A stretch of DNA of 64,000 nucleotides, from positions 4,943,501-5,007,500 of the forward strand of contig NZ_CP030032.1 of the NCBI RefSeq assembly GCF_003258315.1, in the 5' to 3' direction. The position numbers were made by a program, and so were the translations under genes. This DNA is from Bradymonas sediminis. GTDB lineage: Bacteria; Myxococcota_A; Bradymonadia; Bradymonadales; Bradymonadaceae. The notes under the pieces were generated by a model. The model was not told where the DNA came from, ran no database searches, and saw only the letters and a program-made list of their open reading frames with translations. Of this stretch, positions 1-64,000 are shown one piece after another. Positions within the stretch are counted from its first letter, which is position 1. Each line of letters opens with the position of its first letter.

Positions 1-12
1 AAAAACGCGCGA

Positions 13-46
13 AACGCGAACGCGCAGAGTGTAGCGCGTTCGCGTT
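13..46 (-). terminator. Hairpin downstream of the DUF4476 gene
   Basis: A perfect 13-bp inverted repeat (13-25 with 34-46) encloses an 8-nt loop. On the minus strand the stem is followed by TTT, CGCGCG and a run of five T at the window edge. It lies about 45 bp after the stop of the minus-strand DUF4476 gene, which fits a rho-independent terminator, although the T run is displaced from the stem. Confidence 0.6.
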
Positions 47-92
47 CTATCTCCAAACACGAAGACCTTATTTTTAGCCGCGGGCGCCGCGA

Positions 93-686
93 TTAGATGC
101 CCAGGCGCGCGCGGACCTCACGCTTGGAGGACTCGAAGGTGAACGCCGCGAACACCTGATAGAACGCCTCCGGGTCCAGGACCATCGGGTGCATCAGGAC
201 GGCGGCCTCGATCTTGTCGGAGCTAAAGGTCAGGGCCGACACCACGGAGCTGACCTGGGCGCTGGTGAAATAATTATATTGGGCGGCCAGCGAGACCAGG
301 CCCAGCTTGCCTTCGGAGAACGGCTCGTTGTGGATCTGGGTGAGCAAATGCGAAAATTGTACGTCCGCCATGGGCAAATATATCGGCTCCGGCGGCGCCT
401 CGGTGTGCACATGTTCGTGGACCACGACGTGCTCGTGAACGACGGTGTGGGTGGTGTGCTGGCCATGGTGCGAGTCGTGACGCTTGCTGCGCCTATTGTC
501 GCGGCGCGACGAATCTCGCCGGTCACGCTTGCTCTTCTTATGCTTGTGTTTTTGGGCGGATTGGCTGCTCGAGGTGCCGACGTTGACCTCAATGTTCACC
601 TGCGCCTGGGCCGAGGCGCTGGAGACCATGAAGAAGAGCAGCAGCAGGGCTAATACGGGAGTTGCTTTGCGGGAGTTCATCGCCAA
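93..686 (-). CDS. Exported DUF4476 domain protein
   Basis: 197 aa. The N-terminus is a clear Sec signal peptide (residues about 1-27: charged start, LALLLLFFMV core, ending in SASAQA). A basic, His-rich linker follows (about 45-95, many K/R/H). The C-terminal 85 residues (from about 112, LLTQIHNEPF onward) resemble DUF4476, a helical domain found in exported proteins of Bacteroidetes and deltaproteobacteria with no assigned enzyme activity. The gene stands alone and is followed by a strong hairpin. A function in the envelope or periplasm is inferred only from the signal peptide. Confidence 0.8.
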   Translation of the reverse strand: MAMNSRKATPVLALLLLFFMVSSASAQAQVNIEVNVGTSSSQSAQKHKHKKSKRDRRDSSRRDNRRSKRHDSHHGQHTTHTVVHEHVVVHEHVHTEAPPEPIYLPMADVQFSHLLTQIHNEPFSEGKLGLVSLAAQYNYFTSAQVSSVVSALTFSSDKIEAAVLMHPMVLDPEAFYQVFAAFTFESSKREVRARLGI

Positions 687-821
687 TATCCTTCATCGAA
701 ATCATGGGGTTCATGCGCATTGTGCGCTCTCACACCCTATGACGCGGCCCAAGGCGCGCGTATTCAAATGAATCGAAGCAAATGAATCGACTTATTTGAT
801 TCGCGCGCCTGGGGACGATGG

Positions 822-1877
822 CTACAGGTCCTCCGGCACCGTCCAGGTGGGTTCAAAGCCAGGTTGCCCCCAACAGACGACTTTTGAGGCATCCCCCGTG
901 ACCTCAACCGCACATGTATGGTTGGCGCCGATGGCGATGGCATCAAATGCGCCATCATCTTTGGGCTGAGCCTCGGTCGGGTCCTGGTTGAGCAGGGTGG
1001 CCCCCCAACAAATGATCGCTGCGTCGTTGGTGACCCCGCAAGTGCGCAGATCGTAGCTCGAGATCGCGCTGAACTCGATATCCGGCGAAGGGTTCGGTAT
1101 GGGGCTGGCGAGGCTGGTCCAGCAACGCACCTGACTTGTCTCTAAGGCGATCGCACAGGTCGAGTTCGCGCCTACAGAGACCGCCCGATAGGTATTGGGT
1201 CCCGCTTCGGCGTCGATGGCCGTTTGGATCTTGCTGCTCACGAGCTCATGAAGGTAACCCCAGCATTGTATTTTATCGTCCGCGTCGATGGCGCAGCCGT
1301 GATTTTGGCCAACCGAGATCGCCTTGAAATTGCTCCCATCAGGCGGGAGTAATTGTCCGCGAGTCGGGTTCCAACCCCAGCACTTGATCTTGCCATCGCC
1401 GGCCGTGATACCGCAGGTATCCGACGCGCCGGATGAGATTGACTTAAAGGCATCGGACGGCACAGGCGGTTGCGCTTCAACGTCTCCCCAGCACTCCACG
1501 GTTGAGCCCACTTTTGATAGCGCGCAGGTGTGCCAGTCGCCAGCTTCTACCGATGTGTAGGCGTTGGAAGGAGCGCCGAGGCGTTTCTCGGTGCCTTCTT
1601 CTCCCCAACATTCAAAATAGGAGTCGCTTTTGCGCACGGCGCAGGTATGCGCTTGCCCGGCGGAGAGCGAGTACGCCGAGTTCAGAATTTCGGGCTCGGT
1701 ATTCCCGTCGGGCCCATCGTGGGCGTCCGGGGTATCCTGGGCGTCCGGCGTATTGGCGTTGCCATTTTGATCTGACGCGCCATTGGCTGCGTCGAGCAGC
1801 GCGCACCCGGATAGGAGCATGATGCAGGTGTAGAAGATCGGTAGTGAGAGGCGCGAGCGCACCTTTTGGATGGGCAT
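822..1877 (-). CDS. RCC1-like beta-propeller lipoprotein
   Basis: 351 aa from the ATG at 1877. An upstream in-frame ATG at 1958 would bury the signal sequence, so 1877 is preferred. The signal peptide ends in a lipobox (LLSGC, Cys about residue 26), followed by an Asp/Asn/Pro-rich tether (about 35-60). The rest is about seven repeats of roughly 40 residues, each with the pattern G..HTCA ... CWG, as in RCC1/BNR-type propeller blades. Each repeat carries two Cys, so intrablade disulfides are likely in this exported protein. Such 'RCC1 repeat' lipoproteins are common in myxobacteria-like genomes. The ligand is unknown. Confidence 0.8.
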   Translation of the reverse strand: MPIQKVRSRLSLPIFYTCIMLLSGCALLDAANGASDQNGNANTPDAQDTPDAHDGPDGNTEPEILNSAYSLSAGQAHTCAVRKSDSYFECWGEEGTEKRLGAPSNAYTSVEAGDWHTCALSKVGSTVECWGDVEAQPPVPSDAFKSISSGASDTCGITAGDGKIKCWGWNPTRGQLLPPDGSNFKAISVGQNHGCAIDADDKIQCWGYLHELVSSKIQTAIDAEAGPNTYRAVSVGANSTCAIALETSQVRCWTSLASPIPNPSPDIEFSAISSYDLRTCGVTNDAAIICWGATLLNQDPTEAQPKDDGAFDAIAIGANHTCAVEVTGDASKVVCWGQPGFEPTWTVPEDL

Positions 1878-2014
1878 GAGCGAACCTAAATTAAAATAAA
1901 GTCGACAATAACTTAGCGTATATAAAAGGCGCAGGACCCGAGAAGCGCCAACCGGCAATATAGGCTAGTTGGGCGAAATGAATACCGCCGTTGGGTCGAT
2001 GGCGCAGCCCCGTG

Positions 2015-2128
2015 TTAAAGAACGCCGAAGGTCATGAACGCTGCGATGATCGGCGCGGCGAGCATCGGATGCAGGTAGCCAGCTGCCACGAAAAGCCCCA
2101 ATTCGATATGATAATTATACATTTCCAT
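2015..2128 (-). CDS. Small hydrophobic ORF, possible membrane peptide
   Basis: A 37-codon ORF (starts MEMYNYHIEL, ends FMTFGVL) sits in the 350-bp space between the RCC1-like lipoprotein and the ADP-ribosylglycohydrolase gene. It has a strong Shine-Dalgarno (AAGGAAAGG, 5 nt before ATG) and a continuous hydrophobic stretch (about residues 10-37), so a single membrane span is plausible. No homologue is recognised. The remaining sequence of this gap shows no other feature. It could be a chance ORF. The ribosome binding site and the hydrophobicity are the only support. Confidence 0.4.
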   Translation of the reverse strand: MEMYNYHIELGLFVAAGYLHPMLAAPIIAAFMTFGVL

Positions 2129-2230
2129 TATAGCCTTTCCTTGGCCTAAATTTAGAGAGATCAGCGTGCCTTATCTGGGGCACTCTCCCGGATAGAGCGG
2201 AGTATCTTAAATGCGCGCTCTTCGGAAGAA

Positions 2231-3244
2231 CTAAATAGATAACTCAAAAGCCTCGCGCATCTCCAATTGTTCAAGCCACCTCGCCGGCATTGCCTCATCG
2301 GCGCACATCGCCCCAATGAGGTTCCCCGCGATCGCGCCGGTGCTGTCGCTATCGCCAGAGTGACGCACCGCGAGCCACAGCGCCTCGCGGATGCCATCCT
2401 GGGTGCTGATATCGGCCGTCCTCGCCACCGCGAGCGCCACCGCCAGCGACTCCTCGCCGACCCACCCCTCGCCGAGGGTCACCATATCGTCAAAGCTCAA
2501 CGTCCCGAAGCGGGTCACGCGCCGCGCCGCCTCAACGGCGGCCTGGGTCTCCTGGGCCTCGGGTTCCCGGGCGAGCAGCGCGTCGGCGCGGGCCATCGCC
2601 TGGTCGAAGTCTTGGCCGCGGGCGAGCTCAAAGATCATCGCCGCGAAATACGCCCCGGACAAATACCCGCTCGGATGGCAATGGGTGAGCACGCCAGAGT
2701 CGAGCGCCCAGCCAAAGGCCTGCTCGGCCGACTCGGCCCACAGCCCAAACGGCGCCGAGCGCATGATCGCCCCGCACCCCTTGCTATCGTTGATGCGCGC
2801 GTCGACATCGGGCAAATGCCCGCCGCGGTGCATATGATAGCAACTCGTCAGGCAGGTATTTCCGGGCGCGCGCCGCTTATGCAGGTCTTCGAATTTGAGC
2901 AACTCACTGCGTGAATCCTCCAACTCCTCTAACACCCGCCGATCCTGGGTCGCCAGCCAGTCGACCAGTGAGTCTGCCATGATCTGGCGAAACGCCTCGC
3001 GCTCCCCGGCCACTCCCGCGTCGAGCGCGCGGTGCAGCCCTTCGGCCATAAATAGGGTCATCTGCGTATCGTCGGTAAAGCGCGCCGGCGCCGGCCCCTC
3101 AAAGGCCAGGTCTTCGGGCGGCTCCACGCCGTAGGTGCGCTCGATATACTCGGCTTTATTGAACTCGATCGGCGCGCCCAGGGCGTCGCCGATAGCGCCG
3201 AGCAGAAGACAGCGAGTGGCAAGCGAATCGGTTAAGTGCGACAT
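2231..3244 (-). CDS. ADP-ribosylglycohydrolase family protein
   Basis: 337 aa from the ATG at 3244 (MSHLTDSLATR). An ATG 90 bp upstream adds a tail that is not part of the family. The ADP-ribosylglycohydrolase (DraG/ARH) fold signatures are visible: GAIGDALGAPIEF near residues 16-28, the metal-binding TDDT at 57-60, the central SKGCGAIMRSAP segment and the C-terminal GDSDSTGAIAGNLIGA segment, whose Asp residues complete the two-Mg site. Family members remove ADP-ribose from Arg, Ser or DNA bases, or hydrolyse related small molecules. The substrate cannot be told here. No DraT/ADP-ribosyltransferase is adjacent. Confidence 0.88.
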   Translation of the reverse strand: MSHLTDSLATRCLLLGAIGDALGAPIEFNKAEYIERTYGVEPPEDLAFEGPAPARFTDDTQMTLFMAEGLHRALDAGVAGEREAFRQIMADSLVDWLATQDRRVLEELEDSRSELLKFEDLHKRRAPGNTCLTSCYHMHRGGHLPDVDARINDSKGCGAIMRSAPFGLWAESAEQAFGWALDSGVLTHCHPSGYLSGAYFAAMIFELARGQDFDQAMARADALLAREPEAQETQAAVEAARRVTRFGTLSFDDMVTLGEGWVGEESLAVALAVARTADISTQDGIREALWLAVRHSGDSDSTGAIAGNLIGAMCADEAMPARWLEQLEMREAFELSI

Positions 3245-3382
3245 TTTTGGGGCTCGCAGCGGAGGGGGAAAATGAAATGCATAAAAAAAGTAACTGCGCC
3301 CAATATGGCCTGATGGCGATATGGGCGCAATCACTAAAAATACTGCAATACGATCATTTTAATGATTCGGGAGCCCCGAATC

Positions 3383-3943
3383 TCAGGCGCTCGCCTTCTC
3401 CTCGGCAGCGCTCGCGATCTTCTCGATCCAATCAATCGGGTCTTCGCCCAGGATCCAAAAACCTTCCATATGCGCGTGGCAGATGCTGGTGCGGTCGGCG
3501 CGGCGCCAAAGGGCGATGATGTCGGCGTCGCTGCCGCCGATATAATTCACTTGGCGCAGGCATTCATGCGACTCTTCGGGGTAATATTCCAGCACAACCG
3601 GCGAGCCCCACGGGTCTTCGTAATCGATCTCGACCTCATCCTGAGTCTCGACATAGTCGAAGGCCTGCAGATTGTCGGCCAGCGTTCCTTTGAGGAGGCT
3701 GAAATTCCAGGAATACGGTCCCAGCGCGGTCTGCAGGGCCTCGGTCGTAAGCGAGCTGCGTATGGCCGGTATCGCGGCCTGCGTCAGATATCCCCAGGGG
3801 CCGGTGCCCGGCTCGACTTTCAAGTCGGCGAGGGTCACGCTGACGGCTTCGTCGTCGGCGCCGGCAACGCGCGCCAGGCGCAAGAGCGCCGCGTCGATCA
3901 TGGGTTTGTAAATCTCGGGGGTCTTGCGGGCGGCATAATCCAT
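3383..3943 (-). CDS. Hypothetical protein
   Basis: 186 aa with a good Shine-Dalgarno (CGGAG about 8 nt before the ATG). No signal peptide or membrane segment is seen, so it is probably cytoplasmic. The sequence is rich in acidic residues and aromatics in its second half (for example DYVETQDEVEIDYEDPWG). I do not recognise a family. It is divergent from metH, and the two starts share a 232-bp intergenic region holding a large inverted repeat. Confidence 0.65.
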   Translation of the reverse strand: MDYAARKTPEIYKPMIDAALLRLARVAGADDEAVSVTLADLKVEPGTGPWGYLTQAAIPAIRSSLTTEALQTALGPYSWNFSLLKGTLADNLQAFDYVETQDEVEIDYEDPWGSPVVLEYYPEESHECLRQVNYIGGSDADIIALWRRADRTSICHAHMEGFWILGEDPIDWIEKIASAAEEKASA

Positions 3944-4018
3944 GCGGTTTCTCCGTAAATTAGGATAATTGAGAATCGAGCTTTCGAGTTGTGATGGGGC
4001 GAGGGTATTTCAAAAGCA

Positions 4019-4080
4019 GAGGAGTCGCAACGCGCGGAGGGTGAGCGATCCGAAAGCAGCGCGTTGCCCGCGACCACCTC
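4019..4080 (+). other. Long imperfect inverted repeat in the metH upstream region
   Basis: Three consecutive arms pair across this stretch: GAGG (4019-4022) with CCTC (4077-4080), GTCGC (4024-4028) with GCGAC (4070-4074), and AACGCGC (4029-4035) with GCGCGTT (4059-4065). Between the second and third 3' arms lies a GCCC bulge. The loop is 23 nt. No T run follows, so it is not a simple terminator. It lies about 95 bp before metH in the divergent region and could be a structured mRNA leader or an operator. It does not match the SAH or cobalamin riboswitch consensus that I can recall. Confidence 0.5.
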
Positions 4081-4175
4081 TCGCCTTATTCTCGCCAAAT
4101 GTGTATAGAATGCGCACCCCCTCGCCGGGCTGAATAAGCAGCGCCCGGGCGAGGCTGAATCCCACCCCGAAAAGC

Positions 4176-7100
4176 ATGAGAATAAATATGATAAGCCGCG
4201 ACGCCGTGGAAAAGATCCTCCAAGAACGCATCCTCGTCCTGGACGGGGCGATGGGCACGATGATCCAGAAGCACGACCTGGAGGAGGCGGATTTTCGCGG
4301 CGAGCGCTTTGCGGATCACAGCCATGATCAGCGCGGCAATAATGACCTTTTGACGCTGACCAAACCCGAGGTGATCGAGGGGATTCACACCGCGTTTCTG
4401 GAAGCCGGCGCCGACATTATCGAGACGAATACGTTCAGCTCCCAGCGCATCTCGATGGCCGATTATGGCCTCGAAGACCTCGTCCATGAGCTCAACTTCG
4501 AGGCGGCCCAGCTCGCCCGGCGCGCCGCCGATAAGATGACTGCGAAGACCCCCGAGAAGCCGCGCTTTGTCGCGGGTTCGATCGGGCCGACCAACCGCAC
4601 GCTGAGCCTGTCGCCGGACGTGAGCGACCCGACCTTTCGCGCCTGCACCTTTGACGAGCTCGAGGCGGCCTATGTCGAGCAGATCCGCGGGCTGGTGGCC
4701 GGCGGCGTCGATTTCCTTTTGGTCGAGACCATCTTCGACACCCTCAACGCCAAGGCCGCGATCACGGCGATCCAAAAGGTCGAAGAAGAGACGGGCCACG
4801 AGCTGCCGCTCATCATCTCGGTGACCATCACCGACAATAGCGGGCGCACGCTGTCGGGGCAGACCGTCGAGGCGTTCTGGATCTCGATCGAGCACGCCAA
4901 CCCGCTGCTGGTGGGCATCAACTGCTCGCTGGGGCCGGTCGGCATGCGGCCGTATATGGAGGCGCTGAGCAATATCGCGTCGACCTATACCTCCTGCTAC
5001 CCCAACGCGGGTCTGCCGAACGCGTTTGGCGGCTACGACGAGGGCCCCGAGGAGATGGCCGAGGTCCTGCGCGACTTCATGGCCCAGGGGTGGCTCAACG
5101 TCGTGGGCGGCTGCTGCGGGACCACGCCCGAGCATATCAAAGCCTTCGCCGAAGCGGCCAAAGACTTCGCGCCGCGCGTGCCGGTCGAGCCGATTCCCTA
5201 CACGCGTCTGTCGGGCCTTGAGCCGCTGATTATTCGCCCCGACTCCAATTTCATCCTGATCGGTGAGCGCACCAATATCTCGGGCTCTCGCCGGTTTAAG
5301 CGCTTGATCAAAAATGGGGAGTTCGAGGAGGCCGTGGCTATCGCGCTCGGCCAGGTCGACGGCGGCGCCAATATCATCGACATCAACGTCGACGAGGGGC
5401 TCATCGACTCCGAGGCCGTGATGACCACCTTCCTCAATATCATCGCGACCGAGCCGGGCATCTCGAAGGTGCCGATCATGATCGACAGCTCGCGTTTTTC
5501 GGTGCTCGAGGCGGGCTTAAAATGCGTGCAGGGAAAGGCGGTCGTCAACTCGATCAGCCTTAAAGAGGGAGAGGAAGAGTTCAAGGCCCACGCGCGCCGG
5601 GTGCGCCAATTCGGCGCGGCGGTGGTGGTCATGGCCTTTGACGAGACCGGCCAGGCAACCTCGGTCGAGCGCCGCGTCGAGATCGCCAAGCGCGCGTTCA
5701 AAATCCTGACCGAAGAGGTCGGCTTTGACCCCAAGGATATCTTCTTTGACGCCAATATCCTGACCGTCGCCACCGGCATGGATGAGCATAACGAGTACGG
5801 CATCAACTTCATCGAGGCGGTGCGCCGCATCAAGGAGGTGCTCCCCGAGATCACGACCACCGGCGGGGTGAGCAATGTGTCGTTCTCGTTTCGCGGCAAT
5901 AATGTGGTGCGCGAGGCGATTCACGCCGCGTTTTTGTACCACGCCATCGCCGCCGGGCTCGACTCGGGCATCGTGAACGCCGGGCAATTGACCGTGTATG
6001 ACGACGTCGAGCCCGAGCTTTTGGAGCATGTCGAAGACGTGCTCTTTAATCGGCGCCCCGACGCCACCGACCGCCTGGTCGAGTTCGCCGAGCGCTTCCG
6101 CGGCCAGTCCACCAAGCGCGAGGAGACGCTGGAGTGGCGCGAAGGCACGGTCGAGGAGCGCATCAGCTATGCGCTGGTGCACGGCATCGATAAATTCATC
6201 GTCGAGGACACCGAAGAAGCTCGCCTTAAGCTCGACCGCCCGCTCGACGTGATCGAGGGGCCCTTGATGTCGGGCATGGGCGTGGTGGGCGACCTGTTCG
6301 GGGCGGGCAAGATGTTTTTGCCGCAGGTGGTCAAGAGCGCGCGCGCCATGAAGAAGGCCGTCGCCCATCTTCTCCCTTATATGGAGGGCGAGGGCGGCGG
6401 CGTCGGCGACGCCGGCACCGTGGTCATGGCGACCGTTAAAGGCGACGTCCATGATATCGGCAAGAATATCGTCTCGGTCGTGCTCGGCTGCAATAATTAC
6501 CGGGTCATCGACCTGGGCGTGATGGTGCCGGCCGACAAGATCCTGCAGACCGCCATCGACGAAGACGCCGATTTTGTGGGCCTAAGCGGGCTGATCACGC
6601 CCTCGCTCGACGAGATGGTGCACGTCGCCCGCGAGATGAAGCGGCGCAATATGACCCTGCCGCTTTTGATCGGCGGGGCGACCACGAGCCGGCGGCATAC
6701 GGCGGTGAAGATCGCCGAAGTGTACGGCGAGCCGGTGGTTCATGTGGCCGACGCCTCGCGGGTGACCAACGTCGTCTCGGAGCTGCTCAGCCCCGAGCGG
6801 CGCGACGCGTATATCGCCGAGAACCTCGCCTTCCAGGCGCGCGACCGCGAGCTGCACGCCGGGCGCGGCAAGCGAAAGCTCATCTCGCTCGAAGACGCGC
6901 GCAAAAACCGCACCGAGATCCAATGGCGCGCCGAAGATATGCCGACGCCGAGCTTTGTGGGCGTGCGAAAGGTGCTCGACGTCTCGCTTGAGACCCTGCT
7001 TGAGTATATGGATTGGACGCCGTTTTTCTTCTCCTGGGAGCTTCGCTGCCCCTTCCCCGCGGTGCTCGAGCACGAGGACTTCGGCGAGACGGCGCGCGAG

Positions 7101-7865
7101 CTATATGCGAACGCGCAGCGCATGCTCAAAGAGATTATCGAGGATAAGCTCCTGGTCGCCAACGGCGTCTACGGCATCTTCCCGGCGAACGCGGATGGCG
7201 ACGACGTTTTGCTCTACACCGATGAGTCGCGCAAGACCGTGTTGGAGCGGCTGTGCATGCTGCGCCAGCAGCGCACCACCCGCGGCGAGAAGCAGAAGAA
7301 TATGTGTCTGGCCGATTATGTGGCGCCGGTCGACAGTGGGCTTAAGGATTATTTCGGCGCCTTCGCCGTCACCGGCGGCATCGGCGCCGACGAGCTGGCC
7401 GCCCGCTACGCCGCCGACAACGACGATTATAATAAGATCACCGCCAAGATCCTGGCGGACCGATTCGCCGAGGCCTTCGCCGAATACCTGCACCACCAGG
7501 TGCGCATCGAGCTGGGCTACGGGGCCGACGAGGACTTCAGCAGCGAGGAGTTAATCGAGGAGAAATACCGCGGCATCCGCCCCGCGCCGGGTTACCCGGC
7601 GTGCCCCGACCACACCGAGAAGAAGAAGTTGTGGGAGCTGCTCGACGTCTACGAGAACGCGGGCATCACCCTCACCGAGGGGTGCGCGATGCACCCGGGC
7701 GGGTCGGTCTCGGGCTGGTATTTGTCGCACCCCGAAGCTCGTTATTTCAGCGTCGGCCTCATCCAGCGCGACCAGGTCGAGGAATATGCCGAGCGAAAGG
7801 GCATGACCATCGCCGAGGTCGAGCGCTGGATGGCGCCCAATCTTGGCTATGAGCCCGAAGCCTGA
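4176..7865 (+). CDS. metH: Cobalamin-dependent methionine synthase
   Basis: 1229 aa, full length for MetH. It transfers the methyl group of 5-methyltetrahydrofolate to homocysteine through cobalamin. All four modules are present. The homocysteine domain carries the zinc ligands Cys250, Cys313 and Cys314 (INCSLGP and GGCCGTTP). The pterin domain starts near [16 protein letters not shown] (about 360). The B12 module has [10 protein letters not shown] with the lower-ligand His759, and [13 protein letters not shown]. The C-terminal reactivation domain holds [15 protein letters not shown] and the [14 protein letters not shown] motif that binds S-adenosylmethionine. The start at MRINMISRD has no strong Shine-Dalgarno, and the ATG four codons later is an alternative. 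It is probably transcribed alone. Confidence 0.97.
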
Positions 7866-7884
7866 GCTTGAACGCCTCTTGGAC

Positions 7885-7902
7885 AGCGCGCCTCGGCGCG
7901 CT
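7885..7902 (+). terminator. Possible hairpin after metH
   Basis: A perfect 8-bp GC-only stem (AGCGCGCC/GGCGCGCT) with a 2-nt loop lies 20 bp after the metH stop. There is no T tract, so termination is uncertain. Confidence 0.3.
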
Positions 7903-7963
7903 ACAATGGCGCCGCTGTACAACTTCTTTTTCTTAAAATCGCCACTCTATTGAGCCAGTGTCT

Positions 7964-8557
7964 ATGAAAAATATACGTCCCGTACTCTTCGTCCTGATCC
8001 TCGCGCTCACCACGCTCTTCGCGACCAACGCGATGGCCCAGTCTAGACTCAGCGGCACGGGGCAGGGCGGAAGCACGAGCGCCCAGGCGTATTATACCGG
8101 GTACTCCTATTCGCGCGCCGAACTCATCAGCCTGGGCACCTATGACACGCCGCCGGTCGCGTTCGTCTGGGACGTGTTGGACGTCAGCCAGACCCCGGTG
8201 AACTCGCGCATGGACTTCGTGCTCACCCTGGACGCCGATGTGGACACCGTCATCGGGTATTTCGACGCGCAGTCCAAGAAAAAGCAGCCCGTCGCCTCGC
8301 TGCAGCCCAATATTCTGTCCTTCGTGAGCGACCGCGACCTCATCATCCTTGGCCGCAGCATCAATGAGACCCCCGCGCGCTTTACCCTCGGCGGTGCGGG
8401 CACCCATACCTTCGTCATCGACGTGAGCGCGGACGGGGCGAAGACCAAGGTCGTGCTGATGAATAGCGTGCGTGCGCATCTCTTCAGCGGCGTGGTTCCC
8501 CCGCGCGCTCCCCTGACCCCGGTCGGCGCCAATCCGGTGGGCTTCCTGTGGAATTAA
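7964..8557 (+). CDS. Exported hypothetical protein
   Basis: 197 aa from the ATG at 7964 (MKNIRPVLF). A GTG two codons upstream is possible. The N-terminus is a typical signal peptide (about residues 1-24, hydrophobic LFVLILALTTLFATN, then AMAQ). The mature part is Ser/Thr/Val-rich with alternating hydrophobic residues (for example RMDFVLTLDADVDTVIGYFD), suggesting a small beta-sandwich. No catalytic motif or known family is recognised. It is separated from metH by about 100 bp and followed by two hairpins. Confidence 0.65.
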   Translation: MKNIRPVLFVLILALTTLFATNAMAQSRLSGTGQGGSTSAQAYYTGYSYSRAELISLGTYDTPPVAFVWDVLDVSQTPVNSRMDFVLTLDADVDTVIGYFDAQSKKKQPVASLQPNILSFVSDRDLIILGRSINETPARFTLGGAGTHTFVIDVSADGAKTKVVLMNSVRAHLFSGVVPPRAPLTPVGANPVGFLWN

Positions 8558-8576
8558 GCGACCCTTCGCGCCTTTG

Positions 8577-8633
8577 AGGTTCACCTTGAACCTTGTGCAT
8601 GATCTGGACTTTGCCTTATAAGCAAGGTCCAGA
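8577..8633 (+). promoter_or_regulatory. Two tandem hairpins upstream of the acyltransferase gene
   Basis: The first hairpin is AGGTTCA-cct-TGAACCT (8577-8593). The second is a 12-bp stem with one T:G pair, TCTGGACTTTGC-cttataa-GCAAGGTCCAGA (8603-8633). They fill the gap between the exported hypothetical gene and the acyltransferase start at 8662. They could end the upstream transcript or form a leader. No T run follows either stem. Confidence 0.4.
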
Positions 8634-8661
8634 TTCCAGCACTATTTCGAGGGTTTCCCGC

Positions 8662-10317
8662 ATGTCTCACCCCTCTTTGTTTCGCTACAATAAAGATCGC
8701 GCCCATATCGTCTCCGAGGTCTGCCAGCGCAGCTATAGCGCGATCCTCGCCGAGACCCGCCGCAACGACGAAGAGGGGATCGAATATCTGCTCAACGAGG
8801 CGGCCTTCCAGGAGGTCGAGCGCCTGCAGAATGAGCAGGGGCCGGAGGACGAGATTCACTCGATCTCCTGGTGGCGCGATATTTCGCGGCGCCTGGGCGA
8901 GATGAGCGAATCCCAGAAGCGCACCATCCTGCGCGAGCTGGCCCAGAGCTATACCGAAGACATCACCGGCAGCTTCAACCCGCGGGTCTATAAGCTCGCC
9001 ACGGGGGCGCTGCCGCTGGGGCTGGGGATGCTGTTTAAGGCCCAGGACCTGCGCCAGATCCCGCTGAGCGCGCTCAACGTGCGCAAGGCCTATAAGCAGC
9101 TGCGCGACCTCAGCGAACGTATCGTCATCGAGGGGCACGTCGACACGCTGCGCCACCTGGCCGAGCGCGGCACCCTGGTCTTTTTGCCCACCCACAGCTC
9201 CAATATGGACTCGATCCTGATGGGCTGGTCGCTCTATCAGGCGGGGCTTCCGCCGGTGACCTACGGCGCGGGCAAGAACCTGTTCACCAACCCGATGACC
9301 AGCTTCTTTATGCAGAATCTGGGGGCCTATAAGGTCGACCGGCGCATCAAGCATAGCCTGTATAAAGAGCTGCTCAAGACCTATTCGCAGGTGCTGCTGG
9401 AGCGCGGCTATCACAGCCTCTTCTTCCCCGGCGGCACCCGCTCGCGCTCCAACGAGGTCGAAGACCATATCAAGCTGGGGCTGCTCGGCACCACGATCAC
9501 GGCGTATACCAACGGGCTGCTCAGCCATAAGAACGCCAAGCCCATCTATATCTGCCCGGTGACCATCAATTATAACCTGGTGCTCGAGGCCGAGAGCCTG
9601 ATCCGCGACCACCTGCGGCGCGAGGGCGGGCGGCGCTATTTCCTCGAAGACGACGAGTTCAACCAATTCAATAAAGTCCTTCGATTCGCGCTCAATACCA
9701 TGGAGATGTCCTCGACCACGGTGATGCGATTTGGCGAGCCGATGGACCCCTTTGGCAACCCCGTGGACCGAAACGGCACGAGCTTTGACCCGCGCGGTCG
9801 CCCGGTCGATCCGACCAGCTATGTGCGAAAGGCGCTCACCGGCGAGGTGTGCCACGATATCTCGCGCGACCAACAATATACGCGCCACACCGGCGAATGT
9901 GTGCGGCGCTCGTTCCTCAAGAATACCGTGCTGATGCCGGTGCACCTGGTGGCCTATGTGCTCTTCGAGTTGGTGCAGCAGAAATTCCCGCGCTGGGATG
10001 TCTATCGTCTGCTGCGCCTGGCCGGCGGTGAGGTCATCGCGTTGCGCCAGGCCAAGGCCATGCTTGAGGCGCTGATCGAGGACTTAAAGGCGCGCGAGAA
10101 TCGCGAGGAGCTTCGCCTCTCGGGCTTCGTGCGTGACCACACCTGCGACGAGATTTTTGACGAGGGCTGCACCTATTTGCGCACCTATCATAGCGTCCCG
10201 CTTATCGAGCCAATGATGACCGGTGTGATGCTCAATAAGCTCGACCTGCTCTATTATTACGGAAACCGCGTGCGCTCGTTTCCCGTTGATTCTGCGGCCC
10301 TTGCGCCCACGATTTAA
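8662..10317 (+). CDS. PlsB-like glycerol-3-phosphate/lysophosphatidate acyltransferase
   Basis: 551 aa from the ATG at 8662 (MSHPSLFRYN). An ATG 69 bp upstream overlaps the hairpins and is unlikely. The acyltransferase (PlsC/PlsB superfamily) core is clear: block I HSSNMD at about residues 178-183 (the H-x4-D catalytic motif), then the FFPGGTRSRS block, where Gly/Arg contact the glycerol phosphate, and a later ICPVTINYN block. The protein is larger than PlsC (about 240) and smaller than E. coli PlsB (about 800). The first step of phospholipid synthesis (acyl transfer to glycerol-3-phosphate) is the best guess. The next gene encodes a glycerol-3-phosphate dehydrogenase homologue, which supports this substrate. 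Confidence 0.8.
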   Translation: MSHPSLFRYNKDRAHIVSEVCQRSYSAILAETRRNDEEGIEYLLNEAAFQEVERLQNEQGPEDEIHSISWWRDISRRLGEMSESQKRTILRELAQSYTEDITGSFNPRVYKLATGALPLGLGMLFKAQDLRQIPLSALNVRKAYKQLRDLSERIVIEGHVDTLRHLAERGTLVFLPTHSSNMDSILMGWSLYQAGLPPVTYGAGKNLFTNPMTSFFMQNLGAYKVDRRIKHSLYKELLKTYSQVLLERGYHSLFFPGGTRSRSNEVEDHIKLGLLGTTITAYTNGLLSHKNAKPIYICPVTINYNLVLEAESLIRDHLRREGGRRYFLEDDEFNQFNKVLRFALNTMEMSSTTVMRFGEPMDPFGNPVDRNGTSFDPRGRPVDPTSYVRKALTGEVCHDISRDQQYTRHTGECVRRSFLKNTVLMPVHLVAYVLFELVQQKFPRWDVYRLLRLAGGEVIALRQAKAMLEALIEDLKARENREELRLSGFVRDHTCDEIFDEGCTYLRTYHSVPLIEPMMTGVMLNKLDLLYYYGNRVRSFPVDSAALAPTI

Positions 10318-10385
10318 CCGCCACGACGCCCTCGCCGCGACGCTCGTTTGGCGAGCCTCGGGCGATAAAAATACGGAGAGAAAAG

Positions 10386-11381
10386 ATGAAGATCGGATTG
10401 GTCGGAAATGGCGCTCGATTCGCCGCGCTCACGCATTTGTTGCGCAACCATGAGGTCTCGTATTGGCCCGGCGTCGACCCGCCGTCGACCAACGGGGATG
10501 ACTCCACCGAGCTGCCCGCGCATGTCGAGCGCGTCGAGCTGGAGGCGCTCAAGAAGACGCCGCTTATCTTCTTATGCCTGCCGATTCACCGCCTGCGCCC
10601 CACGGGCAACCAGCTCGGCAAGGTCCTGACGGGGCGCCATATTCTGGTGCACACCACCCGGAACTTGGAGCTGAGCACCCTCTATACGCCGTCGCGCATC
10701 CTCGGTGAGGAGACCCCCACGCTGCGCAGCGGCTTTTTGACCGGCCCGTTTAACGCCACCGATGCTCTGGCGGGGCGCCCGTCTTCGGGAGTCTGCGTGT
10801 CGGAATTCGACGAGGTCCATGAGCTCGTCCAGAGCGCGCTCGACGCCCCCGGCGTGCGGGTTTACCGGGCCAAAGACCTCAGCGGAGCAGAGGCCGCCGC
10901 GGCGTATTCTCGCGTCATCGCCATGCTCGTCGGCGTCGGTCGCCAGATGGAGCTCGGCGCCGGGCTTGAGGCGACGCTCCTGACCCGCGGGCTCGCCGAG
11001 ACCGCCAAGTTCGTGCTCTACCGCGGCGGCTATGAGTCCACCGCCTGGGGACTCGCCGGCTGCGGAAACCTCTTCCTCGACGCCTCCAGTCATAACCTCA
11101 ACGGCGACAGCTCCACCGATATCGCCTGCGACGCCAAGATTGGCGCCGAGTTTATTCGCCGCGAAGCCGCGAAGGTTTCGGATGTCCCGGGGTCGATTCG
11201 CCGGGACTTTGGCGCCGGCGCCGACAACCTCTTCAACCTCATCCAATCGCTGGCCCGGGTCCCCCAGGAGTCCGGCCTCTCCTTGCCGATCCTAAGCCAC
11301 GCGGTTGAGCTGGTTGCCGGCGAGCGAAGCGCCGCCGAGATCGTAAAATCACTGCTCGAGTTTCCGGTGTATTACGAATAA
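10386..11381 (+). CDS. GpsA-like glycerol-3-phosphate dehydrogenase homologue, catalytic residues altered
   Basis: 331 aa with a good Shine-Dalgarno (GGAGAG). The N-terminal Rossmann fold (MKIGLVGNGARFAAL, replacing the usual GxGxxG/A) and the all-helical C-terminal domain (AYSRVIAMLVGVGRQMELG ... TRGLAE ... GLAGCGNLFLD) follow the NAD(P)-dependent glycerol-3-phosphate dehydrogenase layout. Key positions differ. The catalytic Lys of the GALKN motif is Ser (Ser175 in AAYSRVIA), the Asp of GLGDL is Asn (Asn228), and the Arg of the R-N pair that holds the substrate phosphate is not seen. A normal GpsA reaction is therefore doubtful. It may bind glycerol-3-phosphate or NADH without catalysis. It follows the acyltransferase by 68 bp and is probably cotranscribed with it. 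Confidence 0.7.
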   Translation: MKIGLVGNGARFAALTHLLRNHEVSYWPGVDPPSTNGDDSTELPAHVERVELEALKKTPLIFLCLPIHRLRPTGNQLGKVLTGRHILVHTTRNLELSTLYTPSRILGEETPTLRSGFLTGPFNATDALAGRPSSGVCVSEFDEVHELVQSALDAPGVRVYRAKDLSGAEAAAAYSRVIAMLVGVGRQMELGAGLEATLLTRGLAETAKFVLYRGGYESTAWGLAGCGNLFLDASSHNLNGDSSTDIACDAKIGAEFIRREAAKVSDVPGSIRRDFGAGADNLFNLIQSLARVPQESGLSLPILSHAVELVAGERSAAEIVKSLLEFPVYYE

Positions 11382-11443
11382 GGGCGTCCGATTGATGGCC
11401 CAGTTATTAGATTATTTTGTCCGCGTGTTAAAAGGATTTAGTG

Positions 11444-12646
11444 ATGCGTTTTTCACCCAGATTGAGCCTGCTTGGGCTGCTACTTTTTATCGGCCTGGCG
11501 CTCGGGGCTTGTTCGGATGACGCGAGCAAATCGAAGTCGGGCGCGGGCGACGCCGGGGCAGATATTGAAGAGCGCGCCGACGGCGCCTCGGCGGACGCGC
11601 GCGCCGAGGATAGCGGGGGGCCCGACACCCGCGAAGATACGGGCGGTGACGTGGCGCAGGAATCCAGCGACGCCGCCGATGGCAGCGAGGTGGTCGAGCT
11701 GCCGCCGCAGACGGGTCATGAGGGCTGCGCTTATCCCGGCGACCCGGAAGCCGAATGCCCGCCCTGGGCGTACGGAGACTACGGCCCGGCGTCATTTGTG
11801 AACTATTTTTATATCGAGAAATCCGGGACCTGCTGCGCCGACTTCACGGGCAATGGCACCGATGATAGCGCGATGGGCAATCTCATCAGCACGCTCTCGG
11901 CGGTGATCGGCGTTCCTTTTAACGACGTGATCGCCGCCCAGATCGCCAACGGGAATCTGGTATTCCTCTTTGAATACGCGTATTTATCGGACGCCGTTAA
12001 CGACCCGGCGCTGCAGATAAACCTGATGCTGGGCGAGGACTCGGATAATTATTTCGGCCCCAATATGAACGGAGAGGGTTATTTCAATATCAAGCCGGAG
12101 AGCCTGGACGCCCAGGGCAATCCGAAGTCGGATTTCCCCACCGCCAAGGTCGAGAACGGTCGGCTGAGCGTCGAGGGGGGCAGCGCGGCGATTCTCATCC
12201 CGCTCAATATTGACGGAAGCCTGATGGACGAGGTCCAGGTGGAGCGGCTGAGCATCTCGGCCGACGTGGACCCGGCCTCCGAATTCTCCGGCGGTGAGCG
12301 CGTCGCGCTCAACGATGGTGAGTTGGCCGGAGCGGTGTCGCTGGAGGATTTTTTCGGCGCGATCAATAAGATGGCCGCGACCTGCGATTGCATCGCCAGT
12401 CAGCCGCTCTATGTCGAGGTGGGCCCGGGCGAATGGGGCTGCGTCGAGCCGCTGGAAAGCACCTGCGGCGAGGACAGCGATGCTCTTTGCAAAACGCTGG
12501 GCAATCGACAACAATGCGAGCTGGTCGCGACCGTGGTCAACCGGTCGGCCGATGTCGATCTCGACGCGGACGCAATCGAAGATGCGTTGAGCCTCGGAGC
12601 CCGGTTCAGCGCGGTTGGCGCCTCGATCGTGGGCGTGGGGAATTGA
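11444..12646 (+). CDS. Lipoprotein of unknown function
   Basis: 400 aa from the ATG at 11444 (the GTG directly before it is an alternative), with AAAGGA upstream. The signal peptide ends in a lipobox (LALGAC, Cys about 23), followed by an Asp/Ala/Gly-rich tether to about residue 90. The mature domain has several Cys (for example EGCAYPGDPEAECPP, SGTCCADF, TCDCIA, GCVEPLESTCGEDSDALC), so it is probably disulfide-bonded in the periplasm or at the surface. A glycine-rich sequence with calcium-site-like Asp/Asn stretches lies in the middle. No family is recognised. A hairpin with a T-rich tail follows. Confidence 0.75.
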   Translation: MRFSPRLSLLGLLLFIGLALGACSDDASKSKSGAGDAGADIEERADGASADARAEDSGGPDTREDTGGDVAQESSDAADGSEVVELPPQTGHEGCAYPGDPEAECPPWAYGDYGPASFVNYFYIEKSGTCCADFTGNGTDDSAMGNLISTLSAVIGVPFNDVIAAQIANGNLVFLFEYAYLSDAVNDPALQINLMLGEDSDNYFGPNMNGEGYFNIKPESLDAQGNPKSDFPTAKVENGRLSVEGGSAAILIPLNIDGSLMDEVQVERLSISADVDPASEFSGGERVALNDGELAGAVSLEDFFGAINKMAATCDCIASQPLYVEVGPGEWGCVEPLESTCGEDSDALCKTLGNRQQCELVATVVNRSADVDLDADAIEDALSLGARFSAVGASIVGVGN

Positions 12647-12669
12647 GCTGAAGCGGTGAGTCGTTTAGA

Positions 12670-12711
12670 GCAGCCAGCGCGCCTTCTCGGTGCACTGGCT
12701 GCGTTTATTTT
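12670..12711 (+). terminator. Terminator after the lipoprotein gene
   Basis: The stem GCAGCCAG (12670-12677) pairs with CTGGCTGC (12695-12702), and the loop can pair further. GTTTATTTT follows. It lies 24 bp after the lipoprotein stop and before glmS. Confidence 0.6.
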
Positions 12712-12822
12712 GTGTTTAGATTCGACTTAGCGTTTGAATCAATTTATCAAGGGTTATCCATGGCCATGCGCGTTCGCTGGTGTCGCACGGCAAGCCATTT
12801 TCATTAGATTGTAAGGAGTTCT

Positions 12823-14661
12823 ATGTGCGGAATCGTTGGGTATGTTGGCAATCGCGCGTGCAGCGAAGTGTTGCTCTCGGGGCTAAGCCGGCTTGAATAC
12901 CGAGGCTATGACTCGGCCGGTATTGCGATTGGGACATCCTCCGGTGACGTCGTGATTCGACGCACCGAGGGGAAGTTGGCGTCGCTGTTTACGGCGTTTC
13001 GCGAGGAACCCTTTGACGGCACGATCGGGTTGGGACACACGCGCTGGGCGACCCACGGGCGCCCGGTGGAGCGAAACGCGCATCCGCACCGCGCCGGTCG
13101 GGTCGTGGTCGCGCATAACGGGATTATCGAGAACTATGCGGTCCTCAAGCGCGAGCTGATTAAAGAGGGGCGCACATTCGAGAGTGAGACCGACACCGAG
13201 GTGGTCGCGCATCTGATCGACCACGCCCTGGAGTCCGGGTCGACGACCCTGCACGACGCGGTGCGCCGCGCGATGAAGCTAGTCGAGGGCTCCTACGCCA
13301 TTGTCGTCATGCTCGGCGACAAGCCCGAAGAGCTCGTGGTCGCCCGCAACGCCTCGCCGATGGTGCTTGGTCAAGAAGGCGACGAGATCTTCATCGCCAG
13401 CGATGTGCCCGCGGTGCTCCCCTATACCCGCGACTTTATCTACCTGGAGGACGGCGACACCGCGGTTCTTAAAGTGGGCGATATCGCGATCTTCGACGCC
13501 GCCGGCGAGCCGGTGACCCGTCAGGTTAAGCGGATCAATTGGGACCCGATCTCGGCCGAGAAGCAGGGCTATAAGCACTTTATGCTCAAGGAGATCCACG
13601 AGCAGCCCGAGCGTATCACCGACACGCTGCGCGGCCGCGTCAGCGTGGACCGCGGCGACGTCGACTTCGGCCCGATGGAGGGCATCGAAGACGGGTGGCT
13701 CGACACGCTGGAGCGCATCGTCTTTGTGGCCTGCGGCACCAGCTATTATGCCGCCCAGATCGCCAAATATATCATCGAGGACTTCTCGCGCGTGCCGGTC
13801 GACGTCGAGCTGGCCAGTGAGTTCCGCTACCGCAACCCGATCATCAACGAGCGCACGCTCTGCGTCCCCATGAGCCAGTCCGGCGAGACCGCCGACACCC
13901 TGGCCGCCATGCGCCTGGCGATGGAGCTTGGGGCCAAGACCATCGCGGTGTGCAACGTCGTCGAGTCGACCATGACCCGCGAGGCCGACGGCGTCATCTA
14001 TACCCACGCCGGCCCCGAGATTGGCGTCGCCAGCACCAAGGCGTTTAGCACCCAGCTTGTCGTGGGCCTGATGCTCGGTGTGTGGCTTGGCCGACGCCGC
14101 GGCGTGCTCGACGAAGAGGGCGGCCGCGAGATCCTGGAGGCGCTGCGCGATGTGCCCCAGACCATGTCGAAGATGCTGCACGAAAAGGCCATCTATAAGC
14201 ATATCGCCTATAACTTCTCGGACGTGAACTCTTTCCTCTATCTGGGGCGCGGCAACCTCTACCCCATCGCCGCCGAGGGGGCGCTGAAGCTCAAAGAGAT
14301 CAGCTATATTCACGCCGAGGGCTACGCCGCCGGTGAGATGAAGCACGGGCCCATCGCCCTGATCGACGAGAGCTTACCGGTGGTCGTTCTGATCCCGAAA
14401 AACCGCGTCTATGAGAAGGTCTTTAGCAACCTCGAAGAGGTCAAAGCGCGCCAGGGACGCCTCATCGTCGTGGCGACTGAGGGCGACGATGACGTGCGCG
14501 AGTTCGCCGACGTCGTCCTCGAGATCCCCGACGTCCCCGAGTATATCCAGCCCCTGCTCACGGTCGTGGTGATGCAATTGCTCGCCTACCATATCGCCGA
14601 CTTCAAGGGCACCGACGTCGACCAGCCGCGTAACCTCGCCAAGAGCGTGACGGTCGAATAA
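12823..14661 (+). CDS. glmS: Glutamine--fructose-6-phosphate aminotransferase (isomerizing)
   Basis: 612 aa, the normal length. It makes glucosamine-6-phosphate from fructose-6-phosphate and glutamine for peptidoglycan and lipopolysaccharide. It starts with MCGIVGYVG, whose Cys2 becomes the N-terminal nucleophile of the class II glutaminase domain (residues 1 to about 235, with RLEYRGYDSAG and GHTRWATHG). Two SIS sugar-isomerase domains follow (about 290-430 with ACGTSYYAA and MSQSGETADT, and about 460-605). It ends in the conserved PRNLAKSVTVE. A strong AAGGAG lies 7 nt before the ATG. No glmS ribozyme-like structure is apparent in the 110-bp leader. It is convergent with the HU gene across a shared terminator. 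Confidence 0.97.
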   Translation: MCGIVGYVGNRACSEVLLSGLSRLEYRGYDSAGIAIGTSSGDVVIRRTEGKLASLFTAFREEPFDGTIGLGHTRWATHGRPVERNAHPHRAGRVVVAHNGIIENYAVLKRELIKEGRTFESETDTEVVAHLIDHALESGSTTLHDAVRRAMKLVEGSYAIVVMLGDKPEELVVARNASPMVLGQEGDEIFIASDVPAVLPYTRDFIYLEDGDTAVLKVGDIAIFDAAGEPVTRQVKRINWDPISAEKQGYKHFMLKEIHEQPERITDTLRGRVSVDRGDVDFGPMEGIEDGWLDTLERIVFVACGTSYYAAQIAKYIIEDFSRVPVDVELASEFRYRNPIINERTLCVPMSQSGETADTLAAMRLAMELGAKTIAVCNVVESTMTREADGVIYTHAGPEIGVASTKAFSTQLVVGLMLGVWLGRRRGVLDEEGGREILEALRDVPQTMSKMLHEKAIYKHIAYNFSDVNSFLYLGRGNLYPIAAEGALKLKEISYIHAEGYAAGEMKHGPIALIDESLPVVVLIPKNRVYEKVFSNLEEVKARQGRLIVVATEGDDDVREFADVVLEIPDVPEYIQPLLTVVVMQLLAYHIADFKGTDVDQPRNLAKSVTVE

Positions 14662-14677
14662 GTCGTCGCCTTGAGCC

Positions 14678-14729
14678 GGCACACCCAAAAAGCCCGCCTG
14701 AGGATCTCAGGCGGGCTTTTTGGTGTGCC
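14678..14729 (+). terminator. Bidirectional terminator between glmS and the HU gene
   Basis: A near-perfect 24-bp inverted repeat (one extra C in the left arm) has a GCCCGCCTGAG/CTCAGGCGGGC core, with A5 on the left and T5 on the right. It can terminate transcription in both directions and lies between convergent genes. Confidence 0.9.
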
Positions 14730-14750
14730 GTCAGGCGCCGGAGCTGCGAT

Positions 14751-15038
14751 TTAGTTGATGAGATCGTAGAGCGTCGGCGACGGCTTGAATCCAACCGAGT
14801 TGGATGCCTCGATTTTGATCTTCTCGCGCGATTTGGGGTTGCGGCCCATGCGCGCCTTGCGGTGCTTGATCTTAAAGGTGCCGAACTTCGGGTAGGAGAA
14901 GCGCTCCTCTTCTTTGATGGCCTGGGAGACCGTGTCAAAGACGACGTCGAGCAGCGCGCGCACGTCCTTTTTGGTCAGCTTAATATCGACTTCGGCGGCG
15001 CCCTTGGTGACAGCGTCAATCAACTCTGATTTCGTCAT
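14751..15038 (-). CDS. HU/IHF-family DNA-binding protein
   Basis: 95 aa, the usual size. The dimerisation helices (MTKSELIDAVTKGAAEVD...) precede the beta-arm segment FSYPKFGTFKIKHRKARMGRNP. The GRNP tip carries the Pro that intercalates and kinks DNA in HU/IHF. The protein is a nucleoid-associated DNA bender. HU and IHF subunits cannot be told apart with confidence, so no symbol is given. It has its own well-formed promoter (see 15068-15114) and shares a terminator with glmS. Confidence 0.9.
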   Translation of the reverse strand: MTKSELIDAVTKGAAEVDIKLTKKDVRALLDVVFDTVSQAIKEEERFSYPKFGTFKIKHRKARMGRNPKSREKIKIEASNSVGFKPSPTLYDLIN

Positions 15039-15067
15039 ACTCGTTCCCTATGAAACACTGGTTTGGG

Positions 15068-15114
15068 TTTATAACGCTCCGCCCAAACGTGTCGATTTTT
15101 GTCCATTTCGGACA
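15068..15114 (-). promoter_or_regulatory. Promoter of the HU gene with a 15-bp palindrome at its upstream edge
   Basis: Reading the minus strand, TCGACA (15090-15095) and TATAAA (15068-15073) are separated by 16 bp, a good sigma70-type pair. The -10 is about 30 bp before the ATG at 15038. Just upstream of the -35 lies the palindrome TGTCC-N5-GGACA (15100-15114), which looks like an operator or activator site. Function is inferred. Confidence 0.55.
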
Positions 15115-15266
15115 GCCTTCCACACAGGGCCGAGGGTCAGTGCACGGCCCCCAGCACCAGCTGCGAGACCGCGTTGCTTCTTTATTTTTTGAACTAAAGG
15201 AAGCTTAAGAATGCGGGGTACCAGTGTCAAGGCGCCAAACCCCTCCAATCGCCCTATATACAAGGG

Positions 15267-15300
15267 TTGGGCGCACTTTTTGGCGAAAAAGTGCGCCCAA
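15267..15300 (-). terminator. Inverted repeat after the TonB receptor gene
   Basis: A perfect 15-bp inverted repeat (TTGGGCGCACTTTTT, a 4-nt loop, AAAAAGTGCGCCCAA) sits 15 bp after the receptor stop. The T5/A5 at the inner end of the stem is unusual, and there is no separate T run after the stem. A terminator is the likeliest role. Confidence 0.6.
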
Positions 15301-15314
15301 ATTCGCGGCGCGCC

Positions 15315-18233
15315 CTAAAAACGCCCGTTCACGCCCAGGGTCGGGATGATCGGCAGCCCCGGAACCGGGCCGGATTCGCGGTAATTGAAGTTATTGGAGC
15401 GACCCTCTTCGTTGACCGCGTTATAGGCGTTGAGCACCTCGATATAGGCGCCCAGGATGAAGCTATCGAACACGAACTTCTTGTCGATGCGCACGTCGAG
15501 CTGGTGAAAGGTTGACTTGCGGGCCGACAGCGGCCGCCCGTAGACCGGCTGATAGCGGTCCTGATCGGCGTCCCAAACCGCGCCGGCGATCGGCGTATAG
15601 GGTGAGCCGGTGACCAGGCGGAAGCGCCCGGAGATGTCGATCTGGAAGGGGAGGTTATAGCCGGCGACCAGCGACAGGATATGGGTCTGGTCGTAGCGAA
15701 ATAGGTCGTAGCTCTCGGTCTTCTGGTTAAAGCGCTCGGCCCGGCTCAGCGTATAGGCGACCCAGCCGAAGAGGTTATTTTGCGGGCGATGGCGCACCAT
15801 CAACTCCAGCCCGTAGGCGCGCCCCTTGGCGTTATTGTCGAGCAGCAGATTCTCGACCTCGCCCTGGGCGTTCTCGACCACGGCGTTGGTGCTGTCGACC
15901 AGGTCGAACATCGAGCGGTAGAAGAGCGTCGTGTCGACCTCGAGGTATTCCAGCGGCCGCCACTCGGCGCCCAGGGCGTAGTGAATGGCGCTCTCGAAAT
16001 CGAGGTTCGGGTTGCCGAGCTCTTTATCCGACTCGTTGGGCAGCGGCGGCTGGGTGAACAGGCCCACGCCACCTTTGAGCAGCAGCTCGTCGTTGAGCTT
16101 GAGGCGGGTGCTAAAGCGCGGCGACACCGAGGTGCGCGCGATATCGCCATAATGGTCGATACGAACGCCCGGGGTCAGCTTGAGCGCCTCAATTGGCTTA
16201 TAATTGGCCTCGATATAGAAGGCCGGCTGCAGCAGCGGGGCGGATTGCTGGGTGATGATGCCGTTTTTGGAGATGGCGAATCCACCGGGGCCGCCGCCCT
16301 CTGCGCCGGTCGCCCCGTTGCCGCGGCCGGGGTCGGCGTCCTGGCGCGGGACTTCGAGTCGGTAGTCGACATTGCCGAATTGGAGGTCGGCGCCCACGCG
16401 CAGGTTCAGGTTATCGGCGACGTTGATCTTTAAGTCGTTTCGAACCTGGGTCTGATAATAATCGGCGAAGAAATACAGGTTTTCGGCCAGGTCAAAACCG
16501 GCGCGGTTGAGGCCAAACGAGACCAGCGCCTCGTTTTCGATGGCTTCATTGGCCGGCTTCCACTCCCAGCGAAGCTGGCCGCGGTGAAAGAGTTGGCTAA
16601 ACGAGAGCCCTTCGATCTGCACATCGGCGTTGCCGATGGGGCCGTCATCATCGTCAAAGATGGTCGCGACCGTGTCGTCGGAGCCGTAGAGAAAGAGCTC
16701 GAGCTTATTCTCCTTATTCGCCCGCCAGGTCAGCCAGCCCTGATAATCATAATAGCGCGGCGAGACGGTCACCTGGTCGGTGAGCTCCTCGGGCGCAAGC
16801 ACCGGCAGCACGGTGTCGATATAGCTGCGGCGCGCCGACAGCGCGAAGCTCAGGTTCTCGGTGATCGGCCCCTCGAATTGAGCGGTGGCGTCGATAAGAT
16901 CGACCTCGGCGAAGCCGTGGAAGCGGTCTTCGCGCGGAGAGCGCGTGCGCAGGGCGACGATGCCGCCGGTGGCGCGCCCGTAATAGGTGCTGAAGTTGCC
17001 GGGATAAAAGTCGACCGCCTCCAACATCTCGGAGCTGATGACCGCCGGGCCGCCCAAGAAGTGGAAGACCAGCGGGATGGAGTCGCCCTGCAAAAAGACC
17101 TTGGTGTCTTCGGGCGAGGCGCCGCGCACGATGAGGCTGCCGCTGACATAAGAGGGGCGGGCGACGCCCGGCAGGTTCTGGACCACGCGGACCGCGTCGC
17201 CGCCGGTGCCCGGGATGCGCCGAAGCTCGTCGAGCTCGATACGCTTGCGGCTGATCTCGGTCTCTTCGCGGCGCGCGGTCGTCTTGACCGTGAACTCGTC
17301 ATAATACTCGGCGCGCAGATAGAAGACGCCGCCGGTGACTTCGCCTTCTTTGACCTCGACCTCTTCGCTGAAGGTCTCGTAGCCGTCGGCCCCGAAGATG
17401 AGCCGGTATTTGCCCGGGGCGAGGTCGCGGAACGAGAAGATGGCGTCGGCGTCGCTATATTCGGTGCTGAGCTCTTCGTTTGTATTGGCGTCAATGACCC
17501 GCACCTCAATGCCGGCCAGTGGCGTGCGCGTGCCGGACTCGCGGACCTCGCCGCGCAGGTTCACCGGTGCCTTGGTGAAGCGATAGGCCACCTCGACCTC
17601 GTCGCCCGAGCCCAGCTCGACGATCTCGGCGCGGTCGGGATACCCGGGCGCGCTTAAGTCGACGCGGTAAGTCCCCGGCGGGACGCCCTCAAACGAGAAG
17701 CTGCCGTCCTCTTTGACCGACATTTGGGCGCGCGGCGCCGGGTCGTATTCGTCGCCCTGGTATTCGATGCCGACCGTCGCGTCGTCGATGATGGCGTCGG
17801 TCTCAAGCTCGACCAGCCGGCCCCGGAAGATGGCGGGCATGATCGGCAGCGAGAAGTCGATGGCGAAGTTCAGGCTCACCGCCGCCGGCTGATTATTGAC
17901 CTCGGCCGGGCTAAAGACGAATTTTTTGGCAGCGGCGACCGCCGCTTCGTCCAGCCCATAGCCGAGCCCGGAGAGCACCTCAACCTTGGTCACCTCGCCG
18001 GTGGCCGAGATGGTCAACTCCAATTGAACCGCGCCCTCGATCCCGGCGTCCACGGCCTCTTGAGTATAGTCTGCCTCGGGGGCCTCGAGGAGCTCGGGGG
18101 CTTTTGTCAGGCGCGCGGCGCCGGCTTGCTGCTGGGCCGGGCCTTCCTGGGCCGAGCCGTCATCCTGCTGGGCCAGCGCCGTGGCCGGCAAGCTCGCCAG
18201 GGACAGCGCGATGATCAATTGCAAATACTTCAT
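15315..18233 (-). CDS. TonB-dependent receptor with N-terminal TonB_C domain and two carboxypeptidase-like domains
   Basis: 972 aa. After a signal peptide (1-21, ending ATALAQQ) comes an unusual domain at about 45-125: PEADYTQEAVDAGIEGAVQLELTI... continuing through KVEVLSGLG to AAKKFVFSPA. This is the TonB_C (energy-transducer C-terminal) signature, normally found on TonB itself. Two CarboxypepD_reg-like beta-sandwiches follow (about 134-210 and 222-300), then the plug (about 325-430, RIPGTGGDAVRVVQNLPGVARPS) and the outer-membrane barrel to the end, which closes in an aromatic Phe (GVNGRF). Uptake or export of a large ligand is expected, but the substrate is unknown. It is preceded on the same strand by a Ca-repeat lipoprotein gene that could be its partner. 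Confidence 0.88.
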   Translation of the reverse strand: MKYLQLIIALSLASLPATALAQQDDGSAQEGPAQQQAGAARLTKAPELLEAPEADYTQEAVDAGIEGAVQLELTISATGEVTKVEVLSGLGYGLDEAAVAAAKKFVFSPAEVNNQPAAVSLNFAIDFSLPIMPAIFRGRLVELETDAIIDDATVGIEYQGDEYDPAPRAQMSVKEDGSFSFEGVPPGTYRVDLSAPGYPDRAEIVELGSGDEVEVAYRFTKAPVNLRGEVRESGTRTPLAGIEVRVIDANTNEELSTEYSDADAIFSFRDLAPGKYRLIFGADGYETFSEEVEVKEGEVTGGVFYLRAEYYDEFTVKTTARREETEISRKRIELDELRRIPGTGGDAVRVVQNLPGVARPSYVSGSLIVRGASPEDTKVFLQGDSIPLVFHFLGGPAVISSEMLEAVDFYPGNFSTYYGRATGGIVALRTRSPREDRFHGFAEVDLIDATAQFEGPITENLSFALSARRSYIDTVLPVLAPEELTDQVTVSPRYYDYQGWLTWRANKENKLELFLYGSDDTVATIFDDDDGPIGNADVQIEGLSFSQLFHRGQLRWEWKPANEAIENEALVSFGLNRAGFDLAENLYFFADYYQTQVRNDLKINVADNLNLRVGADLQFGNVDYRLEVPRQDADPGRGNGATGAEGGGPGGFAISKNGIITQQSAPLLQPAFYIEANYKPIEALKLTPGVRIDHYGDIARTSVSPRFSTRLKLNDELLLKGGVGLFTQPPLPNESDKELGNPNLDFESAIHYALGAEWRPLEYLEVDTTLFYRSMFDLVDSTNAVVENAQGEVENLLLDNNAKGRAYGLELMVRHRPQNNLFGWVAYTLSRAERFNQKTESYDLFRYDQTHILSLVAGYNLPFQIDISGRFRLVTGSPYTPIAGAVWDADQDRYQPVYGRPLSARKSTFHQLDVRIDKKFVFDSFILGAYIEVLNAYNAVNEEGRSNNFNYRESGPVPGLPIIPTLGVNGRF

Positions 18234-18332
18234 CAGAGACTCTCAATACATAAGGGCTGCAAATTGGTCGCGCCCAAAAACAATAGATAATTCAGTGGCC
18301 TATCGGGTGCGTCTGGGACGCATCTTCTCGCC

Positions 18333-19556
18333 TTACCAGCCCACCACGCGAACCTGTCGCTCGATAAAATCTTGGCCGAGGCGTCCATCGCGGACCACCG
18401 ACCAGATATAGATATCGCAGGCGTCGCCGATGCCATCGCCATTGGAGTCGCGCTGGTCGGGGTTATTGAGCGGCGCGCAATTATCCGCGCCATTGCTCAC
18501 CCCGTCGCCGTCATAATCGGACTGCGACGCGTTATAGGGCACCACAAATTCGGTCTCGCTGGCGTCGAGCAGCGTGTTTTTGTCGTCGACATAGAGGCCG
18601 GATGCCTGGTCGACGTCGCCGTCGGAGACGAACCAGCGGAAGATGAAGACTTCGGGCTCCGGGTCAAGCTCGGTCTTGTCGGAGCCGTCGGGCGCCGGGG
18701 GCGTCCAGATCTCGACGCTCGCCGGGTCGACGACCGAGCGCACCAAGAAGGGGATGCCGGCGAGGATGGGCGTCGGCTCGTCCTCGGCGATGGGGTGCCA
18801 GCCGGCGCTGGGGTTGTCGACCTCGGCCTGAGTCAGCGCGTCGACCCAGGGAAGCGCCGCGCGCGCCTGGTCGAAGTGGGCGGGCTTGGCCAGCTTGATC
18901 TCGACGCCGGTGACGTCCGGGTTCAGGTTTTTAGGCGTCTTCGGCCCGGTGGACAGCTTCATACGCTTGCGCGAGATGATCTCGTCGTCGCTGCTGGTCG
19001 CGACCAGGCGAATCGAGATATCGAAGCCCTCCTCGCAGTTTTTGACCGGCAGTTGGTCGGCAAATGGCGAGTCCTCGGCGGCGTCGGTGATGGCCGAGAG
19101 GATGGCCTCGCAGAAGCCGTTGATGACCTCGGGGGTCGCAGGATACGCGAAGTCGACCTCTTTGCCGCTGCCAAGGCTAAAGAAATCCGGCGGCAATTCG
19201 GGCACGCTGCCCTCGGCGCCGTCTTTTGCGGCCTGCTGTTGAATGATCGCGTTGAGCTGCTCGACGGTCACCGGGCATTCGTAATTATCGCTGGTCGACA
19301 CCCGAAAAGGGCACCACTCCCAGGCGTAGTCGATGCTGTCGTCGGGCGCGTGGTGGGCGAGGGCGCGCAGCTTGGCGACTTCGCCGCCATCGAGCACCAC
19401 CGGGTCGGCCTGGATGGCCAATACGCGCAGCTTTTTGACCCGCCAATAGGGCGCAAAATCGGGACCACAGCCACTGCTCAAAATCGCGCCCATCGAAATG
19501 GCGCCCAATATGCAGATTACCCGCAACCGCTCGTTCAACATAGATAGATGCCGCAT
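18333..19556 (-). CDS. Lipoprotein with thrombospondin type 3 repeats
   Basis: 407 aa from the ATG at 19556 (MRHLSMLNER). The next Met, five codons on, is also possible, and neither has a good Shine-Dalgarno. The lipobox is ILSSGC. The body has Ig/beta-sandwich-like stretches (VLAIQADPVVLDGGEVAKLRALA, as in cell-surface Big-type domains). Near the C-terminus are two TSP3 calcium-binding repeats, DYDGDGVSNGADNC and DSNGDGIGDAC. The last 25 residues (VRDGRLGQDFIERQVRVVGW) are not part of the repeat. It is an outer-membrane or periplasmic protein encoded directly upstream of the TonB receptor (99 bp apart) and may act with it. No enzymatic motif is seen. Confidence 0.75.
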   Translation of the reverse strand: MRHLSMLNERLRVICILGAISMGAILSSGCGPDFAPYWRVKKLRVLAIQADPVVLDGGEVAKLRALAHHAPDDSIDYAWEWCPFRVSTSDNYECPVTVEQLNAIIQQQAAKDGAEGSVPELPPDFFSLGSGKEVDFAYPATPEVINGFCEAILSAITDAAEDSPFADQLPVKNCEEGFDISIRLVATSSDDEIISRKRMKLSTGPKTPKNLNPDVTGVEIKLAKPAHFDQARAALPWVDALTQAEVDNPSAGWHPIAEDEPTPILAGIPFLVRSVVDPASVEIWTPPAPDGSDKTELDPEPEVFIFRWFVSDGDVDQASGLYVDDKNTLLDASETEFVVPYNASQSDYDGDGVSNGADNCAPLNNPDQRDSNGDGIGDACDIYIWSVVRDGRLGQDFIERQVRVVGW

Positions 19557-19747
19557 GTCATTTTGCCCAGAATACAAATGATTATTTCAACAATCGAATC
19601 GGCGCTATCATGCACCAGCGCCGCGCTGAAATCCAGCGCTGTGCTCACCGCGCGCGCACTTTGGCGATACTTTGGGGTAACGCCAAAATTAGGCCCTTCC
19701 ATTTTCGGCGCATGTGACTAACTTGTCCAAGAATCACGCCGCGCGCA

Positions 19748-19775
19748 TTGACACTTGCGCCACAGTTACTATCTA
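19748..19775 (+). promoter_or_regulatory. Candidate promoter of the gap-pgk-tpiA cluster
   Basis: A perfect TTGACA (19748-19753) is followed after 16 bp by TATCTA (19770-19775, 3 of 6 matches), about 105 bp before gap. The rest of the 320-bp gap between the lipoprotein and gap shows no gene, only AT-richer sequence and a weakly palindromic stretch near 19660-19690. Confidence 0.4.
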
Positions 19776-19880
19776 CATATGAGCCGAAACTGGGCTTTGA
19801 TTGAATAAATTAAATGACGCACGAGCGTTCGAGATATCAACGCTTTTATTTTCTCACCTATTTTATAAGGGAGTCTTATC

Positions 19881-20888
19881 ATGACAATTCGTATTGGTAT
19901 TAATGGTTTTGGTCGTATCGGTCGCTGCGTGGGTCGTATTTTGATGGACGATCCGAACGTGGAGCTTGTGGCCGTCAACGACCTGGCCAGCCCCGAGCAG
20001 CTAGCCTACCTCTTCAAATATGACACCGTTCACCGCAAATTTGACGGCACCGTTGAGGCTGGCGATGGCCAGATCACCATCGGTGGAAAGACGGTCAAGG
20101 TCCTGAGCGAGCGCGACCCGGCGAAACTTCCCTGGGGTGAGCTTGGCGTTGACTATGTGATCGAGAGCACCGGGCTGTTCCGCAACCGTGAGAAAGCCCA
20201 GCTTCATATCGACGCGGGCGCCAAATTCGTGCTCGTTTCGGCGCCGGGTAAAGGCCTTGACCTCTCGGTTGTTTACGGCGTGAACCACACCGATATCGAC
20301 GTCGACACGATGCAGATTATCGACGTGGCCAGCTGCACGACCAACTGCCTTGCGCCGGTGGCCAAGGTCCTCAACGACAACTTCGGCATCAAGTCCGGCC
20401 TGATGACCACGGTCCACGCGTATACCAGCGACCAGGCATTGCTCGACGCGCCGCACAAAGACTTCCGTCGTGGCCGCGCCGCCGCGCAGAATATGGTCCC
20501 GACCTCCACCGGCGCTGCGATCGCGGTGGCTCGCGTCATCCCCGAGCTTGAAGGCAAGCTCAACGGCATGGCCGTGCGCGTGCCGACCCCGGACGTCTCG
20601 CTGGTCGACCTGGTCTGCGAATTCGAGAAAGACGTCACCGTCGAGTCCATCCACGCCGCGCTTCAGAAAGCCGTCGAGGGTGAGTTCAAGGGCGTGCTCA
20701 ACGTCACCAGCGACCCGGTCGTGTCCACCGACCAGATGGGCGACCCCCACTCGTCGGTCGTCGACCTGGGCCTGACCATGGTCAACGGCGACCGTATGGC
20801 CAAAGTTGTCAGCTGGTATGATAACGAATGGGGCTTCTCCAACCGCATGGTCGACGTGCTCCACTACGTCGCAGCGCAAAAAGCCTAA
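19881..20888 (+). CDS. gap: Glyceraldehyde-3-phosphate dehydrogenase
   Basis: 335 aa, the normal length. It oxidises glyceraldehyde-3-phosphate with NAD and phosphate in glycolysis and gluconeogenesis. The NAD-binding GINGFGRIGR opens the protein. The active-site block ASCTTNC places the catalytic Cys at 152, and the VPTPDVSLVDLV and WYDNEWGFSNRM motifs are intact. It has a strong Shine-Dalgarno (AAGGGAG). It is the first gene of gap-pgk-tpiA. A hairpin after it may set the ratio of gap to downstream transcripts. Confidence 0.97.
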   Translation: MTIRIGINGFGRIGRCVGRILMDDPNVELVAVNDLASPEQLAYLFKYDTVHRKFDGTVEAGDGQITIGGKTVKVLSERDPAKLPWGELGVDYVIESTGLFRNREKAQLHIDAGAKFVLVSAPGKGLDLSVVYGVNHTDIDVDTMQIIDVASCTTNCLAPVAKVLNDNFGIKSGLMTTVHAYTSDQALLDAPHKDFRRGRAAAQNMVPTSTGAAIAVARVIPELEGKLNGMAVRVPTPDVSLVDLVCEFEKDVTVESIHAALQKAVEGEFKGVLNVTSDPVVSTDQMGDPHSSVVDLGLTMVNGDRMAKVVSWYDNEWGFSNRMVDVLHYVAAQKA

Positions 20889-20902
20889 TTGTCGCGCCAA
20901 CG

Positions 20903-20944
20903 AGGCCCGGGTTTTGTCGTGTGACGGCAAAGCCCGGGCCTTTT
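20903..20944 (+). terminator. Intercistronic terminator/attenuator between gap and pgk
   Basis: AGGCCCGGG (20903-20911) pairs with CCCGGGCCT (20933-20941). The inner TTTTG/CAAAG-like arms add pairs, and TTTT follows. It lies 15 bp after the gap stop and 43 bp before pgk, so it should reduce but need not abolish read-through. Confidence 0.75.
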
Positions 20945-20986
20945 CTGCCTCGCTTACCTTTCTAAACCACCGTAGAGCTCAAATTC

Positions 20987-22210
20987 ATGGATCTTACCGG
21001 CATCAAATTTATCGACCAGATTGAGTTGGCCGAAAAAAGCATCTTAATTCGCGTTGATTTCAACGTTCCGCTCGACGCCGAACAGCAGATTACCGACGAC
21101 ACCCGCATTCAGGCCGCGCTGCCGACCATCCGCTACGCGATGGAGCAGGAGGACACTAAGGTCATCCTGATGAGCCACCTGGGGCGCCCCAAGGGCAAAG
21201 TCGATGAGTCCCTGAGCCTGAAACCGGTAGGGGAGCGCCTCGCCGAAATCCTGGGCGTCGAAGTTCTGATGCCCGAGGATTATGGCGGGAAATTCGTCCA
21301 GAAGCTCATCTCCGATATGCGCAATAAGCAGATTATGCTGCTGGAGAATCTGCGCTTTGAGCCCGGCGAAAAAGGTGGCGACCCGGCGTTTGGGCGTCTG
21401 CTCTCGGGGCTGGCCGATGTCTATATCAACGACGCCTTCGGCACCTCGCATCGCAAACACGCGTCGATGTATCATGTCGCGAAATATTTCGACCGCTACC
21501 ACAAGGCCGCGGGCTTCTTGGTCAAAAACGAGCTGGAGCAGATCAGCAAGCTGACCAGCTCGCCGGCCACGCCGTTTACCGCGATCGTCGGCGGCGCGAA
21601 GGTCTCTGATAAATTGGGCGTCCTCAACACGCTGGTTGAGCGCGTTGACCACCTGCTGATCGGCGGGGCGATGGCCTATACCTTCCTCAAGGCGAAGCGG
21701 GTCGAAGTCGGCAACTCGCTGGTCGAAGAGGACTTCGTCGAGCGCGCGCGTGAGATCATGTTCAAGGCGACCCAGCGCGGCGTGGATCTTCGCCTGCCGG
21801 TCGATCACGTGGTCGCGGCGTCGATCGACGCGGACGCCGACAGCGTTGAGAGCAGCCCGCGCGCCTCGATCCCCAAGGGCATGGCCGGGTTCGATATCGG
21901 GCCGGTGACCATCGACCAATATAAGGGGATCATCGCCGATTCGAAGAGCATCTTCTGGAACGGTCCCATGGGCGTCTTTGAGCGTGAGCCTTTCGCCAAC
22001 GGCACGATGTCAGTGGCCAAGGCCATCGCCGAGAGCGACTCCTTCAGCGTCATCGGCGGCGGCGACTCCGCGGCGGCGATCAACGTCTCCGGCTACCAGG
22101 ACGAGATTAGCCATATCTCGACCGGCGGGGGCGCGAGCCTTCAGATGCTCGAAGGCAAAGAGTTGCCCGGCATCGAAGCGCTGCGAGCGAATTACCCGTT
22201 TGAATTTTGA
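20987..22210 (+). CDS. pgk: Phosphoglycerate kinase
   Basis: 407 aa, within the family range. It transfers phosphate from 1,3-bisphosphoglycerate to ADP. The substrate-binding RVDFNVPLD, LMSHLGRPKGK and RFEPGEKGGDP segments lie in the N-terminal lobe. The nucleotide lobe has IVGGAKVSDKLGVL and the GGGDSAAAIN/STGGGASLQMLEGKELPG C-terminal motif. Two places show short insertions relative to the E. coli enzyme (for example DADADSVESSPRAS). It lies between gap and tpiA. Confidence 0.97.
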   Translation: MDLTGIKFIDQIELAEKSILIRVDFNVPLDAEQQITDDTRIQAALPTIRYAMEQEDTKVILMSHLGRPKGKVDESLSLKPVGERLAEILGVEVLMPEDYGGKFVQKLISDMRNKQIMLLENLRFEPGEKGGDPAFGRLLSGLADVYINDAFGTSHRKHASMYHVAKYFDRYHKAAGFLVKNELEQISKLTSSPATPFTAIVGGAKVSDKLGVLNTLVERVDHLLIGGAMAYTFLKAKRVEVGNSLVEEDFVERAREIMFKATQRGVDLRLPVDHVVAASIDADADSVESSPRASIPKGMAGFDIGPVTIDQYKGIIADSKSIFWNGPMGVFEREPFANGTMSVAKAIAESDSFSVIGGGDSAAAINVSGYQDEISHISTGGGASLQMLEGKELPGIEALRANYPFEF

Positions 22211-22267
22211 GCTCTAAATACTGAGTGATTATTTCCCCATTTTCATTACTTATGCTCGAGAAAAACC

Positions 22268-23035
22268 ATGCGTAAACCCATCGTTGCTGGCAATTGGAAG
22301 ATGAATAAGTCTTTGGCGGAAGGGCGCGCCCTCGCCGCTGGCATCGTGGAGGCGGTGGCGAGCTATAAGGGCTGTGATATCGTCGTCGCGCCGACCGCGG
22401 TGAGCCTCGCCGGGGTCGGCGAGGTGCTCGGCGATAGTAACGTCCGCCTGGCCGCCCAGAATATGCATTGGGCCGAGGGCGGCGCGTATACCGGCGAGTT
22501 GAGCGCCGCGATGATTAAGGACGTCGGCTGCTCCTGGGTCATCCTTGGCCATAGCGAGCGGCGTCAGTATTTCGGCGAGACCGACGAGGGCGTCAATCAC
22601 AAGGCGCTCGTCGCGCTGAAGGCCGGTCTTACGCCCATCGTTTGCGTGGGTGAGACGCTTGAGGAGCGCGAGAGCGAGCGCACCTTGCAGAAGATTGAGC
22701 TGCAGGTGCGCGCCGCCCTGGCGAGCATCAGCGCCGCAGATGCGTCGCGCGTGGTCATCGCCTATGAGCCCATCTGGGCCATCGGCACGGGCAAAACCGC
22801 GTCCTCCGACCAGGCGCAGGCCATTCATCTGGAGATTCGCAAGATTGTCGCCGAGGTCTTCGACGCCTCGGTGGCCGACGCCATGCGCGTCCTCTACGGC
22901 GGCAGCGTCAAGCCCGCCAATATCGCGGAGCTTATCGCCCAGCCCGATGTCGACGGCGCGCTGATTGGCGGGGCCAGCCTGAAGGTTGAGTCCTTTAGCG
23001 AAATCGCAAAAATCGTCGACGAATACACCGCCTAA
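22268..23035 (+). CDS. tpiA: Triose-phosphate isomerase
   Basis: 255 aa, the usual TIM-barrel size. It interconverts dihydroxyacetone phosphate and glyceraldehyde-3-phosphate. The catalytic residues are in place: Lys11 (GNWKMNKS), His95 (VILGHSERR) and Glu167 (IAYEPIWAIGTGKTAS), followed by the phosphate-binding LYGGSVKPAN and LIGGASL loops. It is 57 bp downstream of pgk and is the last gene of the glycolytic cluster. Confidence 0.97.
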   Translation: MRKPIVAGNWKMNKSLAEGRALAAGIVEAVASYKGCDIVVAPTAVSLAGVGEVLGDSNVRLAAQNMHWAEGGAYTGELSAAMIKDVGCSWVILGHSERRQYFGETDEGVNHKALVALKAGLTPIVCVGETLEERESERTLQKIELQVRAALASISAADASRVVIAYEPIWAIGTGKTASSDQAQAIHLEIRKIVAEVFDASVADAMRVLYGGSVKPANIAELIAQPDVDGALIGGASLKVESFSEIAKIVDEYTA

Positions 23036-23047
23036 ATCACGCGCAGG

Positions 23048-23071
23048 CCACCTCGGAGTCATCCGGGGTGG
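23048..23071 (+). terminator. Hairpin after tpiA
   Basis: A 9-bp stem, CCACCTCGG/CCGGGGTGG (one T:G pair), has a 6-nt loop and lies 12 bp after the tpiA stop. No T tract follows, so confidence is moderate. Confidence 0.45.
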
Positions 23072-23122
23072 AATGCCGTCGCGGATGTGTGCATTATTAA
23101 GAGGCAGTGAGGAGTTCTTTGG

Positions 23123-23839
23123 TTGAACTCGCTCTGGAGCCCTCCATCACGCCGACATCCGACCATGCTACCTCATACCTTTCGCCGCTTCGATGACGGA
23201 GAGACCGTCGCTGCACTCGGCTACGACATCGTTATGCGACGTCGTAACGCAGGTATGCTCGAGCTCCCGACCGGAGAGCTCGTCGCCTGTGACCCGCTCA
23301 CATTTCTTGACACCGAGCCCTTCGACATCGCGATCGAGCCGGGCCGCTATCCCGTATTGCTATTCGTCGCCGAGCTGCGCGACGAGAGCCGGCTCGCCTA
23401 CGCCATGTTGGAGGTGAGCCGGGAGAGGACCGTTCGCTGGAAGCGCGCCGATGTGCAAGAAGACGACGTGCGCCGCACGCTCTTCGACCCGCCCGATGGC
23501 GGCTATCCGGTCGACTCCTCGGTCGGCTCGTTTATGGACGCCCATACCGCGGGCGTCTTGATGAATTACACGCCGCTATTGGAAGACGATGAGTTTCCGC
23601 GCGCAATCCACGGCGAGATGCGGCGCCAGCAGCGCCAGGGCTTTGCCTGGGCAAACCTCGATATTCGCCAGAGCCTGGGCATTCATAGCGGTCAGACCCT
23701 GAACCTCATCACCTTTGAGACGGGCTTTGGCCCCGGCCTCTACGAGACCTGGGTGGGGCTCGACGAAAAAGGCCGAGTCACCCGGGTCGTCAGTGACTTC
23801 CAGGTGCTCGACCTTCATTTTCGCAGCTTCCCGATGTGA
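23123..23839 (+). CDS. DUF4241-like hypothetical protein
   Basis: 238 aa using a TTG start at 23123 that lies 8 nt after a strong GAGGAG. The first ATG (23165, MLPHTFRRFDD) has no Shine-Dalgarno, so the TTG is preferred, though the 14 extra residues may not be conserved. The sequence resembles DUF4241: an N-terminal segment around GELVACDPLTFLDTEPF, then PVLLFVAEL, the GYPVDSSVGSFMD signature and the C-terminal FGPGLYETWVGLDEKGRVTRVVSDF. These domains occur in cytoplasmic proteins of unknown function, some as toxin-immunity partners. No toxin gene is next to it here. Confidence 0.6.
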   Translation: MNSLWSPPSRRHPTMLPHTFRRFDDGETVAALGYDIVMRRRNAGMLELPTGELVACDPLTFLDTEPFDIAIEPGRYPVLLFVAELRDESRLAYAMLEVSRERTVRWKRADVQEDDVRRTLFDPPDGGYPVDSSVGSFMDAHTAGVLMNYTPLLEDDEFPRAIHGEMRRQQRQGFAWANLDIRQSLGIHSGQTLNLITFETGFGPGLYETWVGLDEKGRVTRVVSDFQVLDLHFRSFPM

Positions 23840-23854
23840 CTCGGGCCGGGCAGA

Positions 23855-24625
<771 letters not shown>

Positions 24626-24690
24626 TTTTCATCCTTTCTATTTTGATGGGTTTCATCGAAGTGCTCAGCGTTTTCGCGGGCTCTTTCGGC

Positions 24691-25239
24691 TCAATATTGT
24701 TCCACGAAAATATAGTCGCGATACCAGCGAAGCTCCTCGATCGAGCCGCGGATATCATCGAGGGCGCGGTGGTTGGAGCGCTTGACCGGGGCGCGCATCT
24801 CCTCGGGGTACCAGCGCGCCACGAGCTCCTTGATCGAGGAGACATCGACGTTGCGATAGTGCAACCAGGAGCTGAGCTGGGGCATATATTTATAGAGGAA
24901 GCGGCGGTCCTGGCCGATGGTGTTGCCGCACAGCGGCGCGCGGCCTTCTTCGGTGTGGCGTTGCAAGAATTCCAGGGTGCGCAGCTCGGCGTCCAGGCAG
25001 CTGATCTCGGAGGCCAGCACGCGGTCGATGAGCCCGGAGTCCCCGTGGTGGGTGCGGTTCCACTCGTCCATCGTGTCGAGCTGGGATTTGGGCTGGGAGA
25101 TGACCAGGCAGGGGCCCTCTTCGATGATATTGAGCTGTGAGTCGGTCACAATCGTTGCGATTTCGATAATCGCGTCTTCCTCGGGGTCGAGCCCGGTCAT
25201 TTCAAGATCGATCCAGACCAAATTTTCGCGACGTGCCAT
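24691..25239 (-). CDS. orn: Oligoribonuclease
   Basis: 182 aa from the ATG at 25239 (MARRENLVWIDLEMTG). A 50-residue upstream extension has no family character. It degrades 2-5 nt RNA fragments and linear dinucleotides such as pGpG. The DEDDh exonuclease motifs are complete: IDLEMTGLD (Exo I), the central SQPKSQLDTMDEWN and CGNTIGQDRRFL (Exo II), and KRSNHRALDDIRGSIEEL (Exo III with the catalytic His). The preceding 166 bp contains a hairpin. Confidence 0.95.
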   Translation of the reverse strand: MARRENLVWIDLEMTGLDPEEDAIIEIATIVTDSQLNIIEEGPCLVISQPKSQLDTMDEWNRTHHGDSGLIDRVLASEISCLDAELRTLEFLQRHTEEGRAPLCGNTIGQDRRFLYKYMPQLSSWLHYRNVDVSSIKELVARWYPEEMRAPVKRSNHRALDDIRGSIEELRWYRDYIFVEQY

Positions 25240-25268
25240 AGGTAATGCCTTTTTTCGGTGATATTTGT

Positions 25269-25295
25269 GGGAAGGTTTCGCCGTCGAAACCTCCC
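25269..25295 (-). terminator. Hairpin between cheR and orn
   Basis: On the minus strand GGGAGGTTTCG and CGAAACCTTCCC form an 11-bp stem with one bulged base and a 4-nt loop. It lies about 110 bp after the cheR stop and 30 bp before the orn start. There is no T run, so it may be a terminator or an orn leader element. Confidence 0.35.
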
Positions 25296-25405
25296 ATCGA
25301 AGTCGTTTATGAAGTCGTAGGTGAGCTGTTGGATGGGCGAGCGACCGCGTAAAATCCCGGCGCTTCGTCTGATGCGCTATGCCTGACACCCGGGAGGTGG
25401 TTGCG

Positions 25406-26866
25406 TCAATCCAGAAACTTATTTCCGCGCAAGCGCTCGAGGTATTGTTTGGAGAACGCCTCGGCGCTCTCGGGGTCGGTCATCGCCTGTGTCAGCGCGC
25501 GGTTGAGGCGAGTCATGCCGGCCGACAGATGCGGCTCCGAGCGCAGCCCCTCCAGGGCCTGGCGCAGCGCGCGTTTTGCCCGGATGGGGTCCTGAATGCG
25601 CAGGTAGATGCGGGCGCTCTCGAGCGCGGCCACCCAATTCATCGGGTCCAGAAACAGCGTCTTTCGGTAGGTCGCCAGCGCCTGGGAACACGCCCCCTCC
25701 AGGCCGAGCATATACGCCATCAGGCAATAGGTTTCGGGCACAAATGGGTCATACGACGCGCTCGCCTCGCAACACGCCAGCGACGCCTCCATGCGCCCGT
25801 CGACCAGATGGTCGATGGCGTTTTCTAGCAGGAGCTCCGCGGCCTCCTGAGAGCTGTGCTGGATGCCGATATCCGAGGTCACCTCCTCCAGGGAGGTTGA
25901 GTATTTGGGCGGCATCGCCGGGGATTTAAGCTTCGGGACCGGCGACGATTCGGGTGGGCGAAGCGCGAAGCCGACCGTGCGCCCGGGCGGCGTGACGCTG
26001 AGCCGGTACACGAACCCGCCGCCCTGGCGCGCCGCGCGAAAGGGCACGAGCTCTTTGGCCATGTCGCCGGTGTGCAATTGTTCGCTGGAGCCCAGCAGCA
26101 GGTAGCCTTCGGGGTTGAGGCCCTCCGAGAAGAGGCGAAGCACGGTCTGAATGGCGGTCTCGGAGAAATAGATCAGCACATTTCGGCAGAGGATTACATC
26201 CCATTTTCCCCCGCCGCGCGGCAGCGGCGGCGGGGATAAAATATTATGGCGGCGAAACTCGACCAGGTCGCTCAATGATTGGGTGATCGCCCACTGCCCA
26301 TCGGCGGTGTGCTCGAAATAGCGGGTGTGATGGAGGGGAGAGGTGCGCCGAAGACTCCAATCGCCGTAGACGCCGCGGTGGGCGTGCTCGAGCGACTCGG
26401 TGTTGATGTCGGTGCCGAGCACCTGAATTGGCACGCCGTTGTCGACGCCGATCATGGCCACGGTATAGGCCTCCTCGCCGGTCGAGCACCCCGCGCACCA
26501 GACTGTAATCGGCCGGTGATCTCCGGCCTCGGCGCGCGCCTTGCCCAGGTTGGCGAAGACCGTGCCCAGCGCGTTTAGCTGCGGGGTGTCACGCCAAAAG
26601 CAGGTCAGCCCATTGGTCACCAGGTTGGTGAGCTGTTGAGGCTCTTCGTCGGTGGGCGATTGGGTCTTTAGGAACGCGACATAATCCAACGTCGACGCGT
26701 AGCCGAGGTGCTCGGCGCGTATGCTCAAAAACTCTTCAACCCGGCGCGGCGCGCTGCCCCTGAGCTCCATGCCGGTCCAGGTCGACAAGAGGGAGCAGGC
26801 TTGCAACACCGAGGGGCATTGGGGGGCCTCGGAGGCCGCGTTAATTTTTGGGTGGAAATCTGTCAT
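25406..26866 (-). CDS. cheR: CheR-type protein-glutamate methyltransferase with C-terminal TPR-like tail
   Basis: 486 aa, much longer than plain CheR (about 280). The N-terminal helical domain (about 20-100) precedes the S-adenosylmethionine-binding domain with VWCAGCSTGEEAYTVAM (about 122-138), LGTDINTESLEHA and the WDVILCRNVLIYF segment. Residues from about 340 onward are helical with TPR-like spacing (DHLVDGRMEASLACCEASASYDPFVPETYCLMAYM ... AALESARIYLR), as in CheR proteins that dock to receptors or partners through TPRs. It is 7 bp downstream of cheB. No receptor, CheA or CheW gene is in the window, so the modified target is unknown. Confidence 0.9.
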   Translation of the reverse strand: MTDFHPKINAASEAPQCPSVLQACSLLSTWTGMELRGSAPRRVEEFLSIRAEHLGYASTLDYVAFLKTQSPTDEEPQQLTNLVTNGLTCFWRDTPQLNALGTVFANLGKARAEAGDHRPITVWCAGCSTGEEAYTVAMIGVDNGVPIQVLGTDINTESLEHAHRGVYGDWSLRRTSPLHHTRYFEHTADGQWAITQSLSDLVEFRRHNILSPPPLPRGGGKWDVILCRNVLIYFSETAIQTVLRLFSEGLNPEGYLLLGSSEQLHTGDMAKELVPFRAARQGGGFVYRLSVTPPGRTVGFALRPPESSPVPKLKSPAMPPKYSTSLEEVTSDIGIQHSSQEAAELLLENAIDHLVDGRMEASLACCEASASYDPFVPETYCLMAYMLGLEGACSQALATYRKTLFLDPMNWVAALESARIYLRIQDPIRAKRALRQALEGLRSEPHLSAGMTRLNRALTQAMTDPESAEAFSKQYLERLRGNKFLD

Positions 26867-26873
26867 CAGTTAT

Positions 26874-28052
26874 TCACTTTCTCGCGTGATGCGATTTAGA
26901 CTGCGTATTCTCAAAGAAGGTGCCGACGATCTCTTGGACCCGCGTGGCCATATGGGGCAGCTCGACGATCTCGCTGACGACCCCGCGCTCCAGCGCCGCG
27001 CTCGGCATGCTATAGACCACGGAGCTGGCCTCATCCTGGACCAGCGTGACCGCGCCGCTGCGGTACAGGGCGGCCATGCCGAAGGCCCCGTCCTGGCCCA
27101 TGCCGCTGAGCACCAACCCGATGGCGCGCGGGGCGGCGTGGCGCGCCAGGCTGCGCAGGAGCACGTCGCCGCTGGGGCGATACCCCGCGACCGCCGGGCC
27201 GTCATAGACCTTAAGCGCGCCCGTCGAGCTCAGCTCCATCTGCAACTCGGTGGGCGCGACATAGACCGTGCCGGGGCGGATACGCTGGCCATTCTTGGCC
27301 AGGACAACATTGACCTGGGAGTTCGCGTCGAGCCAGCGCGTCAGATGCACCGCGAAGCCGCGCGTAATATGTTGGACCAATAAGATCGGCGCCCCGAAGT
27401 CAGCCGGCAGCGCGCCCAGGAACTCCCCCAGCGCCCGCGGGCCGCCGGTGGAGGCGACGATGCCAAGGATCGGCGGGCTCTCCTTTGGCTTGGTGGGCGC
27501 GGGCGTTTTGCGCGCCGGGCGGTTGTCCTCTATTTTCGCCGCGTTCGTGGCTTTTGATGCCGACGAGTCCGGCAGGCGGTCGCGCACATGGCGCACCACC
27601 GGGATGCCCGCCAGCAGGCGCATCTTGCGCAAGAAGCCGAAGCGCTCCGCCTCGCGCATCGGCACCTCGCCGGGCTTCGACACCAGGTCGAGCGCCCCGG
27701 CAGACAGCGCCTTAAAGGAGAGGTCGACCCCGCCGCGGTGCGGGTCGGCGGTCACCACCAGGATCGGCGTCGGACAGGTCGCCATAATTCGGCCGGTCGC
27801 GGTCAGCCCGTCCATCACCGGCATATGGATATCCATCAGGATCAGGTCGGGCTTGAGCTGCTCGCACAACTCCACCGCCTTGGCCCCATTGGTGGCCAGG
27901 CCGACCAGCTCCATATCGGGTTCTGACTCGATTAACTCGCTAAGAACCGTGATGAAGAGCGAGCTATCTTCGGCAATAAGGATGCGGATGCGTCCCAAAA
28001 AAGACTCCAAAATAATGTCGGAAATTGGCGTTCGAACTTTTCCCTTCGGCAT
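26874..28052 (-). CDS. cheB: CheB-type methylesterase response regulator
   Basis: 392 aa. The N-terminal receiver (RIRILIAEDSS, phospho-acceptor Asp74 in LILMDIHMPVMDG, then Lys in SKPGE) is joined by a Lys/Ala/Pro-rich linker (about 160-193) to the methylesterase domain. Its catalytic triad is Ser201 (VASTGGP), His228 (VQHI) and Asp321 (SGMGQDGAFG). It removes methyl groups from receptor glutamates. The ATG at 28052 has poor ribosome binding. A TTG at 27998, 6 nt after GGAG and directly before GRIRILIAED, may be the true start. It forms a cheB-cheR pair with cheR. Confidence 0.9.
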   Translation of the reverse strand: MPKGKVRTPISDIILESFLGRIRILIAEDSSLFITVLSELIESEPDMELVGLATNGAKAVELCEQLKPDLILMDIHMPVMDGLTATGRIMATCPTPILVVTADPHRGGVDLSFKALSAGALDLVSKPGEVPMREAERFGFLRKMRLLAGIPVVRHVRDRLPDSSASKATNAAKIEDNRPARKTPAPTKPKESPPILGIVASTGGPRALGEFLGALPADFGAPILLVQHITRGFAVHLTRWLDANSQVNVVLAKNGQRIRPGTVYVAPTELQMELSSTGALKVYDGPAVAGYRPSGDVLLRSLARHAAPRAIGLVLSGMGQDGAFGMAALYRSGAVTLVQDEASSVVYSMPSAALERGVVSEIVELPHMATRVQEIVGTFFENTQSKSHHARK

Positions 28053-28176
28053 CCTAAACGATTTTCGAATTGCTCAACAGGGGAATGGGCCAGATGGGGC
28101 GGTCGGAGGTGAAATAAGCTGCAGCGGTGTTGGTCGCTGAAGTCAGCCCATCGCGCGCAGCCACCTGCGCCGCGGC

Positions 28177-29565
28177 CTATTCCACGCGGATCGCCATGGC
28201 CGTTGCGTTGTCGCGGCCGACCTGGCGAAGCGCCTGGTTGATAAGCGCGTCGACGAGCTTTTGCGGGGCCGTGGCGTGCATGGCGACAAGTTGGCCGAGG
28301 CGCTCGGCCGACAGTTCGTCGTGCACCCCGTCGGAGGTCAGCAAAAAGAGGTCGTTGGGGCGAACCTCAAAGCCGATATGGTTCATCTGCGTTAGATCGA
28401 CCGGTGCGTCGCTCAGCGAGGTCGCAAAGGCCGGCGAGATGCCGTCGACGCGCGAGGGTTCGAGCTCCATTGATGTGCTCAAAAACCGCGAGATTGTGCG
28501 GCTATTTGTGTCGGCCTGTTCCGGGTTTGTCGGGGGCTCGCCCAACTCCTTAAAGATGCTGGCCAGGGTGTGGTCGCGGGTGATGGCGAGGAGCGCGCCG
28601 TCTCGGATCAGCACGGCGCGCGAGTCGCCGGCGTGGCCGACGCCGGCGCGGTTTCCGGCCAGAATAAGGCAGGTAAAGGTGGTGCCGCCGCGGTTCTTTT
28701 CGGGGGCAAATTCGCCCTCGAGCGCCAGGCGTTGGCTGGTGATATGCACGATCGCGCGCGCGAAGTCCCCCGGGCGGCGCGCGATCTCCTCGCCGCCATA
28801 ATGCGCCATCGCCCGCCCAAACGCCCGGCAGGCCGACTGGGCCGCCAATGCGCTGGCCCGCTCACCGTCGTGGATCCCGCCGATGCCGTCGGCCACGCAG
28901 AAGAACCCGACGCTCTGGGTCATCGAGCCCAGCGATGACTCCATCAAGACATAGGCGCAGGAGTCCTGATTATTTCGCCGAAACACATAATTGCCGACCG
29001 TCGAGCGCGCGCCGACCCGGTAGGTGAATTTGCGCAGCACCTCGCGCCGAAGTTGCTCGAGCGCGTCGCTGAGGTCATTGATGTCGAGCATCGCCAATTC
29101 GCCATAGGGCGACACGCAGGTCGCTACCAGCTGCGGCAGGCCGGGGTGCAATAAGCCGATCTCGGCCATCGTCGCGCGGTCCTGGAGCAGCGCCGCCATC
29201 TGGTGGCCGCCCGGGTAGGTTTCGCCCATGAAATTCTCGTACGCCAGCTCACCGACTAGGCGGCCGTCGCGCCAGATCGACTCGGCGGCGAGCCCGCTCA
29301 TGCTCCGGTCCTCGACCGCCCTGCAGCGCGGCGCGGCGACCAGATAGAGGGTGCCGCTGGCCGCGTCGAGCGCCAGATCCTGGCGATTCACCCCGCGCAG
29401 CTCCAGCCCGCGGCGATGATATCGCTTGATGGCGCGCACCAAGTTTTGCAGGCCATGAATCGCCTTCTCTCGCTCGACGCAGGCCCAGAGTTCGTCCGTG
29501 AAAGGTTGGGCGCTGGGCGGCGGTGTGTCCAATAGTTGGGCGGAAGGCTGGAGGGCCGAAGTCAT
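28177..29565 (-). CDS. PP2C-type protein phosphatase with unusual N-terminal domain
   Basis: 462 aa. The C-terminal half (about 190-462) is a PP2C phosphatase: RRNNQDSCAYV, the metal-site block VADGIGGIHDGERAS, GGTTFTCLIL, VGHAGDSRAVLIRDG, TSDGVHDELS and the closing GRDNATAMAI. The N-terminal 180 residues are not usual for this family. They include YHRRGLELRGVNRQDLALDAASGTLYLV, which reads like a kinase catalytic loop (H-R-D ... N) that has lost its Asp and Asn, so a pseudokinase remnant is possible (inference). The gene overlaps the FHA gene by 4 bp (ATGA) and must be translationally coupled to it. Confidence 0.85.
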   Translation of the reverse strand: MTSALQPSAQLLDTPPPSAQPFTDELWACVEREKAIHGLQNLVRAIKRYHRRGLELRGVNRQDLALDAASGTLYLVAAPRCRAVEDRSMSGLAAESIWRDGRLVGELAYENFMGETYPGGHQMAALLQDRATMAEIGLLHPGLPQLVATCVSPYGELAMLDINDLSDALEQLRREVLRKFTYRVGARSTVGNYVFRRNNQDSCAYVLMESSLGSMTQSVGFFCVADGIGGIHDGERASALAAQSACRAFGRAMAHYGGEEIARRPGDFARAIVHITSQRLALEGEFAPEKNRGGTTFTCLILAGNRAGVGHAGDSRAVLIRDGALLAITRDHTLASIFKELGEPPTNPEQADTNSRTISRFLSTSMELEPSRVDGISPAFATSLSDAPVDLTQMNHIGFEVRPNDLFLLTSDGVHDELSAERLGQLVAMHATAPQKLVDALINQALRQVGRDNATAMAIRVE

Positions 29566-30569
29566 GAGGGCTCCTCGCTGGGGGCTGCGCCGTCCAGGCG
29601 CGGCGCGACGCCTTCGGTCCAGTCAACCAGGGTCGGCGCGCCCAGCGGCCGGCGGGTCAATTGAACGCCTCGATTCGGGCAGTAGAAGTAGAAGAAGTTA
29701 CTCCCCAGGGCCAGCTCATCGCCGTGGGAAAGCACCGCGCTCTCGCCGATCTCCTGGCGATTGATAAATGTCTTTTGACGCTTGGTCAGCGGGGTGACCC
29801 GGAACTCCGAGGCCCGGGTCGTCGACTCAAGGTATTCGCCGCCGATGCGCGCAGCGGACGGCGCCACGGCGCGAATCTCTGCGTGCAAAAAGCCGATATA
29901 TTTCGCTTCGCTCGGGTAGAGCCCCGCGAGGTCGACATCGGGCTGCGCGGGTTTTTTGGCCGAGTGCTCCCAGGGCGTACGCACCTGAAGATCTTCGCAG
30001 GATGGCAGCGTGCGCCCGATGACCATCGCGGTCTTCGGGGACAGCTCGATGGTGGGCCCGCATGGGGCGCCGTTTCGACATAAAAAGAGCGCGGCCGTCT
30101 CCGCAGACCCCAATAGGGCGCGGCAGGCGTTCTTCCAGGCGGCCAGCTCAATATCGAGGCCCTCGAAGCGGTAGCGCGCGCAGCCAATCTGGAGCGCGTC
30201 GCCATCCTCGATGATGTGGTGTTGATTATAGGTTTCGAGTCGATCTTCGTTTACGTGCGTACATGTCCCCGGGGCGAGGTGGCGCACGCTCCATTGCGCG
30301 TCGTCGTTGAGCGTCATCTGAAGATGCGGCGCCCCAAGTTGGTAGAGTTCGTGCTCCTGGAGCCCGCCTAAGGTCAAATCGACGGGGCCATTGGGCGGGT
30401 AATATCGTCCGATAAGAAGGTCCGGGCCGTGCAGATGCTCCACGCGCCCGCTGTCCAAATGGACCAGGCGCGCCAGAGCGGGCAGCGCGTGTGGTTGGCG
30501 AAGCTCAGGCGCGCGTGCCATGCGCCAGCCGCGCAGAATATCCAGATTGATCTCACCAAACTCGCCCAT
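29562..30569 (-). CDS. Protein with two FHA-like domains
   Basis: 335 aa. Two forkhead-associated-like beta-sandwiches are visible. The first is at about 45-135 (LLIGRYYPPNG ... HLQMTLNDDAQWSVRHL ... THVNEDRL ... IEDGDALQIG). The second is at about 180-310 (AMVIGRTLPSCEDL ... LHAEIRAV ... KTFINRQEIGESAVLSHGDELALGS). FHA domains bind phosphothreonine. The usual R, S-H and N contacts are only partly kept (GR and LHAEI in the second domain, HLQM in the first). It is coupled by overlap to the PP2C phosphatase, so it may recruit phosphorylated substrates for it. Confidence 0.75.
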   Translation of the reverse strand: MGEFGEINLDILRGWRMARAPELRQPHALPALARLVHLDSGRVEHLHGPDLLIGRYYPPNGPVDLTLGGLQEHELYQLGAPHLQMTLNDDAQWSVRHLAPGTCTHVNEDRLETYNQHHIIEDGDALQIGCARYRFEGLDIELAAWKNACRALLGSAETAALFLCRNGAPCGPTIELSPKTAMVIGRTLPSCEDLQVRTPWEHSAKKPAQPDVDLAGLYPSEAKYIGFLHAEIRAVAPSAARIGGEYLESTTRASEFRVTPLTKRQKTFINRQEIGESAVLSHGDELALGSNFFYFYCPNRGVQLTRRPLGAPTLVDWTEGVAPRLDGAAPSEEPS

Positions 30570-30624
30570 CTTTACGGTCCTCGGTGCGTCCTCTTGCGTA
30601 AAGCCTACGGCGAGGTCTGGGGGG

Positions 30625-31743
30625 TTATTTTTTGATGTCTCGGTGGCGAACCTGCGCCTGCCAGCCGCGGGTCGCCAGGCGCTCGGCGATCGATTCGGAC
30701 ACCGCCACCGAGCGGTGTCGCCCGCCGGTGCACCCGATGCCGATGGTCAGGTAACTCTTGCCCTCGCGCTGGTACATCGGCAGCATAAAGTCGGCCATCT
30801 CCTGGAAGATCGACACAAAGCGCGTGGTCTGGGCGAAGCTAAAGATATAGTCGCGCACCGCCGGGTTCTGGCCGCTCTCGGCGCGCAGGTGCTCCACAAA
30901 ATACGGGTTGGGCAAGAATCGCAGGTCAAAGACCAGGTCGCACTCCAACGGTAGTCCGTATTTAAAGCCGAAGCTCAGCACGGTGACCTGTAATTCGGGC
31001 TTCTGGTCGCCGCCGAAATGCTGCTCCACGAAGGCTTTCAGGGTGTGAACCGTGTGCTCGGAGGTGTCGATGACCTCGTCGGCGCGGTGGCGCAACTCCT
31101 CAAGATATTCGCGCTCGCGCCGAATCCCCTCGCGGATGGTCACCGAGGTTGAGCCGGGGGATGCGTCGCCGTCAGCGTTGGGCATTTGCCCCACGGGGTG
31201 GCGCCGGCGGGTCTCGCTGAAGCGGCGCACCAGCACGTCTTCGGCGGCCTCCAAGAACATGATGCGCATCGGCACGCCTTCGTCGCGCATCCGGTCGATC
31301 ATCTTGCCGGCCTGGGCCAAAAACTCGCGGCTGCGCGTGTCGATGACGAAGGCCAGCGACTTCAGCGACCCGCCGTCGGCGGCCAATTCGATGAGCTTGG
31401 GTAAGAGCGGCACCGGGAGGTTATCGATGCAGAAATAGCCCAGATCTTCGAGGGCGCGGATCGCAGTGGATTTTCCCGAACCGCTCAACCCGGTGACGAC
31501 CACGACGCGCGGGGCGTCCTTGGCCAGGCGCGACTCGCTGGCCTGGCTCAGGCCGTGGCTCGCCTCGCTTAAGCCTTCGGGCGAAAATGCTGATTCAAAT
31601 GATGTGTGTTCGGCAGCGGAAGGATCGCCGGGCGGAAAAAACGTCGTTTCCGTGGCGGACGCGCCGGCGGGTGTCGCAGGCGCGCTGGAGGGTTTGGTTA
31701 TCTGAGATACTTCGTCGGCAGTTTCCTGCGTCTCGTCGCTCAA
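30625..31743 (-). CDS. rapZ: RapZ/YvcJ-type RNase adapter nucleotide-binding protein
   Basis: 372 aa. The conserved body starts at about residue 77: Walker A GLSGSGKST (85-93), then LGYFCIDNLPVPLLP, VIDTRSREFL, and the C-terminal RapZ domain with FGFKYGLP, DLRFLPNP and GIGCTGGRHRSVAVSE. In E. coli RapZ senses glucosamine-6-phosphate and controls glmS mRNA decay. glmS is also in this window but 16 kb away. The first 76 residues are a Ser/Ala/Glu-rich extension absent from most RapZ proteins (about 285 aa), with no alternative Met close to the core. It lies 45 bp downstream of the prpC-like gene. Confidence 0.92.
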   Translation of the reverse strand: MSDETQETADEVSQITKPSSAPATPAGASATETTFFPPGDPSAAEHTSFESAFSPEGLSEASHGLSQASESRLAKDAPRVVVVTGLSGSGKSTAIRALEDLGYFCIDNLPVPLLPKLIELAADGGSLKSLAFVIDTRSREFLAQAGKMIDRMRDEGVPMRIMFLEAAEDVLVRRFSETRRRHPVGQMPNADGDASPGSTSVTIREGIRREREYLEELRHRADEVIDTSEHTVHTLKAFVEQHFGGDQKPELQVTVLSFGFKYGLPLECDLVFDLRFLPNPYFVEHLRAESGQNPAVRDYIFSFAQTTRFVSIFQEMADFMLPMYQREGKSYLTIGIGCTGGRHRSVAVSESIAERLATRGWQAQVRHRDIKK

Positions 31744-31788
31744 TTTCCGACCTTCCTCTTTTTGGGGGAGAACTATGTTCGCATATCC

Positions 31789-32556
31789 CTAGGCGATTTG
31801 TACGACCGCCACGGTGATATTATCGGTGCCGCCGTTTGCGTTGGCGGCGTCAATTAGTTCGGTGCAGCATTGCTCAAGGTCATCGTAATTATCGACCATG
31901 ATCTGACGAATCACGTCGTCGGTGATCATGCCGTTGAGCCCGTCCGAGCAGAGCATATAGGTGTCGCCCGGCTGCGGTTTCTCGGAGTTGACGTCGACCT
32001 GAACGGTCTCTTTCATGCCCAGGGCGCGCACGATGACGTTTTTGTGCGGGAAGTTCTCGATCTCTTCTTCGGTGAGATCCTTCATCTTAATATAGTCGTT
32101 GAGCAGCGAGTGATCTTCGGTGACCTGCGTGAGCTTGCCCTCGCGCAGCCGATAGATGCGGCTGTCGCCGACATGGCCGAAATAGGCGGTGTCGTCGACG
32201 ATCAAGAGCGCCACGATGGTGGTGCCCATGCCGCGCTGCGCCGGGTTTTGGGTCGCCGACTCAAAGATGCGCAGGTTCGATAATTTGATGCCTGCGTTGA
32301 GTCGGTTGGCCTCGTATTCGCGGCCCTTTTCCATCTTATAGGGCCAGGTGATCTCCTGATCCTTCGAGGTCTCTTCGAAGAAATCCGACAGCGTTTGCAC
32401 GGCCATCTCAGAGGCAACCTCGCCGCTCGCGTGGCCGCCCATGCCGTCGGCGACCAGATAAAGACGTTCCTCCGGAACCAGGAGGATATTGTCCTCGTTA
32501 TGAGCACGTTTCATGCCCACGTCGGTCTTGCCAGCGTATCGAATTTTCAGAGCCAA
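31789..32556 (-). CDS. PP2C-family serine/threonine phosphatase (PrpC/Stp-like)
   Basis: 255 aa, the standard bacterial PP2C length. The metal-binding residues are visible: RAHNEDN (Glu21, Asp22), VADGMGGHASGE (Asp38), GHVGDSRIYRL, the CSDGLNGM block and GGTDNITVAVV at the end. It dephosphorylates proteins modified by Hanks-type Ser/Thr kinases. No such kinase is in the window. It heads a minus-strand run with rapZ, the FHA gene and the second PP2C gene. Confidence 0.92.
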   Translation of the reverse strand: MALKIRYAGKTDVGMKRAHNEDNILLVPEERLYLVADGMGGHASGEVASEMAVQTLSDFFEETSKDQEITWPYKMEKGREYEANRLNAGIKLSNLRIFESATQNPAQRGMGTTIVALLIVDDTAYFGHVGDSRIYRLREGKLTQVTEDHSLLNDYIKMKDLTEEEIENFPHKNVIVRALGMKETVQVDVNSEKPQPGDTYMLCSDGLNGMITDDVIRQIMVDNYDDLEQCCTELIDAANANGGTDNITVAVVQIA

Positions 32557-32809
32557 AGTGACACCCGGATGCTATTTTTTTTCAATTTCTCGACTCCACG
32601 AGGCGAGAAGGCAGAATACAACAGAATAAGGCTGCAGAAACAAATATCATAGGCCCCTATCCCACGCAAGATCATCGGTTTTTAATCTTGGGGGGCCGGC
32701 TCGAAGCGGTCCGCCAGCCAGCGGCAATCTACATCGACCGCGGCCGGTCTGGTTCATGCGCGCGTGAGCCAGGGCTTGGCAGGAGCGCGTATCGCGTAAA
32801 GTGAGTGGT

Positions 32810-34474
32810 TCAGGGCCCGCAGGCGCTGCACTGACTCCAGGTGTCGTTTGTTATCATCGGTGCGGTGATGTTGAGTTGGCGGTAGACGGAGGAACCGGCG
32901 ACCCCGGCCGCGCAGGCGCCGTTAGCGGGGACGCTCTCCTCCACGGTGTAGCCATCGGCAGTGTAGAGGTAGTCCAACGGTCCGGCGCCGAAGGTGAACG
33001 TCCCCTCCCAGACATCATCCCCGTCATCGTCGGCCAGCTCGTACCCGGTGTTGCACCAGTTGCAGAATGGGCCCGAGATGGAGACGGAGGAACCAATCGT
33101 CACGCCGGAACAGCCCAGGTCGACGCGGAAGGTGACGGCGTAGGTGCAACTGTCGTCATCGACTCCGGCCGCCGGGTCAAAGTTGCTGGCGCCCGGGTCG
33201 GTGCAGCCCGGCGCTCCGGTCCCGCCGCCGCTGCCGAAGCGGACGTCGTCGATATAGTAGACGGCGTCGCCGTCATCGGCCCCCGAAGTGCCAAACGCCG
33301 GAAAGACCGAGATCTTGTTGTAGGCGTAGCTCTCGTTGAACGGGTCGGTCCCGGGGACCTCGTTGTCGAAGTCGAAGGTCAGCGTCTCCCAGGTGTTGGC
33401 CTGCGTGACGGTGGCTTCGGCCTGGACGTGGCGGGTGGCGTCGTAGGCGTCTTCGACCTTCAGCCGCACGAGGGTCCCGGCCACCGGCGCGTGCACGCGC
33501 AGGTTGAGCTTGCGCCTGCCTTCCACGAACGGGATGGCGCTGGCTAGCCCTGGGGTCTGGCCCAGGATGACCCCGGAGAGCGCGCTGGCGCCATCGGGTT
33601 TGGTGCTGCTCAAAACGGAGTTTGTTCCCCCTGCGGGGTCGGGGGAGATCGCGGCCTCTGCCCTCCCAAAGGCGGCGATATTATAGTCGATGGTCGCGTC
33701 ATCAAAGGTGATCGGCAGGTCGACGGGGAGCAACGGTGCTTCACCGCAAGCGACGCATTGCCCCCAGGTATGGGTGAGGCGTGTCGGGCCTTCGATGGTG
33801 ATTTGCCGATTGGCGAAGGTGGCACCATCGGTGATCACAGCGCAGCTGCCGTCCCCGATGATATTCTCTTCGGTCTGGAAGCCGCCCGCGACGTATTTGA
33901 ACATGAGCTGGCCAGGGGCAAAGGAGAAGGTCCCCTCCCAAATGCCGTCGTTATCGTCGTCGGTGAGGTCGAAGCCGGTGTCGCACCACTCGCAGAATGG
34001 GCCCGAGATGGCCACGGGCGGCGTGAGCGGCGAGTCGGGGCAGTTGGTGTCGACGCGGAAGGCGACGTCGAAGGTGCAGGTGCCGTCGTCGACCGTGGCG
34101 TCCGCGTCATAGTTGTTGGCCGCTGCGTCGGTGCAGCCGGTGTTCGAGTCCGAGGCGTCCGAGTCCGAGGCGTCCGAGTCCGAGGCGTCCGAGTCCGAGG
34201 CGTCCGAGTCCGAGGCGTCCGAGTCCGAGGCGTCCGAGTCCGAGGCGTCTGAGTCCGAGGCGTCCGAGTCCGAGGCGTCTGAGTCCGAGGCATCCGAGTC
34301 TGTGGCGTCCGGGTCCGAGGCGTCCAGTTCGGGGACACACACGCCCGATTTACGCTCTTGGCCCATCGGGCAGTCTGTCGAATTGTCCGAATCGCCGCTA
34401 CACGCGACCAGGGTCGCGCACATCAACACGCTGGTAAGTCGCAGCCATTCACGCAGGGATCGCGTAACTCGCAT
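32810..34474 (-). CDS. Lipoprotein with Asp/Ser repeat tether and two Cys-rich modules
   Basis: 554 aa. The lipobox is LVAC (Cys about 25). A tether of about 12 copies of the 5-residue unit DASDS covers roughly residues 50-118. Two homologous Cys-rich modules of about 125 residues flank the centre. They begin CTDAAANNYDADATVDDGTC and CTDPGASNFDPAAGVDDDSC, and both contain ISGPFCxWCxTG and end WxQCxACG. Between them (about 250-420) is a jelly-roll-like domain (LPITFDDATIDYNIAAFG ... YYIDDVRFG) of the type seen in carbohydrate-binding modules. A surface polysaccharide-binding protein is a reasonable guess, but no catalytic residues are seen. Confidence 0.8.
   Translation of the reverse strand: MRVTRSLREWLRLTSVLMCATLVACSGDSDNSTDCPMGQERKSGVCVPELDASDPDATDSDASDSDASDSDASDSDASDSDASDSDASDSDASDSDASDSDASDSDASDSNTGCTDAAANNYDADATVDDGTCTFDVAFRVDTNCPDSPLTPPVAISGPFCEWCDTGFDLTDDDNDGIWEGTFSFAPGQLMFKYVAGGFQTEENIIGDGSCAVITDGATFANRQITIEGPTRLTHTWGQCVACGEAPLLPVDLPITFDDATIDYNIAAFGRAEAAISPDPAGGTNSVLSSTKPDGASALSGVILGQTPGLASAIPFVEGRRKLNLRVHAPVAGTLVRLKVEDAYDATRHVQAEATVTQANTWETLTFDFDNEVPGTDPFNESYAYNKISVFPAFGTSGADDGDAVYYIDDVRFGSGGGTGAPGCTDPGASNFDPAAGVDDDSCTYAVTFRVDLGCSGVTIGSSVSISGPFCNWCNTGYELADDDGDDVWEGTFTFGAGPLDYLYTADGYTVEESVPANGACAAGVAGSSVYRQLNITAPMITNDTWSQCSACGP
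34146..34330 (-). repeat. 15-bp tandem repeat encoding DASDS
   Basis: On the plus strand the unit gaggcgtccgagtcc repeats about 12 times with single-base differences. It encodes the Asp/Ser tether of the lipoprotein. The near identity at DNA level suggests recent expansion by slippage, and the 15-bp unit keeps the frame when copy number changes. Confidence 0.85.
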
Positions 34475-34691
34475 CGCACTCCTTTAGATGTTTTGAGGAG
34501 AGCCCCAGTGGCTCCGTCATTTATTCGGTTTATCTGTTGTTTACATTGAAGTCATGCGCATTGAGTGTCAAGAACGTGCGCAAAAAAGCCGATGAATTTT
34601 GGCCGCGGTATTGACCCGATCCAAGGCCACGCGCTACACCGGCCCCCGCTGAAATTGTATTCGTGTTCCCCTCCGATCTGCTGCGGTATCT

Positions 34692-35348
34692 ATGTCCACT
34701 CCCAACCCCAACTCTCCGCGCTATATCGTCATCGAAGGCCCCATTGGCGTGGGGAAGACGACGCTCGTCAACCTGATGGCCAAGCGCTACCAGGGCAATA
34801 CCGTCCTGGAGATCTTCGAGGAGAACCCCTTTCTTGAGCGCTTCTACCAGGATCGCGACGCCTACGCGTTTCAGACCGAGATGTTCTTTTTGCTGAGCCG
34901 CTACAAGCAGCAGGAGCAATTCGCCCAGCGCGACCTCTTTTCGGCCCTGTCGGTCAGCGATTACCTCTTCGTGAAGAGTCGCCTCTTCGCCAGCCTGACG
35001 CTGTCGGACCATGAGTTGGCGCTCTACGATCGCATGTACACGATCCTCACCAATCAGATCCCCACGCCCGACGTGGTGGTGCACCTGCACGCGCCGCTCG
35101 ACGTGCTCCAGGGGCGCATCAAGAAGCGCGGGCGCTCCTACGAGGAGAATATGGACCTGGATTATCTGGACCGGCTGCGCGGGCTCTATCACAACTTTTT
35201 TGCCCATTATGATGAGTCGGCGCTGATCGAGGTGGACACCTCGGACGTCAACTTCTCCGAAGACCCGGCCGCCCTCGAGGCGCTGATGGCCAAGATCCAG
35301 CGCGCCTATCAGCTGCGCAAGGCGCCGGCGCAAGTGATTGAATTTTAA
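34692..35348 (+). CDS. Deoxynucleoside kinase (dCK/dGK family)
   Basis: 218 aa. The P-loop GPIGVGKT lies at 16-23. EENPFLERFY (the Glu of the deoxyribose site), FQTEMFFLLSRYKQ, the DRS-like segment SVSDYLFVKSRLFA and the lid region KKRGRSYEENMDLDYL follow the family order. It phosphorylates deoxyadenosine, deoxyguanosine or deoxycytidine for nucleotide salvage. The exact base is not decidable here. It is a single gene on the plus strand with a terminator right after it. Confidence 0.9.
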   Translation: MSTPNPNSPRYIVIEGPIGVGKTTLVNLMAKRYQGNTVLEIFEENPFLERFYQDRDAYAFQTEMFFLLSRYKQQEQFAQRDLFSALSVSDYLFVKSRLFASLTLSDHELALYDRMYTILTNQIPTPDVVVHLHAPLDVLQGRIKKRGRSYEENMDLDYLDRLRGLYHNFFAHYDESALIEVDTSDVNFSEDPAALEALMAKIQRAYQLRKAPAQVIEF

Positions 35349-35367
35349 GCGTTAAATTGTGCGCATA

Positions 35368-35405
35368 AAAAGACCCCAGACGGCGACGCCGGCTGGGGTC
35401 TTTTC
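35368..35405 (+). terminator. Terminator after the deoxynucleoside kinase gene
   Basis: AAAAGACCCCAG pairs with CTGGGGTCTTTT. The inner CGGCG/CGCCG bases extend the stem, and T4 follows on the plus strand. A4 on the other side makes it usable for the convergent lipoprotein gene too. Confidence 0.9.
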
Positions 35406-35424
35406 GTTTCGTGCACGCTCAGGG

Positions 35425-36621
35425 TCAGTCTCTTTGCCACTCCAGCGACTCGCCGTTTCGGCGAAATGCGTTGACGAGCGCGCCGGTCGAAGTGTCGAGG
35501 ACCAGGATCCCGGAGTCGGCGCAAATGGCGAGCTGGCGGGCGTCGGCGGAGAACTCGAAGCCGCAGATCTTGGCGGAGTCCAGGCGGGTCGTCCAGCGAT
35601 AATCGCCGGACTTAAAATCGCGCATCGCCACGACCCACTGGCCGTCGGATTTCTCGAGCACCGCGAAGCTCTCGGCGAGCTTGGGCGAGGCGGCGACGAA
35701 TTCGCCGCGCGATTCTTTGCTCCAGGGGAGTTGGACCGGGCGGGCGCGCTCGATGACGCGCAATTGGCCGTCGCGGGTCGTCGCGACGAGGTAGGATTGC
35801 GACAGGCCGAGCGATTTGCCCGCCCCGGGCAGCCGCCCGACGCCGTCGACCTGGTCGGGGGTGGCGAGGTTCCAGCGAAGGATATCGCCATCCGTCACTC
35901 CCATCACCAGGGAGTCATCCGGGGTCACCACGACCTGGCCGCTGGCCGGCGGCAGGCCCACCGAGAAGTCGGCGGTCTGGCGCATCGCGACGCGTTTGAG
36001 GTCGCGGGTCGACGCTTTATCAAGCTTCTTTTCGGACTTCTTCCACACGTGCAGGGCGCCGCTTTTTTCGGCCGCGTAGAACCCCGCGCCGCTTGTAAAG
36101 AAGCCGCCGACCTTCAGGTCTTTGACCTTCGAGAGGCGAAAGAGCACCTGGTTGTCGCGCAGGCGAATCACGGTCGGTGGCGTCGAGGCGATAAACGCAA
36201 ACTCGGCCGACGGCGACAGGGCGACGAGCGGGCCGAGCTCTTCGCTGGCGCGATGGAGGGTGGCTTCGCGGGTCTTCGCGTCGAGATCGACCCATTGGCC
36301 GTCGGCGAAGCCTAAGCGAAGGTGGCCGCCGCGTCCCCAGGTCATCGCGCTGACCCTGGCGCTGGTCGCCTCGGGAAGAAAGGTCGGCAAGGTTGCCCCC
36401 GCGTTGGCCCGAGATTCGGAGTCTGAGTCCCGCGCCTCGCCGTGCCCCAACGCGCTTTGCGCGCCTGCGGTTGGGTTCGAAGCGCCGGCGCCCGACGGCC
36501 CCGCGCAGCCGGCCCACAAGAGCGCGCCGCCCATCACCAGGGCGCCTGCGACCCCTCGGAGTCGCGTGGTCTTTGCGGTGAAATTCGAGTCGAGCGGCCC
36601 AGAATAACGCTTGGGATTCAT
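35425..36621 (-). CDS. Lipoprotein with beta-propeller-like repeats
   Basis: 398 aa. A basic start and a hydrophobic segment end in a lipobox (LLWAGC, Cys about 39). The Ser/Ala-rich tether runs to about residue 85. The remainder has WD40/PQQ-like blade repeats of about 40 residues (LRLGFADGQWVDLDAKTREATL, VVVTPDDSLVMGVTDGDILRWNL, YLVATTRDGQLRVIE, QLAICADSGILVLDTSTGAL). No enzyme motif is visible, so a scaffold or envelope sensor is likely. It is the last of three minus-strand genes (39 bp after the 427-aa membrane protein) that look like one operon. Confidence 0.7.
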   Translation of the reverse strand: MNPKRYSGPLDSNFTAKTTRLRGVAGALVMGGALLWAGCAGPSGAGASNPTAGAQSALGHGEARDSDSESRANAGATLPTFLPEATSARVSAMTWGRGGHLRLGFADGQWVDLDAKTREATLHRASEELGPLVALSPSAEFAFIASTPPTVIRLRDNQVLFRLSKVKDLKVGGFFTSGAGFYAAEKSGALHVWKKSEKKLDKASTRDLKRVAMRQTADFSVGLPPASGQVVVTPDDSLVMGVTDGDILRWNLATPDQVDGVGRLPGAGKSLGLSQSYLVATTRDGQLRVIERARPVQLPWSKESRGEFVAASPKLAESFAVLEKSDGQWVVAMRDFKSGDYRWTTRLDSAKICGFEFSADARQLAICADSGILVLDTSTGALVNAFRRNGESLEWQRD

Positions 36622-36660
36622 ATGCTTACTGCATCAAAAAAGTGCGGGGATTACCGAGGA

Positions 36661-37944
36661 TTAATCAAGCCACTCAATATAGCTGGTCTTCACGAAGAGG
36701 CTCTGCAGGTTGAGGTCGAAGGACTTCGCCGCGTCGCCGCGCCAATATTTTAGGCCGCAATGCCAGGCCGGGAGTCCGTCTTCTTTGGTGCAGTGACCGC
36801 GCTCAATCGCGCCGCGCAGCGTATAGTCGGGCGGCGAGTTCTCGTCGCCGTTCCACACGGCGAGGAAGTGATTTCCGACCGGAGTCGGGGTGGACTTGTC
36901 GAGCTTCTGCTGAATCGTGGCGGCGTCTTGGGGCGCGACTTCTTCGGGCGTCTCCTCGCTCTTGGCGTCTTCTTCGAGGTGGAACGCGAGTTTGCAGGTT
37001 TCTCGCCAGCGGCGCACCAACTTCGAGTCGGCGGCGCGCGCGCCCATATTGGCGGCTTTGGCCAGGCCAAGGGAGGCGGCGCGCGCGGCCTTTTCGTCCG
37101 GTGAGTTCACCACCCGGCAGAGCATAAAGGCGGCGCCGACCCGAAGATCTGCGTTATAATTCGGGAGCTTCTCGCTCTGCTCGATATGCCACATGCCGGG
37201 TTGGCCGTCGGCCGAGAAATTGCCCATCCCGTGGGCAACCCGCGGCATATCCGCCGCCAGCGTTTTGGCGTCGGTCATCTGAAGATGCTTCTCGACCATA
37301 TCCAAGACGTCGACGCCCTGGTCCGGGGCGAGTTTTGCGAGCACGCGCAAGCAGGCCGGCTGGGCGCGAAAGGTCTGCGTCATGCCGCAGAGGCGTAGCC
37401 AGCGGGTGAACTCGGGGGTCTGAGGGATGGTGTTGTTCTGGTAAAAATATTTGAGGAAGGTCGCCACGATATCGGGCGCGGCGTAGAAAAACTGCGTCTG
37501 CTCCCAGAATTTCTCCAGCTCCGCGTGAACCTGAAGGTCGCTTGAAACCTCGCCGTTAATATAAGCGCCCATCAAGCAGCCCCAGGGGGCGAATTGGGCG
37601 CCGCGCGCGACGACCTTCGCCAACTCTTCGTCTGCCTGGGCGGCCAGGGCGCCGCTGGTCAGTTGCGGGCGCACGTTTTCGCAGGTCTTTTCGGCCACCT
37701 CGCGCGGCCCGAAGCGAAAGGCCTCGATCGTCTGGTCGAGTTCGGTCTTGGGTTCTTCTTTCGCGCCGGCGGCGGCCTGGGCGCCCTCAATGAGCGGGGC
37801 GGGGTCGGGGCGTCGCTCGCGGAAGAATAGGAAGAGCGCGATGCACAAGAGCATGCACACCGCCCAGCCCAGCACCAGCGCCATATTCAGTTCATTGAGA
37901 TCTTCTTCATCCGCAGAGCCGGGGATATGTAATTTATTGCTCAT
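36661..37944 (-). CDS. Single-pass membrane protein of unknown function
   Basis: 427 aa. An acidic N-terminus is followed by one membrane segment (about residues 21-41, ALVLGWAVCMLLCIALFLFF) and a positive stop (RERRP), so the bulk is probably periplasmic. The soluble part is Ala/Glu-rich and helical, with scattered Cys (ENVRP, GCLMGAY, RLCGMTQ, HCTKEDGLPAWHCGLKYWRGD). Helical-repeat character is suggested, but no family is recognised. It lies between the tail-anchored winged-helix protein gene (42 bp upstream) and the propeller lipoprotein gene. Confidence 0.65.
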   Translation of the reverse strand: MSNKLHIPGSADEEDLNELNMALVLGWAVCMLLCIALFLFFRERRPDPAPLIEGAQAAAGAKEEPKTELDQTIEAFRFGPREVAEKTCENVRPQLTSGALAAQADEELAKVVARGAQFAPWGCLMGAYINGEVSSDLQVHAELEKFWEQTQFFYAAPDIVATFLKYFYQNNTIPQTPEFTRWLRLCGMTQTFRAQPACLRVLAKLAPDQGVDVLDMVEKHLQMTDAKTLAADMPRVAHGMGNFSADGQPGMWHIEQSEKLPNYNADLRVGAAFMLCRVVNSPDEKAARAASLGLAKAANMGARAADSKLVRRWRETCKLAFHLEEDAKSEETPEEVAPQDAATIQQKLDKSTPTPVGNHFLAVWNGDENSPPDYTLRGAIERGHCTKEDGLPAWHCGLKYWRGDAAKSFDLNLQSLFVKTSYIEWLD

Positions 37945-37986
37945 AAGCCCAATAGACCTGTTGGGGGTGAAGGGAGATTTACTTGC

Positions 37987-38742
37987 TTAGATCGACAACT
38001 TGACCAGCAGCATAATGAGGACCAAACCGAGCACCGCGACGCCCATGATCGCCCACTTGGGGCTGGATGGTTCCTTGGGCTCCGCCTCGGCCTGGATGGA
38101 CATATTACGCTCGTAGAGCGCCTTGGAATACTCGAAATCCGGGAAGGTATACCAGAGGGTGTCGGTGTCCTCGTCGTAGCGCAGCGCGATATGGCCTTCG
38201 GCCTGGAAGTCGTTGAGAATGCTTTGGATTTTGGCGCTCGGCAGGTCGAGCCGGCGCGTGAGGTAGGCCAGCTCGATGGTGCGGTTTTTGGCGTTGGCGG
38301 CGACCCGCAGCACCTGGTGCTCCTCGCGCATCTTGCGCTCCCAATCGGGACCGCTTTTGAGCTGCGCGATGGTATTGTGCAGGCTATAAGCTTCGTCGAA
38401 TTGGGAGCCGCTCTCAAGGTCCAGGTCGCGGTGGATATAGCGCTCTGGCTCGGGGAATTTCACCCAGCTCAGCGACTCCTTTTGCACCCGCTCCATGCCC
38501 ATCTCCTCGTCCTCCTCCAGGCTCTCCACGATGCGCGTGACGCTCTGCACGTCCAGGGGCAAATAGGTGGCGAGTTGCAGGGTATGGATGAGGTGATCTT
38601 CGTGTCGCTGGGCCAGAACGGCGGCGACCTCCGAGACCAATTGTACACAGACCGGCCCCAGGTTAAATCGATGGGTATCAACCATAACTTCGTCTATTTC
38701 GGGAAATTTGCTCGCTGCGCGCGATCTTAAAATCGCATCCAC
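37987..38742 (-). CDS. Tail-anchored protein with two winged-helix-like domains
   Basis: 251 aa. Residues about 35-90 (LAQRHEDHLIHTLQLATYLPLDVQSVTRIVESLEED) and 145-200 (AKNRTIELAYLTRRLDLPSAKIQSILNDFQAEGHIALRYDEDT) each look like a winged helix-turn-helix fold. The protein ends in one membrane span (WAIMGVAVLGLVLIMLLVKLSI), leaving no tail outside, so it is tail-anchored with the helix domains in the cytoplasm. Start is uncertain: ATG at 38742, or the ATG at 38685 (MVDTHRFNL). No family is recognised. It is first in a three-gene envelope cluster. Confidence 0.65.
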   Translation of the reverse strand: MDAILRSRAASKFPEIDEVMVDTHRFNLGPVCVQLVSEVAAVLAQRHEDHLIHTLQLATYLPLDVQSVTRIVESLEEDEEMGMERVQKESLSWVKFPEPERYIHRDLDLESGSQFDEAYSLHNTIAQLKSGPDWERKMREEHQVLRVAANAKNRTIELAYLTRRLDLPSAKIQSILNDFQAEGHIALRYDEDTDTLWYTFPDFEYSKALYERNMSIQAEAEPKEPSSPKWAIMGVAVLGLVLIMLLVKLSI

Positions 38743-38967
38743 GCAGCCGGACCGTCAACCACCCGGTACCGAAGGGATGGTATTGTATATGCGCGAAGTA
38801 TCAAGACACAAGCCTGCGGCGATAAAAACCGGGGCGTTGTGGCCTTACCCCTGCTTGGAGCGGCGTGGCTTGGGGTCCAATGGTCGAAGCCGGTGAGCGA
38901 GAATCACCCAAGCCGCCGCCGCACCATCACGGCGCGTGGCGATTGAGCAGCGGCGGGGCGCGCAGCG

Positions 38968-39870
38968 TCATAGATTCTTATAATTTTTGACGGCGAAGGT
39001 GTCGCATTGGCGAGGGTCGCCGCTGGTGAACCCTTTTTTGAACCAGCGCAGGCGTTGCTCGCTGGAGCCGTGGCTGAATTTGGCCTCGTCGGTGTGGCCG
39101 AGGGCGTCGTCGCCGATGGCATGGGCGGCCTGGGTGGCCTCGCTGAGGTCTTCGTCGGTGATGGAGAGGTCTTCGCGCGCGCTATGTCCCCAGACGCCGG
39201 CCAGGCAATCGGCCTGGAGTTCGACGCGCACCGACACCTGGTTCTTGGTCTCGCCGGGCATCTTGAGCTGCATCGAGCCGATCATATTCTGCACATGATG
39301 GCCAATCTCGTGGGCGATGACATAGGCCTGGGCAAAATCGCCGGGGGCCTTTAGGCGCTGCTCGAGCACATCATAAAAGCTCGGGTCGATATAGAGCTTA
39401 TTGTCGGCCGGGCAGTAGAAGGGGCCGACGTCGGAGGTCGCGCCGCCGCAGCCGCCGGTGGTCACCGCGCCAGAGAATACCACCAGGGTCGGCATCTTAT
39501 ACGGGCCCGGATTCTTGCCGTAATCGGGCAGGTTTCCCGCGCTAAATTGCTGCGTCCAGGTGTCTTCGGTGGAGGCGAGCACCGCGCGCGAGAAGTCACA
39601 GGCCGCGGCGTTTTTGTCCGAAGATGCGCACACGCTCGCCGCTGTTTGGGTGGTGCCGGCGGAGCCGCCCAGCAGGGATTGCTTGATGCTGCTGGGCGCG
39701 AAGAGGTAGACGCCCCCGAGGATCACGCCGCCGACCAGCATCCCTTTGACGCCGAACCGGCGCGCGACCGTGCTGAGCAGGCGAATGCCGATGCCGCCGC
39801 CGCCGCCTCCGCCGCTGCTCGCGCCTCGATCTTCGAAATTATCCGAGCGTCTCTTTCCGCCAATATCCAT
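38968..39870 (-). CDS. ypfJ: YpfJ-type neutral zinc metallopeptidase
   Basis: 300 aa, typical of the family. It begins MDIGGKRRSDNFEDRG, then a Gly-rich stretch, then one membrane segment (about 42-58, GMLVGGVILGGVYLFA). The zinc motif is HEIGHH (His187, Glu188, His191), followed by MPGETKNQVSVRVELQADCLAGVWGH, whose Glu/Asp region gives the third ligand. Paired Cys (TTGGCGG, FYCP) suggest an extracytoplasmic catalytic domain. Shine-Dalgarno GAGGAG. The substrate of this family is unknown. Confidence 0.9.
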   Translation of the reverse strand: MDIGGKRRSDNFEDRGASSGGGGGGGIGIRLLSTVARRFGVKGMLVGGVILGGVYLFAPSSIKQSLLGGSAGTTQTAASVCASSDKNAAACDFSRAVLASTEDTWTQQFSAGNLPDYGKNPGPYKMPTLVVFSGAVTTGGCGGATSDVGPFYCPADNKLYIDPSFYDVLEQRLKAPGDFAQAYVIAHEIGHHVQNMIGSMQLKMPGETKNQVSVRVELQADCLAGVWGHSAREDLSITDEDLSEATQAAHAIGDDALGHTDEAKFSHGSSEQRLRWFKKGFTSGDPRQCDTFAVKNYKNL

Positions 39871-40108
39871 AAATCTCCTCGCCTGAGTATAAACTAAATT
39901 CGGATTATCTTTCCGTCTGGCACAATTTAACAGGTATATCCGTAAATGATGAACGCGCGCGCATCAATGATGCGCTGAATCGCCGCAGGGGCGCCAGAAC
40001 AGTCGTGGAGACGGGGGCAACGCCTGGGCTTAAGCGTAAACGCATAAGGTTCGACCGCCACACGGCTGCAGCGGAGCGTCGGGAGATAGATATGGGTTGT
40101 GAGAATAG

Positions 40109-40182
40109 CACGCCCGACAGGATTCGAACCTGTGACCGTCGGCTTAGAAGGCCGATGCTCTATCCAGCTGAGCTACGGGCGC
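40109..40182 (-). tRNA. tRNA-Arg(TCT)
   Basis: The cloverleaf reads on the minus strand from GCGCCCG to CGGGCGT plus a discriminator G. The anticodon loop CTTCTAA gives TCT. The D arm (GCTCAGCTGGATAGAGC) and T arm (CAGGTTCGAATCCTG) are standard. Acceptor pair 1-72 is G:U. CCA is not encoded. Confidence 0.93.
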
Positions 40183-40269
40183 TTGGATGGCCTCGCCGGG
40201 CCTGAGAGGCCGCGTTCGAAGGCGGATGAAGATGATTTTTGAAGATGGTATTCGGCGGACCGAATGAAG

Positions 40270-40343
40270 TCGGGGCGTCCGGATTCGAACCGAAGACTTC
40301 CTGCTCCCAAAGCAGGCGCGCTACCAGGCTGCGCCACGCCCCG
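40270..40343 (-). tRNA. tRNA-Pro(TGG)
   Basis: On the minus strand the acceptor CGGGGCG/CGCCCCG is perfect and is followed by discriminator A. The anticodon loop CTTTGGG gives TGG within the stem CCTGC/GCAGG. The T arm is TTCGG-TTCGAAT-CCGGA. CCA is not encoded. It is 87 bp upstream of tRNA-Arg and probably cotranscribed. Confidence 0.93.
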
Positions 40344-40448
40344 AATGCTGCAATGCCTATGAGGGCGCTCGCGCGTACTCATAGGCAGTGGCTTATAGAG
40401 CATCCCCGCGACAGTTTCAATGCTCCGCGCGGGATTTCGCGATAATTC

Positions 40449-40763
40449 TTAGACGCCGAAGCGTCCCTCGCCGCTTAAGGCGCCCTCGGCGATGGCCTGA
40501 CGCAGGATTGCGGTGGCGGCGTCGACACTATCGGCGGGAACGGTGACCCGGTTCTCGCCGTGTTTTCCCACGCTCAGCGGGAATTGGGAGGGGGCGAGAC
40601 TTCGGACAAAACACTCGATCTCGTTGTCGACGAGGATCTCGCGAATCATCTCCGCCTCGACCGGGTTATAGCTGACGTAGACGTCGACGAGTTGGAAGCT
40701 GCCAGACTCGTTGCTCTGGGCGCGGCGAGCATGGTCGTCGGTGGAGCGGGTGGGTTCGGTCAT
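40449..40763 (-). CDS. DUF2007 domain protein
   Basis: 104 aa from the ATG at 40763, with GAGG 8 nt upstream. The region QLVDVYVSYNPVEAEMIREILVDNEIECFVR, followed by NRVTVPADSVDAATAIL, is the DUF2007 fold, a small ferredoxin-like domain described as a putative signal-transducing or PII-like regulator. It has no signal peptide. No partner is evident: tRNAs lie downstream and a lipoprotein gene upstream. Confidence 0.8.
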   Translation of the reverse strand: MTEPTRSTDDHARRAQSNESGSFQLVDVYVSYNPVEAEMIREILVDNEIECFVRSLAPSQFPLSVGKHGENRVTVPADSVDAATAILRQAIAEGALSGEGRFGV

Positions 40764-40899
40764 GGCGATACCTCTGGGTCGAAGGACATTTTTCGAAGCG
40801 GCCAATCAAGCGTATGTGAAAATAAGCACGCCCGGCCCGGAATCAATGTTCTTCGGCCCGAGCCCACGCCCAGAAACGTGGGCTCAAGGTGGTGAGCGC

Positions 40900-41505
40900 T
40901 TATTTTTTGGGCAGCTCGATGCTGCCTTTGACCTGGTATTCGGCGGTGTCGGTGTCGTCGGACTTGTTCTTAAAGGTGCCGTCAAAATCGATTGAGATCT
41001 GCGCCAGCTTCGAGCCGTCCATCTCGGCGGAGCTGATCGTGAAGCTGCCGGAGGTGGCCTCGACCGAGCCGGGCAGCCCGAGAGTGCCTTTTTCGATGAC
41101 CAGGGCGGCTTTCATGGGGCCCGACAGGTTGCCCATGCCGCTGGTGTCTTCTTCCAGCTCGTAGCGCCCCGGTGTCAGGGTGTCGTCGGCGTCGCCTTCG
41201 AGTTTGATGCGGGTCGTGATGGTCCCGAACTTTGCCTCCCCTTCGGTGGACGCCCAACCGCTGATAATCGTGGTCGTGAAATCCTTGCCAATAAACATCG
41301 AGTTGACCGCGCTGACCGAGGTGCCCGCCTTGAGCGTCTCGCCGTCATAGGTCAGCGAGATTCCCTTATTATCAGTTGAGCTGCTGCCCTTGTCGTCTGA
41401 ATCCGAGTCGGAGTCCGAGCTACAGCCTCCCGCAAGACCCACGACCAGGAGCATTCCGAGCAGAAGGGAGAGGCGGCGCGATGACGTGAAAATGCGGCTT
41501 TGCAT
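40900..41505 (-). CDS. Small lipoprotein
   Basis: 201 aa from the ATG at 41505 (MQSRIFTSS). The signal peptide ends in a lipobox (LAGGC, Cys about 28), followed by a short SDSDSDSDD tether. The mature part is a beta-rich sequence with alternating polar and hydrophobic residues (for example KFGTITTRIKLEGDADDTLTPGRYELEED), in keeping with a small sandwich. It is 94 bp downstream of nadE on the same strand and could be cotranscribed. No function is recognised. Confidence 0.7.
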   Translation of the reverse strand: MQSRIFTSSRRLSLLLGMLLVVGLAGGCSSDSDSDSDDKGSSSTDNKGISLTYDGETLKAGTSVSAVNSMFIGKDFTTTIISGWASTEGEAKFGTITTRIKLEGDADDTLTPGRYELEEDTSGMGNLSGPMKAALVIEKGTLGLPGSVEATSGSFTISSAEMDGSKLAQISIDFDGTFKNKSDDTDTAEYQVKGSIELPKK

Positions 41506-41599
41506 AGGACTTCCTAAGATAGGGGAGCTGCAACGTAATAGATTGACCGGCTTGGGCGAATTGTAGGTGCGGCCCGGGGGCCGGTCAATCATCGATGGT

Positions 41600-43300
41600 C
41601 TATTTGAGCAACTCCTCGTAGCTCGCCGCCAGCGGATAGCGCCGCCCGCGTCCAAACGCGCGCGGCGTAATCTTGATCACCGGCGCGGCCTGGAAGCGTT
41701 TATACTCGGCGCGAAAGAGCTTTTTGAGCACATCGTGGACCATGTCGGCGTCGAAGCCCGCCGCGATCAGGTCATGGGCGCTCTCGCCCGCGTGCAAATA
41801 GCGGGCGAGGATGGCGTCGAGGATGTCGTAGGGCGGGAGGGAATCCTGGTCGGCCTGGTCGGGGCGAAGTTCGGCCGACGGCGCGCGCTCGATGGTGCGC
41901 ACCGGGATAAGCTCGCGGCCGGCGTCGGCGTTGATGCCGCGCGACATCGCGTAGACCAGGGTCTTGAAGCAGTCGCCGATGGGGCTGATGGCGCCGACCA
42001 TATCGCCGTAGAGGGTCGAATAACCCATCGCCGCCTCGCTCTTATTGCCCGGGACCAGCACGAGCTTGCCGAATTTATTGCTCAGCGCCATCAGCGTGGT
42101 GCCGCGGATGCGCGCCTGCATATTCTCCTCGGTGACGTCTTCTTGATAGCCCTCAAACGCCGGGGCCAATTGTTCCAAAAATGCGCCGAAGGTCGCCTCG
42201 ATGGGGATGCTCATAAATTGGATGCCCAGGCTTTTGGCCAGCGCCTGGGCGTCGGTGTTGCTCATCTCGCGGGTATAGCGGGTGGGCATGGCGACGCCCA
42301 GGATATTCTCGGGCCCCAGGGCCTCGGCCGCCAGCGCCGCGCACAGCGCGGAGTCGATGCCGCCTGAGAGCCCGAGGACCGCCCCGCGAAAGCCGCTCTT
42401 ATGCATATAATCGCGCAAGCCCATGACGATGGCTTTGCGCGCCTCGGCCTGGTCTTGGGGCGCGTCGGGCCTGGGCGAGGCGGCGGACATATTGGGGGCG
42501 TCGGCCGGCTCGATTGGGATATCGATGGTCGCGAAATCTTCTTTGAAATCAGCCAGTTCCGAGGTCGTGTTGCCCCGAGCGTCGAAGGCGGCTGAGCGGC
42601 CGTCGAAGACGATCTCATCCTGGCCGCCGACCTGATTCACGAAGACCAGCGGCAGCGCGTGGCGCTGCGCGTGCTCGGCCAGAAGCCCCCGGCGCCGCGC
42701 CGGTTTCCCCAGCTCAAACGGGCTCGCCGCGATATTGATCAGCACCTCGGCCCCCGCCTCGGCCAGCGCCTCGATGGGGTCATGGGCGTATCCGGGTTGC
42801 GCCGAATACCCGGGCAAATTCCACGCGTCCTCACAGATGCTCAAGCCCAGTTTAACGCCCTTAAAGTCGAGGATTTGGGCCGTATCGGCAGGCTCGAAAT
42901 AGCGCGCTTCGTCGAAGATATCGTAGGTTGGCAAGAGTTGCTTGGCGACCGTGCCTACGACCGCCCCGCCGTGGCAAAGCGCCGCGGCGTTTTGCAGGCG
43001 TTTGCCGCAGGCCGCCGGGTTCGGCGCCACGAAGCCGAGCACGATGCCCAGGTCGGCGTCGCTCAGCGCGGCCACGCGCTCCAGCAGGGCGAGTTGGCGA
43101 GCAAGGAATTCGGGGCGCTCAATCATATCACCGGGCAAATAGCTGCTCAGCGCGCACTCCGAGAAGACCACCAGCTCGGCGCCCTGGGCGCGTGCCTTGG
43201 CGACGCTCTCCTTGATCTTCCCAAAATTTCCGACGAGGTCGCCCAGCTTATAATTGTGTTGGGCGAGCGCGATTCGCAGCGTTTTCTTGGTTGGGTTCAT
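41600..43300 (-). CDS. nadE: Glutamine-dependent NAD+ synthetase
   Basis: 566 aa from the ATG at 43300. It amidates deamido-NAD with ammonia from glutamine, the last step of NAD synthesis. The N-terminal nitrilase-type glutaminase carries the Glu48-Lys120-Cys156 triad (VVFSECALSS, AKQLLPTYD, LSICEDAWN). The C-terminal synthetase has the ATP pyrophosphatase loop LSGGIDSALC (about 311-320), followed by TRYTREMSNTDAQALAKSLG and LVPGNKSEAAMGYSTLYGDM. Both halves are complete. Confidence 0.95.
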   Translation of the reverse strand: MNPTKKTLRIALAQHNYKLGDLVGNFGKIKESVAKARAQGAELVVFSECALSSYLPGDMIERPEFLARQLALLERVAALSDADLGIVLGFVAPNPAACGKRLQNAAALCHGGAVVGTVAKQLLPTYDIFDEARYFEPADTAQILDFKGVKLGLSICEDAWNLPGYSAQPGYAHDPIEALAEAGAEVLINIAASPFELGKPARRRGLLAEHAQRHALPLVFVNQVGGQDEIVFDGRSAAFDARGNTTSELADFKEDFATIDIPIEPADAPNMSAASPRPDAPQDQAEARKAIVMGLRDYMHKSGFRGAVLGLSGGIDSALCAALAAEALGPENILGVAMPTRYTREMSNTDAQALAKSLGIQFMSIPIEATFGAFLEQLAPAFEGYQEDVTEENMQARIRGTTLMALSNKFGKLVLVPGNKSEAAMGYSTLYGDMVGAISPIGDCFKTLVYAMSRGINADAGRELIPVRTIERAPSAELRPDQADQDSLPPYDILDAILARYLHAGESAHDLIAAGFDADMVHDVLKKLFRAEYKRFQAAPVIKITPRAFGRGRRYPLAASYEELLK

Positions 43301-43480
43301 AACTTCGTTCTTTTTTGGGGGGCAACTCAAGCCATCTGGCGCAGCATATTTCGGCGTTTCTCAGCCGCGACCCTACGTGAGTCCAATAAAATGGTCCAGA
43401 ACTACGTCGCGGCTGGGCGAGTGGAAGCGTAAATTTGTCCGATCCGCGCGCGCGATGCGCTCCTGCTGATCGGTGGTGAC

Positions 43481-44959
43481 GTGGACAATGGAATCTCGAT
43501 GAGCGCCGCCGCTGCGGTGCCGGCCACGATGACCTACCACGGCGAGCTCAATGATGGCGCCGGGCAGCTGGTGGACACGACGGTTGAGGCGACATTTCGC
43601 ATCTATGACGCCGCGGCAGGCGGCTCCGAGGCATGGAGCGAGACGTTTGCGACCGTGGACGTAAATAGCGGAAGCTTCTCGGTCCAACTCGGCGCCGACG
43701 CGCCGCTTGACGGCGTCTTTGACGGCAACGCCTATTGGCTCGAGGTCAGCATCAACGGCGAGACCATGAGCCCGCGCACGCCGATCGAGTCGGTGCCGTA
43801 TGCGCTGCGCGCGAACTCGGCGGCCAACGCCGACACCGTCGCCGGTCAAACCCCCGCCGACCTGCTCGCCTCGGCCAACGCCGCCGCCCCCGATAGCGCG
43901 GGCGATATCGCCTATGACAACACCTCCTCGGGCCTGAGCGCCGCGGACGTCCAGGCCGCCCTCGACGAGCTCGCCGCGCTCCGCGCGCTGGTCGCCAGCA
44001 ATCAGGCGGCGATCGCCACGAATAGTTCTGCGATCAGCAGCGCGCAGGCCGACATCGGGGCGAACGCCACGGCCATCAGCAGCGCGCAGGCGGATATTGG
44101 GGCGAACGCCACGGCCATCAGCAGCGCGCAGGCCGACATCGGGGCGAACGCCACGGCCATCAGCAGCGCGCAGGCCGATATCACGACCAACGCCGCCAAT
44201 ATCAACACCAACCGCAGCGATTTGAACGCGCTGGAAACCCTTACTCAGGATATGGCGCGCACCACGATTCATGGCTACCCGTCGGTGACGTTTACCGGCG
44301 TCAACGTTCATGTGCGCAACGGCCTGGGCACGACTGGCACTATAGATAGCACCGGTTACAGTGTGGTGAACGGCCTGGGCAATTTGGTCGTGGGGTATGA
44401 TGAAGGCCTGGCCAATCAAAAAACAGGCTCGCATAATCTCGTGCTGGGCAAAAATAATCTCTATTTGAGTTATGGTGGGCTGGTTGCTGGGAGTTACAAT
44501 CAAATTCGGGCACCATATGCCTCGATCAGCGGCGGCGTAAATAATTCAGCGTCCGCTTCGAATGCCTCGGTGAGCGGTGGTCGTGCAAATACGGCTGAGG
44601 GCGTCTATTCCTCGGTCCTCGGCGGCGTAAATAACACGGCTTCGGGCGAGGCTTCCTCGGTCAGCGGTGGCATTTATAACCGAGCCATGGATTCGAACTC
44701 CTCGGTCAGCGGCGGCTCGGAAAACACAGCCTCTGGAGCGTCCTCCTCGGTCAGCGGCGGCCACGCGAACTGGGCCACGGGCGAGGCTTCCTCGGTCAGT
44801 GGTGGCAACGATAATAGGGCCTCAGCCCTTCAATCCTCGGTCAGCGGTGGTAGGGGAAATACAGCGTCATCTACTGCTGCTACGGTCAGCGGTGGACTGA
44901 ACCGCCGCGCAGATGGCCCATTTGATTGGAGAGCGGGCGGCTTATTCGAAACATTCTAA
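43481..44959 (+). CDS. YadA-like stalk/head repeat protein with doubtful start
   Basis: 492 aa from a GTG at 43481; an ATG at 43499 (MSAAAAVPATM) is the alternative. Neither has a good Shine-Dalgarno. Residues about 15-120 form a beta domain (TMTYHGELNDGAGQL ... SVPYALRANSAANADTVAG) that often precedes fibre regions. Three copies of the 14-residue stalk repeat ADIGANATAISSAQ lie near 185-230. The C-terminal 170 residues hold about nine YadA-head-type repeats (SVSGGxxNxAxG). There is no outer-membrane anchor at the end. AAAAVPAT resembles the end of a signal peptide, but no hydrophobic core precedes it in any usable start, so the gene may be 5'-damaged. Confidence 0.7.
   Translation: MDNGISMSAAAAVPATMTYHGELNDGAGQLVDTTVEATFRIYDAAAGGSEAWSETFATVDVNSGSFSVQLGADAPLDGVFDGNAYWLEVSINGETMSPRTPIESVPYALRANSAANADTVAGQTPADLLASANAAAPDSAGDIAYDNTSSGLSAADVQAALDELAALRALVASNQAAIATNSSAISSAQADIGANATAISSAQADIGANATAISSAQADIGANATAISSAQADITTNAANINTNRSDLNALETLTQDMARTTIHGYPSVTFTGVNVHVRNGLGTTGTIDSTGYSVVNGLGNLVVGYDEGLANQKTGSHNLVLGKNNLYLSYGGLVAGSYNQIRAPYASISGGVNNSASASNASVSGGRANTAEGVYSSVLGGVNNTASGEASSVSGGIYNRAMDSNSSVSGGSENTASGASSSVSGGHANWATGEASSVSGGNDNRASALQSSVSGGRGNTASSTAATVSGGLNRRADGPFDWRAGGLFETF
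44032..44182 (+). repeat. 42-bp coding tandem repeat (ADIGANATAISSAQ stalk)
   Basis: Three near-identical 42-bp copies plus partial ends encode a coiled-coil stalk of 14-residue units. The few differences between copies are silent (for example gacatcggg versus gatattggg), so protein selection or recent duplication keeps them alike. Confidence 0.8.
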
Positions 44960-44987
44960 CCCCCCGGGTTAAATCCGAGCGCTCCCA

Positions 44988-45022
44988 CGCCGCCCCGCAC
45001 ACCCGTGCGGGGCGGCGTTTTT
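44988..45022 (+). terminator. Terminator after the YadA-like gene
   Basis: A 13-bp perfect GC-rich stem (CGCCGCCCCGCAC/GTGCGGGGCGGCG) with a 4-nt loop is followed directly by T5. It lies 29 bp after the stop codon. Confidence 0.92.
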
Positions 45023-45037
45023 GTCGCCAGGGCCAAC

Positions 45038-45306
45038 CTACAGCGTGTATGAGCGGGTTTTGGGGGGCCAGAACACGACCTGCAGACTGTAGTAAGCCAG
45101 CCGGACTCCCCGGGAGCCAAACTACAGCCTGTATTCAGGGTTTTTCGGATAAAAAACGCGACCTACAGGCTGTATTTAGCCCGCCGGACTCCCCGGGAGC
45201 CGACCTACAGCGTGTATTCAGGGTTTTTCGGGTAAAAAAACGCGACCTACAGACTGTAGTAAGCCCGCCGGGCTCTCTGGGAGCCGACCTACAGCGTGTA
45301 GGTCGG
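45038..45306. repeat. Array of seven 13-bp palindromic sites at 41-42 bp spacing
   Basis: Sites of consensus CTACAG-N-CTGTA(G/T), with CGTGTAT variants, start at 45038, 45080, 45122, 45163, 45205, 45247 and 45289. They belong to an 83-84-bp double unit with two alternating 28-29-bp spacers. Spacer A contains GTTTTT...AAAAAC (for example tcagggtttttcgg). Spacer B contains CTCCCCGGGAG within taagcccgccggact. About three double units are present. The last site becomes a 10-bp perfect hairpin, CCGACCTACA-gcg-TGTAGGTCGG (45284-45306), and a run of 12 G (45312-45323) follows. No gene is seen in this 440-bp gap. Confidence 0.85.
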
Positions 45307-45398
45307 TTTCTGGGGGGGGGGGGCGGCGAAAATCTTGCTGATCCCGGCGAGTCTTCTATGCTTGGGGGGCTAGTTCCCCGTATTTCACGAGCGATGAC

Positions 45399-45692
45399 GT
45401 GGCTTCCCAGTGGTATTTATATGTTCTTCGATGCGCCGACGACACCCTCTATACGGGGATCACGACCGATCTGAGCCGGCGGGTGCACGAGCATAATCAT
45501 AGCCCGCGGGGGGCGAAATACACGGCGAGTCGGCGGCCGGTGGAGCTGGCCGGGGCGTGGGAGAAGGCGTCGCGCTCCGAGGCCGCCAGCGCGGAGTGGC
45601 ATTTCAAAAAGCTCACGCGCCAGCAGAAGCTGGCGCGTGTCGAGGAGGTGTCCGCTGCGGCGCTGAGCGCCTATTTAAGCGACGCCAGGTGA
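45399..45692 (+). CDS. GIY-YIG nuclease family protein (UPF0213/YhbQ type)
   Basis: 97 aa from a GTG at 45399. The GIY-YIG core is condensed as WYLYVLRCADDTLYTGIT (residues 5-22), with catalytic-type Arg27 (LSRRVHEHN), the segment GAKYTASRRPVEL, and Glu in SRSEAASAEWHFKKL, as in YhbQ-like small GIY-YIG proteins. Single-domain members are thought to act in DNA repair or nucleic-acid processing. The start lies 93 bp after the palindrome array, and the 3' end overlaps the convergent AstE-like gene by 22 bp. A role at the array is only suggested by position. Confidence 0.85.
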   Translation: MASQWYLYVLRCADDTLYTGITTDLSRRVHEHNHSPRGAKYTASRRPVELAGAWEKASRSEAASAEWHFKKLTRQQKLARVEEVSAAALSAYLSDAR

Positions 45693-46639
45693 ACCATCGC
45701 GTCGCCCTCGTAGATCAGCGGGTTTTTGACGTGCGAGATGATGATGCCGTCGAAGGGCGCGCAGATCTCGACGCCGTCGGAGTTAAAGGCGTCGCCGATA
45801 AGCGCGACGCATTCGCCGGCTTTGACGAAGTCCCCGCTGCGCCGCTGCGGGCGCAGGATGCCGGCGCGCTCGGCGCGCAGCCAGGTGGTGTCGTCGGATT
45901 CGCGCGGCTCATAGTCCAGCGGCGTGGGCGTGTGGTCGCGCATGCCGATCTCGTCCATCACGCGCAAGATGCCCTCCACGCCCACCGCCACCGCGTCGTC
46001 GTTGAACCGGCGAGGCTCGCCGGCCTCAAAGGTCAAGATCATCTTGCCGCGCTTGTGGGCGGCGGCGCGAAGCGAGCCGTCGGGCCCCTCCTTATCCATC
46101 ATCACCGGGGCCGCGAAGGCCACCGCGCAGCGGCGCGTCTCGGGGTCGCTAAAGTCGCCGCGGATATGCGGCAGGTTGATGCGGTCGTTGCTGCCGGTGT
46201 GCAGGTCGACGCCGTGGGTGCATTGCTCCACGATCTCGTTCATGAAGAGGTCGGCCAGCCGCGACGCCAGCGAGCCGGTGGCGCTGCCGGGGAAGCTGCG
46301 GTTTAAGTCGCGCCGGTCGGGCAGGTAGCGCGACTCGTATAAAAAGCCGAAGACGTTGACGATCGGCACCGCGAACACCGTGCCCCGAAGCGTCTGCGGG
46401 TCGAGCTTCTCGAACACCTCGCGCACGATCTCAACGCCGTTGATCTCGTCGCCGTGGATGGCCGCGTCGATCCACATGCGCGGGCCCTCGTATTTCCCAT
46501 GAATGACCTGAATCGGGATCGACGCCTGATTCTGGGTGGGAAGATTGGCGACCGGTAAATCCGCCCGCTTCACGGTTCCCGGCGCCACGCGAACCTCGCC
46601 AACTTGCACGAATTCCGTCTGTAATTTCTGCTGCGCCAT
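45671..46639 (-). CDS. Succinylglutamate desuccinylase/aspartoacylase family protein
   Basis: 322 aa from the ATG at 46639, which has GGAG 6 nt upstream; an upstream ATG adds 39 residues overlapping the next gene. The zinc carboxypeptidase-like core has AAIHGDEING (ligands His62 and Glu65), RDLNRSFPG (substrate Arg/Asn) and VDLHTGS (ligand His147). The C-terminal beta domain (about 230-322, GILRPQRRSGDFVKAGECVALIGD) is typical. Family members hydrolyse N-acyl amino acids. It follows rimK by 70 bp. In such clusters the family may trim or release amide-linked residues. This role is inference. Confidence 0.88.
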   Translation of the reverse strand: MAQQKLQTEFVQVGEVRVAPGTVKRADLPVANLPTQNQASIPIQVIHGKYEGPRMWIDAAIHGDEINGVEIVREVFEKLDPQTLRGTVFAVPIVNVFGFLYESRYLPDRRDLNRSFPGSATGSLASRLADLFMNEIVEQCTHGVDLHTGSNDRINLPHIRGDFSDPETRRCAVAFAAPVMMDKEGPDGSLRAAAHKRGKMILTFEAGEPRRFNDDAVAVGVEGILRVMDEIGMRDHTPTPLDYEPRESDDTTWLRAERAGILRPQRRSGDFVKAGECVALIGDAFNSDGVEICAPFDGIIISHVKNPLIYEGDAMVHLASLK

Positions 46640-46709
46640 TACGTCTCCGATAATCGATGATTCGCGCATCTCTGCGCCGTTTTTGTAGGGCTTTTGAGGG
46701 CGAGTCGGC

Positions 46710-47660
46710 TTAGCTTTCGCCTTCGTCGGACGCCTCGGAAGCTTCGGACTCCTCAACCACCGTCGGGGATAATTTCAATCCCAGCGGGTCGACCTTTTTC
46801 TCGATGAACTCGACGACCTTCTGGGCGACGTCGACGCCGCTGGAGCGCTCGATGCCCTCAAGCCCCGGCGAGGAGTTGACCTCGAGGACCAGGGGCCCGC
46901 GCTCCGAGCGCATCATGTCGACGCCGGCCATATTCAGGCCCATGATCTTGGCCGAGAGCACCGCGGTCTCGCGCTCCTCGTCGGTCAGGTCAATCGCGGT
47001 GGCCACGCCGCCGCGGTGCACGTTCGAGCGAAACTCGCCCTCGGGCGCCTGGCGCTGCATCGCCGCGACGACCTCGTCGCCGACCACGAACGCCCGGATA
47101 TCGGCGCCGCCGGCCTCGCGGATGAACTCCTGGACCAAAAAGTTGACGTCGAGCCCCATAAACGCCTCGATGACCGATTGGGCGGCTTTTTTGGTCTCGG
47201 CCAGCACCACGCCGATGCCCTGGGTCCCCTCGAGCACCTTGATCACCAGCGGCGCCCCGCCCACCGAGCGGATGATGCCGTCGACGTCCTTAAACGAGTG
47301 GCCAAACGCGGTCACCGGCATGCCGATGCCCTCGCGCCCCAAAAGCTGCAGGGCGCGCAATTTATCGCGCGACTGCGAGATCCCCGTGGCCGTGTTGATG
47401 ACGTAGGCGTTCATCATGTCGAATTGGCGCACCACCGCCGCGCCGTAGAAGGTGTGCGAGGCGCCCACCCGCGGGATGATCGCGTCGAATTCATTGAGGT
47501 CACGCATGCCGTAGGTGATCGTCGGGCGCTTGGTCGCGATATTCATATAGCAGCGCAGATAGTCGATGACTTCGACCTCGTGGCCGCGATCGATGCACGC
47601 CTCGCGCAAGCGCCGAGTGGAATAGAGCGACGATTTACGCGATAGGATGGCAATTTTCAT
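46710..47660 (-). CDS. rimK: RimK-type ATP-grasp ligase
   Basis: 316 aa. The N-terminal domain starts [18 protein letters not shown]. The ATP-grasp part has [13 protein letters not shown] (the phosphate loop), [30 protein letters not shown] and [14 protein letters not shown] (Mg ligands). E. coli RimK adds glutamates to the C-terminus of ribosomal protein S6. Homologues make poly-glutamate or other isopeptide tags. The C-terminal tail after about residue 295 is acidic. It lies between a RimB-like protease gene and an AstE-like gene, an arrangement related to the rimABK-type clusters. Confidence 0.92.
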
Positions 47661-47759
47661 GGGGTGTTTTCTTTTTTATATTAAAATGCGTTGGACAAAA
47701 TGAATTCGTCGAGCGCCGGGGCGCTCGATGCTCGATGATGCGCTAGGGTTCGGGAATGT

Positions 47760-48224
47760 TCAGTCGTTTGAACGGGGTCGACCTGCCAGATAAGAGCTGC
47801 CCGGGTCAACCAAAAAACGCCGCCGGACCGCCTCGCGACCCAATAGCATACGAAAGCCCATGGCGTCTCGATTCGTCAGCGTCAGGTCGATATAAAAGGA
47901 CTCCCCGAGCAGCTCCACCCGCTCGCGGATGACCACGCGGTTCTGGGTATGCCCGACCGAGCTTTTGACCTGGCGCTCGTCGTGCACCCGCGCCTCGCAG
48001 GCGACCGTTTTGGTCGACTTTCGCTGCTCCGGGTGCACAAAGAAGCGCACCCACAGCTCGCCGTCGCGCTCGAAGCGCGTGATCTTGATGGCGTGCAACG
48101 CCGAGCTTCGCGCGCCGGTGTCGACCTTTGCCTTGATCTGGTCGATCCCCAGCGAGGGCAGGGTCAACCACTCGCGCCACCCGATGATCTTATTCGGCGA
48201 GGTGATAATCTTGCGTTTGCTCAT
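47760..48224 (-). CDS. Retropepsin-like ATP-dependent zinc protease family (RimB-like)
   Basis: 154 aa. The family (DUF785) has an aspartic-protease-like fold. Here KVDTGARSSALHA (Asp35-Thr-Gly) is the active-site type motif, preceded by IIGWREWLTLPSLGID and followed by EARVHDERQVKSSVGH, RVVIRERVELLGESFYIDLTLTNRDAMGFRMLLGR. The usual conserved order is intact. It lies about 100 bp upstream of rimK, so the product is likely a protease or regulator of the RimK-modified protein. It is divergent from deoC. Confidence 0.88.
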   Translation of the reverse strand: MSKRKIITSPNKIIGWREWLTLPSLGIDQIKAKVDTGARSSALHAIKITRFERDGELWVRFFVHPEQRKSTKTVACEARVHDERQVKSSVGHTQNRVVIRERVELLGESFYIDLTLTNRDAMGFRMLLGREAVRRRFLVDPGSSYLAGRPRSND

Positions 48225-48409
48225 CCACTATCCCGGTTAAAATCATGCGCGGTCAAACCCCGCGCCATCTACTCATAACACGATTTGCCCAGACCGAAAT
48301 ATCGCGCAAGCATCGGCGCGCATTCCCGGTCTTGTCAGTACCGACTTCCTGCACTAACGTCGCAGCCGTTCTGCAACCCGCGTCACTTACCACAACGACC
48401 CGATATAAT

Positions 48410-49309
48410 ATGTCAAACTCATACCAAACACCACGCGTCCCCGCTGTCGACCAGGTCGGCGTCGAGGAGCGCGCCGCCCGTTTTAACACGCGCAGCATCA
48501 AGAAAGGCGCGAAACTCGCCGGCCTGGATATGGCCATCTCGATGATCGACCTGACCACGCTGGCCGGCGACGACACGCCGGGCAAAGTGCGCATGTTGTG
48601 CCGCAAGGCGCTGCGTCCGTCGGCGACGCTTGAGACCCCCCAGGTCGCCGCGGTTTGCGTGTACCCGAGCATGGTCAAGGTCGCCGTCGAAGAGCTCGCC
48701 GGCAGCAAAATCAACGTCGCCTCGGTGGCGACCTATTTCCCCAGCGGGCAGACCACGATGCGCGAGCGCCTCGAGGACGTCAAAAGCGCGGTGGGCGACG
48801 GGGCCAGCGAGATCGATATGGTCATCAACCGCGGCGCCTTTTTGTCGGGCGAGTACGCGCGGGTCTTTGACGAGATCTGCCAGGTGCGCGCGGCCTGCGG
48901 CGACGCCCACCTCAAGGTCATCCTGGAGACCGGCGAGCTGCACACCTACGATAATGTGCGCCTGGCCAGCCAGATCGCCATCGACGCCGGCGCGCATTTT
49001 ATCAAGACCTCGACCGGTAAGATCAGCCCCGCGGCGACCATGCCGGTGACGCTGGTGATGCTGCAGACCATCCGCGACCACTACCTCCAGACCGGCAAGA
49101 TGGTCGGCATGAAGCCCGCCGGCGGCATCCGCGACACCAAGACCGCGCTGCGCTACCTGATTATGGTCAAAGAAACCCTGGGTGATGCCTGGTTGAACCC
49201 CGATTGGTTCCGCTTCGGCGCCTCCTCGCTGCTCAACGACCTGCTGATGCAAATCGAGAAGCAGCATAGCGGGCATTATCACTCCAGTCGCTATTTGAGC
49301 ATCAGCTAA
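48410..49309 (+). CDS. deoC: Deoxyribose-phosphate aldolase
   Basis: 299 aa from the ATG at 48410 (MSNSYQTPRVP); the in-frame ATG 165 bp upstream overlaps the divergent promoter region. It splits 2-deoxyribose-5-phosphate into acetaldehyde and glyceraldehyde-3-phosphate. The class I aldolase signatures are visible: AISMIDLTTLAGDDTPGKV near the start, EIDMVINRGAF, KVILETGEL, HFIKTSTGK (Schiff-base Lys) and GMKPAGGIRD. The following aldehyde dehydrogenase genes could oxidise the acetaldehyde produced. Confidence 0.95.
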   Translation: MSNSYQTPRVPAVDQVGVEERAARFNTRSIKKGAKLAGLDMAISMIDLTTLAGDDTPGKVRMLCRKALRPSATLETPQVAAVCVYPSMVKVAVEELAGSKINVASVATYFPSGQTTMRERLEDVKSAVGDGASEIDMVINRGAFLSGEYARVFDEICQVRAACGDAHLKVILETGELHTYDNVRLASQIAIDAGAHFIKTSTGKISPAATMPVTLVMLQTIRDHYLQTGKMVGMKPAGGIRDTKTALRYLIMVKETLGDAWLNPDWFRFGASSLLNDLLMQIEKQHSGHYHSSRYLSIS

Positions 49310-49351
49310 ATCTGAGCATTTCCTGGCCCCGCCAGAACCGCGAGATATATT

Positions 49352-50827
49352 ATGAATAAACCCACCGATATGAAAAACCTGCTCTTCGGCGACCTGTGGG
49401 ACTACGCCCCCGCGCCGCAGTCCACCGAGATGGTGAAGCTCAAGAAGCGCTACGGGCATTTTATCGACGGCGAATTCGTCGAGCCCGAGGGCGCGACCTA
49501 TTTTAAGACGGTGAACCCGGCGACCGAGGAGCCGCTGGCCGAGATCGCCTCGGCCGACGAGGCGACCGTCGATCGGGCCGTCAAAGCCGCGCGCAAGGCG
49601 TACGAGACGGTCTGGCGCGATATGCCGGGGGCCGAGCGCGCCAAATATATTTACCGCATCGCGCGGATTATGCAGGAGCGCGCGCGTGAGTTGGCCGTGC
49701 TCGAGACGATGGACGGCGGAAAGCCCATCCGCGAGTCGCGCGACGTCGACGTGCCGCTGGCCGCCGCGTATTTCTTCTATTACGCCGGCTGGGCCGACAA
49801 GCTCGAGTACGCGTTCCCGGGCGCCAAGCCCACGCCGATCGGGGTCGCCGGGCAGATCATCCCGTGGAACTTCCCGCTGCTGATGGCCGCCTGGAAGATC
49901 GCGCCGGCGCTGGCCGCCGGCAATACGGTGGTGCTCAAGCCCGCCCAGACCACGCCGCTCACGGCGATGCTCTTGGCCGAGATTTTCCAGGAAGCAGGGC
50001 TCCCGGCGGGCGTGGTGAACTTCGTCAACGGCGCCGCCGAGACCGGCAGCGCGCTGGTCAATCACCCCGACGTCGACAAGATCGCCTTTACCGGCTCGAC
50101 CGGCGTCGGGAAGCTCATCCAGCGCCAGATCGCCGGCACCGACAAGCGTTTGACGCTTGAGCTTGGCGGCAAGGGCGCCAATATCGTTTTTGACGACGCC
50201 CCCATCGACCAGGCCATCGAGGGCATCGTCAACGGCATCTTCTTTAACCAGGGCCACGTGTGCTGCGCCGGCTCGCGCCTGCTCGTGCAGGAGAGCATCC
50301 ACGACGAGGTCATGGCCAAGCTTAAGACCCGCATGGCGACGCTTCGGGTGGGCGACCCGCTGGACAAAAATACCGACGTCGGCGCCATCAACTCGGCCGC
50401 GCAGTACAAGCGCATTCAGGAGTTGATCGAGGTCGGCGTGGCCGAAGGCGCCGAGCTCCACCAGGCCCAGTGCAGCCTGCCGAGCACCGGCTATTTCCTG
50501 GCCCCGACCGTCTTCACCGGCGTGACGCCGTCGCACCGCATCGCCAAAGATGAGATCTTCGGCCCGGTCCTGTCGGTGCTGACCTTCCGCACCCCCGAAG
50601 AAGCCATCCAGAAGGCCAATAACACCGCCTACGGCCTGGCCAACGGCGTCTGGACCGACAAGGGCAGCAAGCTCTTTAAGATGGCCAACGCGCTCAATTC
50701 CGGCGTGGTCTGGGGTAATACCTATAACCGATTCGACCCGACCAGCCCGTTTGGTGGCTTTAAGGAGAGTGGCTTCGGCCGCGAGGGCGGACGTCATGGC
50801 CTGCTCGGGTATCTGAACATCGGCTGA
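49352..50827 (+). CDS. NAD(P)-dependent aldehyde dehydrogenase
   Basis: 491 aa, full length. The coenzyme-binding PWNFPLLMAAWKIAPALAAGNTVVLKP, FTGSTGVGK and the catalytic Glu270 (LELGGKGANIVF) and Cys304 (NQGHVCCAGSRL) are all present, followed by DEIFGPVLSVLTF and SPFGGFKESGFGREGG. It oxidises an aldehyde to the acid. Being 42 bp after deoC, acetaldehyde from deoxyribose breakdown is the likely substrate. Confidence 0.93.
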   Translation: MNKPTDMKNLLFGDLWDYAPAPQSTEMVKLKKRYGHFIDGEFVEPEGATYFKTVNPATEEPLAEIASADEATVDRAVKAARKAYETVWRDMPGAERAKYIYRIARIMQERARELAVLETMDGGKPIRESRDVDVPLAAAYFFYYAGWADKLEYAFPGAKPTPIGVAGQIIPWNFPLLMAAWKIAPALAAGNTVVLKPAQTTPLTAMLLAEIFQEAGLPAGVVNFVNGAAETGSALVNHPDVDKIAFTGSTGVGKLIQRQIAGTDKRLTLELGGKGANIVFDDAPIDQAIEGIVNGIFFNQGHVCCAGSRLLVQESIHDEVMAKLKTRMATLRVGDPLDKNTDVGAINSAAQYKRIQELIEVGVAEGAELHQAQCSLPSTGYFLAPTVFTGVTPSHRIAKDEIFGPVLSVLTFRTPEEAIQKANNTAYGLANGVWTDKGSKLFKMANALNSGVVWGNTYNRFDPTSPFGGFKESGFGREGGRHGLLGYLNIG

Positions 50828-50906
50828 AGCAAGCCGCTGCGAATCACCCGAGACTTTACGCCGACTCATCACGCAACCTGAATCATCTTTTAGCGAGACG
50901 CTCATC

Positions 50907-51869
50907 ATGGCAAAAACGGCGCCTAAAAAGACAACGAAAAAGACGTCCGAAGACAACAAACCCGCGGCCAAAAAATCGACCCAAAAGTCGACCACCCCCG
51001 CGCGTCTTGCCGTCTCAAAGACCTATAAACTCTATATTGGCGGCAAATTCCCGCGCACCGAAAGCGGACGCACGCTCCCAGTCACCGACTCAAACGGAGG
51101 TTTCGTGGCTCATATCTGCCATGCCTCACGCAAAGATTTTCGCATGGCCACGGTCGCCGCACGCAAAGCCCAGCCCGCCTGGGCCGCGCGCACCGCGTTT
51201 AACCGCGCCCAGATCCTGTACCGCATGGCCGAGATGCTCGAGACCCGCCGGCGCGACTTCGAAGCCGCGCTCACCGAGACGGTCGGTTATAGCGAGGCCG
51301 ACGCGGTGGCCGAGGTCGACGCCTCTGTCGACCGCCTGGTGTGGTACGCCGGTTGGTCCGATAAATACTCGCAGCTCTTCGGCTCGGCGAACCCGGTGAG
51401 CTCCCCGCACTTCAACATCACCACCCCCGCGCCCACCGGCGTGGTCGCCATCTTCTCGCCAAAAAACGCCCCGCTCCTCGGCCTGATCACCGCGCTCGCC
51501 CCGGTCGTCGTGTCCGGTAATACCGCGGTCATCATCGTCGAGAACGACGCCCCGACCCTGGCCATCGACTTCGCCGAAGTCCTCAATAATAGCGACCTCC
51601 CCGGCGGCGTCATCAATGTGTTGACCGGGCTTCGCGACGAAGTGCTCGAGAATGTGGCAAGCCACAAAGACCTCGACGCCATCGTCTGCTACGGGGCGAG
51701 CGCCGAGCAGAAAAAGACCATCGCGACGCTGGCGGCGGATTCGGTGACGCGCACGTTCTTCTACGACGATCCGAAAGCCGCGGAGCTATGCGCCGCGGCA
51801 CACCAGAGCCCGTATCGCATCGTCGACTGCGTCGAGTTTAAGACGGCGTGGCATCCGATCGGGATTTGA
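50907..51869 (+). CDS. Half-length aldehyde dehydrogenase-like protein lacking the catalytic domain
   Basis: 320 aa. The first 36 residues are Lys/Thr/Ser-rich (MAKTAPKKTTKKTSED...), histone-tail-like. The rest matches the coenzyme-binding half of aldehyde dehydrogenase (KLYIGGKFPRTESGRTLPV ... RAQILYRMAEMLETRR ... GVVAIFSPKNAPLLGLITALAPVVVSGNTAVII ... DLPGGVINVLTG), then ends. The conserved Glu and the catalytic Cys are missing, and the stop falls near residue 320 of about 490. Codon use resembles the neighbours, so it looks maintained rather than decayed. It follows the intact dehydrogenase by 79 bp and may be a regulatory or structural partner. Confidence 0.85.
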   Translation: MAKTAPKKTTKKTSEDNKPAAKKSTQKSTTPARLAVSKTYKLYIGGKFPRTESGRTLPVTDSNGGFVAHICHASRKDFRMATVAARKAQPAWAARTAFNRAQILYRMAEMLETRRRDFEAALTETVGYSEADAVAEVDASVDRLVWYAGWSDKYSQLFGSANPVSSPHFNITTPAPTGVVAIFSPKNAPLLGLITALAPVVVSGNTAVIIVENDAPTLAIDFAEVLNNSDLPGGVINVLTGLRDEVLENVASHKDLDAIVCYGASAEQKKTIATLAADSVTRTFFYDDPKAAELCAAAHQSPYRIVDCVEFKTAWHPIGI

Positions 51870-51891
51870 TTTTTAGATGAGGACGTAGACG

Positions 51892-51922
51892 AAAAAGCCG
51901 CCCTGGGAGGGGCGGCTTTTTT
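51892..51922 (+). terminator. Terminator after the deoC-aldehyde dehydrogenase cluster
   Basis: A 12-bp stem (AAAAAGCCGCCC/GGGCGGCTTTTT) has a 6-nt loop and a T6 tail. It lies 22 bp after the stop codon. Confidence 0.92.
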
Positions 51923-51936
51923 GCTCTGAGCGGTGA

Positions 51937-52018
51937 GAAATTCGGAGCCAGACTATCTTAGTCTGGGGTGGTCGAGGACCGAAAAATTCGGAGCCAGACT
52001 ATCTTAGTCTGGGGTGCT
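51937..52018. repeat. Two tandem copies of a hairpin-bearing element
   Basis: GAAATTCGGAGCCAGACTATC...GGGGTG occurs twice at a 46-bp interval. Each copy contains the perfect 8-bp hairpin CCAGACTA-tct-TAGTCTGG (51948-51966 and 51994-52012). They lie between the plus-strand terminator and the stop of the minus-strand tyrosine phosphatase gene. Confidence 0.75.
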
Positions 52019-52030
52019 CGCCGTCGCCTA

Positions 52031-52522
52031 TTAGGAAAGCGCACCCGCCTCAAGCTCATCGAGCAATGATTCCGTGCACCGATCAACAATATCGTACACC
52101 AACCCAAACTGATCGCCCCCGCCGCCGTAGGGGTCCGGCACCTCGGCGCCGCGCCGGGCCGGGTCGGGCTCATAGTCGCGCAGCAGCAAGAGCTTATCGG
52201 CGTCGGCGTAGGCCAGGCGCAGGGCGCTGCGGCGGTTGGAGTGGTCCATGGCCACCAGGTAGTCGAATTCGACAAAATGGTGGTCCAAGAGCTGCTGGGC
52301 GCGTTGTGCCGAGATGTCGAGGCCGCGCTCCCGGGCGACCCGAACGCTGCCCGGGTCCGGCGGCTGGCCCACATGATAGGCGCCGGTACCCGCCGATTCG
52401 ATATGGAATCGCTCGCTCAAGCCCCGCTCAGCGACCTTCTTGCGAAAGAGGCCTTCGGCCAGCGGTGAGCGGCAGATATTGCCCAGGCAGAAAAATAGAA
52501 TACGAATTTGTTGCTCACTCAT
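52031..52522 (-). CDS. Low-molecular-weight protein-tyrosine phosphatase
   Basis: 163 aa from the ATG at 52522 (MSEQQIRILFF); an upstream ATG adds 24 residues not in the family. The P-loop CLGNICRSP places the nucleophile Cys12 and Arg18. The general-acid loop is VPDPYGG (Asp130). It dephosphorylates phosphotyrosine or arginine in exopolysaccharide or stress regulation. No tyrosine kinase or capsule gene is near. Two hairpins lie just after its stop. Confidence 0.92.
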   Translation of the reverse strand: MSEQQIRILFFCLGNICRSPLAEGLFRKKVAERGLSERFHIESAGTGAYHVGQPPDPGSVRVARERGLDISAQRAQQLLDHHFVEFDYLVAMDHSNRRSALRLAYADADKLLLLRDYEPDPARRGAEVPDPYGGGGDQFGLVYDIVDRCTESLLDELEAGALS

Positions 52523-52726
52523 AGTCTTCTCGGCGGGTGTGTGCTCGGGGGATAAATTTGATTCAAAAATGAGCGGTCTTCCAACCAGTTTCACCTCGGA
52601 AATGGTGTTTTCTACGTTTAGAACACGCGTTTCATAACACGATCAAACCCAAGTGTTTATGATCGCTATATACCGTTTGCAGTATCATACGATGTTCGCT
52701 GTACGTTCTGAAAGGAGAAAGCACAG

Positions 52727-53830
52727 ATGCGAATACGACTCGAGAGTAATAAGTGGTTGCTGCTCGGATGCATGGGGCTGATCTTTGGCCTGGCCACGGC
52801 TTGTAGCGACGACGACTCGAATAACGGCGGCGACGCTGGTGTGAGCGGCGTTGCGGACGCCGCGGGTGGCCGAGATGCCGCCGCCGATTCTGGGGCGGGC
52901 GACGCCGGCGCGGACGGCAGCGCGCGCGACGATGTCTTCGCGCAAGGCTGCGATATAAACGGCGTTACGCTGCCCGGGGGCCTGGCGATTTCGGAATATA
53001 CCCCTTTCGATAATTGGGGTATCTACCAGGTATTCGACGGCCAATATATCGAGCTGTCGCTGGTGCGCGACGCGTCCATTGACGGCGTGGGGACATTTGA
53101 CTTCGCCGCGCCTGCCACCAGCAACGACGCCTATTTGCTGCTGGCGACCGACTGCGACAACGCGGAGCAATGCCAGACCTACTATAATGCGGTGTCCGGG
53201 ACGCTTGAGGTGGCTGAGTTTGAAAAAACGGTGCAGGGCGACTTCAGGGCGGAGCTCAAAAATATTCGCCTCGTCGAGCTTGGCGCCGACGGCCATGCGC
53301 TGCCGGATGGCAAGACCTGGTGCGTCTCCAGCGCCGAAGTCACCGCCAGCTCCCAGCCGCTGCCCGAGTTCGTCGCGCCTCAGTGCACCGACAGCGGGGT
53401 GCGCAGCGGGTTTGAGGGCGGCGATACCGAGGTCACGCGCTCGTCAACCGGCTGGGTGACGTTGATCGAGACCACCCAGCCGAACTTCCCGCGCGACGAG
53501 CTGCGCCTCGAGCTTCGCGCTCAGGCCGAGGTCGACACCGCCTACGCCATCGATGACGTCAACCTCGCCACGTGCACGACCTGCCTGTCGATTCGCAGCG
53601 GCTGCGACGGCGGGGACACCTGCCAGGCGCGCTATAACGCCGGCGCCGGCGAGCTGATCATCGACACGCTCGACATGGAGACTGGCGCGTTTGAGGCGAG
53701 GCTCACAAACGCCCGCATGGTCGAGGTCACCCAGGACGGCGATTATACGCTCATCGTCGAAGATGGCGGCGGCTGGTGCGTCGACTCCTATCGCTTCAGC
53801 GGCACCTTCACGCCATCCACCTCAGAATAA
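52727..53830 (+). CDS. Lipoprotein with two homologous Cys-containing domains
   Basis: 367 aa, good AAAGGAG 9 nt before the ATG. The signal peptide ends in a lipobox (LATAC, Cys about 26), followed by a Gly/Ala/Asp tether to about residue 70. Two related halves of about 120 residues have the pattern ... QYIELSLVRD ... ATDCDNAEQCQTYYNAVSGTLEVAEFE and ... NLATCTTCLSIRSGC ... CQARYNAGAGELIIDTLD, each ending with a W-C-V motif (WCVSSAEVTA, WCVDSYRFSG). A beta-rich exported protein is likely. No family is recognised. Confidence 0.7.
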   Translation: MRIRLESNKWLLLGCMGLIFGLATACSDDDSNNGGDAGVSGVADAAGGRDAAADSGAGDAGADGSARDDVFAQGCDINGVTLPGGLAISEYTPFDNWGIYQVFDGQYIELSLVRDASIDGVGTFDFAAPATSNDAYLLLATDCDNAEQCQTYYNAVSGTLEVAEFEKTVQGDFRAELKNIRLVELGADGHALPDGKTWCVSSAEVTASSQPLPEFVAPQCTDSGVRSGFEGGDTEVTRSSTGWVTLIETTQPNFPRDELRLELRAQAEVDTAYAIDDVNLATCTTCLSIRSGCDGGDTCQARYNAGAGELIIDTLDMETGAFEARLTNARMVEVTQDGDYTLIVEDGGGWCVDSYRFSGTFTPSTSE

Positions 53831-53861
53831 CGCGGCTCGATGTCAATCGCCCGATGACAAG

Positions 53862-53897
53862 CCACGGGAGCCGGCCTTTTGGGCATGGCTCCCGTGG
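53862..53897 (+). terminator. Hairpin after the lipoprotein gene
   Basis: An 11-bp stem (CCACGGGAGCC/GGCTCCCGTGG) with a 14-nt loop lies 31 bp after the stop. TGTTTC follows, so termination is possible but the T run is weak. The rest of the gap to 54097 shows only the short direct repeat GGTTATCCGAC (53940, 53998). Confidence 0.55.
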
Positions 53898-54097
53898 GTG
53901 TTTCGGGAAGTGTTTGGGGCAATGAGCCTTCGCCCGACGGGTTATCCGACGCCCGGCGCGGCGGCGAAACCGTTGGATAATCTGCGGTATGTTGCAGGTT
54001 ATCCGACACCATTGGCTTTTGCGATGCGCGACGGCGCGATCTGCAGCAGCCCCGTGTTGGGTTTTTCTGCCTCCGGGACGCGAGGCGGTCATACCCA

Positions 54098-56566
54098 TCA
54101 ATCCCGATACGCCAACAACCGCAGCGCGTTGAGGACCACCAGCAGGGTTGAGCCTTCGTGCAGGGCAACCGCCGGGCCGATGGCCAGGCCGAAGAGGGTC
54201 GCGGGGATGAGGAAGGCGACCATCCCGAGCGACATCCACAGGTTCTGGCGGATGATGGCGCTGGTCTTTCGACTCAGGCCGACCGCGTAGGGGAGTTTGC
54301 TGAGGTCGTCGGCCATCAGCGCGATCTCGGCGGTCTCCAACGCGGTGTCCGAGCCCGCGGCGCCCATGGCGATGCCGACGCTGGCGTGGGCCATCGCCGG
54401 GGCGTCGTTGACCCCGTCGCCCACCATGGCGACCTGGCCGAGTTGCTTGATGAATTCGACCTTATCGTCGGGCATCAGGTCGCCTTTGGCCTCGTCGAGG
54501 CCGACCTCTTTGGCGACCGCGTCGGCGACCGACTGGTTGTCGCCCGAGATCATGATCATGCGGGTGATGCCGAGCTCGCGCAGTCGGGCAATCATCGGTT
54601 TGGCCGATGCGCGCGGGGTGTCCATCAGGCCGACGGCGCCCAGGTAGCGGTCTTTGAGGCGCACGATCATCGTGGTCTGGCCGGCAGCTTCGAGGTTGTG
54701 GACCGTCTCGCGAAGCGTGTCGGGAAGATCGGCGCCGTCGACCTCGGCGAAGAGCGCGGCCTTTCCGACCAGCACCTCTTCGCCGTCAATTCGGGCGCGC
54801 ACGCCCCGGCCTGTGATGCTCTGCAGGTCGCGCGCCTCGTACTGAGCCGGACCGAGTTCGTCTTGGGCGTGGCGCACCACGGCGGCGGCCAGGGGGTGGT
54901 CGCTGAGGCTTTCGACGGCCGCGGCCACCGCGAGCAGCTCGGATGCGTCGACCCCGTCGTGAGGGGCGACGGTGGTCACGCGCGGCGTGCCCTCGGTGAG
55001 GGTGCCGGTCTTGTCGAAGGCCATCGCGCTGATTTTACCCAGCCGCTCAAGCGGCCCGCCGCCCTTGACGAGCACCCCGGAGTTTCCGGCCGCGGCCACA
55101 CCACTTAAAACGGCGCTCGGCGTCGCGATCGCCAGCGCGCAGGGGCTCGCCGCGACCAGCACGGCCATCGCGCGGTAGAAGCTTTCGGCGAAGGTCTCGT
55201 CGAGCACCATAAACGCAAAGAGCAGCAACACGACCAGCGCGAGCACCGAGGGCACAAAATAGCGTTCGAATTTTTTGGTGAATTCCTGGGTCGGCGAGCG
55301 CATGGTCTCGGCCTCGGTGACCATCTGGACCACGCGGGCGAGCGCGCTGTCCTCGGCGCGTTTGCTCACCTGAATCACCAGCGCGCCGGCGCCGTTGATG
55401 GTGCCGGCGAAGACGCGGTGTTCTTTGGCGAGGTTCTCCGGGTCTTCGGCCGCCTGCGTCGGCGCGTCCACCGGCCGCTTATCGACGGGCACGCTCTCGC
55501 CGGTGACCGGCGCCTGGTTGACCGCGCTTTCGCCGTCGACGACGAACCCGTCGGCCGCGATGCGCTGGTTGGGTTTGACCCGGACGTGATCGCCCAGGCG
55601 CAGCTCTTTGACCGGGACGACCTCTTCGCGGCCATCACGAAGCACCGTGGCTTCTTCTGGGGCGAGGTCGGCGAGTGAGGCGATGGCCTGGCGAGCCCGG
55701 CCCATGGCGTAATGCTCGAGGGAGTGCCCCAGGCTGAACAGAAAGAGCAATAGTCCGCCCTCGACCCATTCGCCGAGCGCAGCCGCGCCGACGGCCGCCA
55801 CGAGCATCAAAAAATCGATCTCGAAGGAGTGGTTTCGGATATGTTCGAAGGCTTCTTTGGCGGTGAAATATCCGCCGAAAAAGTAGGCCGTCCACAGGGG
55901 GGCGAGCTGCATCCACGGGGACGAAAGCGCGACGAATTTAGGGAGCAACCAGCCGAGCAATACGAAAAAACCGGCGGCCAGGGCAAAGCCGAGTTCTACC
56001 CGCGAGTCTCCCTGGCTGTGGCCATGGCCATGGCCATGGCCATTGTTGTCGTGGTCGTGGTCGCCGTGATCGTGCTCGTGATCGTGCGACGCGTGTTCAT
56101 GCGCCGGCTCGCCGAACGCATGCCGAATATTGAGGCCAAGATCTGCGATCGCGGCGCGCAGCGCTTTGTCGGAGATCGCGTCGCGATCATATTCAACCCG
56201 CAGTCCCCCGGCGCCCGAGAGTTCGGCCTCCAAAACCCCGTCGATTTGGCTGAGGCGCTGCGCCTTATGGCGCGCGGTTCGCGGCGTGGAGGTCTCGGCG
56301 ATATCGGCGACGAGGTGGCCGTATCGCTCGGTCAACCGCGCGCCGGCCGCCAGGGCGAGCTCGCGCACACGCTGCAAGCTGATCGTGTCGGGCTCGTAGT
56401 GAACGCATAATTTGGGCGACGCTTGCTCATCCACAATATGCGCCTCGATGATGCCGGGTTGGCCAACGAGCATCGCGTCGAGCCGCGAGACGCACGCGTC
56501 GCGTGTGTCGGGAACCTCGGGTAGCAGAACTGGGATATCCAGGCGGATTTTTTCGAACAAGGTCAT
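54098..56566 (-). CDS. P1B-4-type heavy-metal translocating ATPase with His-rich linker
   Basis: 822 aa. It exports a transition metal (Co, Fe or Zn) at the expense of ATP. The P-type core has the phosphorylation site DKTGT (Asp518), TGES, GDGVND and a transmembrane SPC (Ser474-Pro-Cys476) instead of the usual CPC. HEGST (His803-Thr807) lies in the last span. SPC plus HEG(G)ST is the signature of P1B-4 (CoaT/CtpD-like) pumps. The N-terminus has two HMA-like segments (about 1-75 and 85-150) that lack CxxC. A His/Asp-rich linker (EHDHGDHDHDNNGHGHGHGH, about 160-185) follows and probably binds metal. No MerR-type regulator is adjacent. Confidence 0.92.
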   Translation of the reverse strand: MTLFEKIRLDIPVLLPEVPDTRDACVSRLDAMLVGQPGIIEAHIVDEQASPKLCVHYEPDTISLQRVRELALAAGARLTERYGHLVADIAETSTPRTARHKAQRLSQIDGVLEAELSGAGGLRVEYDRDAISDKALRAAIADLGLNIRHAFGEPAHEHASHDHEHDHGDHDHDNNGHGHGHGHSQGDSRVELGFALAAGFFVLLGWLLPKFVALSSPWMQLAPLWTAYFFGGYFTAKEAFEHIRNHSFEIDFLMLVAAVGAAALGEWVEGGLLLFLFSLGHSLEHYAMGRARQAIASLADLAPEEATVLRDGREEVVPVKELRLGDHVRVKPNQRIAADGFVVDGESAVNQAPVTGESVPVDKRPVDAPTQAAEDPENLAKEHRVFAGTINGAGALVIQVSKRAEDSALARVVQMVTEAETMRSPTQEFTKKFERYFVPSVLALVVLLLFAFMVLDETFAESFYRAMAVLVAASPCALAIATPSAVLSGVAAAGNSGVLVKGGGPLERLGKISAMAFDKTGTLTEGTPRVTTVAPHDGVDASELLAVAAAVESLSDHPLAAAVVRHAQDELGPAQYEARDLQSITGRGVRARIDGEEVLVGKAALFAEVDGADLPDTLRETVHNLEAAGQTTMIVRLKDRYLGAVGLMDTPRASAKPMIARLRELGITRMIMISGDNQSVADAVAKEVGLDEAKGDLMPDDKVEFIKQLGQVAMVGDGVNDAPAMAHASVGIAMGAAGSDTALETAEIALMADDLSKLPYAVGLSRKTSAIIRQNLWMSLGMVAFLIPATLFGLAIGPAVALHEGSTLLVVLNALRLLAYRD

Positions 56567-56717
56567 CTCCGGCGAGCAGAAGAGTTACTATCGGTAGTCG
56601 TAGGTAGGGGTGGGGTGGAAGTCAAGTATTGCTCAAGGGGATAGGAGCCCAGCATTTTGCGCGAACCAGCAACACCTTGCAGGTACGTCACGGGCCCTCG
56701 GCCGCTGAACGCGGCCA

Positions 56718-56836
56718 GCCCCCAGGCTTCGCCCAGGGGCTTCTATCGCGATCCTCCCAAGGACCTTGCGAAACCGAAATCCCCGCGAACCGACCACCTC
56801 GCAAACCCGAACAATCGCCCCCCAGGCCTCGCCTGG
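56718..56836. other. Two GC-rich hairpins upstream of the topoisomerase gene
   Basis: The 474-bp gap between the metal ATPase and the topoisomerase gene holds no credible ORF. It contains two related hairpins about 104 bp apart. The first is GCCCC-ca-GGC-ttc-GCC-ca-GGGGC (56718-56740). The second is CCAGGC-ctc-GCCTGG (56822-56836). The core CCAGGC-yTC-GCC is shared. They could be a structured leader or intergenic repeats. No promoter is convincing. Confidence 0.4.
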
Positions 56837-57040
56837 CGGGCAGGCGCGAAGGCGCCGGGGGGGCCAACAAGAACCGACCCCCGCGCAAATCTGCACCCCC
56901 ACAACCAAGCACTGCTCATTTGCGCGGTGCTATTGAGCTTCAAACACGTGAATGATAAACCAACGCCGGCCCAATTGAGCACCGCCCGGGGCCACGCACG
57001 GATGCACGCCCCCGATTAAGCCTGAAACGGAGAAGACGAA

Positions 57041-59551
57041 GTGGTTGCCAAAGTCGAAAAGATCCAGCTGCATAAGACCGCCAAGAAGCGCTACCTGAAT
57101 TACGCCATGAGCGTCATCACCAGCCGGGCGCTGCCCGACGTGCGTGACGGGCTTAAGCCGGTGCAGCGGCGCATCCTCTACGGGATGTTTAGCAACCTGC
57201 GCCTGACCCACGACGCCAAGCATATGAAGAGCGCGCGTATCGTCGGTGAGGTCATGGGTAAATATCACCCGCACGGCGACCAATCGATCTATGACGCGAT
57301 GGTGCGCATGGCCCAGGACTTCTCGCTGCGCTACCCGCTGGTCAGCGGCTACGGCAACTTCGGGTCGGTCGACGGGGATTCGGCCGCTGCGATGCGTTAT
57401 ACCGAGGCCCGGCTCACGAACTTAAGCTCGGAGCTGCTCGACGAGATCAAGAAGAACACGGTGCTGTTTCGGCCCAACTACGACGGCACCGACTCCGAGC
57501 CGACCGTGCTCCCCTCGCAGGTGCCCACGCTGCTGATCAACGGGGCGACCGGCATCGCGGTCGGCATGGCGACCAATATCCCGCCGCATAACCTCGGCGA
57601 GTGCCTGGACGCGCTGATCGCGCTGATCGACGAGCCCACGCTTGAGATCGAAGACCTGGTCGATCGCCATATCAAGGGCCCCGACTTCCCCACCGGCGGG
57701 GTGATGCTCAACTCGGTCGACGAGCTGCTGGAGATGTATAAGACCGGCTCCGGGCCGATCCTGATGCGCGCCTCCTGGGAGGTTGAGTCCCACGACTATA
57801 AAAAATTCATCGTCATCACCTCGCTGCCCTACACGGTCAATAAGTCGACGCTGGTCGAGAAGATCGCCGACCATATTATCCAGGGGAATCTGCCGCAGGT
57901 GCAGGACGTGCGCGATGAGTCGACCGACGATATTCGCGTGGTGCTCGAGCTTAAACGCGGCACCGACCCCGAACTGGCGATGGCTTATCTGCTCAAGCAT
58001 ACCCCGCTTGAGAGCCGCTTCCACGTCAATATGACCTGCCTTGTGCCGGCCGAGCAGCCCGACCCGTTGGCGCGCGGCAGCGAGCTCAAGGACATGATCA
58101 AGCGCTTCTCGCTCAAGCCCGCGACGGAGCGAAAAGAGGACGCGGTCGAGGTCATCGAGCTGCTCGATTATCTGCGCGAATTTCAAGCAGAATTGGCCAA
58201 CCCCGAGGACCCGCCCGTGCCGACGCCGGCGGTGCTCGACCTCAAGCAAATGCTCACGTATTTCCGCGACTTCCGCATGGAAGTGCTGGTGCGCCGGCTG
58301 CTCTTTGAGCTCGAGAAGATCCTCGGGCGCATCCATATTTTGGAAGCCTTTGAGATCATCTTCAACGACCTCGACAAGGCCATCGAGCTTATCCGGGCGT
58401 CGACCAGCAAAAAGGACGCGGCCAAGCGGCTTATCGAGTATTTTAAGATCGACGCCTTGCAGGCCGACGCGATCCTCGAGACCAAGCTCTACCGCCTGGC
58501 CAAGCTTGAGATCGAAAATATCCGCGCCGAGCTCGCCGAGCGCCGCAAAGAGGCCAAGAAGATCCGCACGCTCCTGATGAGCGAGACCAAACGCTGGGAG
58601 CATATTCGCAACGAGTTCGTCGTGCTTCGCGATGTGTACGGCGACGCGCGTCGCACCGTCATCGAGGTCAACGCCCCCGAGCTTGAGTACTCCGAGGCGG
58701 ACTATATTCTGGACGAAGACGTCTGGGTCATCGTCACCCGCGACGGTTGGTTCAAGCGCCAAAAATCCTATAGCGACCTGTCGACGATCCGCGTGCGCGA
58801 CAACGATAAGCTCGGCTGGGTCATGCCGGGGCGCACGCGCAATACCTTGCTGATCTTCACCACCACCGGGCGCGTCTACACCATGCGCATCGACGATGTT
58901 CCGTCGACCACCGGCTACGGCGACCCGATCCAGGCGCATTTCGACTTTGAGGACGGCGAGAAGATCGCGGGCGTCATCACGATGGATAAGCGGGTGCTCA
59001 AGCCCGTCGCCCCCGACCAGCCGAGCCTGGTCGGCGAAGAAGAAGAGCCCGGTGAGCCCGAGATGATCGCGATCTCGGCCCAGGGCCAGGGCGTGCGCTT
59101 TAGCCTCGAGGGCTACGACGAACCCTCCACCGTCAAGGGCCGCATGTATATGCGTCTGGGCAAAAAAGATTCGGTCATCAACGTCGAACCCTGCACCTGC
59201 GTCGAAGAGGAATTGGTCACCATTGCCACCCGCGAGGGACGCGGCCTGACCTTCCAATCCCGCGAGATCAACGTCTATAAAGGCGCGGCCAAAGGCGTCA
59301 AAACCATCTCCCTTGAGAAGGGCGATGAGATCCTCGCCTGGACCCTGAGCACCGGATATTATGAGGGCCTTGAGGTCGAGACGAGCCGCGGCAAAAAGTT
59401 GACCATCAGCCGCTCGAAGTCGGCCTTTCAGCCCACCTCGCGCGGAAATAAAGGCCGCTGGGTCATCCAGCGCGGTCACCTCGTGCGCGCGCATTTGCCC
59501 ACGGTAGAGGTTCAAAAGGCCGAGGACGACGACGGCCTCGAAGAGGAATAA
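57041..59551 (+). CDS. Type IIA DNA topoisomerase subunit A (GyrA/ParC)
   Basis: 836 aa from a GTG with GGAG 9 nt upstream. It is the DNA-cutting subunit: the WHD starts at [33 protein letters not shown], and the catalytic Tyr is Tyr120 ([11 protein letters not shown]). The tower and coiled-coil gate follow, and after about residue 520 a beta-pinwheel C-terminal domain (for example [31 protein letters not shown]). The GyrA-box QRRGGRG is not evident, which favours a ParC-like role. The quinolone pocket reads [12 protein letters not shown]: Gln81 sits where Ser or Thr is usual. The tail is acidic. No B subunit gene is in the window. Confidence 0.93.
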
Positions 59552-59610
59552 TCGCGCCCTTTAGCGCGCCGCGAAACGCGGTCGAATTGCGCTCTTGATG
59601 TAGGTGAGTT

Positions 59611-62100
59611 GTGGATCATTCAGAGTTGAAAATTCGACCGCTTTTTCGTCCCTTCGTCATCCGCCCGACCCTCTGGATGGCCGCGACGTCCCTAATCTTG
59701 ATGCTCGCCTATTTCTCGGTCTGGGATAGCGTTTTTCTGGTGCTCGGAAACGGCGCCTGGGCCGGCCCCGCCTTGCTCATCCTGCTGCCGATCCTGTTGC
59801 TCGTCGCGCGCGCGATCGCCTATCGCGGAACCCACTACACAATCGCCAAAGACCGCATCCTGGTGAATCACGGCGGCGTCTTTGGCGACCGGCGCGTCGA
59901 GCTCGATCTGGTCAATATTACCCTGGTCGAGTGGCGCAGCCCTTACCTGCTCAAGCTGCTGCACGGCGTCGGACATATCGTCATTCAAGAGGCCGGCAGC
60001 GCCCACCAAAACGCGCGCCTGGTCTATATCGAAGACCCGCAGCGCATCTACCGGCGCATCGCCCAAAATATGAGGACGCAGGGCTTTTCGATGCAGCGAA
60101 ACGCCCGGATTGCCCGGCAAAAATCCGGCATTCTTGGCGCTCTGGTCGATATGACCGGCTTCGGCATCGCCACGGCGTATTCCATCGTCGTGGTCGCCGA
60201 CTCGGTGGCCCTGGCCTTCGGGCGCATCGCCACCAATGTCGCGGCCAGCCTACGCCCGCTGACCCAGGAGGCGGTCGCGCAGGTCGAGCGCGTGGAGTTT
60301 ATCGTGCGCATCGTGGTGTTCGGGCTGAGCGGGATTATCGTGCTGGGCCTCACGATCTGGATGGTCTTTAAGTTCATCGAATTATCGCGGCGCACCCTCA
60401 CGCTTCACGATGACGTGGTCGATTATTACCAGGGATTTTTGAGCGAAAAACGCCAATTTATTCCGCTCGAGAACCTCACCGACACCCAATTATTGCGCCC
60501 CCTCTATAAGCGAATCCTGGGCTTGAGCGACCTGCAATTGAGCTCGCGCGGGGCCGGCAGCAACCTGAGCTTTAATAGCATGCCGGGGGCCGAGGAGTTC
60601 GCGGCGGCGCTGGAGCTGCAGCTCGATGAGATGAAGGCGTCGCGCCAGGCTCTGGCCGAAGTTGCGGCGGCGGAGGACGCGCAAGGCGCCGCCGGGTCGC
60701 GCTCGTCGCGCACCTATACAATTAAGCCCGAGGTCTGGCGCGCCGCGACTGGCTCGCTGCTCAAGCTGATGACGCTGCCGTTGATCGTGTTCGCGAGCAT
60801 GGGGTTCTTCGCCGCGCTGAGCGCCATGGGCGTCGACAACCTCGGCACCATCGGCGCCGGGATGCTGGGGACCATCGCGATCTGGGGCTCGATCTGGCTG
60901 GCCTCGACCCTGTTTAGCATGGGGCGCGGCGTGCTCCACGCGCGGGCGACCGAGTATAGCTTCGACGGGCAGCGGGCGAGCAAAACCTTCGACTTTTTGA
61001 ACCGCCAGGAGACGAAGTTCGCGGTCGACCAGATCACATCTTTCTCCATCCTCACCAATCCCATCGACCGACTGCTGGGCACGATGACCCTGCGCCTGCG
61101 CTCCGTCGGCAGCGCTCAGCCGCTGGACTTTCAATATATCGCCGACGACCCGAATCTGATCGCCGGGCTCGAAGATGCTCTTGGCTTTAAGCCGGCCGCG
61201 CCGAGCTCAGACGCGCCCTCAAAGCAAGCGATGAACCCGAAATTCACGTTGCTCGAGGGGATGAAAGCACACCTCGGCTCGTTCCTCGGCGCCGGCGCCT
61301 CCGTGCTCAGCGCCGCCCTCTTCATTGGGCTCGTCGAGGGTTCCTGGGCGCTCGCCGCGAGCATCAGCGTGGGCGCGCTATTGCTCGGGCTGCCGACCTA
61401 TATGCTCTGGCAATCCCTTCGGGTGGGCCGGCTGCGCGCCACCTTCGACGCGCACACCGTCACCGTCGCCGGCGGCGTCTTTCGCCACTTTAGCCACCAC
61501 ACCGCTGCCTGCCATATAAAGGGCGTCTCCACCGTTCAATACCCTGCCAGCAGCCGCGGCGCGCTTAGCATCGCCACCGGCGGCGGGTTCACGATGAAGA
61601 TCGACTTCTTGCCGGCGATTCGCGTGCTCCACGACCGCCTCGACAGCCTGCTGCTCGACCGCCGTGTCGCATCGCTCGAGGCTGGCTCTGCCAGTGAATT
61701 TCGACCCAATGCCGCAACTGAGGCGATGCGCCATTTCGGCCGCTTCGCGCTCTTGATTCTCCCCATTTTGACGATGCCGATCTCGCTGCCGTGGGTGGCC
61801 TTGCGCAGCAAGCGCACGCGTTATCGAGTCGAAGGCGACCGCATCTTTATCGAACTTCCGCTGGTCTATCATTATCGCCGAAGCGTGGTCTTTGAGCGTA
61901 TCGACCACCTTGAGAGCAGCCGAAATATGGCCAATAAACTCTTCGGCACCCGCGATGTCGAGGTCTACACGGTCGGCAGCAGCGCGGTGGATATTCGGCT
62001 GCGCGCCCTCAAAGAGGGGGAGCAAATATTGGCGCTGATTCGCGAGCGGATGGCCGAAGCCACGACATCTCAAGAGCAAATAGAGTCGCAGCCGGCCTGA
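59611..62100 (+). CDS. Membrane protein with multiple bacterial PH-like (bPH2/YdbS) modules
   Basis: 829 aa from a GTG preceded by AGGTGAG. Hydrophobic segments near residues 20-65, 220-260, 390-440, 565-605 and 705-730 alternate with about five bPH2-like beta modules, for example AYRGTHYTIAKDRILVNHGG, ARATEYSFDGQRASKTFDFLNRQ, RLRATFDAHTVTVAGGVFRHF and KRTRYRVEGDRIFIELPLVYHYR. YdbS/YdbT proteins with two or three such modules are known in Bacillus and E. coli; here the number is higher. The function of the family is unclear (envelope homeostasis, bacteriocin resistance). It is 60 bp after the topoisomerase gene and may be cotranscribed. Confidence 0.82.
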   Translation: MDHSELKIRPLFRPFVIRPTLWMAATSLILMLAYFSVWDSVFLVLGNGAWAGPALLILLPILLLVARAIAYRGTHYTIAKDRILVNHGGVFGDRRVELDLVNITLVEWRSPYLLKLLHGVGHIVIQEAGSAHQNARLVYIEDPQRIYRRIAQNMRTQGFSMQRNARIARQKSGILGALVDMTGFGIATAYSIVVVADSVALAFGRIATNVAASLRPLTQEAVAQVERVEFIVRIVVFGLSGIIVLGLTIWMVFKFIELSRRTLTLHDDVVDYYQGFLSEKRQFIPLENLTDTQLLRPLYKRILGLSDLQLSSRGAGSNLSFNSMPGAEEFAAALELQLDEMKASRQALAEVAAAEDAQGAAGSRSSRTYTIKPEVWRAATGSLLKLMTLPLIVFASMGFFAALSAMGVDNLGTIGAGMLGTIAIWGSIWLASTLFSMGRGVLHARATEYSFDGQRASKTFDFLNRQETKFAVDQITSFSILTNPIDRLLGTMTLRLRSVGSAQPLDFQYIADDPNLIAGLEDALGFKPAAPSSDAPSKQAMNPKFTLLEGMKAHLGSFLGAGASVLSAALFIGLVEGSWALAASISVGALLLGLPTYMLWQSLRVGRLRATFDAHTVTVAGGVFRHFSHHTAACHIKGVSTVQYPASSRGALSIATGGGFTMKIDFLPAIRVLHDRLDSLLLDRRVASLEAGSASEFRPNAATEAMRHFGRFALLILPILTMPISLPWVALRSKRTRYRVEGDRIFIELPLVYHYRRSVVFERIDHLESSRNMANKLFGTRDVEVYTVGSSAVDIRLRALKEGEQILALIRERMAEATTSQEQIESQPA

Positions 62101-62113
62101 CGCGGCCGGCCCT

Positions 62114-62998
62114 TTAGCGCTGCGCGGGGCGGGTGTTTTCGGGCGCGGCGGGCGGCATCAACTTCATGGCGCCCCACCAGAGCAGGGCGCTGAGCACGGC
62201 GAGGCCGACGGTCATCATGGCGATTTCGCTCGGGGTGCTCGCCTCGGCCTCGGCGCCGGTGGAGGTGAGCGCCGGGATGATCAGCGCGTTCGTCGTATTG
62301 AGCGAGGCGTGGGCCAGAACCGCCGGCAGCAGGCTGCCGCTTCGGATGGTGAGATGGGCGAGGAACGCGCCGAGAATCCAGAGGCCCGGGCCCGAGATCG
62401 GGTTTAAGTGGAAGGCAGCGAACATAAATCCGTTGACGGTCACGGCGACCGCCACGCGCTCAACTTTGCGTTGTTCCTGAAGGATGGTTCCGCGGAACAG
62501 CGCCTCTTCGCAGATCGGGGCGGCGACGCAGACCGCGAGGATGCCGACGACGCGCTCCCAGCCCTTGGCCTCGGTGATCAGCTCGGCGACCTGGGCCATA
62601 TAACCCTCGGCGAATTCCTTGACCGCCGGGATGGTCTCAATCATCAGGGTGGCGATGCTCGAGGCGAGCATGCCGAGCGCGACGGCGGCCAGGATCGAGA
62701 CCGCAAGCGCCTGCGGCGAGACCGTCAGCCCGAATTTGGGCCACTTCGCCGCCGAATCCTTGAGCGCGAATCTCCACAGGAGCGCTGCCCCCAGGATGCC
62801 GATGAATTGCCCCACGAAGGACGAGATATGCAGGCCCAGCGCCAGGAAGATAAGCGTGCCGACGATGGCAAAAAAGATAAAGCTCAAAAAGGTGAGCAGA
62901 TAGGCGCCGGCGTTGCTATTCTCGATGCTTTTTCGGAAAGATGACACGTTGGGCCTGGGCGTTATGGGTGGGTCATTTACTCGGGCGAAACCCCGCAA
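62114..62998 (-). CDS. CPBP family intramembrane metalloprotease (CAAX-like)
   Basis: 294 aa. Several membrane segments span the protein. The family motifs are EEALFRG (Glu164, Glu165, Arg169), FMFAAFHLNP (His197) and LAHASLN (His230). CPBP members cleave membrane peptides or act as bacteriocin-immunity or scaffold factors. The N-terminal 25 residues are polar and may be cytoplasmic; the start (MRGFARVND) is not backed by a strong ribosome site. It is convergent with the PH-module protein gene and divergent from the MFS gene. Confidence 0.88.
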   Translation of the reverse strand: MRGFARVNDPPITPRPNVSSFRKSIENSNAGAYLLTFLSFIFFAIVGTLIFLALGLHISSFVGQFIGILGAALLWRFALKDSAAKWPKFGLTVSPQALAVSILAAVALGMLASSIATLMIETIPAVKEFAEGYMAQVAELITEAKGWERVVGILAVCVAAPICEEALFRGTILQEQRKVERVAVAVTVNGFMFAAFHLNPISGPGLWILGAFLAHLTIRSGSLLPAVLAHASLNTTNALIIPALTSTGAEAEASTPSEIAMMTVGLAVLSALLWWGAMKLMPPAAPENTRPAQR

Positions 62999-63175
62999 TA
63001 TACCCCTCAGGCTTACTCTCAGCGCGCGCTGAATTCAAGCGCTTGCCGCGCGTGGGACAGCGCGCGCGCCCCGGAGCCGGGCGGGAATCTTGAGGTCTTG
63101 CTTCGAGTTTCAATGTCGCGTACGAGGTGCGCGTCGGAACTCTCCGCACCAACCCCTCCAAAAGAAGTCCATCCT

Positions 63176-64000
63176 ATGAGCCGCCCCAGTACTGACTATC
63201 CCGCCATGCGCGCGCAGATTCGAGATGATGTGGAACCCCAAGAAAACGATGGTTTTGTAGGCCGCCAGGAAGAGCATAAGCCCGAAATTACGGGGAAATC
63301 CTACGTCTTATTGGTGATCATCCTTGGCTCGCTGTCGGCCCTGGGGCCGCTCGCGATCGATATGTATTTGCCGAGCTTCAAGGCGATCGCGACGGACTTC
63401 AATACCGACCTCGCCCGGGTCGAGTGGACGCTCGCGACCTATTTTATCGGGTTGTCGCTGGGGCAGTTATTCTACGGACCGATCGCGGATCGCTACGGCC
63501 GAAAGCTCCCGCTTTACACAGGATTGCTGACCTTCGCGCTGACCTCGGCGGCCTGCACCTTCGCGGTCGGGGTGGAGTCCCTGGCGGCGCTGCGCTTCTT
63601 CCAGGCGCTGGGCGGTTGCGCCCAGATGGTGGTCGCCCGGGCGGTGGTGCGCGACCTCTTCGAGGAGCGCCGGGCCGCGCGGGTCTTCTCGGCGTTGATC
63701 CTGGTCATGGGGATTGCCCCGATCGTCGCGCCGGTCATCGGCGGCTGGTTGGTCGTCGGCTTCGGGTGGCGCTCGATCTTCTGGGTTCAGGCGGGCGCGG
63801 CGTTGTTGGTGCTGCTCGCGGTGTCGCAATTCTTGGACGAGAGCCTACCCGAAGAGCGCCGCCGACGTCGCAGCGTGGGCGAAATTCTGAGCGTCTATCG
63901 CGAACTCTTTAAGCATCGCCTCTTCATGGCGAATACCGTCTCAGGCAGCCTCGCCTCGGCGTCGCTCTTCGCCTATATCGGCGGCTCGCCCTTCGTTTTT
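63176..64000 (+). CDS. Bcr/CflA-type multidrug efflux MFS transporter (partial, runs off the right edge)
   Basis: An open frame from the ATG at 63176 (MSRPSTDYPAM) continues to the window end without a stop (275 codons). A polar N-terminal extension of about 45 residues precedes the first membrane segment. SALGPLAIDMYLPSFKAIATDF is the Bcr/CflA signature, GQLFYGPIADRYGRKLPL is MFS motif A, and RFFQALGGCAQMVVARAVVRDLFEERRAARVFSALILVMGIAPIVAPVIGGWL is typical of the subfamily. A drug/H+ antiporter is expected. The C-terminal half is outside the window. Confidence 0.9.
   Translation, partial: MSRPSTDYPAMRAQIRDDVEPQENDGFVGRQEEHKPEITGKSYVLLVIILGSLSALGPLAIDMYLPSFKAIATDFNTDLARVEWTLATYFIGLSLGQLFYGPIADRYGRKLPLYTGLLTFALTSAACTFAVGVESLAALRFFQALGGCAQMVVARAVVRDLFEERRAARVFSALILVMGIAPIVAPVIGGWLVVGFGWRSIFWVQAGAALLVLLAVSQFLDESLPEERRRRRSVGEILSVYRELFKHRLFMANTVSGSLASASLFAYIGGSPFVF

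What the first reader, a model, noticed from the sequence alone, without database searches (positions are those of the whole stretch)
45038..45306. Seven palindromic sites at an almost constant 42-bp period next to a GIY-YIG nuclease gene
Seen directly: CTACAG-N-(C/G)TGTA(G/T) at seven positions with steps of 42, 42, 41, 42, 42 and 42 bp, i.e. four helical turns, so all sites face the same side of DNA. Two spacers alternate, giving an 83-84-bp double unit, and each spacer has its own inverted repeat. The last site is a 10-bp hairpin. It lies outside any gene, between a strong terminator and the GIY-YIG gene. This could be a protein-binding array, a REP/BIME-like family, a structured RNA, or the target of the adjacent nuclease.
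Basis: partly seen in the sequence, partly recalled or inferred. Interest (0 to 1): 0.72.

Follow-up and report, generated by a model that had tools for sequence, protein, structure and literature searches.

The report
Low-copy clustered extragenic palindrome arrays

Summary
There are seven TACA-N3-TGTA palindromes with steps 42, 42, 41, 42, 42, 42 at window 45038-45306, outside any credible gene. The genome holds exactly two more arrays (B at 4.348 Mb, seven sites; C at 1.007 Mb, three sites) with the same site and the same 41-42-bp steps, and no solitary sites. No paired site was found in 378 other genomes of the phylum. The neighbouring GIY-YIG gene is an ordinary family member: B and C lie beside other genes, and GIY-YIG relatives in the family lack the array. 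RNA structure is not conserved. The same genome carries RAYT transposases and a resident REP family (104 palindromes against 11 in the control) that also forms constant-period tandem arrays with alternating spacers (44, 99, 108/109, 45+79, 50+37 bp), so a constant period is usual for repeat arrays here and is not tied to helical phase. The best reading is a small orphan REP/BIME-like cluster family. It is not filed as REP: copy number is low, no RAYT is adjacent, and of five sites folded only site 7 forms a strong tagged hairpin. The main rival is a sopC-like binding array, favoured by site conservation exceeding spacer conservation.

The parts
45038..45306 (+). Array A: seven CTACAG-N-S-TGTA palindromes, six steps of 41-42 bp, 83-84-bp double units
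45038..45049 (.). Site 1, CTACAGCGTGTA
45080..45091 (.). Site 2, CTGCAGACTGTA (one mismatch; GCAG instead of GTAG on the minus strand)
45122..45133 (.). Site 3, preceded by GGAG
45163..45174 (.). Site 4 (41 bp after site 3)
45205..45216 (.). Site 5, preceded by GGAG
45247..45258 (.). Site 6, symmetric core CTACAGACTGTAG
45280..45306 (+). Site 7 with its GGAG tag: GGAG-CCGACCTACA-GCG-TGTAGGTCGG, 10-bp stem, -10.6 kcal/mol as ssDNA
   Evidence: sequence
44987..45018 (+). Intrinsic terminator of the upstream gene (14-bp stem), isolating the array from it
43481..44959 (+). Upstream gene, 492 aa, head-repeat protein with a weak match to Bdello_MAT_N (below cut-off); neighbour only
45399..45692 (+). 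Downstream GIY-YIG protein, 97 aa; neighbour only, not part of the system

Best explanation
The array is one of three copies of a small, orphan, REP/BIME-like family of clustered extragenic palindromes. Inferred mechanism: a palindrome-bearing unit spread to three intergenic places, probably as a single-stranded hairpin handled in trans by one of the resident RAYT (TnpA_REP) transposases. It then grew in place by tandem duplication of a 42-bp unit (array B) or an 84-bp double unit (arrays A and C). The even spacing mainly reflects copying of a unit, not a requirement for helical phase. Shown here: three homologous arrays, extragenic position, tandem units, alternating spacers, resident RAYTs, and other REP arrays of the same build in the same genome. 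Inferred: RAYT involvement, and the absence of a dedicated function.
For: Exactly three arrays exist in the genome, and off-array near matches are at control level (10 against 20). All lie between genes, each downstream of a gene's 3' end. Array B holds nearly identical 42-bp units (TRF 97% matches, 5.5 copies), the mark of tandem duplication. Spacers of the three arrays are related (C1 against A 65% identity, p<0.0005; B against A 58%, p=0.003), so the period can be inherited. The same genome has five RAYT-size Y1_Tnp genes; two were scanned and both hit the NCBIfam REP-associated tyrosine transposase model, one above cut-off. Four of the five show Y---NP (sequences), the class 2 signature of PMC6006769. 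The genome's GGAG-tagged GCCAGACC-N5-GGTCTGGC family has 104 palindromes against 11 in the control, in constant-period arrays including 44 bp x8 beside a RAYT gene and alternating units of 45+79 and 50+37 bp. Site 7 has the same build, GGAG directly before a 10-bp stem, and the same stability as that family (-10.6 against -10.2 kcal/mol).
Against: Only 17 sites at 3 loci, no singletons and no RAYT next to any array. Of five sites folded singly only site 7 is a strong hairpin; the other four are near shuffled level. The core is better conserved between arrays than the spacers (9-10 of 10 against 40-65%; Fisher p 0.001-0.05 per pair, pairs not independent), and the 41-42-bp step survived that divergence, which suggests constraint. 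[quoted passage not shown]
Confidence: 0.5

Rival explanations
1. A phased double-stranded protein-binding array: a dimeric DNA-binding protein binds each TACA-N3-TGTA dyad, and neighbouring dimers four helical turns apart assemble on one face, as on a partition or anchoring site (like F plasmid sopC) or as a regulator sink.
For: The core is conserved while spacers diverge. Steps are 42 or 41 bp in all 14 intervals of three arrays, including the step to the inverted last site of B. Sites occur only in clusters. F sopC is twelve 43-bp repeats each with a 16-bp inverted repeat (PMC9178275).
Against: The genome has one ParB_N protein and standard parS sites near 4.55 Mb; no partition-type gene was identified among the genes examined beside any array; array C is about 1.5 Mb from the parS cluster. 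A constant period is common in this genome's non-phased repeat arrays.
Confidence: 0.32
2. A functionless minisatellite: a palindromic unit expanded by slippage and was copied to three places by recombination, with no transposase and no binding protein.
For: Near-identical units in B; unit numbers differ (7, 7, 3); array absent from relatives.
Against: Three places on a chromosome with the same complex double unit need a mobility route; core conservation exceeds spacer conservation.
Confidence: 0.12
3. A structured non-coding RNA or transcript-level element.
For: Array A folds better than shuffles on both strands (z -4.2 and -4.9).
Against: Palindromes give this on either strand by construction; array B has z -1.3; orientation relative to the upstream gene is not conserved; no Rfam match at gathering level; no promoter-like site found.
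Confidence: 0.04
4. The recognition target of the adjacent GIY-YIG protein.
For: Adjacency of array A and the gene (about 100 bp).
Against: Arrays B and C have no GIY-YIG gene nearby; GIY-YIG relatives in the family have no array; the protein is a generic member of a very widespread family.
Confidence: 0.02

Closest known systems
REP/BIME elements and their RAYT (TnpA_REP) transposases
   Same: Extragenic palindromes, clustered tandem units, alternating spacer types, GGAG-tagged 10-bp hairpin at site 7; resident RAYTs and bona fide REP arrays in the same genome.
   Different: Only 17 sites at three loci, no singletons, no adjacent RAYT, mostly weak hairpins, head-to-tail orientation except B's last site.
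GGAG-CCAGACC-N5-GGTCTGG REP family of the same genome
   Same: Constant-period tandem arrays, double units, GGAG tag, shared ...GACC...GGTC... arms.
   Different: 104 palindromes, strong hairpins, a RAYT gene between two arrays; different inner sequence and other periods.
F plasmid sopC (parS_F) centromere
   Same: Tandem 43-bp units each holding an inverted repeat; here 42-bp units.
   Different: sopC lies downstream of sopAB and is bound by SopB; here the sites are chromosomal at three places with no partition gene identified beside them and only one ParB in the genome.
TACA-N2-TGTA operators of BlaI/MecI/CopY-type repressors (recalled, not tested)
   Same: TACA/TGTA half-sites.
   Different: Spacing is N3 here, sites occur in long arrays, and no cognate regulator gene was seen nearby.

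Membership tests
REP/BIME | Short extragenic palindromes | tested here: met
   All three arrays lie between genes
REP/BIME | High copy number dispersed over the genome | tested here: not met
   17 sites in three arrays, no solitary copies above control
REP/BIME | Conserved tetranucleotide (GTAG/GTGG; GGAG in this genome's RAYT-linked repeats) at the foot of a hairpin | tested here: inconclusive
   GGAG before about half of the sites, GTAG on the minus strand at 15 of 17 (exceptions GCAG at A2, GTAT at B7), but of five sites folded only site 7 forms a strong hairpin
REP/BIME | Physical linkage to a cognate RAYT gene | tested here: not met
   No RAYT beside any array; the model of paired sites finds nothing around the 9 Y1_Tnp genes
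REP/BIME | BIME arrangement: units in alternating orientation, reiterated in tandem | tested here: inconclusive
   Tandem reiteration and alternating spacers met; alternating orientation not met except B's last site
sopC-type ParB centromere | Adjacent parA/parB genes or a dedicated ParB | tested here: not met
   One ParB_N protein at 2.247 Mb, canonical parS near 4.55 Mb, no partition gene identified by the arrays
sopC-type ParB centromere | Specific binding of a dimeric protein to each inverted repeat | not testable with these tools
   Needs a binding experiment
Structured RNA family | Conserved secondary structure across homologues | tested here: not met
   Array B z -1.3 against A -4.2; no Rfam match at gathering level
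GIY-YIG homing-type nuclease with its site | Nuclease gene and site co-occur | tested here: not met
   Arrays without the gene and genes without the array

The most novel reading that the evidence does not exclude
Three chromosomal, helically phased binding arrays of a non-ParB protein (an anchoring, segregation or silencing site system) specific to this lineage, built like a plasmid centromere but dispersed.
Probability: 0.18. Interest if true: 0.7.

Novelty: new variant of a known kind. Interest (0 to 1): 0.38.

Why it matters
It shows that perfectly even palindrome spacing in one intergenic region need not mean a phased binding array: in this genome constant-period palindrome arrays are a general product of REP-type repeats. 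If the rival reading held instead, it would be a rare chromosomal counterpart of the sopC centromere with an unidentified binding protein. Either way the three arrays are a compact, testable set.

Tried and rejected
G042 hit (E 0.005): an exact 42-bp-period array with CGACCTTCAGACTGTA, but it is coding, a 613-aa coiled-coil-like protein repeating ADLQTVINENAQHR; rejected as coincidence. Coding repeat in the finding itself: 42 = 14 codons and ORFs run through B, but 41-bp steps in A and C break the frame. Viral contigs: three pairs at other spacings and no array in the two inspected. Plasmids: no match. The GTAG-tagged minus-strand reading was considered: GTAG is nearly invariant there, but the four bodies folded after it make only weak, mostly shuffled-level hairpins. 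Rfam weak hits are far below gathering scores. Relatives at the MeaB gene: no carbonic anhydrase was found beside it in any other family genome fetched, so no empty site could be shown.

Full report
Observation. The window was re-read and scanned. Seven TACA-N3-TGTA cores are centred at 45044, 45086, 45128, 45169, 45211, 45253 and 45295, with steps 42, 42, 41, 42, 42, 42. Six are exact CTACAGNSTGTA and one has a single mismatch. Two spacers alternate. A strong terminator closes the upstream 492-aa gene. The ORFs that run through the array are not credible genes, because the 41-bp step breaks the frame.

Copies in the genome. The window lies in a 5,045,683-base single-contig genome that is the only member of its genus among the genomes searched. 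DNA and pattern searches find exactly two further arrays. Array B (G000:C1:4347844-4348116) has seven sites; six point one way and the last is inverted, and all six steps are 42 bp, including the step to the inverted site. Array C (1006923-1007021) has three sites with steps 42 and 41. Off-array matches at two mismatches are no more frequent than the control (10 against 20). There are therefore 17 sites, all in clusters.

Distribution. A pattern for two sites 26-34 bases apart matches none of the 378 other genomes of the phylum sample. The single-site pattern gives only two single matches in 57 relatives. A sequence model of paired sites finds nothing convincing in relatives. Its best outside hit, G042, is a coiled-coil-like coding repeat with the same 42-base period by coincidence. 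Viral contigs and plasmids gave no array.

Neighbours. Array C fills the gap between the 3' ends of carbonic anhydrase and MeaB genes. Array B lies between NnrS and 2-phosphosulfolactate phosphatase genes. Array A lies between a head-repeat protein gene and the GIY-YIG gene. The GIY-YIG protein is therefore not a common partner. Six other family genomes carry a relative of it, and the loci fetched around them contain no pair of such palindromes. The nuclease-target idea is rejected on co-occurrence.

RNA. Array A folds better than shuffles on both strands, as any palindrome set would, but array B does not stand out (z -1.3) and C only mildly. The arrays run in both orientations relative to the upstream gene. 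An RNA role is unlikely.

What the same genome does elsewhere. Nine Y1_Tnp genes were found; five are of RAYT size. Two of these were scanned and both hit the NCBIfam REP-associated tyrosine transposase model, one above its cut-off. Four of the five show Y---NP (sequences), the class 2 signature given in PMC6006769. The flanks of several hold tandem palindromes. Next to one RAYT lie eight GGAG-CCAGACC-ATCTT-GGTCTGG units at exactly 44 bp on one side and further units at 108/109 bp on the other. Other RAYT loci have units at 67 bp and 111 bp. Genome-wide the GCCAGACC-N5-GGTCTGGC family has 104 matches against 11 for the control, in arrays with steps 45+79, 50+37, 98/99, 108/109 and 44. These periods are constant within an array but are mostly not multiples of the helical repeat. 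A constant period with alternating spacers is thus an ordinary product of repeat amplification in this genome.

Is the finding one of these? Site 7 reads GGAG-CCGACCTACA-GCG-TGTAGGTCGG, a tagged 10-bp hairpin as stable as the resident REP (-10.6 against -10.2 kcal/mol). The spacers of A, B and C are related beyond chance, so their common period can be inherited, and array B consists of almost identical units. These points favour a REP/BIME-like origin. Against membership: low copy number, no singletons, no adjacent RAYT, near-uniform orientation, and weak hairpins at the other four sites folded. I therefore describe the arrays as built and growing like BIMEs without filing them as REPs.

The main rival. 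Between arrays the ten core positions agree at 9-10 of 10, while spacers agree at 40-65% (Fisher p 0.001-0.05 per pair, pairs not independent). The 41-42-bp step has survived that divergence. Both suggest that the double-stranded sites and their spacing may be under constraint, as for a cooperative binding protein. F plasmid sopC, twelve 43-bp repeats each with an inverted repeat (PMC9178275), is the closest structural parallel. The genome has only one ParB_N protein and canonical parS sites near 4.55 Mb, and no partition gene was identified by the arrays, so a ParB centromere is unlikely; another binding protein remains possible.

Verdict. Real, lineage-restricted, most likely a low-copy orphan relative of REP/BIME clusters (0.5), with a phased binding array as the serious alternative (0.32).

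Noticed in passing
G000:C1:861322-862875 (L204-L216): Thirteen 124-bp double units (45+79 bp) of GGAG-tagged palindromes in opposite orientations, nearly identical: a large, recent BIME-like array.
   Followed up: partly
G000:C1:2524207-2526320 (L198): A RAYT gene flanked by a 44-bp x8 array on one side and a 108/109-bp array on the other: a REPtron with two different constant periods.
   Followed up: partly
window 43481-44959: 492-aa protein with head-type repeats; N-terminus matches NCBIfam Bdello_MAT_N (mosaic adhesive trimer fibre) at E 3e-9, below its cut-off.
   Followed up: no
window 44033-44182: The upstream gene also has a 42-bp period, a coding 14-aa repeat (SSAQADIGANATAI); coincidental with the array period.
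   Followed up: yes
G000:C1:2247259 and 4545119-4562322: The only ParB_N gene lies about 2.3 Mb from the parS sites, an unusual separation.
   Followed up: no
L149:1754-1804: A viral contig carries two TACA-N3-TGTA palindromes about 39 bp apart in an apparently intergenic stretch.
   Followed up: no
L153:1479-1662: Coding coiled-coil-like repeat (ADLQTVINENAQHR x4) whose DNA mimics the array site at exactly 42-bp period.
   Followed up: yes

Follow-up and report, generated by a model that had tools for sequence, protein, structure and literature searches.

Subunits of canonical aldehyde dehydrogenases (ALDHs) pair by packing a hairpin and the C-terminal strand against the partner subunit. The oligomerization domain of these enzymes is named in a review that also describes ALDH16 as mimicking the ALDH tetramer with two chains (PMC8160307). 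In Loktanella LsALDH16 (PDB 6mvr, 6mvs, 6mvt, and 6mvu), a pseudo-ALDH domain comes after the catalytic ALDH domain. Human ALDH16A1 is presented, in the sections of a review that treat it, as an ALDH16-family pseudoenzyme thought to act through protein contacts, and the same sections list no known substrate for the animal member (PMC10650815). Deoxyribose-phosphate aldolase (DeoC) yields glyceraldehyde-3-phosphate and acetaldehyde, according to portions of two papers (PMC8346489, PMC4207490); the latter portion places DeoC with an aldehyde dehydrogenase in sugar-phosphate-utilising microcompartments, where the dehydrogenase possibly forms acetyl-CoA inside the shell.

Here, we analyzed a 64,000-nucleotide stretch of the Bradymonas sediminis genome (the window) in which a 320-codon gene follows deoC and an ALDH gene. 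The short gene and the gene upstream of it look like a two-gene (split) ALDH16 beside deoC. The domain order is that of LsALDH16, except that the domains are separate genes in the window, and split forms constitute a clade apart from fused ones. Unlike human ALDH16A1, compared by its description in the review (PMC10650815), the first domain retains its catalytic residues. Each part has the fold of canonical tetrameric ALDHs (ALDH1/2 type), whereas each window protein is without what its partner keeps. An acetaldehyde-releasing aldolase beside an aldehyde dehydrogenase also recalls the microcompartment system as outlined in the portion cited (PMC4207490), although the window has an ALDH16-type pair in the place of that dehydrogenase. 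In the open-licence papers searched, we found no description of a two-gene ALDH16, which is not proof that none exists. The features of the locus are as follows.

48413..49309, + strand: deoC, deoxyribose-phosphate aldolase (TIGR00126 match, PF01791)
49352..50827, + strand: catalytic subunit, ALDH of 491 aa (best PDB match, 6mvr residues 9-475)
50907..51869, + strand: pseudo-subunit, 320-aa ALDH without the catalytic domain (best PDB match, 6mvr/6mvu residues 498-737)
50907..51014, + strand: Lys/Thr-rich N-terminal tail of 36 residues, predicted disordered (pLDDT, composition)
51366..51437, + strand: oligomerization hairpin retained in the pseudo-subunit, about residues 154-177 (alignment; modelled strands 160-162 and 169-176)
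51831..51854, + strand: C-terminal oligomerization strand, residues 309-316, within the motif E.KT.WHP.G (model strand; 80/80 nearest relatives; structure alignment reaching the C-terminal end of solved ALDHs)
51892..51922, + strand: terminator-like hairpin and T run closing the three-gene operon (folding energy)

Relationship of the gene pair to ALDH16

An earlier note, made from the letters of the window, had proposed that the short gene is a maintained, non-catalytic partner behind deoC and an intact dehydrogenase. Both upstream genes are present on the same strand, and the ALDH is catalytically intact. The deoC product scored 184 bits against TIGR00126, above the equivalog cut-off of 117.3; the match begins at residue 98 of the longest ORF, which starts at 48245, and the start at 48413 was chosen from the match range. 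Gaps of 42 bases (deoC to ALDH) and 79 bases (ALDH to short gene) separate the three genes, and the latter two are separate ORFs in different frames. The short ORF is intact, with an ATG start and 320 codons, and the note's remark on normal codon use agrees with our scores for its core: 0.72, compared with 0.549 to 0.769 (median 0.695) for 26 other ORFs of the window and with 0.29 and 0.33 for the wrong frames of the same gene. The tail by itself scored lower (0.546). No in-frame ATG, GTG, or TTG lies between codon 1 and the conserved core, and codon 1 is the earliest start codon in the open frame, so the tail should be translated. The strong terminator that the note had placed after the gene is borne out by folding of 51885-51930 (-29.1 kcal/mol, z -6.15), while the hairpin at 51892-51922 was absent from the list returned by a simple consensus scan for terminators.

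One solved protein, the bacterial ALDH16 6mvr with both domains in one chain, was the best match of both window proteins in a sequence search of the PDB. Over the ranges listed above, the 491-aa protein matched with E 2e-165 and 554 bits (next best family, ~438 bits), and the 320-aa protein matched the second domain with 137.5 bits, versus 69 for the catalytic one in that chain. A structure model of the short protein, built from the window sequence and 33 relatives, reached a mean pLDDT of 82.4 and a pTM of 0.79, with low values (about 36-48) over the first 50 residues. Foldseek placed ALDH16 entries at ranks 1-3 for this model, with canonical ALDHs close behind (E 3.6e-20 versus 2.9e-19). Canonical ALDHs scored Z 31-33 in VIA-align, whose 50 listed matches included no ALDH16 entry. 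About 265 of ~490 residues were aligned, in a range covering the canonical chains nearly from first to last residue; such a near end-to-end alignment shows that the gap is internal, the protein retaining its start and its C-terminal strand but not the catalytic domain between them. For the catalytic subunit, the model was less confident, with its weakest stretch at residues 425-479. By phylogeny, the catalytic domain forms one clade with the fused forms against 14 canonical ALDHs (SH-aLRT 100).

Both domains are closer to ALDH16 than to canonical ALDHs, and a catalytic ALDH domain lies upstream of a pseudo-ALDH domain that is without the catalytic segment. Given that the domains occupy separate ORFs and not one polypeptide, we assign the pair as a split variant and not as ALDH16 in the strict sense. 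The short protein is not a canonical ALDH, as catalytic Cys, Glu, and Asn are absent, and its relatives display neither the relaxed selection nor the variable truncation points of a pseudogene. A conserved helper subunit, rather than a broken enzyme, is the most likely description. The gene occurs in many bacterial genomes under no other name than "aldehyde dehydrogenase family protein," and its likely identity there is the second half of ALDH16.

Complementary anatomy and a possible joint assembly

We aligned 103 catalytic (N) domains, 103 pseudo-ALDH (C) domains, and 10 canonical ALDHs, with four very divergent canonical rows left out. Median lengths of the catalytic segment are 216 residues for canonical ALDHs, 211 for N domains, and 34-37 for C domains. 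The hairpin segment follows the opposite trend: 20 residues in canonical ALDHs, 12 (10-21) in split and 10 in fused N domains, versus 23 in split and 20 in fused C domains. Five of 141 split loci have 18-21 residues in the N hairpin segment, but these form Gly/Ser-rich loops that do not resemble the canonical hairpin. All four catalytic residues (Asn, Lys, Glu, and Cys) occur in 103/103 N domains; the C domains have not conserved the first three, and 103/103 have a gap in the Cys column.

At the C terminus, a simple pattern for the strand motif matched 0 of 155 N domains. All 80 nearest C domains end in E.KT.WHP.G, where random truncation points would have spoken for decay. In a wider set, the strict pattern was found in 112 of 141 split and 10 of 14 fused loci; the remainder are variants, some with an extension, and WHP is absent from nine split loci. 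The 103 + 103 + 10 alignment itself does not place this strand on its canonical counterpart, and the assignment draws on a separate sequence comparison, the structure model, and the VIA-align range.

These comparisons refine the statement that the short protein stops before the catalytic region. Catalytic Glu and Cys are indeed absent; its last residues, however, correspond to the canonical C-terminal oligomerization strand, and the catalytic domain (~210 aa in other ALDHs) is gone from the middle, leaving the coenzyme-domain fold, the hairpin, and the strand. The 491-aa ALDH has the full set of catalytic residues, a shortened hairpin, and no C-terminal strand. As read from the sequences, each partner has dropped what the other keeps, a clear case of reciprocal loss.

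We therefore favor, at roughly 80% probability, an ALDH16 made of two polypeptides, in which the pseudo-subunit completes the assembly of the catalytic subunit and the complex oxidises acetaldehyde supplied by DeoC. The 491-aa subunit would bring the coenzyme and catalytic domains, minus most of the hairpin and the C-terminal strand used for pairing, and the 320-aa subunit, with a coenzyme-domain fold devoid of catalytic residues, would supply hairpin and strand in trans. The pseudo-subunit would dock on the catalytic subunit like the second half of a canonical ALDH dimer, and two such pairs may combine into a complex with the shape of the ALDH tetramer, which fused ALDH16 is reported to reach as a dimer of two chains. 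Since ALDH16 mimics the tetramer with two chains, the two-gene form most likely reaches the same assembly with four. DeoC would free acetaldehyde from deoxyribose-5-phosphate, and the complex would oxidise it with NAD to acetate; this activity of the pair we infer from gene order. The two-gene form makes the role of the pseudo-domain testable by simple co-expression, which is hard in a fused protein.

The description of a good coenzyme-binding half holds for the fold, and less so for the ligand. The NAD-binding Lys is lost, being replaced by Val, Ile, Leu, or similar (among the residues listed for this position, Lys appears in 0 of 103 aligned pseudo-domains), and NAD binding by the short protein is doubtful on this basis. 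The same substitution bears on a role as an NAD(H)-binding regulator or redox sensor that tunes the catalytic subunit and does not complete its assembly. The kept coenzyme-domain fold and the Gly of the FTGS motif, present in 64/89 split and 12/14 fused C domains, would suit such a sensor; we nevertheless judge it improbable because of the replaced Lys and because the parts retained beyond the fold are the hairpin and strand that the partner is without.

Distribution, gene order, and selection

A scan of one genome per species recovered at least 563 confirmed relatives, of which the best 80 were kept. These 80 are mostly from Actinomycetota and also include Salinivenus and its kin and one metagenome-assembled genome (MAG) from the window's own order; the catalytic gene is in place in 77 and deoC in 76, with the misses at contig ends. 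The nearest relative of the window gene is 73% identical. Profile matches were found in at least 50 genomes of a 282-genome sample of the window's phylum, one of them a canonical ALDH (G021), and, at E 1e-50, in at least 61 of 246 and 42 of 198 genomes of the phyla represented by loci L005 and L002. These counts are lower bounds, as eight candidates were scored per genome and the true partners in G091 and G103 were thus missed.

Among 162 inspected loci (some genomes repeated), 144 are split, 14 are fused, and four have no neighbor, three of these at contig ends and one (L180) genuinely. The order deoC, ALDH, and short gene, which the earlier note had suggested seeking elsewhere, recurs in Actinomycetota, Bacteroidota/Rhodothermota, and the window's phylum. 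deoC lies upstream in 126 of the 158 loci with both domains (14/14 fused and 112 split); in the other 32, all split, no more than 71 bases of available sequence precede the catalytic gene. The median distance between the deoC and ALDH matches is 24 bases (maximum, 938). Fused forms come from six Pseudomonadota records, six genomes of the window's phylum, and two genomes of the L002 phylum sample. Open frames of 480-1150 aa at some short genes were not taken as evidence, since chance alone can keep a frame open in GC-rich DNA; the 823-aa frame of G027, for example, belongs to a split form.

This steady link to deoC provides a first substrate hypothesis for the ALDH16 family, namely acetaldehyde from deoxyribose-5-phosphate. 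Two hits to the nucleoside phosphorylase C-terminal family (pyrimidine-nucleoside phosphorylase type) in the B. sediminis genome fit deoxynucleoside use. Less probably, the pair forms as proposed and acts on another aldehyde, with the deoC link reflecting a different sugar route. In annotated Pseudomonadota regions, deoC directly precedes the fused gene (2361-2397 bases, "aldehyde dehydrogenase family protein") in 5/5 and ribokinase is present in 4/5. Ribokinase, mutarotase, and sugar ABC transporters give these fused forms a sugar-catabolic setting that speaks for the favored reading; RbsD/FucU proteins, aldose epimerases, and sugar transporters, which are not deoxyribose-specific, would also suit another sugar route. 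In addition, deoC is not near the short gene in two genomes (G661 and G564). Against a different aldehyde stand the upstream deoC in 126/126 loci with sufficient upstream sequence and adjoining domains and the release of acetaldehyde by DeoC, as given in the portions of the papers cited for it (PMC8346489, PMC4207490).

The two partners of the proposed complex are also found together. In the 282-genome sample, a catalytic match at E 1e-128 occurs in 56 genomes, five of which were set aside as canonical (G021 and G101 by inspection; G064, G066, and G078 by 47-50% identity). Fifty of the 51 remaining ALDH16-type catalytic genes have a partner, 48 by profile and two (G091 and G103) on direct inspection; the contig of the single exception, G007, ends before the partner's place. 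Conversely, 48 of the 49 genomes with a true pseudo-domain are among the 51; in the remaining one, G128, the catalytic gene next to the partner is interrupted (L154). At L180 (G661) and L203 (G564) of the Bacteroidota sample, the short gene stands apart from its catalytic partner: the catalytic gene, 70-71% identical to that of the window, is on another contig, and no deoC lies near the short gene in the stretches examined. At L066 and L154, the open frame of the catalytic gene is broken, by either sequencing error or real loss.

Selection was measured among relatives. Group medians of dN/dS for the short gene were 0.045-0.207 in eight groups (single pairs, 0.024-0.278), with a ninth group saturated, and values for the catalytic gene were 0.018-0.164. 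A reading of the short gene as a copy of the upstream ALDH that is decaying and persists by linkage would agree with its absent catalytic residues and with dN/dS somewhat above that of the catalytic gene, clearly so in five of the eight groups. A decaying gene is scarcely credible when every pair measured lies far below 1, when 62 columns are invariant in 34 relatives (~50-60% identical to the window protein) and the end motif is constant, and when the gene is retained where unlinked and the same domain is kept by the fused clade. The proposal of a maintained partner is thus supported by gene order, end motif, low dN/dS in relatives, and fused versions. A C-terminal truncation or frameshift was rejected, as the stop codon is followed by the terminator and no catalytic remnant and the end motif is conserved; gene order in the nearest relatives and dN/dS speak against a random duplicate.

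Evolutionary distances of the two subunits correlate at 0.93. The partial correlation is 0.61-0.65 (0.61 being the value given DeoC), versus 0.53 for the catalytic subunit and DeoC given the pseudo-subunit, an excess that adds slight, weak support for coevolution of the pair. In a tree of 103 non-redundant pairs (89 split and 14 fused; quick search with no mixture model), the split and fused states require one change (support, 100). With canonical ALDHs as the outgroup, catalytic domains form one clade (100) containing split (98) and fused (99) sister clades; long branches were flagged among the canonical rows. The outgroup roots between the two clades, a placement compatible with either fusion or fission coming first.

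Both forms occur in one family of the window's phylum (f33), where G234 (L157) is split and G136 (L164) and G230 (L165) are fused, each falling in its own clade; this points to horizontal transfer of the whole deoC-ALDH unit. Salinivenus-type operons (L002, L004, and L174) nest inside the window's family in a tree of both domains, which suggests transfer between phyla. More speculatively, and in our estimation unlikely, ALDH16 might by origin be an enzyme of deoxyribose breakdown whose pseudo-domain acts, across a large share of the bacteria, as an obligate subunit in its own right. The pair would then form a 2+2 complex, possibly with DeoC docked and handing on acetaldehyde, and the orphan animal ALDH16A1 would descend from this nucleoside-sugar pathway.

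The N-terminal tail and the downstream repeats

The first 36 residues are Lys/Thr-rich as described (9 Lys, 7 Thr, net charge +8). The epithet "histone-like" did not survive comparison, as the tail is lineage-specific and not conserved among relatives. In 134 split relatives, the length up to the conserved core is 23 residues or fewer in 105, 24-79 in 21, and 80 or more in eight, the longest values being partly due to uncertain start choice. In near relatives of the same family, the starts are short and contain Lys, for example MAKKAKRERL and MATSKKKSTATSTRL, and one has an acidic tail. A nucleic-acid-binding or histone-like function would draw on the lysines and charge within these 36 residues and on Lys-rich tails in Streptomyces abyssalis (L029) and some others. 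We hold it to be very unlikely, since most relatives have short tails with dissimilar sequences, some long tails are acidic (L089) or possible wrong start choices, and fused proteins have a variable linker at the same place. A disordered, drifting tail is the simplest reading.

Immediately behind the operon, at 51945-51966 and 51991-52012 of the window, are two palindromic repeats of the form GAG + CCAGAC(C/T)ATCTT(G/A)GTCTGG. With up to two mismatches, the repeat has 32 to 48 copies in its own genome, depending on the variant; most of them share a strand, and they are often arranged in tandem, with units of 44, 108, or 124 bases. It is present in only three of 39 relatives, its own genome included. 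The genome has nine Y1-type transposase-family matches, including a weak one (26.6 bits) situated between two repeat arrays at 2524707. The repeat variants alter both stem sides together, with ATCTT, TTCTA, or CTCTG between CCAGACC and GGTCTGG; this paired variation is as expected of a conserved hairpin. The repeat recalls REP-like elements.
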